A stretch of 64,000 nucleotides of DNA from Desulfatirhabdium butyrativorans DSM 18734. Its GTDB lineage: Bacteria; Desulfobacterota; Desulfobacteria; Desulfobacterales; Desulfatirhabdiaceae. Every line of letters begins with the position of its first letter. The first letter of the stretch is position 1. The stretch spans positions 1 through 64,000 of the forward strand of contig NZ_AUCU01000010.1 of NCBI RefSeq assembly GCF_000429925.1, in the 5' to 3' direction. Below are positions 1 to 64,000 of this stretch, in pieces. The notes below the pieces were generated by a model. The model had not been told where the DNA came from, ran no database searches, and was given only the letters and a program-made list of their open reading frames with translations. The translations under genes were made by a program, and so were the position numbers.

Positions 1-299
1 CGCGTGTTCGCAATATCCGACATGCCATGCTCTCAGACCCCGGGGAAACGCCATCGGCTCGCCACTATCGCCAACTTTGCATCGACTTCCGCTACCCTAA
101 AAGCGTCGTCTTTCCCATGTTTGTGTATTTCGGGGCTCAATCACTTCAGCCTTGCGGCTTACGGCCTGCCAGTTCGCTGTCCTACGCTTAACGCTCGGGG
201 TCACCCCCTTACGTCCAAGGACTCGCTATCCGGTGGCTGGCTATGCCTTCCGGGATGGGCTTCTCACCCACTAAAACACGCGACCTTGCCCGGCCGCAC
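1..299 (-). mobile_element. Group II intron, 5' part of the ribozyme (truncated by window edge)
   Basis: Read on the minus strand the segment begins GTGCGGCCGGGCAAGG, which fits the conserved group II intron 5' end GUGYG. It continues with a GGGTGAGAAGCCC element and an AAGGGGGTGACCCCGAGCGTTAAGC-type region that resembles domain I of bacterial chloroplast-like (CL) introns. The small open frame at 4-318 on the plus strand is simply the intron antisense. The reverse transcriptase/maturase gene and domains V-VI would lie left of position 1. The 5' exon boundary is placed after ...TTTCACCCTA at 300. The class assignment is from remembered consensus, so the intron call is fairly sure but the subclass is not. 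Confidence 0.7.
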
Positions 300-706
300 T
301 AGGGTGAAACTACCATGAAGCGTTATCAAAACCATAACCCTGAACATAAGTCAACCAAATATCTTTTCTTTCTTGAAAACCGATCCATTGTCCAATACAA
401 ACAGACTTCGTGAAGGCGGGAGGGCGAGAGGAGTTCAGAACACATCAAAGTCCCACGATCGCGGAACGGAATTCCTCCCGACAAAGACTGGATTTGGCAC
501 GAACCACATAAGCAGGCGACAGTATCCAATCCGGCTTTAAGCCTCGCCAGATGAAAGTGGCAGAAACGACTGTCGAAAGGACAGAAGTTCTCCTCTCTTC
601 TCCTGACTCCTAACTTCTGCCTTCTGACTCCTGATTTCCGTAAGAAAACCGGAATGGAGATTCCGCTCGACCCTTGTTCGGAACCATCCATTTTTTGGAG
701 AACGAT
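300..706. other. Intergenic region with degenerate heptamer run
   Basis: This is the 5' exon side of the group II intron followed by non-coding DNA. I see no convincing gene. Positions about 592-645 carry a degenerate TTCTGAC/TCCTGAC run of the heptamer family found in other gaps of this window. A Shine-Dalgarno GGAG at 697-700 belongs to the next gene. Confidence 0.5.
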
Positions 707-1957
707 ATGAAACACCGACGGTCGTGGCCCAAACGGATCATCACCTTGCAGTTGCTGATCGGATTCGCCGCCTGCACACTGATTCTGTCCGGTATTGCGT
801 CCGCTTTTTCCGTAACATTCGACACGGCATGGGAATCCAGGTTCCAACGAACATCCGGGTGGACAGGCGCCGATGGGATTCAATCCATCGATCTTCTCGA
901 CGGCAGGGTGCTGTTTCTGTTCGGCGACACCTGGATCGGCCCGATTGTCGATCATCATCGAGGCGCAAACGCCCAATTGGTCCACAACTCCATTGCCGCT
1001 TATGACCGGGGATCGGGCATAACAAATCCCATCCATTTTTATTGGAACCAGCAGGTCCGCTCAAAAAATCCAAGGGCCTGGGTTGAAACGGATTCCTGCG
1101 CACAAAGGCGGAAACATGTTCCGGCATCCCGTAAAGCGCCCCGTTCAACCGATTGGTTCTGGCCGCTTGGCGATGGCATTGTCCTTCCAGATCAAAACGG
1201 GAAAATGCGGCTTTTGATGTTTTGGGAAAGACTGGCCCTGGATCATCAACAAAAGCCGCCCTGGAATTTCAGGACAGCCGGATCAACCCTTGTCATCGTG
1301 AACGATATGGAAAAAGGCATTTCCCGATGGCATCCTGTCTGCCTGCCGATCCCCTATCGAACGGACAACCGGCGGATACCCGGAAGCCAGAAGTCCTCAT
1401 CCCTTTGCTGGGGCATGGCATTGGTTGCAGGTGACAAGGCCATGGACCCAAACGGGTTTCTCTATATATATGGTGTTCGTCAAACCGACGGCGCACCAAA
1501 CGATCTCGTTCTGGCCAGAGCTCCCATGGATGCACCAGAGAATTTCGAGCGATGGCAGTTTCTGACCCGGGATGGCTGGAAAAGCAGCCCTGAAGAACTG
1601 ACTTCCCTTTGCGACAGCATCACCAACGAATTTTCCATCGATCGCATGTCCGAGAACCCCGATCAGTACGTTCTGATCCAGAGCGATCCATTTTTCCGCA
1701 ACGAAATCTGGATGCGCAAGGCCAGCCAGCCCGAAGGCCCTTTTTCAGCGCCTGCCGTTGTCTTCTCCGCGGCTTCCCTGGCCCAATGCAGCGGTTGTTT
1801 CGCATACGCCGCCAAAGCCCATCGTTTCCTTTCCGACCCGAACGATCTGCTGATTTCTTTTGTTGTGAACAGCACCCACTTCGACATCTTGCGAACCGAC
1901 ACCGATATCTATCGGCCCAGGTTCATTCGCCTTTCCCTCGAAGGAGTGATTCCATGA
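707..1957 (+). CDS. Secreted DUF4185/DUF5005-like propeller protein
   Basis: The protein has 416 residues. The start ATG at 707 follows GGAG by six bases; an upstream in-frame ATG at 674 lacks a ribosome site. Residues about 10-35 form a basic, then hydrophobic, signal sequence ending near SGIASAFS. The mature part contains DGRVLFLFGDTWIG and later WGMALV and GFLYIYGV repeats, which resemble the five-bladed propeller proteins of the DUF4185/DUF5005 group, related to glycoside hydrolase families 43/68. No catalytic residue can be assigned with confidence. Its stop overlaps the nadE start (ATGA), so the two are probably co-translated, although no functional link is obvious. Export to the periplasm or outside is inferred from the signal peptide. 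Confidence 0.6.
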   Translation: MKHRRSWPKRIITLQLLIGFAACTLILSGIASAFSVTFDTAWESRFQRTSGWTGADGIQSIDLLDGRVLFLFGDTWIGPIVDHHRGANAQLVHNSIAAYDRGSGITNPIHFYWNQQVRSKNPRAWVETDSCAQRRKHVPASRKAPRSTDWFWPLGDGIVLPDQNGKMRLLMFWERLALDHQQKPPWNFRTAGSTLVIVNDMEKGISRWHPVCLPIPYRTDNRRIPGSQKSSSLCWGMALVAGDKAMDPNGFLYIYGVRQTDGAPNDLVLARAPMDAPENFERWQFLTRDGWKSSPEELTSLCDSITNEFSIDRMSENPDQYVLIQSDPFFRNEIWMRKASQPEGPFSAPAVVFSAASLAQCSGCFAYAAKAHRFLSDPNDLLISFVVNSTHFDILRTDTDIYRPRFIRLSLEGVIP

Positions 1958-3603
1958 AAATCGCCATCGCTCAGATCAACCCTATCATCGGCAATTTCAA
2001 GCACAATGTGGAAAAGATCGTCTCCATGGTCCAAAAGGCCAGGCAGCGCAGTTGCGATCTGGTCGTTTTTTCCGAAATGGTGATCAGCGGCTACCCGCCG
2101 CTCGATCTTCTGGAAAATCGGCAATTCATCGAAGACGGCTGGCATGCACTGCTCTCTCTGCTGTCCGCAGTCGACGGAATCGGCGCGGTAGTCGGTGTTG
2201 CCACCCGAAACCCGAACGATCTTGGAAAACCCTTGCACAATTCGGCATTCCTGATCGAGAATGGCCGGATTCTCCACCAGACCAGCAAGACGCTTCTGCC
2301 CACCTATGATGTGTTTGATGAATCCCGCTATTTCGAGCCAGCCAGCGCCGTCCAGTGCACCGATTACAAGGGAAAACGCATTGGGCTGACGATCTGTGAA
2401 GATGCCTGGAACGACAAGGACGTATTCAAAAATCGCCTCTATCGCATCGACCCGCTGGAAAAATTGACAGCCGAGGGAGCAGACCTCATTGTCAATATTT
2501 CGGCATCCGTCTACGACATGCACAAACCCGCCTTTCGAAAGCGCCTGTTGCAATCCCTGGCACAAAAATACAGGACGCCCTTCATATATGCCAACCAGGT
2601 CGGCGGTAACGACAGCCTGATCTTCGACGGATCCAGCATGGGCTTCGACGCCGCGGGTGGCCTGTGCGCCCAGGCACTGGATTTTGAAGAGGACATGGTT
2701 GTTGTGGACACCGAACGCCCCTCTGTCGATGACAGCCAAATCCACCCAGTTTCACCATCCACGATCGCCTCCGTTCTGAAAGCCCTCATCGCAGGCACCA
2801 GGGACTACGTCCGAAAATGCGGATTCGACCGGGTCGTCATTGGTCTGAGCGGCGGAATCGACTCCGCCGTGGTGCTGGCCATTGCCGCCATGGCCCTTGG
2901 AAAGGAGCGGGTCAAATCCGTTTTCATGCCTTCGCGTTTTACATCGAAGGACAATTACGAGGACACGCGATTGCTCGCCGACCATTTCGGCGTCCACTAC
3001 GAAATCATCCCCATCGATGCCATCTACGAAGCTTTCGTTCGGGCCCTTCCCGGCGAAACCCATATCGATGCGCCCGGCATCACCGAACAGAACATTCAGG
3101 CGCGGGTGCGGGGCAGCATTCTGATGGCAATCGCAAACGCGGAAAACTGTCTTGTCCTGTCCACAGGCAACAAGTCCGAGCTGGCGGTCGGCTATTGCAC
3201 CCTATATGGCGATATGAACGGCGGATTGGCGGTCATCTCCGATGTTCCCAAAACGATGGTCTATGAAATCGCCCGCTGGATCAACCGGGAAGAAACGCTG
3301 ATCCCGCAACGTATCCTCACCAAAGCCCCATCTGCCGAACTCAGGCCCGATCAAACCGACCAGGATGACCTGCCGCCGTATGAAATTCTGGATGGCATCC
3401 TCAGGGCTTATGTGGAAGAGGGAAAGAGCGCCGAGGAGATCGCCGCGCTCGGTTTCGATACCGATACGGTAACGGATGTGCTTGGCCGTATCGATCGCAA
3501 CGAGTACAAACGCTACCAGGCGGCCCCCGGGCTCAAGGTGACATCCAAGGCTTTCGGCTTTGGCAGAAGATTCCCGCTGGCAAAGCGCTGGGCACCTGCA
3601 TGA
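1954..3603 (+). CDS. nadE: Glutamine-dependent NAD+ synthetase
   Basis: The protein of 549 residues makes NAD+ from deamido-NAD+, ATP and glutamine in the cytoplasm. The N-terminal nitrilase-type glutaminase domain (about 1-250) shows the Glu-Lys-Cys triad: E41 in VVFSEMVISGYPP, K112 in TSKTLLPTY and C148 in LTICEDAW. The C-terminal synthetase domain carries the PP-loop SGGIDS (299-304), followed by STGNKSELAVGYCTLYGDMNG. Length is normal for the two-domain bacterial form. AAGGAG lies just before the ATG at 1954, which overlaps the stop of the preceding gene; the open frame extends further upstream but that part is not conserved. There is a long repeat-rich gap downstream, so it ends its transcription unit. 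Confidence 0.96.
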   Translation: MKIAIAQINPIIGNFKHNVEKIVSMVQKARQRSCDLVVFSEMVISGYPPLDLLENRQFIEDGWHALLSLLSAVDGIGAVVGVATRNPNDLGKPLHNSAFLIENGRILHQTSKTLLPTYDVFDESRYFEPASAVQCTDYKGKRIGLTICEDAWNDKDVFKNRLYRIDPLEKLTAEGADLIVNISASVYDMHKPAFRKRLLQSLAQKYRTPFIYANQVGGNDSLIFDGSSMGFDAAGGLCAQALDFEEDMVVVDTERPSVDDSQIHPVSPSTIASVLKALIAGTRDYVRKCGFDRVVIGLSGGIDSAVVLAIAAMALGKERVKSVFMPSRFTSKDNYEDTRLLADHFGVHYEIIPIDAIYEAFVRALPGETHIDAPGITEQNIQARVRGSILMAIANAENCLVLSTGNKSELAVGYCTLYGDMNGGLAVISDVPKTMVYEIARWINREETLIPQRILTKAPSAELRPDQTDQDDLPPYEILDGILRAYVEEGKSAEEIAALGFDTDTVTDVLGRIDRNEYKRYQAAPGLKVTSKAFGFGRRFPLAKRWAPA

Positions 3604-4164
3604 AGCGGCAGTAAACATTGAAGGATTGAAGCAATTGCAAAACCAGCTTATTTCATCGGAATCGCCCATGCAGCCGGGGCTGCACCACGGTCAATCAAAG
3701 TCGCAGGAGCAAGCTACAAAAAATGGGAGCCATCCGCTTTCTTCTGACTTCTGACTTCTGACTCCTGATATTCGACTTTCGTAGGAATCCCCCATGCAGC
3801 CGGCGCTACACCCCGTTGGATGAAAGCCTCCAGCGTCTTTTGAAGGATTATGGCGGTATGACAGCAGCCATACTGCCCACTGGCCACTTTCGTAGGAAGA
3901 CTGTTAGTATTGCATCAACTGCCTAAAGTGATATTTCAACACCCGTTCAGACAAGAATTTTGCTTGACAAGCAGAATCAAATATGGTTTGGAAGATGACA
4001 ATAAAATTGGTTGTGTTTCAAGCCCTTTTTCGAAACCCCCCTCTATTTTCCGCCTCCGGCTTCCTTATACCGATACCGCGAAGCTTTGAAGGCATATCAT
4101 TACCAGAAAATTGACAACCGACAACTGAACGGGCTTTTTTCGTATCTGTCACAAAGGATAATAT
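3604..4164. repeat. Repeat-rich intergenic region with composite ~130-bp repeat (copy A)
   Basis: No gene is seen in this gap. Positions about 3657-3789 form a composite repeat whose inverted, near-identical partner lies at about 31659-31786. Copy A contains three perfect TTCTGAC heptamers at 3742-3762, whereas the partner has two. A second copy of its terminal motif (GGAATC then CCCATGCAGCCGG) starts near 3785, and a further related stretch (GGCGGTATGACAGCAGCC then TTTCGTAGGAAG) is at 3851-3900. AAAGGA just before 4165 is the ribosome site of the next gene. Confidence 0.75.
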
Positions 4165-5787
4165 ATGATACCCATTCGCCTTTTCGTTCATCGGCCTGCC
4201 TTCCTTCTGATGCTTCTTTTGCTGACCCTTTCAACAGAATCGTTTGGGCAGGGGCAGAATTCGGGCATTCCGTCACCCATTCATTCGATTCAACCCGTGA
4301 TCGTCCTGGCCCAGGCAGACACCGCCACTTCCGCATCACAACACCAGGACCCATTTTCCCGGGCGATGGCAGCCATGCAATCCGGAGACGACCAAACAGC
4401 CCTGATCGAAATGCAGCAAGCCATTGCCATCGAGCCATCCAACCTGGAATACCAATATCTGCTGGGCAATATTTATTCCCGACTGAATCGGCTGGAGGAA
4501 GCCGAAAACATTTTTCAAGCCCTGCTCAGAACGGAGCCGGATCGATTCGGGAAATGCTATTTCGATCTTTCAGCGATCCATTTAAAGCGGCATGACGATA
4601 CAGGAGCCTTGGACTACCTGCAGAAAGCCAAATCCGTCGATTCCGGCAGGGCATCATTTGAATCGGGTCTCATTTTCATGCGCATCAAACAGTTCGATCG
4701 CGCCATATCCGCTTTTGATGAAGCTATCGTCCAAAAACCCGAGATCACATACGAATGCCAACTGCAGAAAGCATCTGCTTACGCCAATCTGGAACAGCCA
4801 TCCAAAGCCAAAGAAATCTTGAAGAAAGTCCTTGCGATGGACCTGTCTCCTGAACGCAGGGAAGAGGCGGCCCGCCTCTATGAGGAACTGGAATCCGGCA
4901 AACCGGTGGACAAACGATGGTATCTGGCCGTCAATCTCGGCGTTCAATATGATGACAACGTGTTCCAGCAGCCGCTGGAACAGATCAATTTGGCACCGTC
5001 CACGCAAGGCACCAAGGGTAAGTCAGATGTCGCCTATGTGGGGACGCTTTATGGAAAATACGACTTCTGGAAAACTGGATCATGGAAATCCGGGCTTTCC
5101 TATCTGCATTACCAGTTGATTTACCAGGATCTGACGGAAAACAACCTGTTGGGAGCCCGCCCGTCGCTCTATCTGGAATATGGGAAAGCCCCGTATTTTG
5201 CAGCCATTGAATATGCCTACAGCCATTATTGGGTCGACAACGATTCCCGTGTAGACATTCACGCCCTATACCCCAGGTTTCTGTGGGTCCACAACGATCG
5301 TTTGCGTTCAGAATTTTACGGAGGTCTCGAAAGAAGGCTTTATCTCGACACCACCCCGGACGATTGGCACAGTTACGCCGGGATCACCGAATACTGGATG
5401 TTCAACAAGGGCATGTCGCATGTGCGCGCCGGATACATGTTCGACTACGATGATTTCACACCGACGGAACGAGGCGATATTATCGGAAACCGTTTTTCGA
5501 TAGGATTGAACCTGCCAATATACAAAGACAAATATTTCTTCGATATCGAAGGGATTTATCAGATGCGGCATTATCAATTCGATCCCAATATCGATAGCGA
5601 CGAAAAAAGGAACGATGATGAATTTCACATCAATGCCCAGCTTTACGGCCATTTGTCCAAACATCTCGATATCCGGCTTGGCTACTATCAAACATGGAAT
5701 GAATCCGATGTCACCAACACTTTTGGCATCGATCCCTATCATTTTCGAAGAGGTGTTTCACTTCTCATGTTGAGCTACATCTTTTGA
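4165..5787 (+). CDS. TPR protein with C-terminal outer-membrane beta-barrel
   Basis: The protein has 540 residues. An N-terminal signal peptide (about 1-30, ending near STESFGQ) directs it to the envelope. Residues about 65-240 contain tandem tetratricopeptide repeats with typical phrases such as EYQYLLGNIYSRLNRLEEAE and FEKAISAFDEAI-like units. From about 250 the sequence turns into alternating aromatic strands (WYLAVNLGVQYDDNVF, then many G/Y-rich strands) ending in LLMLSYIF with a terminal Phe, as expected of an outer-membrane barrel. The layout recalls surface lipoprotein assembly modifier/DUF560 and similar TPR-barrel proteins, but I cannot name the family. It is followed within 14 bases by the FecR-domain gene, so it probably forms the outer-membrane part of the same system. 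AAAGGA precedes the ATG. Confidence 0.7.
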   Translation: MIPIRLFVHRPAFLLMLLLLTLSTESFGQGQNSGIPSPIHSIQPVIVLAQADTATSASQHQDPFSRAMAAMQSGDDQTALIEMQQAIAIEPSNLEYQYLLGNIYSRLNRLEEAENIFQALLRTEPDRFGKCYFDLSAIHLKRHDDTGALDYLQKAKSVDSGRASFESGLIFMRIKQFDRAISAFDEAIVQKPEITYECQLQKASAYANLEQPSKAKEILKKVLAMDLSPERREEAARLYEELESGKPVDKRWYLAVNLGVQYDDNVFQQPLEQINLAPSTQGTKGKSDVAYVGTLYGKYDFWKTGSWKSGLSYLHYQLIYQDLTENNLLGARPSLYLEYGKAPYFAAIEYAYSHYWVDNDSRVDIHALYPRFLWVHNDRLRSEFYGGLERRLYLDTTPDDWHSYAGITEYWMFNKGMSHVRAGYMFDYDDFTPTERGDIIGNRFSIGLNLPIYKDKYFFDIEGIYQMRHYQFDPNIDSDEKRNDDEFHINAQLYGHLSKHLDIRLGYYQTWNESDVTNTFGIDPYHFRRGVSLLMLSYIF

Positions 5788-5801
5788 AAGGGAAACATAC
5801 G

Positions 5802-7091
5802 ATGAGGCTTTTCCGATATTTCACGTTGTTCGTTTTGATAGCAGCAATGGCCGCTCCGGTATGCTTCGCCCAGACTGAGACGGAATCGGTTGGCCGCATC
5901 GTTTCGCTTGTGGGAACGGCATTCGTCGAACGAAACGGACAAAAGATTCCGGCATCATCGGGAGATGCAGTTTTCATGAAGGACAAATGGCACACGGAAA
6001 CACTGAGCAGCCTGGAAATCGCCTTTCTGGACGACAGTCGAATCCGTATGGCATCAAACTCCGTTGTCGAAATCACAGACTACCTGTTCAAACCCGAGAA
6101 AAAAGAGCGAGAGGGTTTGATCTCCCTGCTTGCCGGCAAGGCGCGCTTTCTGGTTCAAACCTTGCAGGATTTTCGTCAGAAACGTTTCCGCGTACAGACC
6201 CAGACGGCTATCGTCGGAACCCGTGACACCGACTTCATTGTTTGGCTCACCCAGTTGGCTGAAACCGGTGTCCTCTGCCTCGACCATACCATCTCGTTGA
6301 TCAACCAGGCCACCCCGGATCAAGTCGTCATTCTGTCGAGTTTCATGCAGAGTATCGTTACCGGAAGCAATCCACCCACTCCCCCGCAATTCATACCGCA
6401 AGCAGAACTGCAATCCGTCATCAACGAATTGAAGGAGATCGGAAACAAGCAAGGTCTGGTTCCGGAATCCTTCTCTGGCGGATCACAACAGCAGCGATCT
6501 TATTCCACAAGTACAAGCGGTACCTCTACAACAACGACAACGACGACGATGCCGGTGACCACTACCCAGCCGCTTGTGACGACAACGACAAGCACTGCGC
6601 CTACGACGACAACTACGACGACGACAACTACCACTACGACATCGACGACGACCACAACATCGACGACTACAACCACTTCGTCTACGGTTCCCAAAACCAC
6701 CACAACAACGACGACTGTACCGAAGACTACGACAACGACGACGACCGTGCCGGTGACGACAACTACAACGACGACCGTGCCGACAACGACGACCACCACA
6801 TCAACGACCGTACCGACAACGACAACTACAACTACGACCGTACCGACGACGACAACCACATCAACGACCGTACCTACGACAACGACGACTACATCAACGA
6901 CCGTACCTACGACGACAACTACAACTACGACCGTGCCGACGACGACAACCACATCAACGACCGTGCCGACAACAACGACGACAACCACGACTTCATCGAC
7001 TACAACCACGACGACGACACTGCCACCGCCGCCGCCAAGACCGACAGCAGCCCCAAAACCCTATACCAATCACCCAACCATCAGGCCTTAG
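5802..7091 (+). CDS. FecR-domain exported protein with long Thr-rich tail
   Basis: The protein has 429 residues. The start at ATG 5802 is preceded by AAGGGA; a TTG at 5784 is less likely. Residues 1-23 are a signal peptide (ends VCFAQ). Residues about 27-150 form a FecR domain: VGRIVSLVGTAFVERNG, the KDKWHTETLSSLEIAFLDDSRIRMASNSVVEI region and a RFRVQTQTAIVGTRDTDFIV region. From about residue 235 to 410 it is almost pure Thr broken by Ser and regular Val-Pro pairs (TTVPTTTTTT type), then a short Pro-rich end. FecR domains are periplasmic sensor or structural modules, and one next to a CHASE2 cyclase is a recurring arrangement. The Thr tail may be an extended, glycosylated or wall-spanning stalk; that is inference. 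Confidence 0.8.
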   Translation: MRLFRYFTLFVLIAAMAAPVCFAQTETESVGRIVSLVGTAFVERNGQKIPASSGDAVFMKDKWHTETLSSLEIAFLDDSRIRMASNSVVEITDYLFKPEKKEREGLISLLAGKARFLVQTLQDFRQKRFRVQTQTAIVGTRDTDFIVWLTQLAETGVLCLDHTISLINQATPDQVVILSSFMQSIVTGSNPPTPPQFIPQAELQSVINELKEIGNKQGLVPESFSGGSQQQRSYSTSTSGTSTTTTTTTMPVTTTQPLVTTTTSTAPTTTTTTTTTTTTTSTTTTTSTTTTTSSTVPKTTTTTTTVPKTTTTTTTVPVTTTTTTTVPTTTTTTSTTVPTTTTTTTTVPTTTTTSTTVPTTTTTTSTTVPTTTTTTTTVPTTTTTSTTVPTTTTTTTTSSTTTTTTTLPPPPPRPTAAPKPYTNHPTIRP

Positions 7092-7148
7092 GTGGGTCAG
7101 ATAAAAAAGCTGTGGATTGCAGAACGGATTACAACGAGGATGACAGAC

Positions 7149-8168
7149 ATGAAACGATACGGCAAAATTGAAATCTTGGGTAGCCCGCTGCTTGCTGCGA
7201 TCTTGTGCATGGGGATTTTTTCGGCGCATGCAGCTATGGCCGCCTCGCTTACCTACCAATTGAAGGGGGCTCAGGATTTTCCATCCAGCCCATCGAATGC
7301 CTATTTCATGATGGGAATACCGCTCTTTATCCTTCCTTCATCCGACACCTTTCTGGTATTGAAGGATAATTTCGGTGGCAGCTACAATCCTGCCCTGTGG
7401 CGTTTATTCCGTTTGAATTCGTCAACCAATACTTATCAAGAAATTACGGGCCAAGGACAGGATTTCATCGGTTTTGGAAAAGGCTGGTGGATCATCGCAT
7501 CCAAAGCAACCAGTTTTACCTTGACAGGGGCGACCACGACATCCGATCTTTCCGTACAAGTAGTCCCTGGATGGAACATGATCGCCAACCCTTATGCAGA
7601 CAAAACACTCTCATGGCCACAAATTGTCGCCAATAATGCGAATCAGACGCTTTCTCTCTCCGCCGATCTCTACCAGTTTCAATCCATCGGAGAATATGTC
7701 AAGGTAACAACGTTGAACATTGGGGCAGCTTACTGGTGTTATGTTGGTTCAGCCCAGGCCGGAAACCTCACCATTACCTATCCGACTACAGCCCTGACGG
7801 CGGAATCGATGAAAAGTCAATTTTTGACAACAGCAAGTACAACACCACCTCCGCCACTACCTCCGGGGGCATCACTGAAAATATCGTCTCCAAAAGAAGG
7901 GGACAGCATTCGATACGGAGAGGGATTGGCAATTAGCTGGAATTCATCAGGTATTTCACCAGAGGGTTTCAGCAATACGGTCAGCATTTCCATTTCTCCG
8001 GACAATGGCCAGCATTTCATTTCAATTGCGAGCGAGCTTGAAAACACGGGCTTCTTTCAGATACAAATTCCCCTGCGATTGCGATCGACTCATTTTGTTG
8101 TCAAAGTCAGTTCGGACTTATACCCAGGAATTGTCGCCTATTCATCGCCAATTCTCATAGCAAAATGA
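7149..8168 (+). CDS. Exported protein with C-terminal Kre9/Ig-like domain
   Basis: The protein has 339 residues. ATG 7149 sits eight bases after a GAGGA ribosome site; ATG 7140 is an alternative. A signal peptide covers about residues 1-34 (LLAAILCMGIFSAHAAMAA). The middle has two GWN/GKGWW repeats (FGKGWWIIASKATSF, PGWNMIANPYADKTLSWPQI) of a kind common in secreted repeat proteins. After a TTPPPPLPPG linker, residues about 230-339 (LKISSPKEGDSIRYGEG then ISISPDNGQHF) match the Kre9/KNH-like Ig fold seen in many bacterial surface proteins. No enzyme motif is visible. It lies between the FecR protein and the cyclase in the same orientation, so it may be a ligand-binding or surface part of that system. 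Confidence 0.65.
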   Translation: MKRYGKIEILGSPLLAAILCMGIFSAHAAMAASLTYQLKGAQDFPSSPSNAYFMMGIPLFILPSSDTFLVLKDNFGGSYNPALWRLFRLNSSTNTYQEITGQGQDFIGFGKGWWIIASKATSFTLTGATTTSDLSVQVVPGWNMIANPYADKTLSWPQIVANNANQTLSLSADLYQFQSIGEYVKVTTLNIGAAYWCYVGSAQAGNLTITYPTTALTAESMKSQFLTTASTTPPPPLPPGASLKISSPKEGDSIRYGEGLAISWNSSGISPEGFSNTVSISISPDNGQHFISIASELENTGFFQIQIPLRLRSTHFVVKVSSDLYPGIVAYSSPILIAK

Positions 8169-8222
8169 TGCAATGCTTCCGGTTATCGGAAACTCCGCTA
8201 TCTTCCTTCACGGTACCGCCGC

Positions 8223-10472
8223 ATGCCATTGCTGCATAAAAGGATCATTCCTGTATCTTGGAATTTCTGTTTCGTTTGTTTGACGACAATATGTCTTATC
8301 GTATTGTATTTCATTTCCATCCCTTTTCTCGACCTGATCGAATTGAAAGCTTATGACCTCCATTTCCGACAAAGAGGTCATCAAGCCCCATCGGGCAAGA
8401 CCGCGTTCATCGGCATCGATGAGGACAGTGTCAACAAGATCGGCAGATGGCCGTGGCCCCGTCGGAAGATGGCCCAATTGCTTCAGGCTGTCGAAAAGTC
8501 CGGGGCCAAAGCGATCGGGCTCGATATGGGCTTTTTCGAGCCTGATCCCAACCTGCGGCAGCAGGCCATCCGGGATGTGCAACGAGTCATACAGACAGCC
8601 TTTGGCGCCCGGGTAGATTCGATTGCATCGTTCCTGAATGTCTTGAGCCAAGAAGAAGATGACGACATGATTCTGGCTCAAACCATCCGTTCGCTTTCCA
8701 TCCCCATCGTCCTGGGCCATTTTTTTTATTTCGATCCCAAGGGCTTTCTGCCCCCACCACCTCCCCCCCAAGCTCTGGACAAGGCGAGCATCCCGCTGGT
8801 TCGCCAGATCGCCACCCCTGAAACCGGGACACTTCCCGAAGCGGTTGGCATGGAAATCAATCTTCCCATTTTTGAAGAACGAACCCCTTTTTCTGCCAGT
8901 TTTAACGTTTTTGCAGACCCTGATGGAACGGTTCGCTGGATGCCGCTGGTTATCCGGTATAGCCAGCGACTATTCCCTTCTCTTGCACTGCAAACGCTCG
9001 CCGCTTCTTTTCCCGGGAAGCAACTGATGGTCGTTACCGACAAATACGGCATTTCCGAAATCCGCTTCGGCCCTACACGCATCCCAACGAATAACCGGGG
9101 AGAGATTCTGGTCAATCACTACGGCCCTGCATACACATTTCCCTATTTTTCGGCCGCAAGTCTACTGGAAGCCCAGGACGATTCGCAGCGCCTGAAGAAC
9201 AAAATCGTCATCATCGGGAATACGACGGTCGGTTTGCACGACATGCGACCGACCCCCTTCGACCCGGTGTTTCCCGGCGTGGAACTGCATTGCGCCGTCA
9301 TGGAAAACATCCTGAACCAGAATTTTCTTTCCCGCTCGGATCGTATCAGCCCCTGGCTGGACATGGCCGCCATCATCTCTCTTGCCGTTCTGTTCGCACT
9401 TCTGCTCCGCTGTACCCGCGGGTTGGTGCTCGCAGCAGGTGTACTCGTTCTCATCGTCGGTTATATCGGCTTCAGTCATTACGCCTTTTTGCATCTCAAA
9501 GTCTGGATCAACCACGTCTATCCATTATTCAACCTGATCATCCTGTATATCGGAACCTCCATCCACAGCTTTCTGACCGAAGAACGGGAAAAACGCAGGA
9601 TTCGCCAGACATTCGGCTTGTATGTCCAGGATTCGGTCGTCGAAAAAATGCTCGAACACCCGGAGATGCTTCGTCTCGGCGGCGAAAAGAAAGAACTCAC
9701 CGTCTTGTTTTCGGATATTCGCGGATTTACCACCTTGTCCGAAAGTCTGCCGCCCGAAGAGCTTGTCAGCCAGCTCAATGAATACCTGACGGAAATGACG
9801 CAGATCGTTCTGGAAAACCAGGGAACGCTTGACAAATATATCGGCGATGCGGTCATGGCCATTTTCGGGGCGCCGCTCGATGATCCCGATCATGCACGGC
9901 ATGCTTGTGAAACCGCCCTGCAGATGAACGAGCGGCTGAAAGCACTGCGGGAGCGCTGGATTACGGAAGGGAAACCGCCGCTTGCCATCGGCATCGGCAT
10001 CAACACCGGCGCCATGATTGTCGGCAACATGGGCTCGGAGCGTCGGTTCGATTACACCGTGCTGGGCGACAACGTCAACCTGGCCTCCCGTCTGGAAGGA
10101 CTCACCAAAATGTATGGGGTCACGATGATTGTCAGCGATTCGACCTGGGAAAAAACCGGGAATGCATTCTGGAGCAGACAATTGGACCGGGTGCGGGTAA
10201 AAGGGAAACACAAGCCTGTAGGCATCCATGAAATCCTGGCTCGAAAAGACGCGGATATCGGAACCATGGAAGAAGCCATCCGACGATTCGACGATGGCAT
10301 CCAGGCATATACGGCCGCACAGTGGGACACGGCCATTTCCCATTTTCAAGCGGTCCTGGAGCACATCCCGAATGACCCGCCGAGCACCCTCTACATCCAG
10401 AGATGCCAACAATTGCGCCAGCAACCGCCAGATGCCCATTGGGACGGCATTACCACGCTTGATCACAAATAG
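8223..10472 (+). CDS. CHASE2-domain class III adenylate cyclase
   Basis: The protein of 749 residues is a membrane receptor cyclase that should make cAMP in the cytoplasm. A first membrane helix (about 13-38) leads into a periplasmic CHASE2 domain (about 40-370: AYDLHFRQRG, FIGIDEDSVNKIGRWPWPR, GMEINLP, VIIGNTTVGLHDMRPTPF). Two or three further helices follow (about 375-455). The catalytic domain (about 485-660) keeps both metal Asp residues (D498 in FSDIRGF, D542 in KYIGDAVMAIFG), the adenine-binding Lys (K538), and Asn619/Arg623 in NVNLASRLEGL. The second base-selecting position is Thr612 (DYTVLGD), as in class IIIb, bicarbonate-responsive cyclases. A TPR-like tail closes the protein. It is flanked by a FecR exporter-side gene set and by a SulP transporter carrying a cyclic-nucleotide-binding-like domain. 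Confidence 0.88.
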   Translation: MPLLHKRIIPVSWNFCFVCLTTICLIVLYFISIPFLDLIELKAYDLHFRQRGHQAPSGKTAFIGIDEDSVNKIGRWPWPRRKMAQLLQAVEKSGAKAIGLDMGFFEPDPNLRQQAIRDVQRVIQTAFGARVDSIASFLNVLSQEEDDDMILAQTIRSLSIPIVLGHFFYFDPKGFLPPPPPPQALDKASIPLVRQIATPETGTLPEAVGMEINLPIFEERTPFSASFNVFADPDGTVRWMPLVIRYSQRLFPSLALQTLAASFPGKQLMVVTDKYGISEIRFGPTRIPTNNRGEILVNHYGPAYTFPYFSAASLLEAQDDSQRLKNKIVIIGNTTVGLHDMRPTPFDPVFPGVELHCAVMENILNQNFLSRSDRISPWLDMAAIISLAVLFALLLRCTRGLVLAAGVLVLIVGYIGFSHYAFLHLKVWINHVYPLFNLIILYIGTSIHSFLTEEREKRRIRQTFGLYVQDSVVEKMLEHPEMLRLGGEKKELTVLFSDIRGFTTLSESLPPEELVSQLNEYLTEMTQIVLENQGTLDKYIGDAVMAIFGAPLDDPDHARHACETALQMNERLKALRERWITEGKPPLAIGIGINTGAMIVGNMGSERRFDYTVLGDNVNLASRLEGLTKMYGVTMIVSDSTWEKTGNAFWSRQLDRVRVKGKHKPVGIHEILARKDADIGTMEEAIRRFDDGIQAYTAAQWDTAISHFQAVLEHIPNDPPSTLYIQRCQQLRQQPPDAHWDGITTLDHK

Positions 10473-10541
10473 CATATCCGAATTCATTCCAGGCAAACAT
10501 CGTTTTGTCCCAAATCATCCGGTAGAAAGGATGGGCAATTG

Positions 10542-12734
10542 ATGAAAACCTCACTGCTTTCGGAATTGTTTTCGGATATCACATCCGGGAGGATCATCCC
10601 CGCCGCCAGCACGGCAGTCGTCGCATCGATCATTTTTATCATCTTTGAGCTTTCGTTTGCCGCAATGATCTTCTCCGGCAACCTTTCCAGCCTGGCAACC
10701 CGTGGTGCGAGTCTGGCGCTCTGCGGCGGGATTCTGATGTGTTTCTTCGCGGCCTTGACAAGCGCATTCAGGTCTGTAGTTTCACAGCCACAGGATGCAC
10801 CGGCAGCCGTACTCTCCGCCATTGCTCTCGCGATTTCCGCCTCCCTCGGACAACAAAGCACAATGGAGGTCAAATTCATCAATGTGGCTGCAGCACTTTC
10901 CCTGTCTTCCGTGCTTACGGGTGTTGTCTATATCCTGATTGGCCGGTTCCGATTGGCAAACATGCTTCGTTTCATTCCCTTTCCCGTCGTGGGGGGCTTC
11001 CTTGCAGGAACGGGGTGGCTCTTCATTGCAGGAGGTCTCGCAGTCATGTGTGACATGCCGATCTCGATACACACGATTCCACTCATGGGCTCCGGCAACA
11101 TGATGCTCAAATGGTTACCCGGCTTGATCTACGGTGGGATTCTTTTCGCAGTGACAATGCGATATTCCCACTTTCTGATCGTACCTGGCTCACTTGCCGC
11201 AAGCGTCGTATTGTATTATATCGCCTTTTCGTTCTGCGGCGTATCTGCAGATGCAGCCAGAGCCGCAGGGCTTCTGGTTTCCGGCGTTCCGGCAAAGGGA
11301 CTGTGGCCTCCATTCAACCTGCACGATCTGTCCCTGATCCAGTGGCCATTGCTGTTGCAGCAGTTGCCCGGCATGTTCTCGGTCGTTCTGATTACCGTAA
11401 TCGGCATGATGCTCAATTCGAGCGGTATCGAACTTGCCGTAGGAAAAGAAACGGACATCAACAGGGAGTTCGTCGTTGGCGGTATGGGCAATTGTCTGAC
11501 GAGTCTCGGTGGGTGTTTTCCGGGATATCCGTCGGTCTCCCTTACTTTTCTCGGACTGAAAACCGGCGTTCAATCCAGATTCACGGGAATCCTCACGGCA
11601 TTCATCCTGGGTGGAGTCGTGGTTTTCGGCGGCAGAGCTCTGGAGTTCTTTCCCAAAGCCCTGCTTGGCGGGATGCTTCTGTTCCTGGGGTTGAGTCTCA
11701 TTCATGAATGGATATATGAGGGCCGCAAAAGGCTGCCATTGCCCGATTACCTGATCCTGTGCGCCATCTTTCTGGTGGTGGGGCTTTTCGGTTTCCTGCA
11801 GGGCGTTGCCGTAGGTCTTGTCGCATCGGTGATCTTTTTTGTCATTCGCTTCAGCGGTGTTTCCGTCATCAAATCCGAATTCACCGCCCGCATACGCCCA
11901 AGCCTGAAAGAGCGGCCCATCCCCCACCGCAAGCTGTTAAGCATGAAAGGCGACAGGATCAGGGCTTACGAGCTGTGCGGCTACATCTTTTTCGGTTCCG
12001 CCACAACACTCATGAATTCACTCAAAAGCGCCCTTGCATCAAAACCCACCCCGGATTTTATCGTTCTCGACTTTACGCATGTCTCCGGTTTCGATATCTC
12101 TGCAGTGAACAATTTTCATCGGTTTTCGATCAGTGCCGATGCACAGCACACCTTCCTTGTCATCACTGCCGCGCCCGAACGATTCATCAACGCTCTGAAG
12201 CACAACCTATCTCCGAAAGCCATGGCGAACATCGCCTTCTTCGATCACCTCGATGAAGGACTGGAATGGTGCGAAGATCGGCTCATCGAAGAGAAACCGG
12301 TAACCGATGCGGAAGAAGCATCGCTTCGGGACATGCTTTTCCACCAGTCGGTCGATGATGTCATGGCCCACCTGCAACAGCAGGAGCGCTTCGAATACCT
12401 GGTGGATCGTCTTGCCCCCTGGCTGGAGAATCGGGTTATCCCTGCCGGAAGCACCATCCTTGCCAAAGGAGAACAAAGTCCGGGCCTTTTCTTGCTCACA
12501 TTCGGCACAGCCACGGAAATGGATTCGGATCAAGATGTCCGGGCGCGCAGCCTGACGCAGGGAAGCATCATCGCAGCCCCTGCGGCTTTCGGCCAATATG
12601 CGGCTCCAGCCGCCATACGCGCCGACTCGGATTGCCGACTGGCCCTGCTGTCGGCAGAAACCCGAATCCTGCTCGAACAGGAGAACCCGAACCTGGCTCT
12701 GGAGCTTTACGGTTTTCTGATTCAATCCGGATAG
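10542..12734 (+). CDS. SulP-family anion transporter with STAS and cyclic-nucleotide-binding-like domains
   Basis: The protein has 730 residues. ATG 10542 follows AGAAAGGA; a TTG one codon upstream is also possible. Residues about 1-430 are a hydrophobic SulP core of 10-14 helices (for example GGFLAGTGWLFIAGGLAV, NCLTSLGGCFPGYPSVSLT, LLGGMLLFLGLSLIHEW). Residues about 465-590 form a STAS domain (AYELCGYIFFGSATTL, IVLDFTHVSGFDISAVNNF). Residues about 620-725 resemble a cNMP-binding fold (VIPAGSTILAKGEQSPGLFLLTFGTATEM) but the phosphate-binding cassette lacks the usual GE and RxA residues, so real cAMP binding is uncertain. SulP proteins move sulfate, bicarbonate or dicarboxylates; the substrate cannot be read here. 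The position right after an adenylate cyclase suggests cyclic-nucleotide-linked control of transport. Confidence 0.88.
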   Translation: MKTSLLSELFSDITSGRIIPAASTAVVASIIFIIFELSFAAMIFSGNLSSLATRGASLALCGGILMCFFAALTSAFRSVVSQPQDAPAAVLSAIALAISASLGQQSTMEVKFINVAAALSLSSVLTGVVYILIGRFRLANMLRFIPFPVVGGFLAGTGWLFIAGGLAVMCDMPISIHTIPLMGSGNMMLKWLPGLIYGGILFAVTMRYSHFLIVPGSLAASVVLYYIAFSFCGVSADAARAAGLLVSGVPAKGLWPPFNLHDLSLIQWPLLLQQLPGMFSVVLITVIGMMLNSSGIELAVGKETDINREFVVGGMGNCLTSLGGCFPGYPSVSLTFLGLKTGVQSRFTGILTAFILGGVVVFGGRALEFFPKALLGGMLLFLGLSLIHEWIYEGRKRLPLPDYLILCAIFLVVGLFGFLQGVAVGLVASVIFFVIRFSGVSVIKSEFTARIRPSLKERPIPHRKLLSMKGDRIRAYELCGYIFFGSATTLMNSLKSALASKPTPDFIVLDFTHVSGFDISAVNNFHRFSISADAQHTFLVITAAPERFINALKHNLSPKAMANIAFFDHLDEGLEWCEDRLIEEKPVTDAEEASLRDMLFHQSVDDVMAHLQQQERFEYLVDRLAPWLENRVIPAGSTILAKGEQSPGLFLLTFGTATEMDSDQDVRARSLTQGSIIAAPAAFGQYAAPAAIRADSDCRLALLSAETRILLEQENPNLALELYGFLIQSG

Positions 12735-12833
12735 CGCATCCTACGAAAGTCGGCAGTGGGCAGTGGGCAGTCGGCAGAACCGTAAGGCGACTGTCATGTC
12801 GTCATACTCCTAAGGAATTTGCTCCATCGACTT
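12735..12833. repeat. Heptamer-bearing dispersed repeat between convergent genes
   Basis: The gap starts with CTACGAAAGTC, continues with a (GGCAGTG/GGCAGTC) heptamer run at about 12749-12777, and ends with TTTGCTCCATCGACTTTC. The same modules occur at 3700-3900, 31659-31786 and 59331-59775. The repeat continues into the 3' end of the minus-strand gene whose stop is at 12834, so the last codons of that gene may be repeat-derived. Confidence 0.65.
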
Positions 12834-13724
12834 TCATTCAGCGGGGCGCAGCCCGAGAACGGTTTCATGCAGCTCGATGCGTTTCAGAATTTCCTCCTGT
12901 GTCAAAGCGCCTATCGGTGTCCTGGCCATCATCAAGGTTTCCATATTGTGCTGCGATAAGAGCCTTTCGGATTGCAGCGCCTTCTCGTACATCTGGAGCC
13001 AAAATCGTCTTGAATCTTCGATGAGTTCCCAGACATCCCGAAACATCGGATTTTCGGCCAGGATATCCATCAGAAAATCGATTCGCTCAAGCCACCCGAT
13101 CTTCTCTGCCGAACCGGAAGCCTCACACAAAAACTGGATGGTCAGGCGCTCCTGCAACCCGGTTGCCGGAAATTCGCCGTTGCGAAACCGAACGGCGCCT
13201 TCTCTCCAAAGCACACTGCCCAGCCTGTGGTGAAGCAGCCGCAACAGACTTCGATCCATGACCCAGGTCAGGTGCAGCCTTTCCAGGAAAACAGGGATCA
13301 AAGACGGATGAATGGGCAGGATCAGGTGCATGTTTCCGGAAATGAGCCGGAGGCCAGCCTGCCGATCGATCAGTATCCCGGCAATGCTGTCCACATCCTC
13401 ACCGCCGAAACGCTTCCGCTGCAGGATCGGCTCCAGGCGCAGTTGCAGCGATCGATCCGGAAACAGCAGCATATTGAACACACAGATCGCTTCGCTGTCC
13501 GGGTCACCGGAAACACGCCGCTCCAGCTCGGACAAGCTATCGATCTGGAGTGTCCGCCGAATCGTTTCCCAGAAATGTCCGGTCAACTCGATCCCCCGCG
13601 AAAAATGCGCCAGAATCATTCCGGCAACCAAATGGGCTGTTGTCTGTTTCAGCAATGCGCACCTGAACATTGAAAATGTGCTATCCAGCATCTGAACGCA
13701 ACCCATGGAATCGTGATCGTGCAT
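12834..13724 (-). CDS. Uncharacterised protein, mostly alpha-helical
   Basis: The predicted product has about 296 residues and I do not recognise the family. It has no signal peptide, no membrane segment and no clear enzyme motif. It is rich in Leu, Arg and Glu and contains phrases such as RLHLTWVMDRSLLRLLHHRLGSVLWREGAVRFRNGEF that suggest a soluble regulatory or scaffold protein. Two adjacent ATGs (13727, 13724) follow GGAG; the second has the better spacing, and ATG 13691 is a further possibility. It is divergent from plsB and convergent with the SulP gene. The final residues (LGLRPAE) are coded inside a dispersed repeat, so the C-terminus may have been altered by repeat insertion. Confidence 0.6.
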   Translation of the reverse strand: MHDHDSMGCVQMLDSTFSMFRCALLKQTTAHLVAGMILAHFSRGIELTGHFWETIRRTLQIDSLSELERRVSGDPDSEAICVFNMLLFPDRSLQLRLEPILQRKRFGGEDVDSIAGILIDRQAGLRLISGNMHLILPIHPSLIPVFLERLHLTWVMDRSLLRLLHHRLGSVLWREGAVRFRNGEFPATGLQERLTIQFLCEASGSAEKIGWLERIDFLMDILAENPMFRDVWELIEDSRRFWLQMYEKALQSERLLSQHNMETLMMARTPIGALTQEEILKRIELHETVLGLRPAE

Positions 13725-13908
13725 CATTCTCCAATTGGTTGCATTCGTTCCATTCCTCTGTTACCTTACCATCGATCGTTTCCGGATGGCAATTGTTCCG
13801 GCGCGACTGTGTTCCAGCGGAAATAGGGAACCCCGAACACGCGCGCATCATCGTCAATTCCCGGCGGTCATTTTCGATCCTGACCCGGTATATGCACAGA
13901 GGTATGGC

Positions 13909-16530
13909 ATGCAGAGAAAACCCGTTCGAATGTTGGAATGGATCAAGCGGCTTTGGTGGCGCTTTCTGAAAGGGACCGACCAGCATTCCTTCCGGTTTCT
14001 TCCAGAGAGATTGGGATGGCTGTCCTTTTTCCTGCTGAAGCTTTTATACAGAGGCATCCGGTTGTCCAAGGATCAGCAGAAAATACTGGAGCAAATCCCA
14101 AGGGATGCTGTCCTGATTTATGCGGAAAAATACCCGAGCCGTTTTACCTGGCTCTTCTGCTACACGCGGTTTCTTCAGTTGGGGCTCAATCCGCCGCGAA
14201 TCGGGCTGGACAACCGCATGATCAGTTGGCAGCCCGTGATGGAGGTGCTGCGGATCGTCAGCGTTCACCTGCTGCATTTTCTCCGGCATTTTTCCAGCCC
14301 CGATCCTTACGCTTCCGGAGAAATCCAGAGAAGGCTGCTCGCTTCGCAGGCAGGATGGGTCTCTTTGGGAGACGAGCGGGGGTTTTATCAGCGGTTTGTG
14401 AAGGAAAAGACAGACCCGATGCGTTTCCTGATTCGCCTGCAGAAAGAAATCGACCGGCCGGTGGTCATCCTGCCCGTGCTGCTTTTTTTCAGCAACAAAC
14501 CGGTCAAATCAAGGCCCGGAATCTGGGATATTCTTTTCGGCACGGAGCATCAGCCCGGACGCTTGCGCAGGCTGCTGTTTTTGTTTCATCATCCCGGAAA
14601 AGTGTTTTTTGAAGTTTCCGAACCGGTTTTCATCAACCAATTTCTGAGCCTTCACGACGGCACCGATCCTTCGGAAGAGGCCGTGGCCATTTCCCTCAGA
14701 AGAAGGCTGCTCAACCAGATTCACAGGCATACGATCAGCACCATCGGCCCGGTGCTGAAATCTCCGGATGAACTCAAACAGGAAATCCTGGTCCGGGACC
14801 GGCTCCGGGAGTATCTGGCCCATTATTCAGAAACGAAGAATATGCCCCTGAGCAAGGTCCGGAGGCAGGCTTCCGAATATATCGATGAAATTGCCGCACG
14901 GTACAGCGCCTTCATGATCAATATCGCCTCTCGTGCCGTCAATTGGATCATCAACGCCATCTTCGACGGGGTCTCGATGGATACGGAAGGGCTGAGCCGT
15001 TTGAAAACCCTTTCCCAGAAAGGGCCGCTGATTCTCATTCCCTGCCACAAAAGCCACATCGATTACCTGATCCTCTCCTATGTCCTGTATCATAACGATA
15101 TGCCCTGCCCGCATATCGCCGCAGGCAAGAACCTCTCGTTCTGGCCCCTGGGACCGATCTTCCGGAGAGGCGGCGCTTTTTTCCTGCGCAGGAGTTTTCA
15201 CGGAGCCGTCCTCTATGCCAAGGTTTTTTCGGAATATATTTTCACGCTGCTGCAGGAAGGCTACAATATCGAGTTTTTCATCGAAGGCGGCAGAAGCCGC
15301 AGCGGCAAACTGATTCTTCCCAAACTCGGCTTTCTCTCCATGCTCATCGATGCCTACCGGCATGGTGCCTGCAACGATCTGACCTTCGTTCCGATCTTTA
15401 TCGGATACGACCGGGTGCTCGAAGAAGCCAGCTACCTGCACGAGATCGAAGGCGGCCAGAAGAAGGATGAAAACGTCTGGCAGATATTCAACGCCAGAAA
15501 ATTCCTGAAAAAGCGCTATGGCCGCATTTACATCCGATTCAATGAAGCCATCTCCATGAATCGCCTGCTCGAGCAGCAGCAATTGCATCTTCAGGACATG
15601 GCGCCAAAACAGCACAGTGAGCTGTGCCGGCATCTGGGCTTCAAGATCATCAATGCCATCGATCAGGTTTCGGTCGTGACGCCTCACGCGCTGGTGGCGG
15701 GCGCGCTGCTGAATACGGTCAAAAAGCGGTTTTCCAGAGACGAAATACTGGCCGACATCGACACATACCTGCGTTATCTGTTGGGGCAGCGCATCCAGAT
15801 CACCGACACGCTCCTGATCGATCCAGCCAGGGCACTGGATCATGTCCTGGATTATTATGTGGCGCGGGACTTCATCGAACGGTTCAAGGACGAAAATGGT
15901 TCCGAAAACCCGGAATTCAAGGTGATCACGAACAAACGCCCCGTTCTGGAATATTACAAGAACAATTGCATCATCTTTTTCATCCCGGTCGTATTCACGT
16001 CCATGGCAATCCTCGAAAGGGAGGCGTTCCAGTTTTCAGCAACCGACATTCATGAAGGATACGGTTTTCTGCAGCACTTCTTCAAGAACGAATTCGCCTA
16101 TGATGTCGACAAAACACCCGAGTACCACGTCCGCAAAAGCATCAAGTCCCTGATTGACGATGCCGTCCTCACACCGCATCCCACCCTGCCGGACACCTAT
16201 CACGTCACTTCCGCCGGATTGAAAGAACTCAAGATGTTCGCCAGATTTCTCAGAACCTATTTCGAATCCTACTGGATCGTGCTGAATTTTTTCATGCGGT
16301 ATCCCAAAAACAGTGTGGAGGCCGGCGTTCGATTGAAAAAGATTCAGTCGAGGGGCCAGCGGATGTACAAACGACGGGAAATCGAGCACAAGGAGGCCCT
16401 GTCCCGGCTGAATTTCAAGAACGCGGAAGATTTCTTTCTGACAAACGGAATTGCCGGCTCGGAAGACAAGGACGCCATCGATCACTATGCCGCCGCCATT
16501 CAGCGGTATCTCTCCGTGCTTTCTTCCTGA
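13909..16530 (+). CDS. plsB: Glycerol-3-phosphate 1-O-acyltransferase
   Basis: The protein of 873 residues transfers an acyl group to sn-glycerol 3-phosphate at the inner membrane, the first step of phospholipid synthesis. The HX4D acyltransferase motif is at H380-D385 (IPCHKSHIDYLI). It is followed by the substrate-binding blocks GGAFFLRRSF, FFIEGGRSRSGK and LTFVPIFIGYDRVLEE, which are typical of PlsB rather than the short PlsC or PlsY enzymes. Length is close to the 800-plus residues usual for PlsB. I chose ATG 13909 because AGAGGT lies five bases upstream and the open frame before it (from 13735) is not protein-like. Downstream lies a repeat region, then the MurU-AmgK fusion. Psd, at 41237, acts in the same lipid pathway but is far away. 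Confidence 0.93.
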   Translation: MQRKPVRMLEWIKRLWWRFLKGTDQHSFRFLPERLGWLSFFLLKLLYRGIRLSKDQQKILEQIPRDAVLIYAEKYPSRFTWLFCYTRFLQLGLNPPRIGLDNRMISWQPVMEVLRIVSVHLLHFLRHFSSPDPYASGEIQRRLLASQAGWVSLGDERGFYQRFVKEKTDPMRFLIRLQKEIDRPVVILPVLLFFSNKPVKSRPGIWDILFGTEHQPGRLRRLLFLFHHPGKVFFEVSEPVFINQFLSLHDGTDPSEEAVAISLRRRLLNQIHRHTISTIGPVLKSPDELKQEILVRDRLREYLAHYSETKNMPLSKVRRQASEYIDEIAARYSAFMINIASRAVNWIINAIFDGVSMDTEGLSRLKTLSQKGPLILIPCHKSHIDYLILSYVLYHNDMPCPHIAAGKNLSFWPLGPIFRRGGAFFLRRSFHGAVLYAKVFSEYIFTLLQEGYNIEFFIEGGRSRSGKLILPKLGFLSMLIDAYRHGACNDLTFVPIFIGYDRVLEEASYLHEIEGGQKKDENVWQIFNARKFLKKRYGRIYIRFNEAISMNRLLEQQQLHLQDMAPKQHSELCRHLGFKIINAIDQVSVVTPHALVAGALLNTVKKRFSRDEILADIDTYLRYLLGQRIQITDTLLIDPARALDHVLDYYVARDFIERFKDENGSENPEFKVITNKRPVLEYYKNNCIIFFIPVVFTSMAILEREAFQFSATDIHEGYGFLQHFFKNEFAYDVDKTPEYHVRKSIKSLIDDAVLTPHPTLPDTYHVTSAGLKELKMFARFLRTYFESYWIVLNFFMRYPKNSVEAGVRLKKIQSRGQRMYKRREIEHKEALSRLNFKNAEDFFLTNGIAGSEDKDAIDHYAAAIQRYLSVLSS

Positions 16531-16924
16531 GTTGAGGAGACAGGTGTCATGGCGTGAGGGCGCGAAAACGTCGGAACGTCAACATGTCAGAGCGTGGGCC
16601 CTTCGACAAGCTCAGGGTGACCATGTATGGGAGCGTGAGAACGAGAAGTTGAGGTGGCCTGGACAAGTGACCATGTATGGGAGCGTGAGAACGAGAAGTT
16701 GAGGTGGCCTGGACAAGTGACCATGTATGGGAGCGTGAGAAAGAGAAGTTGGGGGGGCCTGGACAAGCTCAGGGTGACAGCTGCGGCATTGTCATGGTGA
16801 GCCTGTCGAACCATGACAATGCGGGAGGACATAAGGTCGTGCCAAGGCGCCTGCAGTCTCCCGCACCTGCGTCGCGTCGTCATTTCAGGACATTCCGGTC
16901 ATACCGGTTCTCATGGTATCGCAC
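16531..16924. repeat. Intergenic region with three tandem 50-bp repeats and CTTCGACAAGCTCAGG motifs
   Basis: Positions 16621-16770 hold three copies of a 50-bp unit starting CCATGTATGGGAGCGTGAGA; copies one and two are identical and the third has a few changes. The array is bordered on both sides by CGACAAGCTCAGGGTGAC-type sequence (about 16600-16622 and 16763-16780) and a related GGTGAGCCTGTCGAACCATGAC inverted motif at about 16796-16818. These border motifs are familiar as dispersed extragenic repeats in many bacterial genomes. The repeat array contains no spacers, so it is not CRISPR. No gene is seen. Confidence 0.8.
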
Positions 16925-18628
16925 ATGATAGCAATGATTCTGGCTGCAGGCTACGGGAAAAGACTGCAGCCTTACAGTCTGGCCACTCCCAAGCCCCTTT
17001 TTCCAATAGCCGGCCGCCCGATCCTCGATCATATCCTGCATCGCCTGGAAGCCGCCGGATGCACGGCAGCCATCATCAACACCCATCATCTTGCCGATCA
17101 AATCAAGCAGTTCATCGAAGGCAACACCTATCGGATGCCGGTTCACCTGATCCATGAACCGGAAATCCTGGGGACTGCGGGCGCCATCCGCAACGCCGCT
17201 GCTTTCTTTGATGCCGAACCGTTTCTGGTGATCAACGCCGACATTTTTACGGACATCGATCTGGCATCCGTTTACAAGGCGCATCTTCAGAATGGAGCTC
17301 TGGCGACAATGGTCCTGATCGACTGGCCGGAAATCAATACCGTCCGGGTGGATGACGGGGGATGGGTTCGGGGCTTTGCCGCTGCAGACGAACCGTATGG
17401 CGGTGACTTCCAATCCGCGACATTTTCGGGTATCCAGGTCCTCGATCCGAAGGTGCTGTCCTGGATTCCCCAAGGGTCATTCCTGGACAGCGTCACCCTG
17501 TATCGCCGATTGATCGATTCGGGAATGCCCCCAAGGGCATGGTTTCCCCCCCGGCCCTTTGTCTGGGATGATCTGGGCTCCATCGCGCGCTATCGCAGGG
17601 TCGCCCGGGAGCAGATGGCGGCAATGGCCTTTCAGAAAACGTTTGGGTGCCTTTCGGCATCGGATATCCGGATCGAACCCCTGGCAGGGGATGGCAGCGA
17701 CAGGGCCTGGTTTCGCCTGAAATCCGGTCAGCAAAGCCTCGTCATGGTCGATCACGGCCTTGCCGATCCGAATATGACCTGCCCCGAAGCCCAGTCCTTC
17801 ATATCCATCGGTGCGCATCTGTACAGCAAAGGCATCCCGGTTGCCAGACAGCATGCGGCGGATATGTTTTCCGGGCTGGTGGTGATGGATGATCTCGGTG
17901 ACGACCATCTGCAGCGCATCGTTTCCCAGGAAGCGCCAGAGCGGGCGGCCGAATGGTACGACCGGATCATCGCCATTCTGGTTCGTTACGGCCTCGATAC
18001 CGCAGCGGATTTCGATCCGTCATGGGCATGGCAGAGCACGCATTATGATGAAGGGCTGATTCTCGAAAAGGAATGCCAGTATTTCCAAGCGGCTTTTCTG
18101 GAAGGTTGGCTGGGAATGTCGGCTTTATCCGAAACCCTCGAAACGGAATTCCGGCGGCTGGCGGCCAACACCATGGAAAACGCCTGCATGGGGCTGATCC
18201 ATCGGGACATGCAGAGCCGAAACATCCTGATTTCCAGGGGCAAGCCGTTTGTCATCGACTATCAGGCCAGCCGTTTCGGTCCCGTCCAGTACGACCTGGC
18301 TTCTCTTGCCATCGATCCCTATGTTTCGCTTCCCCAGCCGCTTCGGGACAGTCTGCCGGATCGCTACCTGCACGCCGCCCGGCCGATCCACTCCCTCGAT
18401 CCGAAAAAATTTCGAAGGGGATTCGAGCTCTGCTGCATCACGCGAAACCTGCAAATCCTCGGCGCATTCGCCTACCTGTCGAAAATCAAGGGCAAGCCAT
18501 TTTTCGCGGCATTTCTGGCCCCGGCCCTTGACTCGCTGGAGCTCAACCTGCAACGGTTTGCCGCAACCGATTACCCCGTCCTTCTGGAGACGGTCCAAGA
18601 GGCAAAACGAAAAATGCGCAATTTGTGA
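16925..18628 (+). CDS. Fused nucleotidyltransferase-sugar kinase (MurU-AmgK type)
   Basis: The protein of 567 residues joins two enzymes. Residues about 1-235 are a sugar-1-phosphate nucleotidyltransferase: MILAAGYGKRLQPYSLATPKPLFPIAGRPI is the NTP-binding signature, and NADIFTDIDL and VWDDLGSI follow. Residues about 250-567 are an aminoglycoside-phosphotransferase-fold kinase: LAGDGSDRAWFRL, catalytic LIHRDMQSRNIL and metal-binding FVIDYQASRFGPVQYDLASL. In Pseudomonas the separate AmgK and MurU phosphorylate MurNAc at C1 and convert it to UDP-MurNAc for peptidoglycan recycling; the domain order here is MurU then AmgK. ATG 16925 gives the family-like N-terminus, with only a weak ribosome site; ATG 16913 is the alternative. 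Substrate assignment is by family resemblance and a related NDP-sugar role cannot be excluded. Confidence 0.82.
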   Translation: MIAMILAAGYGKRLQPYSLATPKPLFPIAGRPILDHILHRLEAAGCTAAIINTHHLADQIKQFIEGNTYRMPVHLIHEPEILGTAGAIRNAAAFFDAEPFLVINADIFTDIDLASVYKAHLQNGALATMVLIDWPEINTVRVDDGGWVRGFAAADEPYGGDFQSATFSGIQVLDPKVLSWIPQGSFLDSVTLYRRLIDSGMPPRAWFPPRPFVWDDLGSIARYRRVAREQMAAMAFQKTFGCLSASDIRIEPLAGDGSDRAWFRLKSGQQSLVMVDHGLADPNMTCPEAQSFISIGAHLYSKGIPVARQHAADMFSGLVVMDDLGDDHLQRIVSQEAPERAAEWYDRIIAILVRYGLDTAADFDPSWAWQSTHYDEGLILEKECQYFQAAFLEGWLGMSALSETLETEFRRLAANTMENACMGLIHRDMQSRNILISRGKPFVIDYQASRFGPVQYDLASLAIDPYVSLPQPLRDSLPDRYLHAARPIHSLDPKKFRRGFELCCITRNLQILGAFAYLSKIKGKPFFAAFLAPALDSLELNLQRFAATDYPVLLETVQEAKRKMRNL

Positions 18629-19005
18629 TGTAATCGCTCACCGAATGAACAGCACGTTGGAGAGAGAATATCCCTCTGGCAGCATCAAGGACAATGACCG
18701 GTACAAATCATTGCAACCTGACGAGATGGAGCGCCTCTGATAGAAAGCGCAACAGATAGGCTATGGAAGAAGCCGAGGAGGGATAGGAATTTGCTTTCTG
18801 GGGTGCCAGATATGCGAAAGACGATTTGTGTGTCAAGATCGTTTTCGCCACTGCATGTTGAAGAGGTCAAACAGGCGATTGACGGAAAGCGCCTGTTTGA
18901 AGAAACGAGAAGAAAAGGAAATTTGATTTTGGCACAAATCGATCGAAGAACCGGATTTTTCAGACGATTTTGGGCAAGGTTATCTTGCACGACCCTTTGT
19001 CTTGG
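18629..19005. other. Intergenic region, no gene recognised
   Basis: Short open frames exist on both strands (for example 18791-19021 plus and 18685-18990 minus) but they overlap each other, lack ribosome sites and resemble nothing I know. The stretch may be decayed mobile-element DNA, since a transposase remnant follows directly. Confidence 0.4.
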
Positions 19006-19240
19006 CTACTCGATCCAATAATCGACGGGCGGGATCTGCGAGTATGAATCGTCGTAAGTGAACTCAGGGGGATATGCCGATTTTGCAGACGGTCGGCCGT
19101 GATTCTTTGTATCCCAGAGGCCGAGATGCCGTAAAATCTTCTTGATCACCTTATATCGCGTCTTCTCCTGGAGAACGCCCGGCCCATCACGCCGTTGGCG
19201 TGACTCCGGCAGCTTCAGAGAAGTTCCCGCTGTATCGCAA
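19006..19240 (-). pseudogene. Remnant of transposase 3' end (IS91-like)
   Basis: The minus strand encodes a fragment ending VIKKILRHLGLWDTKNHGRP then FTYDDSYSQIPPVDYWIE and a stop at 19006-19008. The VIKKILxHLGLWD phrase followed by a Tyr-Asp-Asp-Ser tail is characteristic of the C-terminus of IS91-type transposases that are frequent in sulfate reducers. There is no start codon, no catalytic part and only about 75 codons, so it is a dead fragment. The family assignment is from memory of the C-terminal motif. Confidence 0.55.
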
Positions 19241-19294
19241 AACAGCCTGCCCTCCGGCTCAAGTTGTACCCAAAACAGGGTTTCCGTTCAGGCG
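19228..19294 (+). repeat. Right-end fragment of the MITE-like element
   Basis: The segment matches the right half of the complete element at 59396-59522: GCCTGCCCTCCGGCTCA, then GTTGTACCCAAAAC and the terminal TTTCCGTTCAGGC. The left end is missing. It overlaps the start side of the transposase remnant, so this spot has received more than one insertion. Confidence 0.65.
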
Positions 19295-19381
19295 TTACAG
19301 TGCTAATAGCGTTTTTTCAGAGAAACAAGACGGCGGGCTAATGCACCAATTCTTCCGTACGGATTTCCACAAGGAGGTTTC

Positions 19382-20368
19382 ATGACAAAGGACCCGATTT
19401 CCCCGGAGTTTCGAACATATCTCTATACCTGCATGGTGCGGATTCGAAAGTTTGAGGAAAAAATCACCGCGCTCAGCCAGGAATCCGAGCGGATGCGGGG
19501 CATGCAGATTCTGGCCACCGGTCAGGAAGCGGTGGCCGCAGGCATCACCGCAGCCCTGGAACCAGCCGATGTCATTATCAGCAATCACCGCAGTCACGGC
19601 CACCTGATCGCCAGAGGAGCGGACATGAAATCCCTGATGGCGGAGATCATGGCCAAGGAAACCGGAGTCAATGGCGGCAAGGCCGGGACCCTTCACCTCG
19701 CCATTCCGGAGATCAACGCGCTGATGACCTCCACCGTTGTCGGCGCCGGTCCGCCGATGGCCGTTGGCGCCGCCTTCGCCCAGCAGTATCGGCATACCGG
19801 AGGCATCACCGTGGTTTTCTTCGGGGACGGCGCCGCAGCCGAGGGCAGCGTACACGAAGCCATGAACCTGGCCGGCGTCTGGAAACTGCCGGTTCTGTTC
19901 GTCTGTGAAAACAACTGCTGGGCCGGCGCGCAGCCGCATGACGTGCATTGCGCCACGCAGCACATTTTCAAGCGGGCTGTTGGATACGATATGCCCGGCA
20001 AAAGCGTGGACGGCAATGACGTGGAGGCCGTGTACCGTCTGGCCATGGAGCTCATGGAGCACTGCCGCTCGGGCAAGGGCCCTGCCCTGATGGAAACCAT
20101 GACCTACCGCATGCGCGGTCACGGGGAGCAGGACCACCAGCACTATGTGGATCCCCGGGAACTCGAGATGTGGGCTGCCAGATGCCCCATTCGCTGTTAC
20201 GGCAAACAGCTTCTGGATGAAGGAATTCTCGATGAAGGCCGTATCCGAAGCATCGAGAGTGATGCCGAAACGGAGGTGGCCGCATCCGTGGCGTTTGCCG
20301 ATGCCAGTCCATATCCCCAGCCGGAAACCGCACTGAAGGATGTATTCGTTCAACCCCCAATTGCCTGA
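19382..20368 (+). CDS. Thiamine-diphosphate-dependent dehydrogenase E1, alpha subunit
   Basis: The protein of 328 residues is the alpha half of a heterotetrameric E1 that decarboxylates a 2-oxoacid or cleaves acetoin using thiamine diphosphate. The thiamine-binding motif is at about 145-175 (FFGDGAAAEGSVHEAMNLAGVWKLPVLFVCENN, the GDGAx-NN motif), and HRSHGHLIARG and GTLHL are typical of pyruvate/acetoin E1 alpha (PdhA/AcoA). AAGGAGG lies just before the ATG. The beta subunit follows after 13 bases. There is no lipoyl E2 or E3 gene nearby, so the partner must be encoded elsewhere or the acceptor is different. Between pyruvate and acetoin as substrate I cannot decide. Confidence 0.88.
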   Translation: MTKDPISPEFRTYLYTCMVRIRKFEEKITALSQESERMRGMQILATGQEAVAAGITAALEPADVIISNHRSHGHLIARGADMKSLMAEIMAKETGVNGGKAGTLHLAIPEINALMTSTVVGAGPPMAVGAAFAQQYRHTGGITVVFFGDGAAAEGSVHEAMNLAGVWKLPVLFVCENNCWAGAQPHDVHCATQHIFKRAVGYDMPGKSVDGNDVEAVYRLAMELMEHCRSGKGPALMETMTYRMRGHGEQDHQHYVDPRELEMWAARCPIRCYGKQLLDEGILDEGRIRSIESDAETEVAASVAFADASPYPQPETALKDVFVQPPIA

Positions 20369-20381
20369 CAGGAGCCACGCC

Positions 20382-21377
20382 ATGAACCAGAAAACCTTTG
20401 GACAAGCACTGAACGAGGCGCTTGCAATCGCCCTGGAACTTGATGACACCGTTTTTGTGGCCGGTGAAGGCGTGGGGATTTCCATTCACCAGGACCCCAA
20501 CATGCCTACGCAGGGCCTTCTGCAGCAATTCGGGCCCGGAAGGGTGAAGGACACGCCGGTGAGTGAAGCGGCCATTGCCGGTCTTGCCGTGGGCGCATCC
20601 TGCATGGGCTTGCGGCCGGTTGTGGAAATCATGTTTTTCCCCTTCATCACCCTGGCCAGCGACATGCTGATCAACCATGCCGGGAAACTGCGCTACATGA
20701 GCGGCGGTAAATCCAGCTTTCCGCTGACCGTTCGCGTCAAAGCCGGATCCGGTTTCGGAGCAGGCGCCCAGCATTCCCACAACCTCGAGGCATGGTTGGC
20801 CCACTGCCCGGGGTTGAAAATCGTCTGGCCATCCACGCCGCAGGATGCCAAGGGCCTGCTTCTGAGCGCCATTTTTGACCCGGACCCGGTCATCGTGGTC
20901 GAGGACATGATGCTCTACCGGATGCCGGGAGACGTTCCGGCGGGCGATATCCGAACGCCCCTTGGGAAGGCCCGCCTGGCCTCGGCCGGAACCGATTGTA
21001 CCATCGTGGCCTATGGATCGGCGCTGCACACGGCAATGAAGGCGATTTCCCCCCTGGCCGAACAGGGCATCTGCTGCGAGGTGATCGACCTGCGCTCCCT
21101 GGTGCCGCTGGATAAGGTTTGCATCCTCGAATCGGTGCGAAAAACCGGCAGGCTGGTCGTGGTGCATGAATCCATCCGCTTCTGCGGGTTTGGTGCGGAG
21201 CTTGCCGCAATGGTTGCGGAGGAAGCATTTGATTCCCTGAAAGGCCCGATCCGACGGGTCGCCGCGCCCAAAATCCCCGTGCCCGTAGCGCCTACCCATG
21301 AAGCCGTTTTCAAACCCGGCCCGCAGGATGTGATCCAGGCGGTTCGGGAGACAATGGGCAAAAGAGCGCTTTCCTGA
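20382..21377 (+). CDS. Thiamine-diphosphate-dependent dehydrogenase E1, beta subunit
   Basis: The protein of 331 residues is the beta half of the E1 enzyme encoded by the gene before it. It has the transketolase pyrimidine-binding domain (about 5-180; VFVAGEGVG, VSEAAIAGLAVGASCMGLRPVVEIMF, SGAGAQHSHNLEAWLAHCPGLK-like region) and the C-terminal transketolase domain (about 200-325; CTIVAYGSALHTAMKA, EVIDLRSLVPLD, RVAAPKIPVPVAP). The motifs fit PdhB/AcoB. AGGAG precedes ATG 20382; an open frame from 20340 is not supported. A broken ABC-ATPase gene begins two bases after the stop, so the original operon has been cut. Confidence 0.9.
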   Translation: MNQKTFGQALNEALAIALELDDTVFVAGEGVGISIHQDPNMPTQGLLQQFGPGRVKDTPVSEAAIAGLAVGASCMGLRPVVEIMFFPFITLASDMLINHAGKLRYMSGGKSSFPLTVRVKAGSGFGAGAQHSHNLEAWLAHCPGLKIVWPSTPQDAKGLLLSAIFDPDPVIVVEDMMLYRMPGDVPAGDIRTPLGKARLASAGTDCTIVAYGSALHTAMKAISPLAEQGICCEVIDLRSLVPLDKVCILESVRKTGRLVVVHESIRFCGFGAELAAMVAEEAFDSLKGPIRRVAAPKIPVPVAPTHEAVFKPGPQDVIQAVRETMGKRALS

Positions 21378-21378
21378 A

Positions 21379-21541
21379 ATGTCGCGTATTACTTTCACCA
21401 ACACTCAATGCAGTCCTTCGCGGAAAAAGCGTACTCAAGGACATTTGCTGGGCGATCGAACCCGATCAGAACTGGGTGATTGTCGGTCCCAATGGAGCTG
21501 GCAAGACCACTCTGCTCAAGATCATTCTTGGCAAACTGTAG
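21379..21541 (+). pseudogene. Truncated, frameshifted ABC ATPase (ModF/photorepair type)
   Basis: The start ATG 21379 gives MSRITFTNT, then the frame changes and the +2 frame continues VLRGKSVLKDICWAIEP, NWVIVGPNGAGKTTLLKIIL and a stop TAG at 21539-21541. This is a textbook N-terminus of an ABC ATPase with its Walker A motif. The D-loop, signature motif and Walker B are absent, so the gene is both frameshifted and cut short. The RxxxVLxDIxWxIEPxQNWVIVGPNGAGK pattern recalls ModF-like molybdenum-operon ATPases, which is a tentative naming. Confidence 0.7.
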
Positions 21542-22136
21542 ATGTTGCTTGATTCACAACAGGAATTGTCGCCGGTTCCAGTTGGACAAAAAACGGCTAT
21601 TCCGTTCAGGCAAAATGGAACATGTCATCTTTGATGGACTCGCAAAAAGTCCAAGATATGGACGACTTCGAAAAAAGGCCGAAGGCAAGGAGTGCAAATC
21701 TGTTTTCCAAACCAAGTTCCAACCAAATTGCGTTTCGGAGCGAATGGCTTTGCCAAAAGTCTCTTGCTCATAACGGAGCTGCTGTGGGGGTGGAGCGTTT
21801 GTTGGCTTCTATTGGGAAAACGCCACCCCCAGCCACAGACCCGGCAATCCCGAACAATCGGGAATGAAGAGCCATTTTGCGAGACCATCCGGGCTCGGAA
21901 AGCTTAAACCGGCATCAGGCAAGGCGGGCTTTTGCCCGCAACTTAGGATGTTGCCGAACGCCTCGGCAGCCATTGTTACGACTGCCGGCGTGGCAACTTT
22001 CATGCCGTGGCGCGAAACCCCGGCTGCATGCAGCATGCCGCCGGGATGACAAGAACGAAGGGGCTGTTTCTCCCGCTTTTTCCGGAAGAAATTGCACATT
22101 CAGGCACTGCATGGCACGGGTTTTTTCCCGGAAAAC
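21542..22136. repeat. Repeat-rich intergenic region
   Basis: No gene is recognised. A TTCCGTTCAGGC fragment of the MITE end lies near 21600. Positions about 21629-21700 (ATGGACTCGCAAAAAGTCC, GACGACTT, AAAAAGGCCGAAGGCAAGG, GTGCAAATC) belong to the same repeat family as 44440-44605. A palindromic stretch rich in GCATGC and GCCGGG is found at 22019-22050. Confidence 0.6.
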
Positions 22137-23315
22137 TCAGAAGCCCGCCGCAAACTGCACCGTGATGATGGTTTCATTCTGCACATTGGTTTTGGCAATT
22201 TCTTCATCCTGATCGACGCGGGTCACTTCAAGGCTCAGTTTGTTTGCAGGGCCCTTGATGTAGTAATTGAGCCCGGCGCCGTAGACCTGCGTATCCTTCT
22301 TGTTGTCTTCATCCACCCCGATCCGCTGATAATGGGCAAACGGCTGCAATTGCCCCAGTCCCAGCGGATGGCCGAACAAATAGCCCGCCTTGAGAGAAAG
22401 CAGGTAACCGCAGTCGCCGGACGCCAGACGGGTAAAGGCAATCCCGTTGACGGCATGATCGATGTTCGTATAAGCCGCGCTGAAGGTGAGGCCGTCACCC
22501 CCGCTGATCGGCTGATCGTAGAACACATCCGCGGTCCACGCAAAATAGTCCTGTTCCCGGCCGGAGAGCATGAGCCCGTTCTGGGAGTCGGCCCCTACCC
22601 CCAAGGCCAGCACATGCTTTTTGCCCAGATAGGTACCTGCATTGAACCAGTCCGTTTCCGGATCAAAGAAATTGTAGCTGAGCCGGCCGGCGTACCGCAA
22701 TTTGTCGTCTCGGTTTTTGGCATTGTCTTCTTCACCGTCTCCCACCATGAACCGGTACTGCAGTTTATCCGCAAACACGTTTCCCCACAGGGTCACCCCG
22801 TCTTCCCGACCAATGCGGCTGGGGTAGAAAATAGTGCTGCGATAACCACCCTGACCCCAGTCCAGATCGGTAATCAGGAGCGATTTGGTCGATGTCGTGC
22901 CGTAATCGCGGGTAAAGGGAACATACATCCGACCGGCCTGAACGATCAAATCATTACCCAGCAACTGATAGCTGATCCAGGCGTCTCTGACCGCAATCCC
23001 CGATCCCAGACCGTTGTTCGAGTCATTCGTGATCTCATCCATGCCCAGTTTGTCGCTGGCAAGATGGGTAAAAAAGCTGAGTTGCTCGTTAACATTGCCC
23101 CCAAGGTAGAAATAGGAACGGCGAATGAGGAAATCATTGAGGGTGTCGTCGAAGCGGCCGTCACCGTTCGTGTCCATGTTGGACACGGATTGGAACCACA
23201 TTTGCCCCCACCAACCGGCATTCAGCGAAATATCCCCTTTTTTGTAGATCTCCAGCGAAAACGCGATCCCGGGCAGACTCATCAGGAAAAGAAAAATGGC
23301 AAGCTTCTTGAACAT
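22137..23315 (-). CDS. Outer-membrane porin (phosphate-selective porin O/P-like)
   Basis: The protein of 392 residues begins with a signal peptide (about 1-20, ends GIAFS). The remainder alternates short amphipathic strands with aromatic residues and ends VQFAAGF with a C-terminal Phe, as in 16- to 18-stranded outer-membrane porins. Phrases such as LIVQAGRMYVPFTRDYGTTSTKSLLITDL and YPSRIGREDGVTLWGN fit the porin O/P or OprP superfamily. AGGAGG precedes the ATG. It is the last gene of the minus-strand selenium-associated cluster, three bases after the ribokinase-like gene, which suggests uptake of selenite or another oxyanion. The substrate is inference. Confidence 0.8.
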   Translation of the reverse strand: MFKKLAIFLFLMSLPGIAFSLEIYKKGDISLNAGWWGQMWFQSVSNMDTNGDGRFDDTLNDFLIRRSYFYLGGNVNEQLSFFTHLASDKLGMDEITNDSNNGLGSGIAVRDAWISYQLLGNDLIVQAGRMYVPFTRDYGTTSTKSLLITDLDWGQGGYRSTIFYPSRIGREDGVTLWGNVFADKLQYRFMVGDGEEDNAKNRDDKLRYAGRLSYNFFDPETDWFNAGTYLGKKHVLALGVGADSQNGLMLSGREQDYFAWTADVFYDQPISGGDGLTFSAAYTNIDHAVNGIAFTRLASGDCGYLLSLKAGYLFGHPLGLGQLQPFAHYQRIGVDEDNKKDTQVYGAGLNYYIKGPANKLSLEVTRVDQDEEIAKTNVQNETIITVQFAAGF

Positions 23316-23318
23316 GGG

Positions 23319-24218
23319 TTACCTCCTTCTGGTGTTAGGGAAAAATTCGGATCGGGTCGATGCGACCCGGCCGGAAATGAGTGCTCTCGGGAGAAAACGC
23401 AACAAGGCTGCAATGGAAGAAGCCGGATCGGGAGCCGCAAGCTGCCCCATCACCCGGTTGACCAGGGCAGCCGTTCTGCAGGCATCGACCATGTCGCAAC
23501 CTTCCGCCAGGAGAGCCGTCGCAATTCCGGTAACGGTATCTCCCGTGCCGCCAATGGGCTCCAGCACAGGAACGGATGGCTCGGAAATCTGGACGACGAT
23601 CCGGCCGTTTGCCACGACGGTATCGGTCTTGCCCTTGATGAGCAGGTGCTTTGCCGCATTGTGATGCTGATAGGCCTTTTGAATCAGCTCCGGAACCTGG
23701 GCATCATCCTGCAGCAGGAACCCCCGGGTATAAAACGGATGAGGCGCCTTTTCATCGGCCAGGAAGGCAAGCTCCCCGGCATCCGGTGTGAACAGATCGT
23801 AGCTTTCGGCGTAACCGCTCATCTTGGCCACATACATGAAGCCGGCATCCGCCACCAACAGCGGCCTTGCAGCTCCATCGGCGTCGAGCGCCATCCAGAC
23901 CCGGTTGTGACCATCGAGATCCGGCTGAAGATAATGGAAAGTGATGCCGCTGTAGCGGGATCGATCCATCCGCTCGAAATAGCGATAAATCAGAGCGCTA
24001 CCCTGCCCTTTTCCCGTATCCCCGGCCAGCAGAACATCTACCGTCTGAGTTCCGGTCATCGATCGGGCCAGTATGACGGCAGCGATCAGCGCCGGGGTGC
24101 CTCTGACCACCGGAATCCGGTGATTGCCGATGACCAGTTGATCCCCATCGAGCCTGGCCTCACCGTGAACGAGTGGAAAGTCCTCCTGCGGTACGGTTCC
24201 GACAATCAGCCAGGGCAT
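23319..24218 (-). CDS. Ribokinase-fold sugar kinase-like protein of the selenium cluster
   Basis: The protein has 299 residues. Its C-terminal half carries VLEPIGGTGDTVTGIATALLAEG, the GxGDxxxG anion-hole motif of the ribokinase/NAD(P)HX-dehydratase superfamily. The N-terminal part has VVRGTPALIAAVILARSMTGTQTVDVLLAGDTGKGQGS, an arrangement not typical of PfkB enzymes. The family is often found beside YedE and YedF in selenium-using anaerobes, but its substrate is not known to me. The start ATG 24218 overlaps the end of the DUF3343 gene by 13 bases, so translation is probably coupled. Enzymatic activity is predicted only from the fold motif. Confidence 0.7.
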   Translation of the reverse strand: MPWLIVGTVPQEDFPLVHGEARLDGDQLVIGNHRIPVVRGTPALIAAVILARSMTGTQTVDVLLAGDTGKGQGSALIYRYFERMDRSRYSGITFHYLQPDLDGHNRVWMALDADGAARPLLVADAGFMYVAKMSGYAESYDLFTPDAGELAFLADEKAPHPFYTRGFLLQDDAQVPELIQKAYQHHNAAKHLLIKGKTDTVVANGRIVVQISEPSVPVLEPIGGTGDTVTGIATALLAEGCDMVDACRTAALVNRVMGQLAAPDPASSIAALLRFLPRALISGRVASTRSEFFPNTRRR

Positions 24219-24766
24219 TGGCGCTTCATTTCATCCCAGGCCAGTTGCAGGGCATAGCCGCAAAGGGTTTTGCCATAACGTCTGGGCTCATGTTCTTCCG
24301 CAAGCTGCATGCCGATCAACCGATCGGCAAGATACGGCACATCCGGGCATCCCCCTCCCGAAACATTGACGACGGTCCGGTCCTGCTTGCGAATTGTGAG
24401 CTTCATGTTGGCCGCACGCACCATCAGATAGGCGCCGTAATCGACCGTTTGAAACAGGGAAACGGGCTCGAGCAGCACATCCTGAACCGGAACGACCTGA
24501 AGCGGTTCGATACGCTTTGCCCTGAGAATTTCCAGCACCTCGAGCTGGCGAATCAAGGCGAAGGCGATCACCAGATCACACCCGGTTCGAAGCGCTGCTG
24601 GCGGCCCCATCACCCGGATATCGAAGCCCGCTTCCTTCAGGCAGGATTCAGCGGCAATGACTTCACTGGTATTGGAAAACACCAGGATTCCGTCCAACAT
24701 CTGTTCGGGGTGATTGAGTGGCTTTCCGGAAAACGTTTTCCGAACCCGCCGGAAAAAGTCCTTCAT
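24206..24766 (-). CDS. DUF3343-domain protein (selenium-metabolism associated)
   Basis: The protein has 186 residues. Residues about 25-100 (GILVFSNTSEVIAAESCLKEAGFDIRVMGPPAALRTGCDLVIAF) match the DUF3343 putative Se/S carrier-like domain, normally a stand-alone protein of 70-90 residues that accompanies YedF. The extra C-terminal part (about 105-186) has VNVSGGGCPDVPYLADRLIG and may interact with the neighbouring gene products. No catalytic Cys motif of rhodanese type is present. Its start overlaps the yedF stop (ATGA-type overlap at 24763-24766) and its end overlaps the kinase start. Confidence 0.75.
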   Translation of the reverse strand: MKDFFRRVRKTFSGKPLNHPEQMLDGILVFSNTSEVIAAESCLKEAGFDIRVMGPPAALRTGCDLVIAFALIRQLEVLEILRAKRIEPLQVVPVQDVLLEPVSLFQTVDYGAYLMVRAANMKLTIRKQDRTVVNVSGGGCPDVPYLADRLIGMQLAEEHEPRRYGKTLCGYALQLAWDEMKRQCPG

Positions 24767-24984
24767 TTCTTCTCGATCAGGATCGTGTTTTCGCCATTGG
24801 CTGCCTTGTCCACAGCGGCGATTGTCCAGCCTTTGGATTGCGCCGCACGCATCACATTTTCGGTGCTCGTCTCGTTGTCCACCAGAATCCGGATACTGCC
24901 TTGCTGTATTTTCTGGATGGCTTCAAATGTCATCAGCACCGGTTGCGGGCATGATAGCCCTCTTGCATCGACTTCGGTTTCCAT
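24763..24984 (-). CDS. yedF: TusA/SirA-like sulfurtransferase, YedF type
   Basis: The protein has 73 residues and shows the TusA signature VDARGLSCPQPVLMTFEAI with the single active Cys, followed by SIRILVDNETSTENVMRAAQSKGW. In selenium-using anaerobes this single-domain form accompanies YedE and is thought to carry selenium or sulfur. ATG 24984 is preceded by GAGGAAGCGAG. Between it and yedE lie about 290 bases with hexanucleotide repeats, so the two genes may be separately promoted. Confidence 0.85.
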   Translation of the reverse strand: METEVDARGLSCPQPVLMTFEAIQKIQQGSIRILVDNETSTENVMRAAQSKGWTIAAVDKAANGENTILIEKK

Positions 24985-24995
24985 CTCGCTTCCTC

Positions 24996-25114
24996 ATCGT
25001 TATCGTTGTCTCTACCGCTATCCCTATCGTTGTCGTAATCGTTATCGCTATCCCTATCCCTATCGCTATCGTTGTCGTTGTCGTTGTCGTTGTCGTAATC
25101 GTAATCGCAATCGC
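24996..25114. repeat. Degenerate hexanucleotide repeat run (ATCGTT/GTCGTT/GTAATC type)
   Basis: The stretch consists of about twenty consecutive six-base units such as TATCGT, TGTCGT, TAATCG and TATCCC. Four GTTGTC units follow each other at about 25070-25094. Related runs occur at 52010-52046 and 59812-59864. It lies between yedE and yedF and interrupts the selenium cluster; the rest of the gap up to 25278 shows no gene. Confidence 0.85.
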
Positions 25115-25278
25115 ACCCTGCTCTCTCCCCCAGCCGGACCAATCGCCTCTTTACTCACAGGGTTTTGGGACCATCGCCAGGATCAATGTTCGTAAACATG
25201 CGCCGTCTCAAAACCTGAACTGAAAATTCCGTCCAGCGCCTGCTGCCGATCCCCGGTTCTTCCCCTTATCCATTCAAT

Positions 25279-26364
25279 TCATGCCTTTTTCAGATGGGAA
25301 AACCCCACGGCAAGGCACACCAGAAATCCGATGACAACGGCGGCCATCCCATGAGGGCCGATCCCGCTCGGAGAACTTGCCATACCGAAATTATGGGAGA
25401 TGGCAGCACCGGTGATCATGCCCAAGGCAAACAAACCGGCATCCGAATCTCCTTCTCCCGAAAGGAAGAGCTGTCTGCCCGGACACCCGCCCGCCAGGGC
25501 AAACGCCAGCCCAGCCACAGCCATTCCCAGAAAATTCCACAACGCCTGGGTATGCGCCACCGGTTGACCAGTAAAGCCCGGTTTGAACTGGCCCAGAAGT
25601 ATATTGACGATCAGAGCCACGACCACAAAGGCCAATACGGCCGAAAACAGATGCATCTGTTTGAAGAGCAGCACATCCCGGATGGCGCCCATCGTGCAAA
25701 AGCGGCTTCTCTGTGCCAGAAAACCGATGCCGAGTCCGGCGGCCAGGGAAATCAGCAACGGCGCGTGGGCAGCACCCGGACCTTTGAGGCTGTAAAACAG
25801 AATTCCGGCCTGCGCCTGGCCTTCGACAGGCGGAAACATCAGGCGCAGGATCAGCAGACCCAGCATGATGACAGGCATCATGTACCCGGAAAGCGTGTTA
25901 CGCGGCTCGATTCTGCCGAGCGAGTACCCTTTGCGGAAAAACAGGGTCCCGATCCATACGCCAAAGGACAGGCCCAGAAATCCGAAGATGGCGTTCCCGT
26001 CCCCTCCGGCCAGTCTGACCAGGACGCGCCAGGGGCATCCCAGAAATACGAGCGCGCCGATCATGGCAACGATTCCAAGGACGTAGCGAACGATGGAGGA
26101 CGAGCCTCCACGCGGTTTGAATTCCTTCAATGCCAGCGCCGTCAGAAACGCGCCCAGCACGAACCCCATGATTTCTGGACGAAGATACTGCACCACCGCT
26201 GCCCGGTGCCACCCGAGCCCGCCTGCGATATCCCGCTCGAAGCAGGCAACACAAACCCCCATATTGGCGGGATTTCCCCAGTACTGGAGCAATACGGCCA
26301 CTGCGCCGATGATTCCCCCCACGGCCATGATTCCGGTTCTCGAAGCAAACCAGTTCGTTTTCAT
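25279..26364 (-). CDS. yedE: Selenium-metabolism membrane protein YedE/YeeE
   Basis: The protein of 361 residues has about ten membrane helices and duplicated halves. Cys-containing signatures VCVACFERDIAGGLGWH, LGCPWRVLVRLAGGDGNA, QRSRFCTMGAIRD and AGGCPGRQLFLSGEGDSDAG are the typical YeeE/YedE thiosulfate/selenium-compound transporter motifs. It probably imports a reduced selenium or sulfur compound and hands it to YedF. It is transcribed away from the LysR gene at 26873 across a 500-base spacer, which is the usual layout for a LysR regulator and its target. The long ribokinase-DUF3343-YedF set lies downstream. Confidence 0.88.
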   Translation of the reverse strand: MKTNWFASRTGIMAVGGIIGAVAVLLQYWGNPANMGVCVACFERDIAGGLGWHRAAVVQYLRPEIMGFVLGAFLTALALKEFKPRGGSSSIVRYVLGIVAMIGALVFLGCPWRVLVRLAGGDGNAIFGFLGLSFGVWIGTLFFRKGYSLGRIEPRNTLSGYMMPVIMLGLLILRLMFPPVEGQAQAGILFYSLKGPGAAHAPLLISLAAGLGIGFLAQRSRFCTMGAIRDVLLFKQMHLFSAVLAFVVVALIVNILLGQFKPGFTGQPVAHTQALWNFLGMAVAGLAFALAGGCPGRQLFLSGEGDSDAGLFALGMITGAAISHNFGMASSPSGIGPHGMAAVVIGFLVCLAVGFSHLKKA

Positions 26365-26872
26365 CCGCCTTATCCTTTCCTCTGGTTGTCACATCTTTCC
26401 GACAAAGCAAGCTTGATGGATGCACAACAAATCGCCACTCCGGCAATGTCCCGCAGGTAACGACATTTTCCAAGCCATTCCAGCTTGCCTGTTGATTTTT
26501 CCAGCAGTCTCTATTAGAGTTTCCGGAATATGTCAAATTCCGAAAATGAATCGCCACCCTTACATGATGAACCGGATGTATCAAGAAAGAGGAGACTGCA
26601 ATCGTCTCTCTCAGCCCGATTTCCCATGAACGCCGGACATGGGAGTAGATCGCTTTTGCAATTCGGCGGGAACGTACCCGACTGCAGGTGAAATACGGCA
26701 ACAACGTATGGGTTTCCGTTCAGGCGTACGGTAAGCAACTCAAGACCCATTGCCCATAGCCTATAACCCATAACCCATAGCCCATTGCCCATAGCCCATT
26801 GCCCATTGCCCATTGCCCCTATCTTCACGATCCAAGAGCTACAACCAGTTTCACACATTGCGGAGCAAACCG
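26365..26872. repeat. Divergent spacer with CCCATTG heptamer array and MITE end
   Basis: No gene is seen. A single MITE-type end (GGGTTTCCGTTCAGGCGTAC) lies at about 26708-26728. Positions about 26747-26818 are a run of seven-base units (CCCATTG, CCCATAG, CCTATAA variants), with three perfect CCCATTG copies in a row near the right end. The part nearest yedE (26365-26560) is AT-richer and probably holds the yedE promoter and LysR sites, but I cannot name a box. Confidence 0.7.
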
Positions 26873-27895
26873 ATGCCCTACGATACCTTCCAGAACATTA
26901 CCTTTCAGCAGCTCGAATCCCTGATTCACCTGGTCGCGGAGCGCAACTTCAGCCGGGCGGCAAACCGCATGGCCCTGACACAGCCTTCCCTGAGCAAGCA
27001 TATCCAGAAGCTGGAGGAAGCCACCGAATGCCGCCTGGTCAACCGGGATGCGGCTGGCATCACCCTGACCGCCGAAGGTCATATTCTGTACGACATCGCC
27101 AAAAAGGTGATTGCGCTCCGATCCGAGGCGAAGGATCGCCTGGCAAAACTCGGCGATACCGAAACCGGCACCATTCATCTGTGCGCCAGTACCATCCCCT
27201 CCACCTATCTGCTGCCGAAGGTCCTGAGCGCCTTCCGCCTGAATCACCCCGACATCCATACCCACATGATGAGCACCAACAGCGACGAGGCCATCGATCT
27301 GGTCACGAACGGCGTATGCGAAATCGGGGTCATCGGGAAAGTGCCATCCCACCGGAAGCTCACCACAACTTCGCTCTGGGAGGATCGCCTCGTGCTGGTC
27401 GTACCGGCATGCTGGCCCAAACCCGAACGGCAAATGCTGCAACCTGCCGATTTGTTCAGCATCCCCTTCATTCTGCGGGAAAAAGGCTCTGCTACACGGG
27501 AGACGCTCAATCGCTACCTGAAACAGCATGCAGACAAGGATGTTTCCGCCATGAAGGTGGTGGCCGAACTGGGCAGCTCGGAAGCGGTCAAGGAAGGCAT
27601 CGTTGCAGGGCTTGGAGCTTCAATTCTATCGGAGTTTGCCGTCATGCGGGAAGTGCGGCAGGGGCTTGTCACCCTGCTTCAAATCGAAGGCTGGGATATC
27701 CGGCGGCATTTTGTCCTCATCCACCGAAAGAACATGGTCCTTCCGAGACACATCAGCCGATTTATGGATTTTCTGAAGGATTTCCGTAAATTGGACAAGG
27801 AGGGGTGCGTCAACCAGGATGGGGCTGCAAATGATTGCCGGGATTCAGGCTGCCCGGTAGTTTCGCAGGAACGGAAGCGGCGTCCAGAGGGCTGA
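26873..27895 (+). CDS. LysR-family regulator, probably of the selenium cluster
   Basis: The protein of 340 residues has a winged helix-turn-helix at about 8-67 (ITFQQLESLIHLVAERNFSRAANRMALTQPSLSKHIQKLEEA) and a LysR effector-binding domain at about 95-305 (GTIHLCASTIPSTYLLPKVLSAFR, GVCEIGVIGKV, VVAELGSSEAVKEGIVAGLGASILSEFAV). ATG 26873 gives a normal N-terminus. It is divergent from yedE; this pairing is a known context of selenium-associated LysR proteins, so it probably senses a Se/S metabolite. The last about 40 residues are Cys/Arg-rich and unlike the family, so the true C-terminus may have been extended by downstream sequence. Confidence 0.85.
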   Translation: MPYDTFQNITFQQLESLIHLVAERNFSRAANRMALTQPSLSKHIQKLEEATECRLVNRDAAGITLTAEGHILYDIAKKVIALRSEAKDRLAKLGDTETGTIHLCASTIPSTYLLPKVLSAFRLNHPDIHTHMMSTNSDEAIDLVTNGVCEIGVIGKVPSHRKLTTTSLWEDRLVLVVPACWPKPERQMLQPADLFSIPFILREKGSATRETLNRYLKQHADKDVSAMKVVAELGSSEAVKEGIVAGLGASILSEFAVMREVRQGLVTLLQIEGWDIRRHFVLIHRKNMVLPRHISRFMDFLKDFRKLDKEGCVNQDGAANDCRDSGCPVVSQERKRRPEG

Positions 27896-27905
27896 GCAAT
27901 CGGGA

Positions 27906-27932
27906 TCGGGGCAACCACAGGGGTTGCCCCGA
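27906..27932. terminator. Hairpin between convergent genes, possible bidirectional terminator
   Basis: A perfect 11-bp stem TCGGGGCAACC/GGTTGCCCCGA with a five-base loop lies between the LysR stop and the stop of the TRAP large permease. It lacks a clear T-run on either side, so termination efficiency is uncertain. Confidence 0.45.
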
Positions 27933-27942
27933 CAGTCTCTGG

Positions 27943-29220
27943 TTAAAACAACAGCCCTGGCAGCCACAGGGAAATGACTGGCACATAGGTGATGAAAATC
28001 AGGAAGACCAGCATCACGATAATCCATGGCGCGCAGGCCTTGGTGGTTTCGGTCAGGCCAAGATGCGAGATACCCGAGGCCACGTAGAGATTGAGGCCGA
28101 CCGGCGGCGTGATCATCCCGATTTCCATGTTGACCGTCATGAGCACCCCGAGATGGATTTCATCGATGCCCAGATGCATGGCCATGGGAAACAGCAGCGG
28201 CGCCGTGATCAGCAAAATGGAGGAAGGCTCCATGAAGTTCCCGGCCGCCAGAAGCAACAGGTTGACCATCACCAGGAATCCGATTTTCCCCAGCCCCATA
28301 TGGGTGATCCAGGAGCTGAGATACTGCGGGATCTGCTCGGAGGTCAGCAGGAAGGAAAAGAGCACGGCATTGGTGATGATGTACAGAATCATGGCCGACA
28401 TGTTGGCCGAGGCCAGCAGGGTCTTCGGAACATCCTTCAGTTTCATGTCCTTGTAAACGAAGACAGCCACGAAGAAGGCATACACGGCACTCATGGCCGC
28501 AGCCTCCGTTGCGGTGAACATCCCGCTGTAGATCCCGCCGATCACAACGACGATCAGGAAAAGTCCCCAGACGCTCTCCCGGAAACTTTTGACCATCGTC
28601 CGGAAACTTGCCCTCGGCAAGGTCGGATAACCGTTCTTTTTGGCCACCACCCAGGTCACAAACATGAGCAGCATCACCAGGATAATCCCCGGAATAATGC
28701 CTGCGATAAACAGTTTGCCGATGGACGCATTGGTTGAAACGGCATAGATGACCATCACGATGGAGGGCGGAATCAGAATACCCAGCGCACCGGATGTGCC
28801 GATGACACCGACACCGAATTTCTTGGGATATCCCTGCAGTTCCATGGCTGGCAGCAGGATTGATCCGATGGCGACCACCGTGGCAGGGCTCGATCCGGAA
28901 ACCGCAGCGAACAATCCGCAGGCCAGGATACCCCCCAGCGCCAGGCCACCGCGGAAATGGCCGACCAAAGCCGTGGCGAAGTTGATCATCCGTTTGGCCA
29001 CTCCGCCATGGGTCAGAAAATTACCGGCCAGGATGAAAAACGGAATGGCCATGATCTCGAATTTCTCGATGCCGGTAAACAGCTTCATGGCAACGGATTC
29101 GACGGGCACATTGGTGAATGCGAACAGATAGGTGAGCACGGTCAAGCCCAGGGAAATGGAGATGGGCATGCCGGTGAGCATGAGACAGGTCAGGAGGCCG
29201 AAAATGATCAATCCGCTCAT
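27943..29220 (-). CDS. TRAP transporter large permease, DctM type
   Basis: The protein of 425 residues is the 12-helix membrane subunit that carries substrate with sodium. Family features include ILAGNFLTHGGVAKRMINFA, the AVSGSSPATVVAIGSILLPAM block and LLLLAAGNFMEPSSILLITAPLLFP followed by NMEIGMITPPVGLNLYVASG. Its start overlaps the dctQ stop by one base. The substrate-binding protein is encoded upstream at 30081. Close linkage to a decarboxylase operon suggests a carboxylate substrate. Confidence 0.93.
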   Translation of the reverse strand: MSGLIIFGLLTCLMLTGMPISISLGLTVLTYLFAFTNVPVESVAMKLFTGIEKFEIMAIPFFILAGNFLTHGGVAKRMINFATALVGHFRGGLALGGILACGLFAAVSGSSPATVVAIGSILLPAMELQGYPKKFGVGVIGTSGALGILIPPSIVMVIYAVSTNASIGKLFIAGIIPGIILVMLLMFVTWVVAKKNGYPTLPRASFRTMVKSFRESVWGLFLIVVVIGGIYSGMFTATEAAAMSAVYAFFVAVFVYKDMKLKDVPKTLLASANMSAMILYIITNAVLFSFLLTSEQIPQYLSSWITHMGLGKIGFLVMVNLLLLAAGNFMEPSSILLITAPLLFPMAMHLGIDEIHLGVLMTVNMEIGMITPPVGLNLYVASGISHLGLTETTKACAPWIIVMLVFLIFITYVPVISLWLPGLLF

Positions 29221-29858
29221 CAGTTGCCTCCCTTCATTCCGGCAGGTACCAGCCCTTCTTTTTCAAGCTCCTCCTCCAGGCCCTCGACATGCCCTTCTTC
29301 CACATGGGGCAACTGACCGGTTTGTATGAACCGATAGGTGACCTGCAAAAACCGGAAGCACATCAGGTAAGAGCCCAGCGGGATGGCCATATAGAAAATC
29401 CAGACCGGCCATTCGAGGTCCGGAGAAACCGGTCCCTCGGTCAAATCCGGCCAGTTGAGGCCGAAGGTCGTCGCAAAAGCGTAACGCAATCCGACTTCCC
29501 ACACGAATCGGAACCCGAACGTACCGACAACGGCCGTAAACAGCGCGCCGCCCATCAGGCCGATCACCACGAACTTGGCCCGGGTCTTGTCTTTCAGGCT
29601 GTTGATGAACACGTCCACACCTACGTGGATCCCGGTGCGAACGCCGTAAGCCGCCCCGAATTTTGCCATCCAGATGAACATGTAGATACAGAGCTCCTGC
29701 GACCAGCTCATGTTCAGGCTGAGCAGCCAGTCCTGTAAAACCGGAATGGGCAGTCCGGCGGCATATCGATGGACAACCGATATAAAAATGATCACGGTTG
29801 CAGCACCGATAAGGGTTGCAACCAGCCATTCCTCCAAATGATCGAGAAAGGACAGCAT
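29220..29858 (-). CDS. TRAP transporter small permease, DctQ type
   Basis: The protein of 212 residues has four predicted membrane helices (about 12-33, 58-75, 98-120, 155-175) and the DctQ signature around MSWSQELCIYMFIWMAKFGAAYGVRTGIHVGVDVFI. It ends in a charged Glu-rich tail (VEEGHVEGLEEELEKEG) longer than usual. GGAGAT precedes the ATG at 29858. It sits between the binding protein and the large permease, in the standard P-Q-M order. Confidence 0.9.
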   Translation of the reverse strand: MLSFLDHLEEWLVATLIGAATVIIFISVVHRYAAGLPIPVLQDWLLSLNMSWSQELCIYMFIWMAKFGAAYGVRTGIHVGVDVFINSLKDKTRAKFVVIGLMGGALFTAVVGTFGFRFVWEVGLRYAFATTFGLNWPDLTEGPVSPDLEWPVWIFYMAIPLGSYLMCFRFLQVTYRFIQTGQLPHVEEGHVEGLEEELEKEGLVPAGMKGGN

Positions 29859-29939
29859 ACCGGAAAATCTCCTTCATCCCATGTCAAAACGGTAAGGGGG
29901 AGAATATGTTGAGTACTTGAACCAATTGAAAAAGTCCTT

Positions 29940-30065
29940 CTGCGTCATTCCGGCAAAATTCCGCCCGTGGCGGGAGGAATCCAGAACGTTCGCCTAACCT
30001 GGACCTCGTAGGGGCGACCGGCCGGTCGCCCCTACAGGCTGCCCACTGCCCACTACCCACTACCG
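29940..30065. repeat. Dispersed repeats between dctP and dctQ, including a 28-bp palindrome
   Basis: The gap holds a GCGTCATTCCGGC...GGCGGGAGGAATCCAG-type repeat (about 29942-29985), a perfect 28-bp palindrome GTAGGGGCGACCGG/CCGGTCGCCCCTAC at 30008-30035, and a CCCACTG heptamer run at 30039-30063. All three are the kind of extragenic element found dispersed in many genomes. The palindrome in dctP-dctQ mRNA could protect the dctP message, which is needed in excess. Confidence 0.75.
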
Positions 30066-30080
30066 TGTCACGATGAACTC

Positions 30081-31079
30081 CTATTTTTTGAAGCCGGTTT
30101 CTTTATAGACCTCTTCGATAATGTCCTTGCCGATACGGCTGGCCATTTCATCATGCACCTTGACCAGGGCGGCCTTCCACTGGGCTCTTTCCTCCGGTGT
30201 CAAACTGATCACCTCACACTTGCCGGACGCCTTGACGGTAGCCATGTCTTCATCGTTCTTGTCTTTGGCAATCTTGTTGGCAAAAACGGTGGCATCGCGC
30301 ATGGCGCCTTCCAGCGTCGTCCGAATATCGGCCGGCAGCCCTTCCCAGAATTTCTTGTTGACCAAAACGGCATAGCCCAGATAGCCATGGTCTGTCAGGG
30401 TAACGCATTTCTGCACTTCATACATTTTCTGGGTGTACAGGTTGGAGGGGGGATTTTCGGTGCCGTCAACAACGCCTGTCTGCAGCGCCTGATAGACTTC
30501 CGAAAACGCCATGACCTGCGGGATGGCCCCCAGGGCGCGCATCTGGGCGTCGAGCACCTTTGAGGACTGGATCCGCATCTTGAGGCCCTTCATGTCTGCG
30601 GGCAGTTTGATGGTCTTGTTGGCACTCATCACCTTGAAACCGTTGTCCCAATAGGCAAGACCGATGATGCCCTTGACCTGGAGCTTGTCGAGAAGTTTCT
30701 TTCCGACCGGGCCGGTGGTCACCTTGTGCAATTCCTCATAATTGTCGAAGATAAACGGGAGATCGAACAATTCGAATTCCTTCACGCCGAGGGGGCCGAA
30801 TTTTGCCAGAGACGGTGCCAGCATCTGAACGGAGCCCATCTGGAGCGCTTCCATCTCTTCCTTGTCTTTATAGAGCTGGCTGTTCGGATAGACTTCCACT
30901 TTCACCGCGCCCTTGGTCCGCTCTTCAGCGATCTTTTTGAAAAATTCGGCAGCCTGCCCCTTGGGTGTATCGACTGCGACGACATGGCTGAATTTGATGA
31001 TGATCGGTTCGGCCGCAGCCATGGATGTGGTCAGAAAAAACACGGTGGCAAGCAACAAAAACAGGACACTTCGTTTCAT
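30081..31079 (-). CDS. TRAP transporter substrate-binding protein, DctP type
   Basis: The protein of 332 residues has a signal peptide (about 1-24, ends TSMAAAEP) and the DctP fold: IKFSHVVAVDTPKGQAAEFFKKIAEERTKGAVKVEVYPNSQLY, MQLLAPSLAKF-like and FAEVYQALQTGVVDGTENPPSN. The conserved Arg in LKMRIQSSKVLDAQMRALGA binds the ligand carboxylate in characterised members. GGAG lies six bases before ATG 31079; the longer open frame to 31130 lacks a ribosome site. It works in the periplasm with the DctQ/DctM pair downstream. The ligand is probably a mono- or dicarboxylate. Confidence 0.92.
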   Translation of the reverse strand: MKRSVLFLLLATVFFLTTSMAAAEPIIIKFSHVVAVDTPKGQAAEFFKKIAEERTKGAVKVEVYPNSQLYKDKEEMEALQMGSVQMLAPSLAKFGPLGVKEFELFDLPFIFDNYEELHKVTTGPVGKKLLDKLQVKGIIGLAYWDNGFKVMSANKTIKLPADMKGLKMRIQSSKVLDAQMRALGAIPQVMAFSEVYQALQTGVVDGTENPPSNLYTQKMYEVQKCVTLTDHGYLGYAVLVNKKFWEGLPADIRTTLEGAMRDATVFANKIAKDKNDEDMATVKASGKCEVISLTPEERAQWKAALVKVHDEMASRIGKDIIEEVYKETGFKK

Positions 31080-31320
31080 GATCGGCTCCTTCTCTCTATA
31101 GCAAATAAACGGTTCATAATGATGGAACAATTTCTTCCTGCTGCATACATCCGTCTGAAGGCAGGCTGCTCATCCCTCCTTTCTCGGTTCACGTTTTCCC
31201 GCCAGCGGGGAGAGGGCCTCTTTCGCTGCCCGCAAGCCCGTCACCCCGGCGAATTCCTGGGCCATTTCGGGTTGCGGGCGCAGTCCCGCTCTGGAGAACC
31301 ATCGCGTGTTTGCAAGCCTT

Positions 31321-31626
31321 TCAATCGTAACCGAACACCTTGTATACGGTGGATGAGCCGAGCAAGGCATCGATCTGCCCCTCGAGCATCGCCCGATCCT
31401 GGTTGGCCAGCCACCGCTTCCAGTCTTCGATGGTCTTCCAGTTGCTGATCACCAGATATTCCGTCGGGTCTTCGACGCTTCTCAGGGTTTCCCCGGATAT
31501 GTAACCCGGCTGGCGGTGCGCCATGGAGCGCAGATCGATCAACATTTCGGATAGGGTCGGCAAAAGGGCCACATCCAGTCCACTGGTCAGTTTGGGCACT
31601 TTCCGGGTCATCAACACGCGAATCAT
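31321..31626 (-). CDS. Antibiotic biosynthesis monooxygenase-like (ABM/dimeric alpha-beta barrel) protein
   Basis: The protein of 101 residues has the ABM ferredoxin-like fold pattern: MIRVLMTRKV, then LSEMLIDLRSMAHRQPGYISGETLRSVEDPTEYLVISNWKTIEDWKRWLANQDRAML. Members are small dimeric proteins acting as monooxygenases, haem-degrading enzymes or quinone-related factors. Many anaerobes keep them with unknown tasks. AAAGGATAT precedes the ATG. It lies between the TRAP operon and the decarboxylase operon on the same strand, so it may be co-regulated. Confidence 0.75.
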   Translation of the reverse strand: MIRVLMTRKVPKLTSGLDVALLPTLSEMLIDLRSMAHRQPGYISGETLRSVEDPTEYLVISNWKTIEDWKRWLANQDRAMLEGQIDALLGSSTVYKVFGYD

Positions 31627-31942
31627 GGCATATCCTTTCCGAGAAGCATTAGACGTATCGATTCCTACGAAAGTCGAATATCAGGAGTCAGAAGTCAGAA
31701 GAAAGCGGATGGCTCCCATTTTTTGTAGCTTGCTCCTGCGACTTTCATTAACCGGGGTGAAACTCGGGTTGCATGGGCGATTCCAACGCAATGACCGAGA
31801 ACAGGCGATTGCAAGCTCACGCCGGGCAATTAGTGTCTGAACGGAAAACACCTATTCGGAGCAGCGCGTCGCCTGCGAGCAGGCAGGCTTCAACGTATGC
31901 AAGAGACATATCGCTTTACCATTTCCGATTTATTGCAGAAAA
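31627..31942. repeat. Composite ~130-bp repeat (copy B) and MITE left end
   Basis: Positions about 31659-31786 are the inverted, near-identical copy of the repeat at 3657-3789; it has two GTCAGAA heptamers (31687-31700) where the partner has three. It is followed at 31833-31889 by the left half of the MITE-like element (GTGTCTGAACGGAAAAC, then CTATTCGGAGCAGCGCG). No gene is seen. Confidence 0.8.
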
Positions 31943-33244
31943 TCAAGCCAGATTTTTCAGGCTGAGCAAAACGCCGGCAGCCACTGCCGATCCGATGACG
32001 CCTGCGACATTGGGTCCCATGGCATGCATCAGCAGAAAATTCTGCGGATCGGTTTCCATGCCGACCTTCTGGCTGACCCTGGCCGCCATGGGCACTGCCG
32101 AAACCCCGGCCGATCCAATCAGGGGATTGATTTTATCCTTGCAGAAAACATTCATCAGCTTCGCCATCAATACCCCGGAGCCCGTTCCGATGGAAAACGC
32201 GATGGCGCCCAGCAACAGAATTCCCAGCGTCGATACGCTCAAAAACGTATCTGCTGACAATTGCGAGCCAACGCCGAGCCCCAGAAAAATGGTCACGATA
32301 TTGATCAGTGCGTTCTGGACCGTATCGGAGAGCCGCTGCACGACACCACATTCCCGCATGAGGTTGCCGAACATGAAAAACCCGATCAGCGGGGCTGCCG
32401 ATGGCAGCAGAAAACAGCAGGCACCCAGCACCACGAGCGGAAACACGATTTTTTCCGTCTTGCCGACATAGCGCATCTGGCTCATCCGGATTTTCCGGTC
32501 GCTTTCCGTGGTCAGTGCACGCATGATGGGCGGCTGAATGAGCGGCACCAGGGCCATGTAGGAATAGGCCGCTACAGCGACACTTCCCAGCAGGCGCGGG
32601 GAGAGCTGGCTGCAGAGGAAAATGGCCGTCGGGCCGTCCGCTCCCCCGATGATGCCGATGGATGCCGCGTCGAAAAGATCGAAATGAATCCCCGGCACCC
32701 AGGCGGAGAGCAACAGCGCGCCGATCAGCGTGAAGAAGATGCCGAACTGGGCCGCAGCCCCCAACAGCAGTGTCTTGGGGTTGGCGATCATGGGCCCGAA
32801 ATCCGTCATTGCCCCGATCCCCAGAAAGATCAACAGGGGGAACACGCCGCTTTTGATGCCCGTATAGTAGATGTAATAGAGGATTCCCCCGGATTCGGTC
32901 ATGCCGGCAACCGGAATGTTGGCCAGAATGGCCCCGAATCCCATGGGAACGAGCAGTAACGGTTCAAACCCTTTTTGAATCGCCAGATACAGCAAGAGCA
33001 CCCCGACGCCGAGCATCACCAGCTTGCCCAACCCGGCAAGCAGTTCATCCAGGCGCGTCGAGAAGAAATGGTAGAGACCCGTGCTTCTGCCAAAATCCTG
33101 AACCATGTCGGCAATCGGCGGGAGGCTCTCCACCCCGCGGCCCGATCCTGCACCTGCAGCCTCCTGCGCACCGGCAGGCAAAACGATGGCCAGTATAACG
33201 AACAGGATCAACACCAGGGACTTCCAGTTGATGGATGATTGCAT
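31943..33244 (-). CDS. oadB: Sodium-translocating decarboxylase, beta subunit
   Basis: The protein of 433 residues is the integral-membrane subunit that decarboxylates carboxybiotin and pumps Na+. It shows the family blocks [91 protein letters not shown] and [43 protein letters not shown]. Asp residues in MTDFGPM and GGADGPT are the coupling residues known in the family. It begins with a signal-like hydrophobic N-terminus ([16 protein letters not shown]). ATG 33244 follows GAGGT; a longer frame to 33271 is less likely. It ends the oadG-oadA-oadB order. Confidence 0.93.
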
Positions 33245-33274
33245 CGATACCTCGCTTTCCGCAACACGCATGTC

Positions 33275-35071
33275 CTACCCGATAGTCGCAATCACCTGGC
33301 CCGCCTGAACCGTCTGGCCTTTTTCGACATCGAAACTCTGGATCACTCCATCGACGGGACTCGCCACCGGTGTTTCCATTTTCATGGCTTCCAGAATCAC
33401 CAGAATATCGCCTTTTTTCACCCGATCTCCTGTTTTGAAGAGCACCTCGTACACATTTCCGGGCAATTGCGCCTTGACTTCCACGGCAGGCTGTCTGGCC
33501 TTGGGCGATTCACCGCTGGAGACGCCGACAATGGCGCCAGTTTCATCTTCGACCAGCACTTCATAGGTTGTCCCGTCCACGGTCACCTTGTATTGAAAAG
33601 GCCCCGATGCGGCAGCAGCCTGTTTTCCATTGGACGCCGCCGTCTGGGAAGCCGGCTGCTTGCCGGCATTCGGATCGATTTTCCGGACGTTGATCGGCTT
33701 GATCCCCTTCAGAAAATCCAGTCCCTTGTTCCCCCCTGCCGTTGCGAGCGCACCGACGATGAAGAGGTTCTCTTCCGTCACCGGAAGTCCTTCGGCCGCC
33801 AAGAGTTTTTGGGCCTTCGGTATGCCCGGCTCCAGCACATCCAGCGGATCCCCATCGAAGACAGGCAATTTCAGTTGCTCGGCCGCAATCCGCACGATTT
33901 CGGGATCCGGCTTGACCGGGGTTTTGCCGAAATACCCGAGCACCATCTTCCCGTAACCATCCGTGATCTTTTTCCATGGCCCCTGGGTGACATTGGCATA
34001 GGCCTGCTGAAAATAGAATTGGGATACGGGCGTGACCGATGTGCCAAAACCCCCGCGCGCCACGCATTCGCCCATCGCCTCGATGACCTGGGGATACAAA
34101 TGCAGGGTGCCCGTATCGCGCATCATCATGGTGTTGGCCGTCAGCGCGCCGCCCGGCATGGGAGAGAGAATGACTTCGGAAGAGACTTTCTGTGCTTCGG
34201 GCGGGAAGAAATAGTCCTTGAAACACTCGACCTGAACCCGGTTGGCTTCGAGAATCTTGCGGATGTCGATATCGATCGTATAGCCCGTTCCCTTCAGGGC
34301 ATGCCACATCGAAATCAAATCGGGCTGACACGTCCCTCCGGAAAGCGGCGCCCTGGCCAGGCACACCCCGTCGCATCCGGCCTCGATGGCTGCCTTGTAC
34401 TGCGCAATGCCGATGCCTGCGGTTTCGTGGGTGTGCGCCCAGATCAGCACATCGTCGCCGAGCATTTTCCGGGCGCCAAGGATCGTGTCATAGAATTTCT
34501 GTGGATTGGATGTCCCCGAGGCGTCCTTGAAACAGAGTGAATCGAAGGGCACGCCGGAGTCGAGAATGTCCTGGAGCGTTTTCAGATAAAAGGCGGGATC
34601 GTGCGCGCCGCTGCAGCCCGGCGGCAACTCCATCATGGAGATGACGATCTGGTGATGCAACCCGGCGTTGTGGATGCACTGGCCGGAATAAACCAGGTTC
34701 CGGACATCGTTCAATGCATCGAAATTGCGGATATGGGTGATGCCATGCTTCTTGAACATGCGGGCATGCAAATCGATCATGTCCCGGGGCTGGGCGGAGA
34801 GCGCCACGACGTTGATGCCGCGGGCCAGCGTCTGCAGGTGGGCATCGGCTCCGGCGGCCTTCCGGAACCGGTCCATCATGTCGAAGGCCGATTCGCCGCA
34901 ATACATGAACAGGCTCTGAAAACGGGCCCCGCCGCCTGCCTCCAGGTAGTGGATGCCTGCATCAACCGCCGCCTCCACTGCGGGCAGAAAATCGTCGGTC
35001 AACACCCTTGCCCCGAAGACGGACTGGAAACCGTCTCGCAGGGACGTATCCATGAATCGGATGGTTTTCAT
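33275..35071 (-). CDS. oadA: Biotin-dependent carboxyltransferase/decarboxylase alpha subunit (OadA type)
   Basis: The protein has 598 residues. Residues about 1-290 are an HMG-CoA-lyase-like carboxyltransferase barrel (FMDTSLRDGFQSVFGARVLTDDFLPA; CFKDASGT; WAHTHETAGIGIAQYKAAIEAGCDGVCLARAPLSGGTCQPD). A PYC_OADA helical domain covers about 300-460. The C-terminal biotinyl domain has the carrier Lys at about 564 in ILEAMKMETPV. Substrate could be oxaloacetate, pyruvate (reverse) or another acid, because the barrel does not decide this by eye. With the membrane beta and gamma subunits next to it, Na+ pumping is likely. The TRAP transporter downstream may bring the acid into the cell. Confidence 0.93.
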   Translation of the reverse strand: MKTIRFMDTSLRDGFQSVFGARVLTDDFLPAVEAAVDAGIHYLEAGGGARFQSLFMYCGESAFDMMDRFRKAAGADAHLQTLARGINVVALSAQPRDMIDLHARMFKKHGITHIRNFDALNDVRNLVYSGQCIHNAGLHHQIVISMMELPPGCSGAHDPAFYLKTLQDILDSGVPFDSLCFKDASGTSNPQKFYDTILGARKMLGDDVLIWAHTHETAGIGIAQYKAAIEAGCDGVCLARAPLSGGTCQPDLISMWHALKGTGYTIDIDIRKILEANRVQVECFKDYFFPPEAQKVSSEVILSPMPGGALTANTMMMRDTGTLHLYPQVIEAMGECVARGGFGTSVTPVSQFYFQQAYANVTQGPWKKITDGYGKMVLGYFGKTPVKPDPEIVRIAAEQLKLPVFDGDPLDVLEPGIPKAQKLLAAEGLPVTEENLFIVGALATAGGNKGLDFLKGIKPINVRKIDPNAGKQPASQTAASNGKQAAAASGPFQYKVTVDGTTYEVLVEDETGAIVGVSSGESPKARQPAVEVKAQLPGNVYEVLFKTGDRVKKGDILVILEAMKMETPVASPVDGVIQSFDVEKGQTVQAGQVIATIG

Positions 35072-35113
35072 GTGGTTTTACCTCTTGTGTTGAATGAGAA
35101 GGCGGAGGACCGA

Positions 35114-35368
35114 TCAGGGTTTTCGCAACCGCGCCCGGTGCGCCGCAAGCGCAGCCCCGATCACGGCGATCACCCTGCCATTGCGATCCGAAGAGACGGA
35201 TGAAGCGGGACGATGCTTGGAGTGAACAGCTTCGATGGCAAATTGCTCCTTCTGGGTAGCACTGCGGAGCATGCGTGCGGTCAGTAAAATCAGCACGACC
35301 AGAAGCGCGAGGAATACATAGACGATCGACATCCCGACAATAGCGAGTTTCAGCCCTTCGATGGCCAT
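35114..35368 (-). CDS. oadG: Sodium pump decarboxylase gamma subunit (OadG-like)
   Basis: The protein of 84 residues has one N-terminal membrane helix (LKLAIVGMSIVYVFLALLVVLILLTARML) followed by a short polar, basic tail, the design of OadG proteins that hold the alpha and beta subunits together. The Zn-binding C-terminal His cluster of classical OadG is not clearly present. ATG 35368 follows AAAGGT; the longer open frame to 35464 starts in non-coding repeats. It is the first gene of the oadGAB unit and lies back-to-back with the sensor kinase gene at 35708. Confidence 0.8.
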   Translation of the reverse strand: MAIEGLKLAIVGMSIVYVFLALLVVLILLTARMLRSATQKEQFAIEAVHSKHRPASSVSSDRNGRVIAVIGAALAAHRARLRKP

Positions 35369-35514
35369 GACCTTTCCTTTCTCTGCCCGCTGGCCTGGAT
35401 AGGCACCCGGTTCCGGATTGGTAAATGAATTGGCATCATTGATTTGGCCTGCATCTAAACACATTCATTTTCAGATGGCAATTCGGTGAACTTCTGATTT
35501 TGCTGTAAGAAATT

Positions 35515-35605
35515 TTCTGATAGCGGCGTAATCCCGCCTTTGGCGGGAGGACTCCAGTTCCGCGATTGCGGGATTTGACATGTTCTGGACGCCTCCTGCC
35601 GGAGG
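35515..35605. repeat. Dispersed inverted repeat (TAATCCCGCC...GGCGGGAGGACTCCAG type)
   Basis: The spacer between oadG and the sensor kinase carries CCCGCCTTTGGCGGG and CCGCGATTGCGGG hairpins followed by TTCTGGACGCCTCCTGCCGGAGGCAGG. It is related to the repeat at 29942-29985. TTGACA at 35673-35678 could be a -35 box of the kinase gene, but no good -10 box follows. Confidence 0.55.
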
Positions 35606-35707
35606 CAGGATTTTGCCGGTGTAACGGGCCCTACTGCCCACCGCCGTTCGTAAACTGTTTTCACAATAATCCTTGACAACCCCGGCACGCCTTTTCACTA
35701 TGCATCC

Positions 35708-38197
35708 ATGAAACTGCGCTTCATCCTCGTCACCCTATCCCTGCTGGCTTTTTTTTCCGTATCGATCGGCGGCTACCTCTATTATACGTCGTTGCGCAAC
35801 GCCGCCTTCGTGGAAGCGGACCGCAACGCCTCGGCGCGCATCAACGCCATCCATCGTAATGTACTGACATTTCTCTCCGAAAGCGTCAAACCGGCAAAAG
35901 TCCTGTCGGGAATGGCCCCGCTTGTCCGCGCGCTCGAAGAGCCCGATGCGGCCCATCTGGACGAGGCAAATGCCATCCTCGATTATTTCACCTCCGCCAT
36001 CGATGCGAGCGTCTGCTATCTGATGGATCGAAGCGGCAGAACCATCGCCTCCAGCAACCGGAATGCGCCGGATTCCTTTGTCGGCCTCAATTTTTCCTTT
36101 CGCCCCTATTTCCAGAAAGCCATGGATGGCACACCCTTCACCTACCTGGCGCTCGGCACGACATCCGATCTCCGGGGCGCCTATTACGGGCACCCCATTT
36201 ACGGCCATCAGGGAATTACGCCCATCGGCGTATCCGTCATCAAGGTCGCCATCGACAGCATCGAACAAAAGATCGGCCTGTCCGAAGAAGATATCGTGCT
36301 GATCACCGACCCCCAGGGGGTCATCTTCATCACCAACCAGCGCCCCTGGCTCCTGCAACTGGCATGGAAGCAGCCTGAGCAGACCATCGAGACAATTCGC
36401 AGGCACCGCCAATTCGGGGATGGACCGTTTCGGTGGATCGGGCTGCGGCGCATCGGCGATCACATCGTCATGGACGGGGCCGACATCCAATACCTCTCTT
36501 ATCGGAAACCCCTCGACGGATTCGATGGATGGGACATCGTCTATCTGCGAAACCGCAAGGCCATCGTTCAGACGGTGGTCGAACCGCTCATCCGGATGTC
36601 CGGCCCCATCATCCTCATTGTGAGCCTTCTGGTGGCTGTTTCGGTTTTTGTGCTCTATCAGGAAGCTTCCAAGGAACTCGTGCGGAGAAAACAGGTCGAA
36701 AAAGCCCTGGAAGAAAGCACGGCCCGGTATCGGAACCTCTACCACCAGACCCCGGCCATGCTCCATTCGATCGATTCGGCAGGCAGGATGCTCAGCGTGA
36801 GCGATTACTGGCTGGAGGCAATGGAATACCGGCGCGAAGATGTCATCGGCAAACCGCTGACCGGCTTTCTGACGCCGGCCTCACGGCACTATGCCGAACA
36901 GATCGTCATTCCACAGTTTTTTCGATCCGGATTCTGCAAAGACATCCCCTACACCTTCGTCACGGCAAGCGGACGAAACATCGAAGTGCTCCTGTCCGCC
37001 ATCGCCGAGCGAAACGACCGGGGCGAAATCATCCGATCGCTGACGGTATCGATCGACGTCACGGAAAGAAACCGGGCCGTCAAGGCCCTGCAGGAAGCGC
37101 AGGAAGAACTGAAAAGCCACTCGAGAAAACTCGAAATCGAGGTTGCCCGCCGCACCCGGGAGATTTCCGGTATTCTGAAATATTCGTCCAACATCATCTA
37201 TCTCAAGGACCGTGGAAATCGATACCGGTTGGTCAACGCCCGGTTCGAATCCATTTTTGGCCTGTCTTCGAAAACGATTGTCGGAAAAGTCGATGCCGAT
37301 GTCCTGCCGGAGGCCATTGCCGCACGATTTTCACGGATGGATCAGATCGTTCTGGACAGTGCCGAGCCCTCCCAGCATGAAGAAACGTTTCAGGTGTTCG
37401 AAAACACGATGACATTTCTCATCGTCACATTCCCGCTCTTTGACGACCAGGCGACGGTAACCGGGCTCTGTTCCATTCTGACCGATGTCACCGAAGCCAA
37501 AAAAATGCAGGATCAGTACCGGAGGCTGTCGGCAGGCATCCTCGAAAGCCAGGAACGGGAGCGGGCCGCAATCGCACGGGAATTGCACGACGAGCTTGGC
37601 CAGGTGCTGACCGCGCTGCGCATGGACGCCGTGTGGCTTCGAAACCGGCTGAAAAACGTCGATACGGATGCAAGCCTTCGAGCCGAGAGCATGTGCGCAT
37701 CCATCGAAGCAAACATTCAGGAAATCCGCAGCATCGCCCTGCGGCTGAGGCCCCGGGTGCTCGACGATCTGGGGCTGGTGGACGCCCTCGAATGGTTCAC
37801 GACGGATTTCGAGCGAAGGACCGGCATTGCCTGCATTTTTCAGCATGATGAGCCGCTTCAGGCCATTGACAACGCATTATCGACGGCTGCCTACCGGATC
37901 GTCCAGGAAGCCCTGACGAACGTGGCGCGCCATGCCCGGGCCACGTTTGCGGAGGTGAACCTGGGTCTTCATGGCGGGGTGTTGCATCTTTGCGTTTCCG
38001 ACAACGGCGTCGGCTTCGATGCCGGACACCTTCACGACCACATCGGCCTGGGCATTGCCGGCATGATGGAGCGGGCTTCTCTTGTCGGCGGTGCGATCGA
38101 AATCACGTCTTCCGAATCGGAGGGCTCACGGATTGCGTTTACGGCCCCGCTTTTCGTGGATGAGACGCATCAGCCGCATCGAAAGGATATTGGATGA
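35708..38197 (+). CDS. Membrane sensor histidine kinase, Cache-PAS-PAS-HisKA_3
   Basis: The protein of 829 residues has a first membrane helix (about 5-27), a periplasmic double Cache sensor domain (about 35-295; ASVCYLMDRSGRTIASSNRNAPDSFVGLNFSFRPYFQKAMDG), a second helix (about 297-320), two PAS domains (about 340-460 and 490-600) and a NarL-type dimerisation domain with the phosphorylated His at 627 (ARELHDELGQVLTALRMD). The ATPase domain (about 720-820) has NVARHARA and DNGVGFDAG. Cache domains usually bind small organic acids or amino acids. It overlaps the response regulator gene (ATGA) and diverges from the decarboxylase/TRAP cluster, so it probably controls carboxylate uptake and decarboxylation. 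Confidence 0.92.
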   Translation: MKLRFILVTLSLLAFFSVSIGGYLYYTSLRNAAFVEADRNASARINAIHRNVLTFLSESVKPAKVLSGMAPLVRALEEPDAAHLDEANAILDYFTSAIDASVCYLMDRSGRTIASSNRNAPDSFVGLNFSFRPYFQKAMDGTPFTYLALGTTSDLRGAYYGHPIYGHQGITPIGVSVIKVAIDSIEQKIGLSEEDIVLITDPQGVIFITNQRPWLLQLAWKQPEQTIETIRRHRQFGDGPFRWIGLRRIGDHIVMDGADIQYLSYRKPLDGFDGWDIVYLRNRKAIVQTVVEPLIRMSGPIILIVSLLVAVSVFVLYQEASKELVRRKQVEKALEESTARYRNLYHQTPAMLHSIDSAGRMLSVSDYWLEAMEYRREDVIGKPLTGFLTPASRHYAEQIVIPQFFRSGFCKDIPYTFVTASGRNIEVLLSAIAERNDRGEIIRSLTVSIDVTERNRAVKALQEAQEELKSHSRKLEIEVARRTREISGILKYSSNIIYLKDRGNRYRLVNARFESIFGLSSKTIVGKVDADVLPEAIAARFSRMDQIVLDSAEPSQHEETFQVFENTMTFLIVTFPLFDDQATVTGLCSILTDVTEAKKMQDQYRRLSAGILESQERERAAIARELHDELGQVLTALRMDAVWLRNRLKNVDTDASLRAESMCASIEANIQEIRSIALRLRPRVLDDLGLVDALEWFTTDFERRTGIACIFQHDEPLQAIDNALSTAAYRIVQEALTNVARHARATFAEVNLGLHGGVLHLCVSDNGVGFDAGHLHDHIGLGIAGMMERASLVGGAIEITSSESEGSRIAFTAPLFVDETHQPHRKDIG

Positions 38198-38829
38198 TTC
38201 GGGTCTTGATTGCAGATGACCATACCATGGTCCGGGCGGGGCTGTGCCGGATCGTTGAAGAAAGCGAGGAAATGACGGTGGTGGCGGAGGCCGCCAGCGG
38301 CAGGCAGGCCGTGCAACTGGCCAGAGAGCATCAGCCGGATGTCGCGGTCATCGACATTTCCATGCCGGAAGGGGACGGGCTGGAAGTCATGCGGCAGGTC
38401 TTTTCCTTCCGGCCGGAGCTTCCGGTGATCATCCTGACCATGCACGAGGAAGAGCAATATGTCATCCGCGCCATCGAAGCCGGGGCAAAAGGCTATATCA
38501 CCAAGCGTTCGGCCCCGGAGCAACTGGTTTCCGCCATCCGGCAGGTCATGGCAGGCGGGATGTATCTGACGCCCGAGGTGGGCAACGCGCTGGCCCAGTA
38601 CATGTCCCGGGGAAAGATCGAAAAATCCCTTCTCGATACCATTTCCACGCGGGAGCTTCAGGTGCTGCGGCTTCTGGCGATGGGCCGCACCAACCGGGAA
38701 ATCGCATCCGAATACAACATCAGCATCAAGACCGTGGACACCTACCGGCTTCGGCTGCTGAAGAAACTGAACCTGCGCAACAATGCCGATCTTTCCCGCT
38801 TCGCCGTCCAGAACCGGCTGATCGATTGA
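38194..38829 (+). CDS. NarL/FixJ-family response regulator
   Basis: The protein of 211 residues has a receiver domain (about 1-120) with the acidic pair D8-D9, phospho-acceptor D54 (VAVIDISMPEG) and Lys in GAKGYITKRS. A LuxR-type helix-turn-helix lies at about 145-205 (LLDTISTRELQVLRLLAMGRTNREIASEYNISIKTVDTYRLRLLKKLNLRN). It is translationally coupled to the kinase before it and is the cognate transcription factor of that sensor. Likely targets are the divergent oadGAB and TRAP genes, by position only. Confidence 0.94.
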   Translation: MIRVLIADDHTMVRAGLCRIVEESEEMTVVAEAASGRQAVQLAREHQPDVAVIDISMPEGDGLEVMRQVFSFRPELPVIILTMHEEEQYVIRAIEAGAKGYITKRSAPEQLVSAIRQVMAGGMYLTPEVGNALAQYMSRGKIEKSLLDTISTRELQVLRLLAMGRTNREIASEYNISIKTVDTYRLRLLKKLNLRNNADLSRFAVQNRLID

Positions 38830-39036
38830 TCATCTTTCGTTCAGAGTTGTTGTTTCTCATGGATAACAGCCGTATTTCATTTCAGAAATCTTTCTGCTAT
38901 ACATCCTGGATGTCTCTTCGCCAGGAATGGGTCCGACAATTCCCGAATTCCGATCGGCAACACGCCCTTCCGTCTGATACGTCGATAACGGATCAATCTT
39001 ACCCCAAACCAACGCTTGCTTCTACCTGATCAAGGA

Positions 39037-39252
39037 GAGTTCCCCAGAACCCCGCTGGTTTTCATTCATCACTCCACCGGCGGAAACTGGCTGGCGGATG
39101 CCAACGAAAGCGGGCCTTACGGAATGCTGGGAAAAGAGTTAATGAAGTTACACCCGGCGTCAGCCTGTCAAACGGCTCGGTGGATATTCCGGTTCCCGCC
39201 ATTCAGCCCGGTACCCCTCGAAAAAGGCCGCCCCCTCTACCCCATGCCGTGA
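39037..39252 (+). pseudogene. Fragment of a larger protein gene, probably dead
   Basis: The plus strand encodes PRTPLVFIHHSTGGNWLADANESGPYGMLGKEL, which reads like the conserved N-terminus of a larger family in which VFIHHSTGxNWL is followed by a GGLG element. After about 40 codons the sequence degrades, and a plausible continuation (GVSLSNGSVDIPVPAIQPGTP) is in another frame at about 39155-39225. There is no start codon for a full gene and no room for one before the ThiC paralogue. The remainder of 38830-39335 shows no gene. Confidence 0.5.
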
Positions 39253-39335
39253 GGATAAGGAAGAGGGGAACAACGCAAGAACGCTTCACCCTGCAATCAT
39301 TCCATCTGAGCGCTCTCTCGCTTCCAAAGGCCGAA

Positions 39336-40655
39336 TCATGCCCCAGGCCAGCACTTTTCCGGGGAGATATCCGCTGAAAAGAGATGCCTTCCCCGCTCCA
39401 TGGCACAGAAGTCTCCGCACATCGTGCAGGTTCGATCGTCTTCCGGCGCCCGGGCGCTGCGGACGGCCCTCGCCTGGTCCGGAAACATCAGCCGAGAAAA
39501 CTGCTCCTCCCACAAACTGTCTCTGCGTGCCAGCGATACGAGCTTTTCCCGTTCCCGGCGATGGGGATACTTGGCCAAATCGCCGATGTAGGTGCCGAGT
39601 CGGGTCGCCCGAATCCCTTCCCGGATATCCTTCTCGTCGGGAAGGGCCAAATGTTCCGCAGGCGTAATGGTGCAAATAAGGTCAGCCCCGTACCGGGCCG
39701 AGAGGGCCGCGCCGATGGCACCGGTGATGTGATCGTAGCCTGCGCCGCTGTCCGCAGGAAGGGGACCAAGGACATAATACGGCGCATTGCCGCTCATCCG
39801 CTTTTCCAGCACGATATTGGCCTCGATTTCATCGAGGGGCACGTGCCCCGGGCCTTCCACCATCGTCTGGCACCCGGCCTTCCGACCGATCTCCGCAAGC
39901 TCGCAGTTGACCACCATCTCGGCCATCTGCGCCCGGTCGTGGCTGTCGTGAATGGCTCCCGCCCGGATGCCGTTTCCGAGAGACAGAACGGCATCGTATT
40001 TCTTCATGATGGAAAGCACCCGATCAAACCGCTCATACAGGGGATTTTCCCGGTTGTTGTATTCCATCCAGCTCACCATGAAGGTGCCGCCTTTGGACAC
40101 CAGACCGCCGTAGCGATACCCCTGGTTGCGCAGACGCTCGATGCTGAACCGGTTGATACCGCAGTGAACGGCCATGAAGGAAATGCCGTCGTCCAATTGC
40201 TTCTCGATAAGCTCGAAGAGGTATTCGGGATCGAGACGGTTCGGGTTGCGGTATTTGTGGGCTGCGTCGTAAAACGCCTGGTAAAGGGGAACGTTGCCTA
40301 CGGGAAGGGTGACGGCGTCGAGAACGGTTCGGCGGATCCGGTTGAGGTTGCCGCCAGCGGACAGCTCCATCAGCGTGTCGGCCTTTTCCTCCTCGGCCGC
40401 CCGGGCCTTTCGGACTTCGAGATCCAGATCGCAAATGTCCGATGAGGTTCCGAGGGATGCATTCACTTTGGTCGCAAGACCGCTGCCGATGCCTACGATC
40501 TTCTGAAACGGCCGCTTCGGGTGATGCAGAATGACAATCTGCCCCGCGGCCACCTTCTCCCGGACTTCTTCCACCGATACGCCTTCCTGCCGGGCCACCT
40601 GCTGCATTTGTTCCGTTACGACACCTTCCCTTGCCCACTCGATCTGTGTCTTCAT
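39336..40655 (-). CDS. bzaF: ThiC-family radical SAM enzyme, probably 5-hydroxybenzimidazole synthase BzaF
   Basis: The protein of 439 residues is a ThiC-fold enzyme that rearranges aminoimidazole ribotide. Shared blocks are GTSSDICDLDLE, YGGLVSKGGTFMVSWM, EGPGHVPLDEIEANI and YYVLGPLPADSGAGYDHITGAIGAA. The Fe-S motif CTMCGDFC (Cys 410, 413, 417) is at the C-terminus. The usual ThiC phrase SLGDGLRPG is SLGNGIRAG here, and the gene is headed by a cobalamin, not a TPP, riboswitch. In anaerobes the ThiC paralogues BzaA/B/F make 5-hydroxybenzimidazole, the lower-ligand precursor of B12, and are B12-riboswitch controlled, so BzaF is the better reading than ThiC. ATG 40655 follows AGGAGC; the longer frame to 40823 runs through the terminator. 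Confidence 0.8.
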   Translation of the reverse strand: MKTQIEWAREGVVTEQMQQVARQEGVSVEEVREKVAAGQIVILHHPKRPFQKIVGIGSGLATKVNASLGTSSDICDLDLEVRKARAAEEEKADTLMELSAGGNLNRIRRTVLDAVTLPVGNVPLYQAFYDAAHKYRNPNRLDPEYLFELIEKQLDDGISFMAVHCGINRFSIERLRNQGYRYGGLVSKGGTFMVSWMEYNNRENPLYERFDRVLSIMKKYDAVLSLGNGIRAGAIHDSHDRAQMAEMVVNCELAEIGRKAGCQTMVEGPGHVPLDEIEANIVLEKRMSGNAPYYVLGPLPADSGAGYDHITGAIGAALSARYGADLICTITPAEHLALPDEKDIREGIRATRLGTYIGDLAKYPHRREREKLVSLARRDSLWEEQFSRLMFPDQARAVRSARAPEDDRTCTMCGDFCAMERGRHLFSADISPEKCWPGA

Positions 40656-40780
40656 GTCCAATGCTCCTGTGTTGCGTGTTCGGCGAAATGCCATGTATCG
40701 CATCCCGCCTGCATAGTTCTCAGAAACGATGGACAGTCGTTTCCCGGCCGATCGCCCCCTTTGCGGCAGATCCATCCGAC

Positions 40781-40812
40781 AAAAAAGGCCGTATCGCACA
40801 CGCGATACGGCC
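40781..40812 (-). terminator. Rho-independent terminator of the riboswitch expression platform
   Basis: On the minus strand a perfect 11-bp stem GGCCGTATCGC/GCGATACGGCC with an ACAC-type loop (40787-40812) is followed by six T (40786-40781). It lies downstream of the cobalamin aptamer and about 125 bases before the bzaF-like start, so binding of B12 would be expected to stop transcription here. Confidence 0.85.
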
Positions 40813-40837
40813 TCATTGGACAATCGGTCCGACTCTC

Positions 40838-40985
40838 GGATTCGGGCAGGTCTTCTGACTTGCAGATCATCCCTTCATCACGCCTTCCCATCGCCTGAAC
40901 GGCACGACAGTGGCATCCAGTGATGTCGGTCCCTGCTTACAGCGCCGGTCCAACGTTACGGATTTTCACCGTATTCCCTTTTCAC
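40838..40985 (-). promoter_or_regulatory. Cobalamin riboswitch upstream of the ThiC-family gene
   Basis: The minus strand shows the conserved cobalamin aptamer elements in the right order: GGGAATACGGTGAAAATCC, GCTGTAAGCAGGGA, the B12 box core GATGCCACTG, GATGGGAAGGCG and AGTCAGAAGACCTGCCCG. The order and spacing match the class I aptamer, and the terminator follows directly. It should repress the downstream gene when adenosylcobalamin is plentiful. No THI box of a TPP riboswitch is present. Confidence 0.9.
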
Positions 40986-41236
40986 GGCCGCGAACGGCCG
41001 CACCTGAATCACTCGAATGCCATGAACATACCACATCCGGAACATGGATGAAAAGGATGAAAATCCGGAGTGTCAGCGATGGAATTGACTTTCCAGAGCG
41101 CTCATGGTAGTTTTCGCCACTCAAATCGTCTGCAACGTACCGGAAGCGTTGCTTCTGTTCAAACAGGCGCTTTATCGGGCAAACGAAGCATGAATAGCGC
41201 TTTCCGAGCCCCAATCCATCTGAGGCCATTTCTCCC

Positions 41237-41908
41237 ATGTATCAATTTCCGAAAAACGATCCGCCCCGGCATACGGCCTACCCCATCGATCCGGCAGGAT
41301 ACGCCTTCATCGGTGCCGGCGCTTTCATCACAGCCGTATTCGCGCTGCTGTCGGCGCCGACCCCAGCCATCGTCTTCATGATCCTGACCCTCTTCGTCTG
41401 CTTTTTCTTCCGCGATCCCGATCGCCTCGTGCCGGCGGAGGAAAACGCCATCGTTTCCCCGGCCGACGGCAAGATCATCGCCATCGCACCGACGACGGAA
41501 AGCCCCTTCGGCCCCGGCGACTGGGTGCGCATCAGTATCTTCATGTCGATTTTCAATGTACACGTCAATCGGGTTCCCTATACGGGAAAGATCGAAACCA
41601 TCGATTATTTCCCTGGGAAATTCGTTTCGGCCCACCTTGACAAGGCATCCACGGACAACGAGCGAAACGCCATCCTGATGAAAACCGAGGAAGGATTTCA
41701 TATTGGATGGATGCAGATCGCAGGGCTGATCGCCCGAAGAATCATCTGCCGGATTCAGCCCGGCGATGGGGTCCAGAAAGGACAGCGCTTCGGTGTCATC
41801 TGCTTCGGCTCCAGAGTCGATACCTATCTACCTGGAAACGCAATCATCAGCATTGCGGCAGGAGAACATGTCAAGGCAGGCGCAACGGTCATCGCCCGGA
41901 TGCCGTAA
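41237..41908 (+). CDS. psd: Phosphatidylserine decarboxylase proenzyme (short form)
   Basis: The protein of 223 residues converts phosphatidylserine to phosphatidylethanolamine at the inner membrane. Two N-terminal membrane segments (about 18-55) lead to FFRDPDR, IVSPADGKI, the FMSIFNVHVNRVP block and the self-cleavage site FGSRVD (about 192-197), where the Ser becomes the pyruvoyl group. Length fits the short archaeal/proteobacterial type that is often paired with PssA; no pssA is next to it. The next gene, an isopropylmalate dehydrogenase, begins 93 bases later after a small hairpin. Confidence 0.93.
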   Translation: MYQFPKNDPPRHTAYPIDPAGYAFIGAGAFITAVFALLSAPTPAIVFMILTLFVCFFFRDPDRLVPAEENAIVSPADGKIIAIAPTTESPFGPGDWVRISIFMSIFNVHVNRVPYTGKIETIDYFPGKFVSAHLDKASTDNERNAILMKTEEGFHIGWMQIAGLIARRIICRIQPGDGVQKGQRFGVICFGSRVDTYLPGNAIISIAAGEHVKAGATVIARMP

Positions 41909-41957
41909 TTATGCGTTGAGCGGCGTCAATTTTCGCATTTTTTACCCTCACCCCGCC

Positions 41958-41976
41958 CCTCTCCCAGTGGGAGAGG
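41958..41976. repeat. CCTCTCCC/GGGAGAGG hairpin repeat
   Basis: A perfect eight-base stem CCTCTCCC/GGGAGAGG with loop AGT, preceded by ACCCTCACCCCG, lies between psd and the isopropylmalate dehydrogenase gene. A second member of this CTCACCCC..CTCTCCC family is at 52053-52083. It could act as a weak terminator, but there is no T-run. Confidence 0.55.
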
Positions 41977-42001
41977 AAGTTAAAGGAATCGAATCCGTTT
42001 C

Positions 42002-43072
42002 ATGAAATCAAGATCCTACAACATCGCTGTCGTTCCGGGAGATGGCACGGGCCCGGAAGTCGTCCAGGAAGGCATCAAGGTTCTGAACGCCGTATCCAAA
42101 AAGCTGGATTTTACCCTGAGCTTCACACATTTCCCGCTGGGCGGTGAACATTACCAAAAGACCGGAGAACTGCTCTCGGAAACCACACTTGCGGCGCTCA
42201 AGCAATCGGATGCCATCTATCTGGGCGCCATCGGCCACCCGGACATCACGCCGGGCATTCTGGAAAAAGGCATCCTGCTGACCATGCGGTTTGCGCTCGA
42301 TCAGTACATCAATCTCAGGCCCATCAAATTGTACGAAGGCGTTGAGACACCCATCAAGGACAAGGGGCCGCAGGATATCGATTTCGTGATCGTCCGGGAA
42401 AACACCGAGGGGCTCTATACCGGGGCTGGCGGATACCTCAAGAAAGGCACACCGGATGAAGTGGCCGTTCAGGAGTCCATCAACACCCGAAAAGGCGTGG
42501 AGCGCTGCATCCGCTACGCTTTTGAATACTGCCGCCAGCGCAACAAGGCCAAGAAACTGACACTCTGCGGCAAGACGAACGTGCTTACGTATGCCTTCGA
42601 TCTGTGGAAGCGGACCTTCGAGGAAGTCTCGCGGGAATATCCCGATATCACGACCGACTATGCCCATGTCGATGCCATCTGCATGTGGATGGTCAAAAAT
42701 CCCGAATGGTTTGACGTCATCGTCACGGACAACATGTTCGGGGATATCATCTCCGATCTGGCCGCGATGATTCAGGGCGGCATGGGAATCGCCGCAGGCG
42801 GCAACATCCATCCGGAAGGGGTATCCATGTTCGAGCCCATCGGCGGCTCCGCACCCAAATACACCGGAATGGGGGTGATCAACCCGATTGCCGCCATCCT
42901 GGCCGGGCAACTGATGCTCCAGACGCTCGGAGAAACACAGGCAGCCCAATGGATCGAAAAAGCCGTTGCAAAGGTGCTCAAAAATGATTTAAAAAGTGCA
43001 TCCGCCGGCAAAATGGGTTGTTCCACAAGTGAAGTCGGTGATTTGATCGTAGCATTCATCGATTCGTTGTGA
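42002..43072 (+). CDS. leuB: 3-isopropylmalate dehydrogenase (isocitrate/isopropylmalate dehydrogenase family)
   Basis: The protein of 356 residues is an NAD-dependent beta-decarboxylating dehydrogenase. It has [12 protein letters not shown] at the N-terminus, the [16 protein letters not shown] loop, and the signature [26 protein letters not shown] followed by [13 protein letters not shown]. These fit LeuB; the phosphoacceptor loop of isocitrate dehydrogenase is absent. Related homoisocitrate or tartrate dehydrogenases cannot be fully excluded. The Asd gene follows after a repeat element. No leuCD genes are in the window. Confidence 0.85.
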
Positions 43073-43282
43073 TATAATCCGCTTCATCCTGAGGGAAGAC
43101 CTCATCGTTGGTTGTTTGAAACGCCGAATACCGGCTGTCTTCAACAGAAAAACGGCTTCTTTGAAAGGCCCTGCAAAACGGGCTTTTCTGGAAGCCGTTG
43201 ATTTTTCCCGTTCCGCCAAACCGGAACCCATCACCCTGTTCAACCCCGACACCGTCAAGGGACAATCGTTTTCATGTATCGA

Positions 43283-43398
43283 GTGCCTGAACGGAAACCC
43301 ATATTCGAGACGGTGCGTCGTCCGCGTGCAGATACTGTTGCGATACAGCCTGCCCACTGGGCCAGGTCGGGCAAATCACGAAGTTTCCGTTCAGACAC
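43283..43398 (+). repeat. MITE-like element, copy directly before asd
   Basis: The 116-bp element starts GTGCCTGAACGGAAAC and ends GTTTCCGTTCAGACAC, an almost perfect terminal inverted repeat. Its core (CTGTTGCGATACAGCCTGCCC) is shared with the complete copy at 59396-59522. It ends 18 bases before the asd start codon, so the asd promoter must read through it or lie inside it. The remaining part of the gap (43073-43282) holds no gene. Confidence 0.8.
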
Positions 43399-43415
43399 GA
43401 CATAGGAGAACCGAT

Positions 43416-44438
43416 ATGGCCGAGAAATCCTTTCATGTAGCTGTTGCCGGGGCCACCGGCGCCGTTGGCAATCAGATGATCGCCTGCCTGGAAGAGCGGA
43501 ATTTTCCACTGAAATCCCTCAAACTGCTTGCCTCGGCTCGTTCGGTGGGAAAAACCCTGAAGTTCCGCGGAGAAGCGATACCGGTAGAAGAACTGAAGGA
43601 AAACTCCTTTTCCAACGTCGATATTGCCCTGTTCAGCGCAGGAGGGGGAACCAGCCTGAAATTTTCTCCTGCCGCAGCCAAAAGCGGGTGCGTCGTCATC
43701 GACAACTCGAGCGCATGGCGCATGGACCCCGATATCCCGCTGGTGGTGCCGGAAGTCAACGCCCATGCCATTGCACAATACAAAACCAAGGGCATCATCG
43801 CCAATCCAAATTGTTCAACGATTCAGATGGTCGTCGCGCTCAACCCCATTCACCGGCGCTACCGAATCAAACGCATCGTCGTTTCCACCTATCAGGCCGT
43901 ATCCGGAACGGGTCAGAAGGCCATCGTGGAGCTGCTGGAACAAACCCGGGCATTTCTGGAAAACCGCTCCCTGGAAAAAAAGGTGTATCCTCACCGGATC
44001 GCCTTCAATTGCCTTCCCCACATCGACGTGTTTCTGGAGAACGGCTACACGAAGGAAGAAATGAAGATGGTGAACGAAACCCGCAAGATCATGGAGGATG
44101 AGAGCATCGCCGTGACGGCGACCACCATCCGGGTCCCGGTCATCTACAGCCATTCGGAATCCATCAACATCGAGACGGAAGAACCGATCAGCGCAGCCGA
44201 TGTGCGGGAACTGCTCCAGGATGCGCCCGGCGTAAAAGTCGTGGATGACCCGGCAGCCAACCGTTATCCGATGGCCATCGATGCTGCCGGACAGGACTTG
44301 ACCTTTGTCGGCAGAATCCGCAAGGACGAGAGCATTGCCAACGGCATCAACATGTGGGTGGTGGCCGACAACATCCGCAAGGGGGCAGCCACGAACGCCG
44401 TCCAGATCGCAGAAATACTGGGAAAGAACTACCTGTGA
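43416..44438 (+). CDS. asd: Aspartate-semialdehyde dehydrogenase
   Basis: The protein of 340 residues reduces aspartyl phosphate to the semialdehyde in the pathway to lysine, threonine, methionine and diaminopimelate. It shows the NADP-binding VAVAGATGAVGNQMIACLEER, the SAGGGTSLKFSPAAAKSG block, the active-site NPNCSTIQMVVAL and VSTYQAVSGTGQKAI with the later VPVIYSHSESINIET. TAGGAG precedes ATG 43416. The upstream in-frame stretch from 43116 is repeat DNA, not coding. Confidence 0.95.
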   Translation: MAEKSFHVAVAGATGAVGNQMIACLEERNFPLKSLKLLASARSVGKTLKFRGEAIPVEELKENSFSNVDIALFSAGGGTSLKFSPAAAKSGCVVIDNSSAWRMDPDIPLVVPEVNAHAIAQYKTKGIIANPNCSTIQMVVALNPIHRRYRIKRIVVSTYQAVSGTGQKAIVELLEQTRAFLENRSLEKKVYPHRIAFNCLPHIDVFLENGYTKEEMKMVNETRKIMEDESIAVTATTIRVPVIYSHSESINIETEEPISAADVRELLQDAPGVKVVDDPAANRYPMAIDAAGQDLTFVGRIRKDESIANGINMWVVADNIRKGAATNAVQIAEILGKNYL

Positions 44439-44439
44439 T

Positions 44440-44605
44440 GAACTCGTCAAAAGTCATACTTCAGACGGCTTTGTAAAAAGGCCGCAGACAAGGCGCGCAA
44501 ATCCTGAGGAATGAGGCGGAGTTAACCTGCGCCGCAGTGACGAAGGATGCAGCGCAATCCCGCGATGCGCGGGATATCCGGACTTTTTGCAACGTCGTCA
44601 CCTGT
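44440..44605. repeat. Dispersed repeat of the GTCAAAAGTC...GACTTTTTGCAACGTCGTC type
   Basis: After asd the sequence runs GATGAACTCGTCAAAAGTC, AAAAGGCCGCAGACAAGG, GAGGCGGAGTTAACCTGCGCCGCAGTGACG, CCCGCGATGCGCGGG and GACTTTTTGCAACGTCGTC. Its ends are imperfect inverted repeats. A partial relative lies at 21629-21700. The CCCGCGATGCGCGGG hairpin could help terminate asd transcription. Confidence 0.6.
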
Positions 44606-44668
44606 AAGGATAGCCCGTTCCCCCTGAACGGGAACAACACATTGATTTGGTAATGAGGAGTGTACGCG

Positions 44669-45136
44669 TTGGAACGAATACCCATGACCCGAGAAGGATA
44701 TGATTCGCTGATCAGCGAGCTTGAAACACTCAAACGAGTGGAACGCCCCAAAATCATCCGGGCGATTGAAGAAGCCAGATCGCATGGAGACCTGTCCGAA
44801 AATGCCGAGTATGAAGCGGCCAAAGACAAACAGGGCTTCATCGAAGGCCGAATCAGCGAGCTCGAATACAAACTGAATCAAGCCGATATCATCGATCCCA
44901 CCAAAATGCCCAAAGATCGGGCCGTGTTCGGCTCACGTGTGGTCCTCGAAAACACCGACACCGGCGAAACCGTTCAATACCAACTGGTCGGACCGGAAGA
45001 ATCGAACATCGACGAAGGTCGCATTTCCATCACATCCCCCCTCGGCAAGGCGCTGATCGGGAAGAAGCCATCCGATGAACTGGTGCTGAGCGCGCCGGGT
45101 GGCAAGCGTTGTTACGAGTTGATCGAAATCCTGTGA
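44669..45136 (+). CDS. greA: Transcription elongation factor GreA
   Basis: The protein of 155 residues binds RNA polymerase and triggers cleavage of backtracked transcripts. The N-terminal coiled coil (about 1-75) contains ERIPMTREGYDSLISELETLK and the acidic tip SENAEYEAAKDKQ; the C-terminal domain has ISITSPLGKALIGKKPSDE. The start is the TTG at 44669, eight bases after GAGGAG (44655-44660); a GTG at 44660 overlaps that site and an ATG at 44693 would remove the conserved ERIP. The rpoZ gene follows 27 bases downstream. Confidence 0.94.
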   Translation: MERIPMTREGYDSLISELETLKRVERPKIIRAIEEARSHGDLSENAEYEAAKDKQGFIEGRISELEYKLNQADIIDPTKMPKDRAVFGSRVVLENTDTGETVQYQLVGPEESNIDEGRISITSPLGKALIGKKPSDELVLSAPGGKRCYELIEIL

Positions 45137-45163
45137 TCTGAAGACCATAAAGGAGGAAAATCC

Positions 45164-45409
45164 TTGGCAAGAGTCACCATCGAAGATTGTCTCAAGAGGA
45201 TCCCCAACCGGTTCCTTCTGGCCAACACGGTAGCCAAAAGGGTCCGGCAGTTGCGCGACGGTGCGGAATACCTGATCTCGGACCACGACAACGAGGACAT
45301 TGTCATGGCTTTGCGGGAAATTGCCGCCGGAAAGGTGCGGCTGGTTTCCGAAAACAGGCTGGATGATTCGGACAATGTAGGATACGGTGCGTTTTCCGGC
45401 CTGGTATAA
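45164..45409 (+). CDS. rpoZ: RNA polymerase omega subunit
   Basis: The protein of 81 residues has the omega motif MARVTIEDCLKRIPNRFLLANTVAKRVRQL and the ALREIAAGKV block. It stabilises the beta-prime subunit and takes part in (p)ppGpp response in many bacteria. It begins with TTG, seven bases after AGGAGG. It sits with greA, so two RNA polymerase factors are co-transcribed, and its 3' end overlaps the ttcA start by 23 bases in another frame. Confidence 0.94.
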   Translation: MARVTIEDCLKRIPNRFLLANTVAKRVRQLRDGAEYLISDHDNEDIVMALREIAAGKVRLVSENRLDDSDNVGYGAFSGLV

Positions 45410-46214
45410 GCGCCTGAACCGCAGCGTCGGAAAAGCGATCTGCTCCTATGGCATGATTTCCGAAGGAGACAGGATCGCCGTAGGAATTTCGGGAGGCAAA
45501 GACAGTCTGGTGCTGCTTTCCCTCCTGAAAAGCCGAATGGCCTATGTTCCTGTTCGGTACGATCTGGTGCCGATGTATGTCGATCCCGGATTCGAACCCA
45601 GTCCCGCACCGGTCATCGAGGCCTTCTGCCGGAATATGGGGTTGACGCCGAAGATCATCCTCACGGACAACGGGCTTGTGGCGCATGGTCCGGAAAATCG
45701 GGAAAATCCGTGTTTTTTGTGCGCCAGACTGAGAAGAAAAGTGCTGTTCGAGGCGACGGTGGCATCGGGTTGCAACAAACTGGCCCTGGGCCATCACAAG
45801 GATGATTTGATCGAAACCTTTTTCATCAACGTGCTGTACGCCGGCCAGGTTTGCACCATGATACCGGTTCAGCATTTTTTTCAGGGACAATTCACGATGA
45901 TCCGGCCCCTGGCCTATTCGGACGAATCCCACATTCGGACCTTCGCTGAAAAGTCCGGCCTTCCCGTCGTCAGCAATCCCTGCCCGTCTGCCCACTTCAG
46001 CAAACGTTCCGAAATCAAATCCCTCCTGAACCAACTGTATCGAACCAACAAAAAGGTCAGGGGCAATATCTTTCACGCCCTGCACCATGTGAATCATGAT
46101 TTCATGCTGTCTTCAGGGCAGTCGCACCTGTCTGCACCCGGGAATGCCAACCATACGTCTGCCGAATCAATCGATCCGGCCATGATTCAACCGCCAACGG
46201 AAAATCCCAGATGA
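45387..46214 (+). CDS. ttcA: TtcA-family tRNA 2-thiocytidine biosynthesis protein
   Basis: The protein of 275 residues is an ATP-pyrophosphatase that thiolates cytidine 32 of some tRNAs using an Fe-S cluster. The PP-loop is SGGKDS (VGISGGKDSLVLLSLL), followed by ENPCFLCARLRRKVLFEAT with the CxxC pair, GHHKDDLIETFFINVLYAG and a third Cys in VVSNPCPSAHFSKRSEI. The start is GTG 45387 after AGGA; no better ATG exists upstream because the frame overlaps rpoZ. Its stop overlaps the folE2 start (ATGA). Related CTU1/TtuA-like enzymes share these motifs, so substrate position is by family. Confidence 0.88.
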   Translation: MRFPAWYKRLNRSVGKAICSYGMISEGDRIAVGISGGKDSLVLLSLLKSRMAYVPVRYDLVPMYVDPGFEPSPAPVIEAFCRNMGLTPKIILTDNGLVAHGPENRENPCFLCARLRRKVLFEATVASGCNKLALGHHKDDLIETFFINVLYAGQVCTMIPVQHFFQGQFTMIRPLAYSDESHIRTFAEKSGLPVVSNPCPSAHFSKRSEIKSLLNQLYRTNKKVRGNIFHALHHVNHDFMLSSGQSHLSAPGNANHTSAESIDPAMIQPPTENPR

Positions 46215-47056
46215 AAACCGATTGCCCCTCAATCGAATCCGAACGCGATCCGCAGTTTCTTCCCAACGCCGTCTTCATGAAAGATGTTCAGAGCCAACAG
46301 GATGATCGCAACATTCCGATCGATAAAGTCGGCGTGAAAAATCTCCGATATCCCATCACCGTCCTGGATCGCAAGAACAGCAGGCAGAATACGGTGGCCA
46401 CGATCAATATGTATGTGGACCTTCCGCACAGCACCAAAGGCACCCACATGAGCCGGTTCGTGGAACTGCTGCATTTGTTCCGGCCGGAAATCTCCCTCAA
46501 GGGCATCGCCAACGTATTGTCGGAAATGAAGGCCCATCTCAATGCCGCATCGGCACACATCGAAGTGACATTTCCGTATTTCATCGAAAAGCATGCGCCG
46601 GTCAGCGGCGTGCCCGGCCTGATGGACTATACGTGCCGGATTCTCGGATCGAGCGATGCCTCGGAAAAAGTCGACATCGTCTCGGAAGTGATCGTTCCCA
46701 TCTCTTCGGTATGCCCCTGCTCCAAGGAAATCAGTGAAATGGGCGCGCACAACCAGCGGGGTGAAGTACGGTTGAGTACGCGATTCCGGAAATTCATCTG
46801 GCTCGAAGACATGATCCGGCTGGTCGAATCGTGCGCTTCCTGTGAAGTGTATTCGATCCTGAAGCGGGTGGATGAGAAATTCGTCACGGAAAGAGGCTTT
46901 GACAACCCCAAATTCGTCGAAGACGTTGTCCGGGACATCGCGATGCGGCTCGATCAGGACCCCAACATCACCTGGTTTTCGGTTTCCGCCGAAAACTTCG
47001 AATCCATTCACAACCACAGCGCATACGCCCACATTGTCCGAAAGAAAAACGTCTAA
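46211..47056 (+). CDS. folE2: GTP cyclohydrolase FolE2 (type IB)
   Basis: The protein of 281 residues catalyses the first step of folate synthesis, from GTP to dihydroneopterin triphosphate. It has IDKVGVKNLRYPITV, GTHMSRFVELL and VPISSVCPCSKEISEMGAHNQRGEV with the metal-binding Cys, typical of FolE2 (COG1469) rather than the zinc enzyme FolE. FolE2 works with several metals. It is coupled to ttcA by an ATGA overlap and ends 30 bases before the stop of convergent dacB. Confidence 0.94.
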   Translation: MKTDCPSIESERDPQFLPNAVFMKDVQSQQDDRNIPIDKVGVKNLRYPITVLDRKNSRQNTVATINMYVDLPHSTKGTHMSRFVELLHLFRPEISLKGIANVLSEMKAHLNAASAHIEVTFPYFIEKHAPVSGVPGLMDYTCRILGSSDASEKVDIVSEVIVPISSVCPCSKEISEMGAHNQRGEVRLSTRFRKFIWLEDMIRLVESCASCEVYSILKRVDEKFVTERGFDNPKFVEDVVRDIAMRLDQDPNITWFSVSAENFESIHNHSAYAHIVRKKNV

Positions 47057-47085
47057 ACCGCCTTGTGCCTTCAGCCATCGCGATT

Positions 47086-48321
47086 TCAGGGCTTCAGGAC
47101 TTCTCCGGGCCGCAGCAGTTGCATGATCCCATCGGTACGCTTGCCCGGTTCATTGAGCATCACCACAAAGCGCCAGATCCCGCCTTGCGCATCCTCCATA
47201 AACCCGACCCGGTTGCGGACGCCATCGAGTGTCCCCGTTTTGAACCATTGCCCATCTTTTCGGCGCATCAGATGCCGATAAGGCGCGAAAAGAGCCAAAA
47301 TCCTGTCCATGTCTTTGGCCCGGATGCGGTTCAAACGGCTGATGCCGGATCCCTCCACCATCACGATATCGGCGCCGCCAAGCGCCTGCCGGACGTATTC
47401 ATCAACCATTCGGCGACTTTTTTCCAATGTGGCGGGCGCTCCGCACAGCTCTGCCCCCATGGTCAGAAAAATTTGATTGGCGATGAAATTACTCGAATAT
47501 TCGAGCAGTTTTGCCGCCATCTCTTCCAAATCCATCTGCGATGAATAACGAAGCAGCATCCTGTTCGGGGATGCCGTATCCGTTTGCCCAAGCCGGATTT
47601 TTCCCTGAAACGTGACCCCGCTGCGTTGCAGCATCGCCCGGATGGCCTCTCCGGCATACCGCAGGCATCCTTGCCGATCGTTGGCAACCGTAATCCGGCC
47701 GGAGCTCAGTCTGCTCTGCTGGATTTTCCTGATCGCGACAGGGGTCAGCGGCAGATCGGGGTCCGCGCTCTCCGGCTTGCCCCGCTTGCCCGCCCGCCGG
47801 AAGGCAACCGTGTTGAAATTGACGCAGAGCGCGCCTGGCGGTGCATTGTAGGGCTCGGTATTCGCTTCGATCCCGTCGATGGAAATGGCCGGCGAAAAAA
47901 ACGAATCATCCAGGACGAGATCCCGGAAAACCGTTTTCACCTGTGCGATCCGCATTGCCACGTCCCGCAGAACCTCGGAGGTCAAAAACGGATCTCCATA
48001 TCCTTTGACGATCAGATCTCCGCCGTGGCTTTCAAAGAATTCCGTTCGAAACCGATAATCGGGATGGAGATCGTGAAAGGCGCTCAAAACCGTCAGCAGC
48101 TTGAGGATGGATGCAGGAACGAGCGGAAGATCGGCGTGAAGGGCAAGAACGGTTTCATGTTGCGGGTTGACGAGCATGACGGCATCCCGCTCGCCAACCA
48201 GCCGCTGCAGGGCATCCGTATCCGCTGGAAAAGCCGATGCGGCAAAACCCAGGACCACAGCCCAAAAAACGCCGACGGCCAGGCGGTGGACATGCCTTGG
48301 ATTGCGGAAATGTCGAGCCAT
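47086..48321 (-). CDS. dacB: D-alanyl-D-alanine carboxypeptidase/endopeptidase (PBP4 type)
   Basis: The protein of 411 residues has a signal peptide (about 10-33, ends AASAFPAD) and the three penicillin-binding motifs: SILK in LVPASILKLLTVLSAF, SxN in SSNFIANQIF and KTG in FKTGTLDGVRN. The extra domain between the first two motifs is shorter than in E. coli PBP4. It trims or cuts peptidoglycan peptides in the periplasm. Its start lies three bases after the stop of dtd, so it is co-transcribed with dtd, tsaB and lon. The link to MurU-AmgK recycling is only thematic. Confidence 0.9.
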   Translation of the reverse strand: MARHFRNPRHVHRLAVGVFWAVVLGFAASAFPADTDALQRLVGERDAVMLVNPQHETVLALHADLPLVPASILKLLTVLSAFHDLHPDYRFRTEFFESHGGDLIVKGYGDPFLTSEVLRDVAMRIAQVKTVFRDLVLDDSFFSPAISIDGIEANTEPYNAPPGALCVNFNTVAFRRAGKRGKPESADPDLPLTPVAIRKIQQSRLSSGRITVANDRQGCLRYAGEAIRAMLQRSGVTFQGKIRLGQTDTASPNRMLLRYSSQMDLEEMAAKLLEYSSNFIANQIFLTMGAELCGAPATLEKSRRMVDEYVRQALGGADIVMVEGSGISRLNRIRAKDMDRILALFAPYRHLMRRKDGQWFKTGTLDGVRNRVGFMEDAQGGIWRFVVMLNEPGKRTDGIMQLLRPGEVLKP

Positions 48322-48324
48322 GGT

Positions 48325-48768
48325 TCAGCGATGACTATCCACGATCAGCGTAACGGGACCGTCATTGACGAGGGCCACATCCATCATGGCCCCGAATCGG
48401 CCCGTTTCCACATGGAGATTGCGTTTTCGTAACGCCTCGATGAAATGCTCGTACAGGGGAATGGCCAACTCCGGTCTGGCAGCTTCCACAAAGGAAGGTC
48501 TTCTGCCCTTGCGGCAATCCCCAAGCAGCGTGAATTGGGAGACGACCATGATATCCCCTGCGATTTCCAGAACCGAGCGGTTCATCTTTGCGGCATCATC
48601 TTCGAATATCCGCAAATTCGCCGTTTTGTCTGCGAGATAGGCCGCGTCCTTCGGACTATCCCCTTGAGAGACCCCGAGCAGCACGAGCAGGCCCTTGCCG
48701 ATCCGGGCCGTTTCCGTTCCGTCAATCGTGACCGAACACGCCTTGACCCGTTGAATGACAGCGATCAT
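48325..48768 (-). CDS. dtd: D-aminoacyl-tRNA deacylase
   Basis: The protein of 147 residues removes D-amino acids from mischarged tRNA. It begins [19 protein letters not shown] and has [11 protein letters not shown], the [17 protein letters not shown] motif with the catalytic-pocket residues, and [11 protein letters not shown] (Gly-cisPro-type motif) at the C-terminus. Length is standard. It overlaps the tsaB stop (ATGA). Confidence 0.95.
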
Positions 48769-49478
48769 CGCACCTCCAAAATACCGGTCGCAGGAAGGCG
48801 AATATCGGGTTTCCGGACATATTCCGGCGAAAAGGCCGAAGCATCCGTCACCTGACCGGCTCGAAAGCGGGAAAGGCCGAGTCGAACCAGTGTGGATGCC
48901 CGGGGAATGTGGGCCGAGGGATCGGGCCAGAGGACCATTTGGCCCGCAACCATTTCGATGGTTTCCCGGTACAGAAGTGCCCCGTCACCGACCGCGAGAA
49001 ACATTCCGGAACATGCCGCATCAAGCACCCGATCGATCGGGGCCGCCTGAAACGATCCGATGGGCTGCAGTCCGGCATCGTCTTTCCGATACCAGCCCGC
49101 ATACACTTCCTTTCGACGGGCGTTGATCAGACTCAGAAGGATTCCGGCAAAGTCTTTCCGGCATTCGACGGCCTGGGCCGCCAGCACCTCCAGCGTCGAA
49201 ACCGTTGCCAGCGGCTTTTGGAGCGCGAAGCAAATCCCCTTGACGGTGCTGATCCCGATACGAAGACCGGTAAAGGAGCCCGGACCCGCCGTTACGGCAC
49301 ATCCATCGATCATCTGCAAATCGATGCATGCCGATCGGCACGCCGAGAGCACCATGCCCATCAGGTGGCGCGAATGGGTTTCCGGGGCGGTGGTCAGCTC
49401 TTCGGCCAGGATTTCGCCTTCATGTCCGATGGCCACGCTGCACGCCGTTGTTGCCGTATCGAGTCCCAGAACGATCAT
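48765..49478 (-). CDS. tsaB: tRNA t6A-modification protein TsaB
   Basis: The protein of 237 residues belongs to the ASKHA-fold group that helps TsaD and TsaE make N6-threonylcarbamoyladenosine in tRNA. It shows [39 protein letters not shown], and the [26 protein letters not shown] signature. It overlaps lon by four bases and dtd by four. The gene order lon-tsaB-dtd-dacB looks like one unit. Confidence 0.94.
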
Positions 49479-51895
49479 GCAGGATCGCCGCTTTCGCTGG
49501 ATGCAGGGTCTTCTTCGACCTGCTGCGTTCCATCAAACGCCAGATCGAGCACTTCATCCATGTGCTTCACCGGAACAAACCGGATCTTCTCCTTGACGTA
49601 ATCTGGAATTTCCTCCAGGTCCCGCTGGTTTTTTTCCGGAAACACGAGCGTCCGAATCCCGGCGCGCAAGGCGCCAAGCGCCTTTTCTTTCAGCCCGCCG
49701 ATGGGCAGCACCCTGCCCCGAAGCGTGATTTCTCCCGTCATGGCGACATCCGCCCTCACCGGTTTCTGGCGAATGACCGACAGCAGCGCCGTCGCCATGG
49801 CGATACCCGCAGAAGGCCCGTCTTTGGGTGTTGCGCCGGCAGGAACATGGATATGGATATCGTGGTGTTCGAAGAGCGTTTCCTCCACCTGATACTTCGC
49901 CAGATTGGCACGGGCATAGCTCAGGGCCGCACGGGCGCTCTCCTGCATCACGTCTCCGATCTGGCCGGTGATGATGAGCTCGCCCTTCCCTCCGATCAGG
50001 GTAGCCTCCACATACAACACTTCGCCGCCCGCCTGTGTCCAGGCGAGGCCTGTGGAAAGCCCGATCTGGGCGGATTCCTGATCCATTTCGGGAAAATATT
50101 TCGGCGGCCCCAAATAGGAAGAGAGATTTTCGGGTTCAATCGAAAAAGGACCTTTCTGGCCTTCCGCGATTTTTCGCGCGGTTTTCCGGCAAATCGCCGC
50201 GATTTCCCGCTCCAGATTCCGCACGCCCGCCTCGAACGTGTAATCGGTAATGATCTTCAGCAGGGCACCCGGTGAAAAATGGATCTGGCGGGACTTGAGG
50301 CCGTTTTCCCTGACCTGTCTCGGAATCAGATAGGACTTGGCTATGGCGGTCTTCTCCTCGGTCGTGTAGCCGGAAAGCGAAATGATCTCCATGCGATCCA
50401 GAAGAGCCGATGGAATGGGGTCTATCAGATTTGCGGTCAGGATGAACATGACATGGGACAAATCAAAGGTCAGGTTCAGGTAGTGATCGCTGAAAGCCGA
50501 ATTCTGCTCCGGATCGAGGGCCTCGAGCAACGCCGCAGAGGGATCCCCCCGAAAATCGGCGCCGATCTTGTCGATCTCGTCCATCATGAAAACGGGATTG
50601 TTGGTCCCGGTTTGTTTCATGCCCTGAAGAATGCGGCCGGGCATCGCACCGATATAGGTCCTGCGGTGCCCCCGGATTTCGGCCTCGTCCCGTATACCCC
50701 CCAGCGAAATGCGGACGAACTTCCGGTTGATCGCCCTGGCGATCGCCTTTCCCAGTGAAGTCTTCCCCACGCCCGGTGGTCCGACAAAGCACAGAATCGG
50801 CCCCTTCATCTTGGGGTTGAGTTTTCGCACGCTCAGATATTCCAGAATCCGGTCCTTGACTTTTTCAAGGCCATAATGGCCCGCGTCGAGAACCCGTTTG
50901 GCCTCCTTGACGTCGAGACGGTCCTTGGACGATTTCGACCAGGGCAGGTCGATGATCCAGTCGAGATAGGTTCGGATGACGGTCGATTCGGCAGACTCCG
51001 GATGCATCTGTTCCAGCCGCTTGAGCTGCACCATGGCTTCCTTTTCGGCTTCCGCAGGCATTTTGGCCTTCTTGATCTGCTTGCGATAGGACTCGATCTC
51101 CTGAGCCCGGTCATCGCCGTCTCCCAGCTCCCGATGAATGGCCCGCATCTGTTCCCGCAGGAAATAGTCCCGCTGGTTCTTGACGATTTCATCCCGGACA
51201 TTCGATTGAATCTTGGCCTGCATCGAGGAAAGCTCAACTTCCCTGGAGAGCATCTGGTTGACTTTTTTCAGCCGTTCGGTGGGATCGATGATTTCCAGAA
51301 TCATCTGGGACTCCTCGATCTTGAGCCGCAAATTCGAAGCCACCAGATCGGCCAGTTTGCCAGGATCGTCGATACTGTCCAGGATGGCGCCGACCTCGCC
51401 GGTCAACTCGCCTCTGAAAGAAAGGATCTTGGCGCTATTCTCCTTCACGTTGCGCATCAGGGCCTGTACTTCGATCGACAATTCTTTGACCACGACTGTC
51501 GGCAGGATGTCGACATGGACCCGATACCAGGATTTTCGTTTCATGAATTTGAGGATACGCGCTTTGGTCAGCCCCTGCACCAGAACCTTCACCCTGCCAT
51601 CGGGGAGCTTGAGCATCCGGAGAATCCTCCCGATGGTGCCGACGGTATACAGCTGGTCCGGCTTCGGATTTTCCAGGGTTTGATCTTTCTGGGTCACCAG
51701 CATGAGGTATCCGTCCTTGGCAACCGCCTCATCCACAGCCTGAACGGATTTTTCCCGGCCGATGAACAAGGGAAGCAGCATATCCGAATAAATGACAATA
51801 TCCCGCACCGGCATCAAGGGAAGAATACTCGGAAACGTCTCCCGTTTTTCGTCTTCGATGATGCTGATCAAATCATCCTTATCTGTCTCAGCCAT
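49475..51895 (-). CDS. lon: ATP-dependent protease La
   Basis: The protein of 806 residues is the cytosolic Lon protease. Residues about 30-230 are the LON substrate-binding domain ([27 protein letters not shown]). The AAA+ module has [15 protein letters not shown] and [11 protein letters not shown] with [16 protein letters not shown]. The protease domain has the Ser-Lys dyad in [15 protein letters not shown] and [17 protein letters not shown] 51895 follows AAGGAG; eleven extra codons in the open frame up to 51928 lack support. No HAIR/CIRCE operator was recognised before it. It leads the lon-tsaB-dtd-dacB unit. Confidence 0.96.
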
Positions 51896-52009
51896 TCGTA
51901 CTCCTTCTGAAAGGTGATGCAAAAACAATTGATTGTTCGGATCAATTCCTGATAGTCTCGCGCCTGAACAACTGCCCGCGACTCCCTCTGCCCGCAGCGC
52001 ACGGGAGAG

Positions 52010-52083
52010 TTGTCATCGTCATCATAAATCGTTGTCGTCGTAATCGGAACTTCCCCTCTCCCCGCCTGCGGGGGAGAGGGGGG
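52010..52083. repeat. Hexamer run and CCTCTCCCC/GGGGAGAGG hairpin in the lon-AMMECR1 spacer
   Basis: A short run of TCGTCA/GTTGTC/GTAATC units (52010-52046) is followed by an inverted repeat CCCCTCTCCCCGC/GCGGGGGAGAGGGG at 52053-52083. Both belong to families found elsewhere in the window. The hairpin is just upstream of the AMMECR1 ribosome site. Confidence 0.65.
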
Positions 52084-52109
52084 CAAACTGCGCAGAAACG
52101 GGAGGAAAC

Positions 52110-52667
52110 ATGTCGATTTCAACAGAAGACCAACGCATATTGCTGCAAATTGCACGGTCGGCGATCGAAAGGCGGCTCGGCATGCCCTGTGCTGAATTAC
52201 CGCTATCCGATCGGCCCTTTCTGCAACAAAGGCGGGGATGTTTCGTTACCCTCGAAAAAAAAGGGCAGCTCCGGGGCTGCATCGGCAACATCGAACCGCT
52301 CAAACCCCTGATCGAAGCCATCGCAGACAACGCCATCAGCGCGGCCTTTCATGATCCGAGATTCCCGTCCATGACACGCGAAGAATGGCCTTCCGTCGAT
52401 ATCGAAATCAGCATCCTGAGCGAGCCCCGGATACTCGAGGCCAAAAGCCCATCCGATCGGCTGGCAAAACTCTCCGCCGGCATCCATGGCGTGATCCTGA
52501 GCCGGCAATACCACCGGGCCACTTTTCTTCCGCAGGTTTGGGACCAGTTGCCGGACAAGCGCTCCTTTCTGGAGCATTTGTGCCTGAAAGCCGGCATGGA
52601 GGCAAGCTGCTGGAAAGACCCGCAAACGAGCATCGAAATCTACGAAGCCGAGCATTTTCGGGAATGA
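52110..52667 (+). CDS. AMMECR1-domain protein (AmmeMemoRadiSam protein A)
   Basis: The protein of 185 residues is a single AMMECR1 domain with the hallmark GCFVTLEKKGQLRGCIGNIEPLKPLIEAIADNAISAAFHDPRFPSMTREEW. The family is widespread in archaea and anaerobes, usually with a Memo-like dioxygenase and a radical SAM protein (AMMECR1-Memo-RadicalSAM set); neither partner is adjacent here. GGGAGGA precedes the ATG. Its biochemical role is not established. Confidence 0.92.
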   Translation: MSISTEDQRILLQIARSAIERRLGMPCAELPLSDRPFLQQRRGCFVTLEKKGQLRGCIGNIEPLKPLIEAIADNAISAAFHDPRFPSMTREEWPSVDIEISILSEPRILEAKSPSDRLAKLSAGIHGVILSRQYHRATFLPQVWDQLPDKRSFLEHLCLKAGMEASCWKDPQTSIEIYEAEHFRE

Positions 52668-52726
52668 ATGATCATGGAGCGCCGCTCCACCCCCGTCGAT
52701 GAAAATCCGACCCGTCATTCCGGCAG

Positions 52727-52905
52727 GAGTCAGAAGTCAGGAGTCAGAAGTCAGAAGTCAGAAGAAAAGTGGATGGCTCCTGTTCCGATGAAACTTCCTA
52801 TCCGGGTCCTACAAAAATCGCTCCTGTTCCTTTCATCCAACGGGCTGACAGGCCACACTGCCCACCCCACTGCCGACTGCAGACTGCCCACTGCCGACTG
52901 CCTGT
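52727..52905. repeat. Two heptamer arrays (GTCAGAA type and CCCACTG/CCGACTG type)
   Basis: Positions about 52730-52763 contain five or six seven-base units of the AGTCAGA/AGTCAGG type, followed by AAAAGTGGATGGCTCC as in the composite repeat at 3657-3789. Positions about 52856-52905 contain CCCACTG, CCGACTG and CAGACTG units. The stretch between them (TTTCATCCAACGGGCTGACAGG) is also shared with 3810-3825 in inverted form. Confidence 0.75.
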
Positions 52906-52923
52906 ACGATCAGTCCCATGCGC

Positions 52924-53592
52924 TTATTTCAAAACCATCGCCCGGGCAATATCGGATATCCCTTCGACCTGGTCGGCAATCGAACCGATCTTTTCAGACA
53001 GGCGGATCAGGTAATAGGCGCCCAGCGGATCGATTTCCGATGAAAATACGATTTCCTCGATGGCATTGCCGATCCGTGCGGCTTCCCGTTGCTGCTGGCG
53101 GATGATCTGAATGACATCCAAAACGGTCTTGCGGTGTTTGTCCGAAAAACTTCTCAGATATTTCCTGGTTTCATGCGCCAGTTTTTCCAGCTCTTCGACA
53201 GGATCGATAATGGCATCCAGGAGCAGAATGAATCTGCTTTTCAACTCATCGGAGATTGTCGAAAAAGATCGGTGCCGGATCCAGCCCAGGGTACCGACAC
53301 AGAGATTCAGCAATTGATCCTGTTTGTTCAACCATCCGCAGAACTGATGCTTGTCCACCGGGAACAATACCGATATCGGCATCAATTCCAGAACCTGATG
53401 CTTGATGCCGTCGGCCTCCCGTTCCAGTCCTGCGACCGAATCCTGCAGTTCGGCAAAAGACGGGCAGGCGGACCCGATATAACATTCCATCGCCTGCTGA
53501 AAAATCCATATCCCCTCTTTGATTTTTTCGGCATGATCAAAGAGTTTATCAAAAGCCATCGCCGAGAGGCTGTTCATAATGGGCATTCGCAT
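52924..53592 (-). CDS. DUF47 PhoU-like protein
   Basis: The protein of 222 residues is a helical-bundle DUF47 (TIGR00153) member: FDKLFDHAEKIKEGIWIFQQAME, LEREADGIKHQVLELMPISVLFPVDKHQF and SEIDPLGAYYLIRLSEKIGSIADQVEGIS. Such proteins usually sit next to a Pit-type phosphate permease and are thought to control it; no permease is adjacent. GAGGAG lies eight bases before ATG 53592. It is followed downstream by repeats and convergent to AMMECR1. Confidence 0.88.
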   Translation of the reverse strand: MRMPIMNSLSAMAFDKLFDHAEKIKEGIWIFQQAMECYIGSACPSFAELQDSVAGLEREADGIKHQVLELMPISVLFPVDKHQFCGWLNKQDQLLNLCVGTLGWIRHRSFSTISDELKSRFILLLDAIIDPVEELEKLAHETRKYLRSFSDKHRKTVLDVIQIIRQQQREAARIGNAIEEIVFSSEIDPLGAYYLIRLSEKIGSIADQVEGISDIARAMVLK

Positions 53593-53691
53593 CCGGCATA
53601 CTCCTCATGGAAATCCATATCTCAAACCACGGTTTGCAGCAAAACCTCCCCAATCGGGAGGCGCCCGGCCTGTTGCACAGCCTTCATTCCG

Positions 53692-54489
53692 TTATCTTCT
53701 GAAGCGCAAATCGGGCGATTCAATTCCGGCCAGCAGCCATTTGATCCAGGCCAGTCCGATACGCAGCATCGCGATATCATCGGTGCGGCCGCGGTTCAGG
53801 AGAGATGAAGGGATCTGGAAACGCTTGAGAAATGAACTTTCGAACACAAATTTTCGAAAAGCGTCCAGATCGTACGCCGCCATATAGGCCATCCGAACAA
53901 CTTCCTTTTCCTTCCGTTCGGCATCCGGCATCGCTGCGGCTGCAGCGTGCTGGTGAAACAACATCCGCACACCGGCCCATTTTTCCGTCATTTCGGCATA
54001 GACATCCGCATGCTGATCGGCCAGCCATCGCTTCACATTCCAGGTGGACTCGCTTTCGACACCTTTGCAGAAAGTTGGTGGTCTGAAAAAATAGCGAAGC
54101 CGCGACCGGCCCTGGGCGTCGAATTCCAGACCGCGATCGAGGGGAAACATGCGGCAGGCATCCGGCCGATCCGCATAGATGCCGCATCCATCCGGTTGTA
54201 GAAACGGGCATGGCGCACCGGGACTTTCCTGCATCCTGAGCAGCACCTCGGGGAAAATATCGTTCGGCTGCACCTGCGCTGTGGTATGGGTTTCCAGAAA
54301 CGATTCAGAAGCCATGTTCAACCGATGTCTGAGGCGCAGCACATCGTAGGGATACAGCGGCAACCGGAGATTGTGGCAGCACTGGTTGAAACAAGACACC
54401 CCGGGATGGCAGGAAAAGTGGAAAATGCCGTCGTGCTCGATGGCGGCCTCGCCCAACTCGGGATGTGCTTCGATCGATACGATTTTCAT
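53692..54489 (-). CDS. YkgJ-like CxxxCxxCC metal-cluster protein
   Basis: The protein of 265 residues has FSCHPGVSCFNQCCHNLRLPLYPYDVLRLRHRL near residue 25-60 and GAPCPFLQPDGCGIYADRPDACRMFPLDRGLEF near 105-140, the Cys pattern of the YkgJ/zinc- or iron-chelating family (COG0727). The C-terminal half is helical and unassigned. The family is believed to bind an Fe-S or zinc centre, but its job is unknown. ATG 54489 follows AAGGAC; 31 extra codons upstream come from repeat DNA. Confidence 0.8.
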   Translation of the reverse strand: MKIVSIEAHPELGEAAIEHDGIFHFSCHPGVSCFNQCCHNLRLPLYPYDVLRLRHRLNMASESFLETHTTAQVQPNDIFPEVLLRMQESPGAPCPFLQPDGCGIYADRPDACRMFPLDRGLEFDAQGRSRLRYFFRPPTFCKGVESESTWNVKRWLADQHADVYAEMTEKWAGVRMLFHQHAAAAAMPDAERKEKEVVRMAYMAAYDLDAFRKFVFESSFLKRFQIPSSLLNRGRTDDIAMLRIGLAWIKWLLAGIESPDLRFRR

Positions 54490-54555
54490 GGCGTCCTTTC
54501 GGAGCGATATCCGGAAAACATCCTGTTGCCGAGGCTGATGGTCATCGGATAGACA

Positions 54556-54660
54556 GTGTCTGAACGGAAACCCCGTTTTCACCGGTCATGAGCCGGCTGG
54601 CAAGCTGTTTCAAGCCGTATCGCAACATTACCTACCCGCAGGTGACGCGCTGCCCCTTTC
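54556..54660 (+). repeat. MITE-like element, left-end copy
   Basis: The segment begins GTGTCTGAACGGAAACCCC like the complete element at 59396-59522 and shares a degraded core (GTATCGCAAC, CTGCCC) but lacks the right inverted end. The remaining gap sequence between 54490 and 54814 holds no gene. Confidence 0.6.
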
Positions 54661-54702
54661 TTCGAGTCCGCATCTCCCTTCAATCGCCCCACAACATGGT
54701 TA

Positions 54703-54731
54703 TTGAATTCGATGTTCGGTTTCGCTATTGT
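54703..54731 (+). promoter_or_regulatory. Candidate sigma-70 promoter of the TPR-SPOR gene
   Basis: TTGAAT (54703-54708) and TATTGT (54726-54731) are separated by 17 bases, in an AT-rich stretch 84 bases upstream of the start at 54815. No other good pair is seen in this gap. Confidence 0.35.
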
Positions 54732-54814
54732 GATACATTCTCAAAATGGTTTGCGGAGATTACCACAGAAGACACTCTTTTACAAAGATTGATTGGAAAG
54801 AACGCGGATCCGAT

Positions 54815-56218
54815 ATGATGACGAGCGGTACCCGATACATCCTGTGTTTGTTACTGGTTCTCGTTCTGGCCTCATCGGCCTATGCCGATGACAAGGCATC
54901 CCTTGGCAGATTTCTGCTTCGCGTGCAGCGCTACGAGGACGCACTCGTCGTATACAACGAGTTGATCGGCAAACGTTCCACCGATTCCCAGCTCTACCAC
55001 AACCGTGGCGTCGCCTACATGCACACCGGACATCTGGAAAAGGCCCTGAACGATTTCAATGAAGCCATCGCCATCGATCCCAAAAATGCGGAAGCATACA
55101 ACAGCAGGGGCGTATGCTGGTTTTATAAAGGCGATTATGAAAAGGCGGTTGCGGATTATGCCAAGGCCATCGAACACAACCCCCAACTGACGCGTGCATA
55201 CAACCAACTCGCATGGGCCTTGGCCGTATGCCCCAACCCCAAAATCCGCAACGGCGCGCGGGCCGTGGAAATGGCCAGGAAGGCGGTTGAACTGGAGCCG
55301 AGCGCCTACCATTACGATACGCTGGCTGCGGCATACGCTGAAGCAGGTCATTTCAAGGATGCCGTCAAAATCCAGAAACGGGCCTTGCTGATGCAGTTGA
55401 CCGAAGGAAGAACGCAGGCGCTCGAACGATACACAGAAAGGCTCCGCTCCTACGAGGTCAAGAAACCCTGGCGGGAAAAGAACGCCGCAGGCATGCGCCA
55501 GGCGGAAGCTCCCGCCGGGAAATCCGGGCACAGCCCCATTACCATCACGGCCATCACGGCCATCGGCGAGGATGCCGCACAAAGGCAGTTCCCCAAGGAA
55601 CCGGAACCCCCCAGGGTTCCAGAGCCGCAACCGATGACGCAACCGGTAACGCCACAACCCGAAAAACAACCGGAGCCGCAGCCCCAAATCACCGCTCCGC
55701 CCAAAGAACCGCCTCCGTCTCCGGGCCCCGTCCCGATTGCATCCCCATCCAGAGGCATTGGCGTCAGGCCATTTTCGATCATCGTCGCCACGAGCCAATA
55801 CAGACAGAAAGCCTATCGTATTGCCATGAAGCTCCGATCCAAAGGAGATTCGGCGTTCATTGTCCAGGAAACCGATCCGGGCGCGGGAGAGTCATACAAG
55901 ATTTATCTGGGCAATTTTGCCAGTGCAATCGAGGCATGGGATTTCATCGGAGCGCGGCTGAAAAACCAGTTTCGCGATCCCCAGGTTGTCTATCTTCCCT
56001 ATGCCGTGATGATCGGGCGTCCCGCTTCCAAAGAGGCCATCAAGAATCAGGAAGCATCATTCCTCTCGAAGGGCTATTGGGCCTATTCCTGCGGCGATCC
56101 AAAACACCCGGAACAGGCCCGGATGCTGATCGGCGCGTTCGAAAAGGATACGCAGGCCATCGAACTCGCAACCAAATTGCAGCAATGGGAAAAAAACGTG
56201 CAGGTGGTCTTGCGGTAG
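54815..56218 (+). CDS. TPR and SPOR-domain exported protein
   Basis: The protein of 467 residues has a signal peptide (about 1-24, LLLVLVLASSAYAD), about four TPR units at 25-200 (YHNRGVAYMHTGHLEKALNDFNEAIAIDPKNAEAYNSRGVCWFYKGDYEKAVADYAKAI), a Pro/Gln-rich linker (about 260-320), and a C-terminal SPOR-like region at about 325-410 (FSIIVATSQYRQKAYRIAMKLRSKGDSAFIVQETDPGAGESYKIYLGNF). SPOR domains bind denuded glycan strands at division sites. Exported TPR-SPOR proteins therefore act near peptidoglycan, which is an inference here. It is convergent with polA, 38 bases apart. Confidence 0.78.
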   Translation: MMTSGTRYILCLLLVLVLASSAYADDKASLGRFLLRVQRYEDALVVYNELIGKRSTDSQLYHNRGVAYMHTGHLEKALNDFNEAIAIDPKNAEAYNSRGVCWFYKGDYEKAVADYAKAIEHNPQLTRAYNQLAWALAVCPNPKIRNGARAVEMARKAVELEPSAYHYDTLAAAYAEAGHFKDAVKIQKRALLMQLTEGRTQALERYTERLRSYEVKKPWREKNAAGMRQAEAPAGKSGHSPITITAITAIGEDAAQRQFPKEPEPPRVPEPQPMTQPVTPQPEKQPEPQPQITAPPKEPPPSPGPVPIASPSRGIGVRPFSIIVATSQYRQKAYRIAMKLRSKGDSAFIVQETDPGAGESYKIYLGNFASAIEAWDFIGARLKNQFRDPQVVYLPYAVMIGRPASKEAIKNQEASFLSKGYWAYSCGDPKHPEQARMLIGAFEKDTQAIELATKLQQWEKNVQVVLR

Positions 56219-56256
56219 GTTTTGAACGGAATCCCGTATTTCGGCCCAAGTGCGAT

Positions 56257-58974
56257 TCAGTGGGCCTCGGCCCAGTTGTCCCCAATCCCCACGTTCACCT
56301 TCAGCGGCACACGCAACTCCCAGACATGCTCCATGATGTCGCACACCAGCCCCTTCAGACGATCCAGCTCATCTTCCGGCGCCTCGAACACCAATTCGTC
56401 ATGGACCGACATCAGCATGGCCGATTGCATCCCCTCTTTTTCCAGAGTCCGATCGATGCGGATCATCGCAATCTTGATGAAATCCGCCGCAGTGCCCTGC
56501 ACGGGCGTATTGACGGCAACCCGCTCGGCAAACTGCCGCACCACCGGGTTTGTGCTCGTTATCTCCGGCAGCAGCCGGATTCTGCCGGAGAGCGTTTCGG
56601 TTTTGCCAAGCGCCCTTGCCGATGCAATCGTCTGATCGATAAACGCCTTGATGCCGTGATACGTCGCGAAATAGGCATCGATGATCGTCTTGGCCATCTT
56701 GACGGAGATGCCGAGATCCTTCGAGAGACTGAATGCGCCCATGCCGTACAGAATCCCGAAATTGACGGTCTTGGCCTGACGCCGCAATTCCGGCGTCACA
56801 TCGGCTTCCGCCACCTGGAATACTTCCGACGCCGTCCGGGTATGGATGTCCTTGTCCGCCAGAAAGGCTTCGATCAGAAGCGGGTCGCCCGAACAATGGG
56901 CCAGGATGCGCAGCTCGATCTGGGAGTAGTCTGCAGACATCAGTTTCCATCCCGGCCTGGGCACAAAGGCTTCGCGGATCGCCTTCCCCGATTCGCTTCG
57001 CACCGGGATATTCTGCAAATTGGGCTCCGAGCTGCTCAACCTTCCCGTTGCCGTCACCGTCTGGTTGTAGGATGTGTGAATGCGGCCGGTTTCCGGGTGA
57101 ATCATGTCGATCAGGGCGTCGGTATAGGTCGATTTGAGCTTGGAGATGGTCCGGTGCCGCAGCACGAGATTGGGCAATTCATGCTGCGGCGAAAGCTCGG
57201 TCAGCACATCGACATCGGTGGAGTATCCCGATCTTTTTTTCGTCTTCTTCTGGTTCGGCAGCTTCAATTTTTCGAAGAGGATGCGGCCCAACTGCTGGTG
57301 GGACTGGATGTTGAAGCGCTCGCCTGCCACACGATAAATGTCTTCCTCAAGCGTGTTCATCTCCTGCTGGAATGCCTCAGACAGGCGCCTGAGCCGATCC
57401 GCATCCACGCAAACGCCCTTCATTTCCATTTTTTTCAGAACTTCGACAAGCGGCATCTCGATGGTTTGGTAGAGATCGAAGAGCTTTTCGGCCTGCAGCT
57501 TCGGGATCAGGGCATGGTATGCCTGAAGCGTGAAATCGGCATCCTGGCAGGCGTAGCGCGTGGCATCCGTGATGGGCACATGCGAAAAGACCTTGATCTT
57601 GCCCTGCTGGGTGACATTGCTGTACCCGATGGCTTTGCGGTTGAGATAATCGAGCGCGATCTGATCGAGGCTGTGCGATCGCTTGGATGGATGCAGCAGA
57701 TAGGATGCCACCATCGTGTCGGCCTTCACCCCACAGAGCCGGATCCCGTGCCGTTCAAACACGATCCAGTCATATTTGATGTTTTGTCCGATCTTCTCGA
57801 TGGCACCATCCGAAAGCAGGGGGCCGATCACTTCGGCGGTTTCGGCAAGCGTCAGCGGGTTCTTTTCAGCCGCATGTCCTACCGGCACGTACCAGGCATT
57901 GCCCGGTGCATCCGAAAAGGAGACGCCGACCAGCTTGGCCAGCATCGGATGCTCGGAAGTCGTCTCGGTATCGACGGCAAATCGGCCGGCGCTGCGAAGG
58001 CGCTTCACAAGAACCGCCAGTTCGCTGCGCGACCGGATGGTCTCATACCGTTCGGCGCTCTTTGTGGATGGCGCCTCCATGTCGGCGAAAGTCTGCTGCA
58101 GTTGGCGGAATTCGAGCTTTCCAAACAGCGCCGTCAGCCGCTCCCGGAACGGTTCGCCGATCACCAGTCGGTTCACATTCAGATCGATGGGGACATCGGT
58201 ACAGATGGTGACCAGCTCCCGGCTCAGCAATGCCTGCTCCCGATTCGCGACCAATTTATCCCGCTGGTTCTTCGAAGGGATTTCTCCGATGTGTTGATAT
58301 ACCCCGTCGATGCTGCCGAACCGGCGAATCAGGGCGGATGCCGTTTTCGGTCCGATACCGGGAACCCCCGGCACATTGTCCGAACTGTCACCGCTCAATC
58401 CCATCATTTCGATGATCTGGACGGGCTCGACACCGAAGTTCCGGCGAACGGCATCCGTATCGAGCAGCGTTTCCTTCATGGGATCCCAGATGCGGATCCG
58501 ATCCGAGACAAGCTGGGCAAAGTCCTTGTCTCCGCTGACGACAACGACATCAAACCCCTGTGATGCGGCGCTAACGGCAAGGGTCCCGATCAGGTCGTCG
58601 GCTTCATAACCGGGGAGCTCTATCACCGGCAGGTGAAAGGCACGGGTCACTTCGAGGATCGGCTGTATCTGGAGTGCCAGCTCTTCGGGCATGGGCGGCC
58701 GGTTGGCCTTGTAGAGCGGGTATTTCCGATGCCGGAACGTCGGGCCTTTGCTGTCGAAACAGACGGCTCCCCACCTCGGCTTTCGGTTGGACATCGTTTT
58801 GATGAGCATCTGGGTATAGCCGAAAACGGCATTGGTCGGAAAGCCGGTGGATGTGCTGAGCGACCGGATGGCATGGTAAGCGCGATGAATGTAGGCCGTT
58901 CCATCGACAAGAAACAGGGTGCGCTTTTCGGTGCCGGGTTCCGTAGGGAGTTGTTCCGTGGCTTCGGTTGACAT
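56257..58974 (-). CDS. polA: DNA polymerase I
   Basis: The protein of 905 residues has all three domains. The 5'-3' exonuclease (about 18-300) shows LFLVDGTAYIHRAYHAI, VVSGDKDFAQLV and GLSGDSSDNVPGVPGIGPKTASALI. The 3'-5' exonuclease keeps its acidic motif FAVDTETTSEHPM and YACQDADFT. The polymerase domain has SADYSQIELRILAHCSGD, the O-helix RRQAKTVNFGILYGMGAF and MLMSVHDELVFEAPEDE. It fills gaps and removes primers during replication and repair. The start ATG 58974 gives a short unconserved leader before the exonuclease. Confidence 0.97.
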   Translation of the reverse strand: MSTEATEQLPTEPGTEKRTLFLVDGTAYIHRAYHAIRSLSTSTGFPTNAVFGYTQMLIKTMSNRKPRWGAVCFDSKGPTFRHRKYPLYKANRPPMPEELALQIQPILEVTRAFHLPVIELPGYEADDLIGTLAVSAASQGFDVVVVSGDKDFAQLVSDRIRIWDPMKETLLDTDAVRRNFGVEPVQIIEMMGLSGDSSDNVPGVPGIGPKTASALIRRFGSIDGVYQHIGEIPSKNQRDKLVANREQALLSRELVTICTDVPIDLNVNRLVIGEPFRERLTALFGKLEFRQLQQTFADMEAPSTKSAERYETIRSRSELAVLVKRLRSAGRFAVDTETTSEHPMLAKLVGVSFSDAPGNAWYVPVGHAAEKNPLTLAETAEVIGPLLSDGAIEKIGQNIKYDWIVFERHGIRLCGVKADTMVASYLLHPSKRSHSLDQIALDYLNRKAIGYSNVTQQGKIKVFSHVPITDATRYACQDADFTLQAYHALIPKLQAEKLFDLYQTIEMPLVEVLKKMEMKGVCVDADRLRRLSEAFQQEMNTLEEDIYRVAGERFNIQSHQQLGRILFEKLKLPNQKKTKKRSGYSTDVDVLTELSPQHELPNLVLRHRTISKLKSTYTDALIDMIHPETGRIHTSYNQTVTATGRLSSSEPNLQNIPVRSESGKAIREAFVPRPGWKLMSADYSQIELRILAHCSGDPLLIEAFLADKDIHTRTASEVFQVAEADVTPELRRQAKTVNFGILYGMGAFSLSKDLGISVKMAKTIIDAYFATYHGIKAFIDQTIASARALGKTETLSGRIRLLPEITSTNPVVRQFAERVAVNTPVQGTAADFIKIAMIRIDRTLEKEGMQSAMLMSVHDELVFEAPEDELDRLKGLVCDIMEHVWELRVPLKVNVGIGDNWAEAH

Positions 58975-59091
58975 CGAGGACTTCCTGAATTAAGGTTTTT
59001 GCGGAAAATCGTGTTTTCACCGTTTCCCCGTTGGCATCTCCTTCAGCGGGGAAGCGAATCGTGTTTGATACCAAATGTAAAACTACATCCC

Positions 59092-59316
59092 ATGCGTCGC
59101 AATCCGGAAGATTCATCCTACAGAAAAAAACACAGACAAACGGAGACCGTCTGCCATTGCTGCGGCAAAAGCCTGCGGTTCTGCTGGAAATGCCGGCATT
59201 GCGGGTTCGCCATCTGCCAGAGCTGCATGGATGAAAATTTTTGGGGTCTTTCCTGTAACGGCATCACGTGGTATTGCCCCGATTGCGGCGAACCCAACGG
59301 CTTCGGCAACCAGTGA
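59092..59316 (+). CDS. Small Cys-rich zinc-ribbon-like protein
   Basis: The protein has 74 residues with six CxxC-like pairs: VCHCCGKSLRFCWKCRHCGFAICQSCMDENFWGLSCNGITWYCPDCGEPNG. About 11 Cys make it likely to bind two or three Zn ions or an Fe-S cluster. I recall similar small proteins in other sulfate reducers but know no function. The ATG at 59092 is preceded only by a weak site (CATCC); the in-frame part before it from 58999 is not protein-like. It is divergent from polA, about 120 bases away, and is followed by the richest repeat region of the window. Confidence 0.7.
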   Translation: MRRNPEDSSYRKKHRQTETVCHCCGKSLRFCWKCRHCGFAICQSCMDENFWGLSCNGITWYCPDCGEPNGFGNQ

Positions 59317-59330
59317 TTCCTGAGAAAGTG

Positions 59331-59363
59331 GGCAGTCGGCAGTGGGCAGTCGGCAGTGCCGTA
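59331..59363 (+). repeat. GGCAGTC/GGCAGTG heptamer run
   Basis: Four seven-base units GGGCAGT/CGGCAGT alternate here, followed by GCCGTATGGCTGCCGTCATGCCG and CACTCCTAA, a combination seen also at 12745-12815 (with different middle) and inverted near 3851-3890. Confidence 0.7.
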
Positions 59364-59395
59364 TGGCTGCCGTCATGCCGCCACACTCCTAATTC

Positions 59396-59522
59396 GTGTC
59401 TGAACGGAAAACCCCTATTCGGAGCAGCGCGCCGCCTGCGGGCAGGCAATTTTGCGATACAGCGCGAAACAGCCTGCCCTCCGGCTCAGGTTGTACCCAA
59501 AACGGGTTTTCCGTTCAGACAC
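59396..59522 (+). mobile_element. Complete MITE-like element with 19-bp perfect terminal inverted repeats
   Basis: The 127-bp element starts GTGTCTGAACGGAAAACCC and ends GGGTTTTCCGTTCAGACAC, exact reverse complements. Inside are a GCCTGCGGGCAGGC hairpin and GCCTGCCCTCCGGCTCAGG. There is no open frame of note, so it could move only with a transposase in trans. No target-site duplication is evident beside it. Partial or variant copies are at 19228-19294, 31833-31889, 43283-43398, 54556-54660 and 60120-60190. Confidence 0.8.
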
Positions 59523-59526
59523 TATG

Positions 59527-59566
59527 TAGTGCCTGAACCCAAACCGGGTTTTTCGTTCAGGCACTA
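59527..59566 (+). repeat. Short palindromic derivative of the MITE ends
   Basis: TAGTGCCTGAAC (59527-59538) and GTTCAGGCACTA (59555-59566) are perfect inverted repeats around CCAAACCGGGTTTTTC. It looks like two element ends joined without the core, immediately after the complete element. Confidence 0.7.
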
Positions 59567-59717
59567 ATTCCATTTTGCTTTCAAAATGATATTCCAGCAA
59601 GCATTCGAGCTGAGACCGCGAAAGCAAGCGAGCAGCGATGAGACCGTACATTCAGTACGTCGAATCGCGGCGCAGCGAAGCTGACAAAGGTATCAGCTCG
59701 AATGCGAACTGGAATAA

Positions 59718-59864
59718 GGAAGTTGCTCCATCGACTTTCGTTAACCGGGGTGCAACTCCGGTTGCATGGGGGATTATCGTAAAAATACCTCCCCCTCGCA
59801 ATGCTCGGATGAATCGTTGTCGTTGTCGTTGTCGTAATCGTGATCGTGATCGTGATCGAAATTC
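59718..59864. repeat. Composite repeat end and hexamer run
   Basis: TTGCTCCATCGACTTTCGTTAACCGGGGTGCAACTCCGGTTGCATGGGGGATT (about 59725-59776) matches the end of the composite repeats at 31739-31786 and 12815-12850. Positions 59812-59864 are GTTGTC, GTAATC and GTGATC hexamer units as at 24996-25114. Between 59567 and 59717 an unrelated sequence without a gene is found. Confidence 0.7.
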
Positions 59865-59907
59865 GTTTCCCCGGTTTATCGTGAAAATACGAATTCAAGG
59901 TTAAGGG

Positions 59908-60099
59908 TTAAGGTTTGGTTTCCGGCTGAACAGAAGCCGCCTCCGAAGCCTGCTGCACACCGGTAACGGTCTCATGCACAGCCATATAGACGCTTTTGAA
60001 TGCCTCCGGAAACCCGGACGGTGAAATTCTGCCGGTTTCGATGAATTTCACCACGATTTCCTTGGCGGTTTTCAGCACCTGCTCATCAATGGACCCCAT
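59908..60099 (-). CDS. Small conserved helical protein of unknown function
   Basis: The product has 63 residues: MGSIDEQVLKTAKEIVVKFIETGRISPSGFPEAFKSVYMAVHETV then a polar Gln/Ala tail. The core looks like a compact conserved helical domain, which I remember from other delta-proteobacteria as an uncharacterised family. The start at ATG 60099 is set by the end of MITE-derived sequence just upstream (60120-60190), which the longer open frame would translate. It lies 98 bases from the end of the histidine kinase gene and on the same strand. Confidence 0.65.
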   Translation of the reverse strand: MGSIDEQVLKTAKEIVVKFIETGRISPSGFPEAFKSVYMAVHETVTGVQQASEAASVQPETKP

Positions 60100-60119
60100 G
60101 ATGCCATCCTTATCAAAAT

Positions 60120-60190
60120 AGTGCCTGAACAGACACCTCGTTTTGGGCGCAACCTGAGCCAGAGGGCAGGCGGCGTGCTGCCCCTGAGCC
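60120..60190 (-). repeat. MITE-like element, right-end fragment
   Basis: On the minus strand the segment reads GGGCAGCACGCCGCCTGCCC, CTCTGGCTCAGGTTGCGCCCAAAACG and ends with TGTTCAGGCACTA. This is the right half of the element at 59396-59522 with changes. It lies in the short spacer between the small protein gene and the kinase gene. Confidence 0.65.
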
Positions 60191-60197
60191 CATGCGC

Positions 60198-63041
60198 TCA
60201 TTCCTCGATCGTTTTTCGGATTTCCTTCAACAGGGTTTCTCTCGAAAAGGGTTTTTGCACCAGCCGGTGCCCGCTTTTCAGCACATAATTCGTATGAACG
60301 GCATTTTCACTGTAGCCGCTCATGAAAAGCACCCGGCAACCGGGTCTGATCCGGCACAGGACCTTGTAAACATCCCACCCGCTTTTTTTGGGCATGACCA
60401 CATCGAGCAGATACGCGGCCACGGTGGCCCCATCCCCGTTTTCGATGATCTCGATGGCCTCCTGCCCATCCCGGGCTTCGATCACCCGATAGCCGGCTTT
60501 CTCGAGAATCTCGCAGGCCAGACTGCGAACCTCTTCGCTGTCTTCCGCAACGAGAATCCGTTCATTGCCGAGCGGGACCGGCTCCTTGATCTTGCTGCCC
60601 ACATCGACGGCGGCGCGCTCCGTAACCGGCAGGTACACCTTGAACGTGGTTCCCTTGTTCAGCTCGCTGTAGGCATTGATCATCCCTTCATGCTGCTTGA
60701 CGATGCCGTATACCGTCGATAACCCAAGCCCCGTGCCCTTCCCCTGCTCTTTCGTGGTAAAAAACGGCTCGAAAATATGTTCCAGAAGCTCGCGGCTCAT
60801 GCCGCAACCGGAATCTGTCACGCAAATCAACACATACCGCCCGATCTTCGCCCAGTCATGCAGATCGGCATATTTCTCGTCGATGAAGACGTTTTCCGTT
60901 TCGATGGTGATCTCCCCACCCTCCGGCATGGCGTCCCGGGCGTTGACGCACAGGTTCATCAGGATCTGCTCCATCATGGTCCGGTCCGCCTGAACGGCCC
61001 CAAGCTTATGTCCCGGAACAAAACGGATCTCGATGTGCTCCCCGATGACCCGCTTGAGCATTTTGAGCATCTGCTCGATGAGCAGATTCATGTCGAGGAT
61101 TTCGGGCCGCATGAGCTGGCGCCTGCTGAAAGCCAGCAGTTGCTGAACGAGGCTTGCCGCCTTGTTGCCCGCGTCCAGCATTTTGTTCACATAGCCGCCG
61201 ATGCCGTTTGTCTCCCCGAATTTGGCGACCAGAAGCTCCGCATACCCGTTCATCACCTGCAGCAGGTTGTTGAAATCATGGGCCACACCGCCGGCAAGCT
61301 GCCCGACGGATTCCATTTTCTGCGCTTGCTGAAGCTGCGCCTCGAGCTGCTTTTCCTTGGTGATATCGAGCACGATGGAGTGCAGGTATTCCTTTCCCTT
61401 GATCACGATCGGGCTGCTGAACACCCGCACATCACTGACGGATCCGTCGGCCCTGCGGTGTCTGAACTGGAAATGGTTGCGATGCTTTTTACGGGCGTCA
61501 TTCATTTCCCGTTCCACCTCGAGCGGACTCAGCGTGTTGATCTCCTGGATCCGCTTCCCGGTCAGCTCCTGTTTGCTCCATCCGTAATAGCTCAGCGCGG
61601 ACTGGTTGGCATCCACGATCCGGCCCGTCTGGGCATCGATCAGCAGCTCGACCGCAGAATGGTCTTCGAACAGGGTCCTGTATCGCTCCTCGCTTTCCCG
61701 CAGCTCGTTTTCGAGGCGTTTGCGGTCACTGATGTCCCGGGTGATCGACAGAATATGGGGGACGCCGTCCAGCTCGATGATCGCGGCAGACATCAGCCCC
61801 TCGACAATACGGCTGCCCTTCATCCGGAAGGAAGCCTCGAAATTGCGAACGACACCCTCGGCAAGCAGCTTTCTGACCAAGGCTTTGCGGTCTTCGGGAT
61901 TGGCCCAGATATCGATTTCGAGCGAACTTTTTCCGATGACATCTTCCCGGGAATAACCGGTAATCTGCACGAATCCCTCATTGATGTCGATATAGCGTCC
62001 ATCCGAAAGGCGGTTGATGTTGACCGAATCCGGGCTCGTCTTGAAGGCGAGCCGGAAGCGCTCATCCGCAGCCCGAAGAAGTCTTTCCATTTTCCGCCTC
62101 TCGGTGACATCCATCCCGATGGCTGCAGCCCCCTGAACGTCCTGGGCGCTTCCCACCAGAACGTTGTTCCATACGATCATCCGTTTCTCGCCGTTTCGCG
62201 TCAGGATCGGGTTCTCGAAAATGCTCGGGAATTTCCCGATGTGAATCGCCTCATCGAACAGTTTCCGCATGGCCTGCCGTTCATCTTGCGAAATGAACCG
62301 GTCGAACCACGATCCACCGATCACCTCATCCCTGGTCCAACCCGTCAGGTTCAACAGAAAATCGTTGCAATAAGCGACCTTGCCCTCCGGTGTCAGCATC
62401 AGGGCGATCAAATCCGATTTTTCGAAAATTTCCCGGAAGCGCCCTTCGGATCGTAGCAGGTTGTCTTCGGCCTGAACCCGCTTTTCTTCCGCACAGAAGA
62501 ACAAGCCCATCAGAAAAGTGGCCGCCGGGAAAACGATCATGACCGGAAGCCAGATCTTCGCAATAATGGCAACGCCGCTCGGCCAGGGAACGATCAGCAG
62601 TTGGCAGGCCAGCATGGCCACATGGGCAATCAGGCCAACCCCGTAAAGGTGAAGCGGCCGGATCGTTTCCGGATGATTTCGGGATGCCCTCCGACAGGCA
62701 AGGCCGATGAGGGTGCAGGACCCGATGGTAGCCAACCCGGCCCAAACCCCCGCCCCGCCAAGATAGATCCGGTAGATGCCTGCCGAAACGATGGCCGCAA
62801 CCGAGGCCGTTCCGCCCCCGAAAAGACCGGCCAGAACCAGAATGATGGACCTGCCGTCATAGATGACGCCGTTTGCCAGCCGGAGAGGAACCTTCATTCC
62901 GACGATGGCGATCAGACCGAAAAACAGCCCGATCAGGATCTTATGAAAAAAAACATGTGATTTTCGATATCGGACAAGCGGGACATAGAGCGCCGAGAGC
63001 GCAACCAGCAGGGCGGCATTGTGCAGAAGATCGAGCAGCAT
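60198..63041 (-). CDS. Hybrid sensor histidine kinase (5TM sensor, PAS repeats, receiver)
   Basis: The protein of 947 residues starts with six or seven membrane helices of the 5TM-5TMR_LYT type (MKVPLRLANGVIYDGRSIILVLAGLFGGG and YRIYLGGAGVWAGLATIG), a LytS-like sensor. Three to four PAS domains follow (about 200-600; IRDISDRKRLENELRESEERYRTLFEDH marks one border). The kinase core has GGVAHDFNNLLQVMNGYAELL with the phospho-His, NARDAMPEGGEI and DSGCGMSRELLEHIFEPFFTTKEQGKGTGLGLSTVYGIV. A receiver domain ends the protein (ILVAEDSEEVRSL, YLLDVVMPKKSGWDV). There is no output domain. ATG 63041 follows AAGGAA; ATG 63098 is possible. No cognate regulator is adjacent. Confidence 0.9.
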   Translation of the reverse strand: MLLDLLHNAALLVALSALYVPLVRYRKSHVFFHKILIGLFFGLIAIVGMKVPLRLANGVIYDGRSIILVLAGLFGGGTASVAAIVSAGIYRIYLGGAGVWAGLATIGSCTLIGLACRRASRNHPETIRPLHLYGVGLIAHVAMLACQLLIVPWPSGVAIIAKIWLPVMIVFPAATFLMGLFFCAEEKRVQAEDNLLRSEGRFREIFEKSDLIALMLTPEGKVAYCNDFLLNLTGWTRDEVIGGSWFDRFISQDERQAMRKLFDEAIHIGKFPSIFENPILTRNGEKRMIVWNNVLVGSAQDVQGAAAIGMDVTERRKMERLLRAADERFRLAFKTSPDSVNINRLSDGRYIDINEGFVQITGYSREDVIGKSSLEIDIWANPEDRKALVRKLLAEGVVRNFEASFRMKGSRIVEGLMSAAIIELDGVPHILSITRDISDRKRLENELRESEERYRTLFEDHSAVELLIDAQTGRIVDANQSALSYYGWSKQELTGKRIQEINTLSPLEVEREMNDARKKHRNHFQFRHRRADGSVSDVRVFSSPIVIKGKEYLHSIVLDITKEKQLEAQLQQAQKMESVGQLAGGVAHDFNNLLQVMNGYAELLVAKFGETNGIGGYVNKMLDAGNKAASLVQQLLAFSRRQLMRPEILDMNLLIEQMLKMLKRVIGEHIEIRFVPGHKLGAVQADRTMMEQILMNLCVNARDAMPEGGEITIETENVFIDEKYADLHDWAKIGRYVLICVTDSGCGMSRELLEHIFEPFFTTKEQGKGTGLGLSTVYGIVKQHEGMINAYSELNKGTTFKVYLPVTERAAVDVGSKIKEPVPLGNERILVAEDSEEVRSLACEILEKAGYRVIEARDGQEAIEIIENGDGATVAAYLLDVVMPKKSGWDVYKVLCRIRPGCRVLFMSGYSENAVHTNYVLKSGHRLVQKPFSRETLLKEIRKTIEE

Positions 63042-63264
63042 CAGCAGATTTCCTTTTCGTCCTGGCATCGGGGATTCAACATGGATGCTATCTACCATCC
63101 ATCCAGAACCGTTGCAACCTTCGTTTCGTGATGGATTTGCCCGATTTTTTCAAGTTCTTCCTTTTCAGACAGGGTGTATTTTGCTATGCAAGGATTTCAT
63201 CTGTCGAAGATCGTGCATGAACGATCCTGCATGTTCATTTCCAAAACGGGAAAAGGAGAATCAC

Positions 63265-64000
63265 ATGAAGCACAACCGGTTCATCTGGATGGGATTTGCG
63301 CTGTTTTTCGGTGTTCATCTCTTTTGGGTCGGCCTTGCATTTACCGCCGATCTCAAAAGCGACTTCAGCCCGACTGTGGGAAGGGGCTCCGGCACCGGCG
63401 GTCTGGAAAAAAACAGGCTGCTCGCAGCCACCTCCGATGACGGCATTCACTGGAACCGGACAAATCTGGTGCTTGCCGATCAGGCCAGTGTCGCCGACGG
63501 TCTGGTGTTGCCATCGGGGCGGATTCTGATCTATTTCGTGATCGGCGCCAAAATCGTGGGCGGGGTTCAACAACCGGCCAATGATATCGTCGTTGCCGTT
63601 TCGGACAACAAGGGAATCTCCTGGGTGTACAAAGACGTCGCGTTCTCGGGCATTCCGCAGAAGGCCACCAAGCCTGTCGATCCCAATGTGGTACTGATGG
63701 ACGATGGCACCATCCGGATGTTCGTGACCATAGACCCCGATCAGGAAGGTACGGAAATGCCCCAGACCTATTCGGCCCTATCTTCGGACGGCGGCTTCAC
63801 ATTTGCAGTCGAGGGAAAACGATTCTCCGTTGCTGGCACACCGCTTCTGGATCCGGAAAATTTCCGCTTCAGCAGCACGGACTGGAGAATCTGGACCGGC
63901 GGTATCCCGGGAAAGAACATTTACGCCACTTCTGTGGACGGTGGAAACAACTTCACCAGTCAGGGCGAATATTGTATCGGGGCATCGGACAAAGCCGGGG
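63265..64000 (+). CDS. Secreted BNR/sialidase-like propeller protein (partial, runs off the window)
   Basis: At least 245 residues are encoded; the 3' end is outside the window. A signal peptide (about 1-28, MGFALFFGVHLFWVGLAFTA) is followed by repeated propeller phrases: LLAATSDDGIHWNRTNLVLADQ, ADGLVLPSGRILIYFV, IVVAVSDNKGISWVYKDVAF, DPNVVLMDDGTIRMFVT, TYSALSSDGGFTFAVEGKRF and IYATSVDGGNNFTSQGEY. The S/D-x-G-x-T/S-W/F pattern is the Asp-box of BNR repeats. AAAAGGAG precedes the ATG. Whether it is an enzyme or a binding protein is not visible. Confidence 0.75.
   Translation, partial: MKHNRFIWMGFALFFGVHLFWVGLAFTADLKSDFSPTVGRGSGTGGLEKNRLLAATSDDGIHWNRTNLVLADQASVADGLVLPSGRILIYFVIGAKIVGGVQQPANDIVVAVSDNKGISWVYKDVAFSGIPQKATKPVDPNVVLMDDGTIRMFVTIDPDQEGTEMPQTYSALSSDGGFTFAVEGKRFSVAGTPLLDPENFRFSSTDWRIWTGGIPGKNIYATSVDGGNNFTSQGEYCIGASDKAG

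Follow-up and report, generated by a model that had tools for sequence, protein, structure and literature searches.

A ThiC-family gene on the minus strand of a 64,000-nucleotide stretch of Desulfatirhabdium butyrativorans DNA (the window, taken here at its whole length) is almost certainly bzaF, to judge from a second ThiC with a TPP riboswitch elsewhere in the genome, the clade of its protein and the residues expected at its AIR site. The gene lies behind a complete corrinoid riboswitch whose P13 hairpin and intrinsic terminator share an arm, and this architecture, the sole basis on which the sign is read, suggests with somewhat better than even probability that corrinoid turns lower-ligand synthesis ON. 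For the account as a whole, bzaF under an ON-type corrinoid riboswitch, we infer which reaction is catalysed, which way the switch works and what ligand it senses, and hold the combination a shade less firmly. As an enzyme the protein is another member of the known BzaF family; the leader is the news, and as regulation it is, if the sign is right, a variant of the activating corrinoid riboswitch. In textbooks, corrinoid riboswitches act as OFF switches, and the literature searched reports no further activating example beyond A. halodurans cobT, none on bzaF, and no split between the riboswitches of lower-ligand genes and those of other genes such as is described below. If true, the aptamer class by which uptake and ring synthesis are shut off would turn base synthesis and attachment ON.

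Layout of the locus and its leader

The elements of the locus, all on the minus strand of the window, are as follows.

39336..40655, minus strand: probable bzaF coding sequence, ThiC-family radical SAM protein of 439 aa (ATG 40655, stop 39336; PF01964, 564 bits)
40664..40668, minus strand: ribosome-binding site AGGAG, predicted from sequence, 8 nt 5' of the ATG
40781..40814, minus strand: intrinsic terminator, hairpin plus T6 (z = -5.05; -24.0 kcal/mol; 40812-40808 common with P13)
40808..40831, minus strand: P13 hairpin (5' arm 40831-40826, loop 40825-40813, 3' arm 40812-40808; -4.1 kcal/mol)
40821-40816, minus strand: L13 GUCCAA, within the P13 loop, complementary to L5 UUGGAC
40828..41022, minus strand: cobalamin (corrinoid) riboswitch aptamer (RF00174, 108.4 bits, model 1-189 complete)
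40845..40861, minus strand: B12 box of the aptamer, AAGTCAGAAGACCTGCC, assigned by sequence and position
40948..40953, minus strand: L5 strand UUGGAC, proposed by complementarity as kissing-loop partner of L13

The cobalamin aptamer and terminator that the original prediction saw ahead of a ThiC-fold gene are confirmed: the aptamer is a complete RF00174 match (gathering score 31.5), and the terminator hairpin comprises 13 pairs followed by T6, an equally good fold being found in 0/200 shuffles of a 61-nt stretch. The extent first given to the locus, 39336-40990, encloses real elements, but its end at 40990 falls 32 bases short of the aptamer end at 41022. The terminator is separated from the ATG at 40655 by 125 nt, a stretch that contains the AGGAG; the TTG at 40823, where a mechanically called reading frame begins, is upstream of the terminator and was not taken as the bzaF start. 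Both neighbours, a LuxR-type response regulator (38194-38829) and a phosphatidylserine decarboxylase (41237-41908), are on the plus strand, and bzaF therefore appears to form a transcription unit of its own. At the window edge there are group II intron domains (28-264, minus strand; RF02005, 135 bits).

The 3' arm of P13, GGCCG (40812-40808), is also the start of the terminator core, so that P13 and the terminator are mutually exclusive. L5 and L13 can form six Watson-Crick pairs, or eight pairs with one G-U when the helix is extended. The window P13 alone is not significant in a mononucleotide shuffle test confined to the stretch 5' of L13 (p = 0.33); in the window leader no separate hairpin reaches -5 kcal/mol, and one alternative hairpin of -3.3 is present. 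Other pairings of the terminator arm with the aptamer were considered as antiterminators and rejected: they reach 8-10 bp including G-U, the best with pre-aptamer sequence, and none is convincing. Mispairing of the free P1 strand made minimum-free-energy folds of shortened leaders too noisy, and they were set aside.

Identity of the ThiC-family protein

The original prediction took the gene for a ThiC paralogue of the BzaF kind from its motif SLGNGIRAG, which the window protein indeed carries. The second, true thiC with a TPP riboswitch whose existence was to decide the matter is present at G000:C69:15318-16577; its TPP riboswitch scores 70.1 bits, its motif is SLGDGLRPG, and the ORF that follows it is presumably thiM. 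The genome has two PF01964 matches in all, 39.8% identical to each other, and no second N-type paralogue, that is, none with Asn at window position 228. The C-terminus of the window protein carries the CX2CX4C motif (CTMCGDFCAM) expected of a ThiC-fold radical SAM enzyme. Its nearest annotated counterpart is the T. lovleyi BzaF (pGLOV01 GLOV_RS18185, annotated 5-hydroxybenzimidazole synthase), with 66.3% identity over 99%, the motif SLGNGLRAG and a gene beside cobT; the T. lovleyi gene follows cobT with no Rfam cobalamin aptamer upstream, whereas the window gene stands alone behind its own aptamer. The available text of PMC7726332 reports that G. sulfurreducens BzaF (GSU3005) makes the base of 5-OHBza cobamide. 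The gene also occurs in Desulforhopalus singaporensis DSM 12130 (L030), a relative in culture.

Active-site residues were compared in 157 rows, 98 N-type and 59 others, the N-type sample consisting of the best 80 of 319 relatives of the window protein, 16 further relatives, the T. lovleyi protein and the window protein; copies of the window gene (L002 and L088) were excluded. Position 228 of the window protein is N in 98/98 N-type rows (the best 80 of 319 relatives included) and D in 59/59 others, and position 67 is S in 98/98 N-type rows (again with the best 80 of 319) and N in 58/59 others, with one gap. In the alignment these positions correspond to Arabidopsis ThiC D383 and N228, the numbering offset of 68 being set from letter matches at N228, D383 and E422. 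In AtThiC these two residues sit at N3 and the 3'-OH of AIR, D383A gives no HMP-P, and D383N partly restores activity, according to the portion of PMC11117688 available. The window protein and ThiC (phosphomethylpyrimidine synthase) have in common their fold and the E422 and C474 equivalents, kept in 157/157 rows; they differ in D383 to N, N228 to S, motif P to A, and a cobalamin in place of a TPP riboswitch. On sequence grounds the N-type pocket would still suit AIR, and the change in two residues that direct the course of the ThiC cascade is consistent with a different product.

In a quick-search tree of 98 rows (39 N-type rows out of 98, plus all 59 others) a branch of 1.66 changes per column, with 100% SH-aLRT support, sets the N-type rows apart. 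The window protein thus falls on the side of the annotated T. lovleyi BzaF, away from ThiC, as the original prediction required, in a tree whose BzaF anchor is that annotated protein rather than a biochemically characterised BzaF and from which BzaA and BzaB are missing. One long row, L133, flagged by a program warning, attaches beside the N-type branch. The separate ThiC, the clade and the two changed AIR-contacting residues together support the identification as BzaF.

That the protein is a true ThiC which happens to be under B12 control is extremely improbable. It passes the NCBIfam thiC models NF009895 and TIGR00190 (502.2 bits, cut-off 460), and the part of native activity kept by AtThiC D383N (PMC11117688, as far as available) would be in keeping with such an enzyme; but its clade and AIR-site residues differ from those of ThiC, and the genome has another ThiC with a TPP riboswitch. 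Since the T. lovleyi protein, which NCBI names BzaF, also exceeds the thiC cut-off at 554 bits, those models cannot separate BzaF from ThiC; they are not decisive and were dropped as a judge between the two. It is plausible from the sequence that an automatic ThiC annotation of the window protein is wrong. Quite unlikely, if less so, is a BzaF-clade paralogue that makes another product or requires a partner, for example a BzaA/BzaB-like need for a second protein. The clade is long-branched, at the 1.66 changes per column given above, and no assayed enzyme of this Desulfobulbales-type subclade was met in the literature. Against this, the window protein scores 486.9 bits, below the BzaB (TIGR04386) cut-off of 700, the second N-type paralogue that a partner might be is absent from the genome, and the active-site signature is identical to that of the annotated T. 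lovleyi BzaF. A TIGR04386 search covering 197 genomes from the phylum found nothing above the BzaB cut-off.

An Rfam cobalamin aptamer lies upstream of 49 of the 50 N-type loci scanned (20/20, 9/10 and 20/20), T. lovleyi being the exception, and no TPP riboswitch was found in these 50. Five of ten D-type loci have a TPP riboswitch, one of the five also a cobalamin aptamer on the opposite strand. On a Halobaculum roseum plasmid (L169, NZ_CP082287.1) bluB and cobT flank a gene annotated thiC, which has D at the D383 column. A separate true ThiC alongside BzaF is not universal: G021, G042 and G054 (97, 97 and 86% complete) have no ThiC-family match other than the BzaF-type protein (L147 at G021:C158, L136 at G042:C20, L148 at G054:C207). 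If these assemblies are complete enough the three have BzaF without ThiC, and to name the protein ThiC would falsely credit them with thiamin pyrimidine synthesis.

The cobamide genes of the genome fit the assignment. There is one CobT (C68:137030-138055, 429.5 bits), itself accompanied by a cobalamin riboswitch at C68:138376-138187, and BluB is not over its cut-off of 150, the best match in the genome reaching 39.6 bits; this is the context expected of BzaF. CbiC is present, and the corrin ring is therefore probably made de novo. TIGR04385, one of the bza models, which we take to be BzaD, has 13 matches in the genome, the best at 262 bits and none over the cut-off of 450. The predicted lower-ligand base is 5-hydroxybenzimidazole, or a methylated form of it if a BzaC exists. 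The available part of PMC6461909 predicts the lower ligand from bzaF and finds bza genes in 96 of its genomes.

Shared arms and kissing loops in related leaders

The 98 N-type rows, with the best 80 of 319 relatives among them, yielded 96 leaders, L041 (15 nt upstream) and L168 (no riboswitch) being left out. They share ancestry, so that the 78 with a strict B12 box do not amount to 78 independent events, and two leaders of the set, L074 and L148, look identical. A terminator core follows the box by 25-48 nt (median 34.5) in 78/78 strict-box leaders, the 25-nt value (L037) coming from a mis-set start, and by 27-44 nt in 17 of the 18 variant-box leaders as read by script; in the remaining one, L081, the core was missed by the script and its GGGTTC and GAACCC arms are visible, spaced wider than usual. 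A hairpin whose 3' arm lies in the terminator 5' arm is found in 74/78 strict-box and 17/18 variant-box leaders, and one that in addition has L13 in its loop in 75/78 strict-box leaders. The other three (L051, L062 and L065) are rejected by the script's one-defect rule, and such a stem is seen by eye in all three. These distance and shared-arm measures replaced a first P13 finder (52/78 leaders completed, 40 with overlap) because it plainly mis-assigned several leaders.

When the P13 5' arm was shuffled by mononucleotide, p was 0.05 or less in 27/78 leaders, and 51/78, the window included, do not reach this level; over 24 non-redundant leaders 7 reach it and the combined p is 7.6e-7. Separate hairpins that reach -5 kcal/mol occur in 0/78 bzaF leaders versus 44/54 long-platform controls. 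The L5 and L13 types agree by script in 89/96 leaders, 69 having GGRC with GYYC and 20 CCC with UGG-type; the 7 flagged by the loose patterns are concordant on reading, which brings the totals, with those 7 of 96 typed by eye, to 74 GGRC/GYYC and 22 CCC/UGG-type. This co-change may represent one joint event, and would then show that the pair is real rather than how often it arose. In about 17 leaders the aptamer is apparently reduced and lower-scoring (51-91 bits), with a box ending in AGACG and a recurring GATGGCAAAGGGTTC-like block; L053, L059, L066, L074, L078, L138, L144, L149, L150, L153, L155, L159 and L160 are among these, possibly a separate aptamer subtype.

Cobalamin riboswitches number 101 in 27 of 28 genomes, and the 93 that are not among the 8 bzaF leaders were examined as controls. 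A terminator could be measured in 78/93, with 8 short platforms (28-37 nt) and 70 long ones (52-146 nt). Linkage to cobT is found for 6/8 short-platform versus 2/70 long-platform riboswitches (Fisher p = 2.9e-6, relatedness ignored), a count that excludes G020:C67, some 2.5 kb before cobT. Three of the short platforms lie directly before cobT (that of D. butyrativorans itself, G011:C8 and G021:C88), and two head three-gene operons ending in cobT (G019:C20 and G008:C41). The former operon (L281) encodes by Pfam a zinc dehydrogenase, a Glycos_transf_3 protein and CobT, and the latter (L282) is a three-gene operon like it, the Pfam assignment having been made on L281; the zinc dehydrogenase and the Glycos_transf_3 protein may belong to lower-ligand activation. 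The sixth (L306, G002:C53:22252-24502) consists of a bzaF-type leader, a 38-residue ThiC-family fragment and then cobT, and looks like a case where bzaF was lost and its riboswitch kept for cobT. The other two short platforms precede related outer-membrane-like Phenol_MetA_deg (PF13557) proteins (L283:361-1287 in G022:C92 and L284:409-1308 in G019:C26), for which one might guess at a role as a channel for aromatic lower-ligand bases.

The two long platforms before cobT are of different kinds: at G023:C32 there is an insertion in between and the shared arm is nonetheless kept, and at G026:C410 P13 is truly separate. The 15/93 without a box or terminator include G015:C165, before cobT, which has no shared arm. 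Among 67 cobT matches, 30 were examined as loci, and in 6 of these a riboswitch box lies no more than 420 nt upstream; they add three further cobT-linked riboswitches (G060, G029 and G069), all of them short (33-35 nt). In total the shared P13/terminator arm is found in 10/12 cobT-linked riboswitches, and is lacking in G026:C410 and G015:C165. Within the D. butyrativorans genome the cobT leader has the shared arm and the four other cobalamin riboswitches, which precede a predicted transporter (DUF2162, two in tandem), CbiK and a FecCD permease, do not; their platforms are 66-90 nt, and three of the four have a separate P13 of -5.5 to -11.5, the best separate hairpin of the fourth (C32b) being -2.1. 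Spaced, OFF-type layouts thus serve in the same genomes as internal controls for the putatively ON-type bzaF and cobT leaders.

Direction of the switch

The B12 control originally predicted for the gene holds, insofar as a cobalamin aptamer precedes it; its usual sign, repression, is judged not the likeliest. The model for activation is the A. halodurans cobT leader, which the available text of PMC10653944 presents as the first activating corrinoid riboswitch: it responds to cobinamide, its P13 and terminator share a strand, and P13, held by L5-L13, is the antiterminator. Compared with that description, the window leader likewise has mutually exclusive P13 and terminator, with L13 in the P13 loop and complementary to L5, before a lower-ligand gene. 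The UGG-type L13 of the Desulfobacterota cobT leaders and of 22/96 bzaF leaders resembles the UGGC described for A. halodurans; unlike the A. halodurans case, the gene is bzaF and the loop pair is rewritten (L5 GGRC, L13 GYYC) in 74/96 leaders. The repressing P. megaterium metE-type riboswitch shares the aptamer class, the kissing loop and the intrinsic terminator with the window leader, but there, according to PMC10653944, P13 and the terminator are separate structures, an arrangement also seen in the four D. butyrativorans riboswitches other than those of bzaF and cobT.

In the mechanism proposed, the strong terminator would in the absence of corrinoid win over P13, leaving bzaF off. Corrinoid bound during transcription, most usefully cobinamide, the ring still without its base, would let L5 pair with L13, and this kissing loop would hold P13 together, block the terminator and allow bzaF to be read. 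BzaF would convert the purine intermediate AIR to 5-hydroxybenzimidazole, the base of an anaerobically made cobamide, and CobT would then activate that base. With the P13-sharing layout before cobT too, base synthesis and attachment would be a regulon switched ON by the ring, and the riboswitches before transport and cobalt-chelatase genes, which keep P13 apart, would presumably switch OFF. Activation is favoured because the sole competitor of the terminator that was found is a hairpin with a loop for the bound aptamer to grip. We consider it slightly likelier than an even chance that the bzaF, cobT and cobT-ending operons of anaerobic Desulfobacterota form a regulon of sign-inverted corrinoid riboswitches in which P13 is the antiterminator and the ring calls for the base, both sides of the kissing loop having been rewritten together in most bzaF leaders. 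Two questions follow: whether platform geometry predicts the sign of a corrinoid riboswitch, and whether an incomplete corrinoid is sensed to time lower-ligand synthesis.

The shared-strand rule tells apart the activating and the repressing riboswitch that the available portion of PMC10653944 dissects, where it is underlain by one natural riboswitch and synthetic designs, 7/12 of which activated. Several points count against activation: P13 by itself is a weak hairpin, the spacing of P13 and terminator across 38 riboswitches in the same source starts at 0, G026:C410 and G015:C165 precede cobT without the layout, and two short platforms precede Phenol_MetA_deg genes. There is an appreciable chance, though one well below even, that BzaF is under classical feedback, in which the finished cobamide represses: the L5-GUCC pseudoknot would melt a P13-like ligand-free antiterminator and the terminator would form. 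Melting of the hairpin by L5 predicts the same conserved pairs, and the corrinoid riboswitches known before that of A. halodurans cobT all repress, the other cobT riboswitches tested included, as the available text of PMC10653944 has it. A B12 riboswitch of Geotalea daltonii, upstream of cob/cbi genes that include bzaF, is moreover read as product sensing in the accessible part of PMC13119186. However, the kissing loop was seen to stabilise P13 rather than melt it in the riboswitches that have been dissected (PMC10653944, same portion), a hairpin of -4.1 set against a terminator of -24.0 kcal/mol would be a poor antiterminator unless stabilised, and the four other riboswitches of the genome have a spaced platform. 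Activation through a stabilised P13 remains the preferred reading of the bzaF leader.

Many of the long platforms (such as L183, L199, L202, L213 and L240) have a conserved GGATAAAAAAGGGA-ATCC element just 5' of the terminator, which could pair with the terminator 5' arm and perhaps act as the ligand-free antiterminator of the repressing class.
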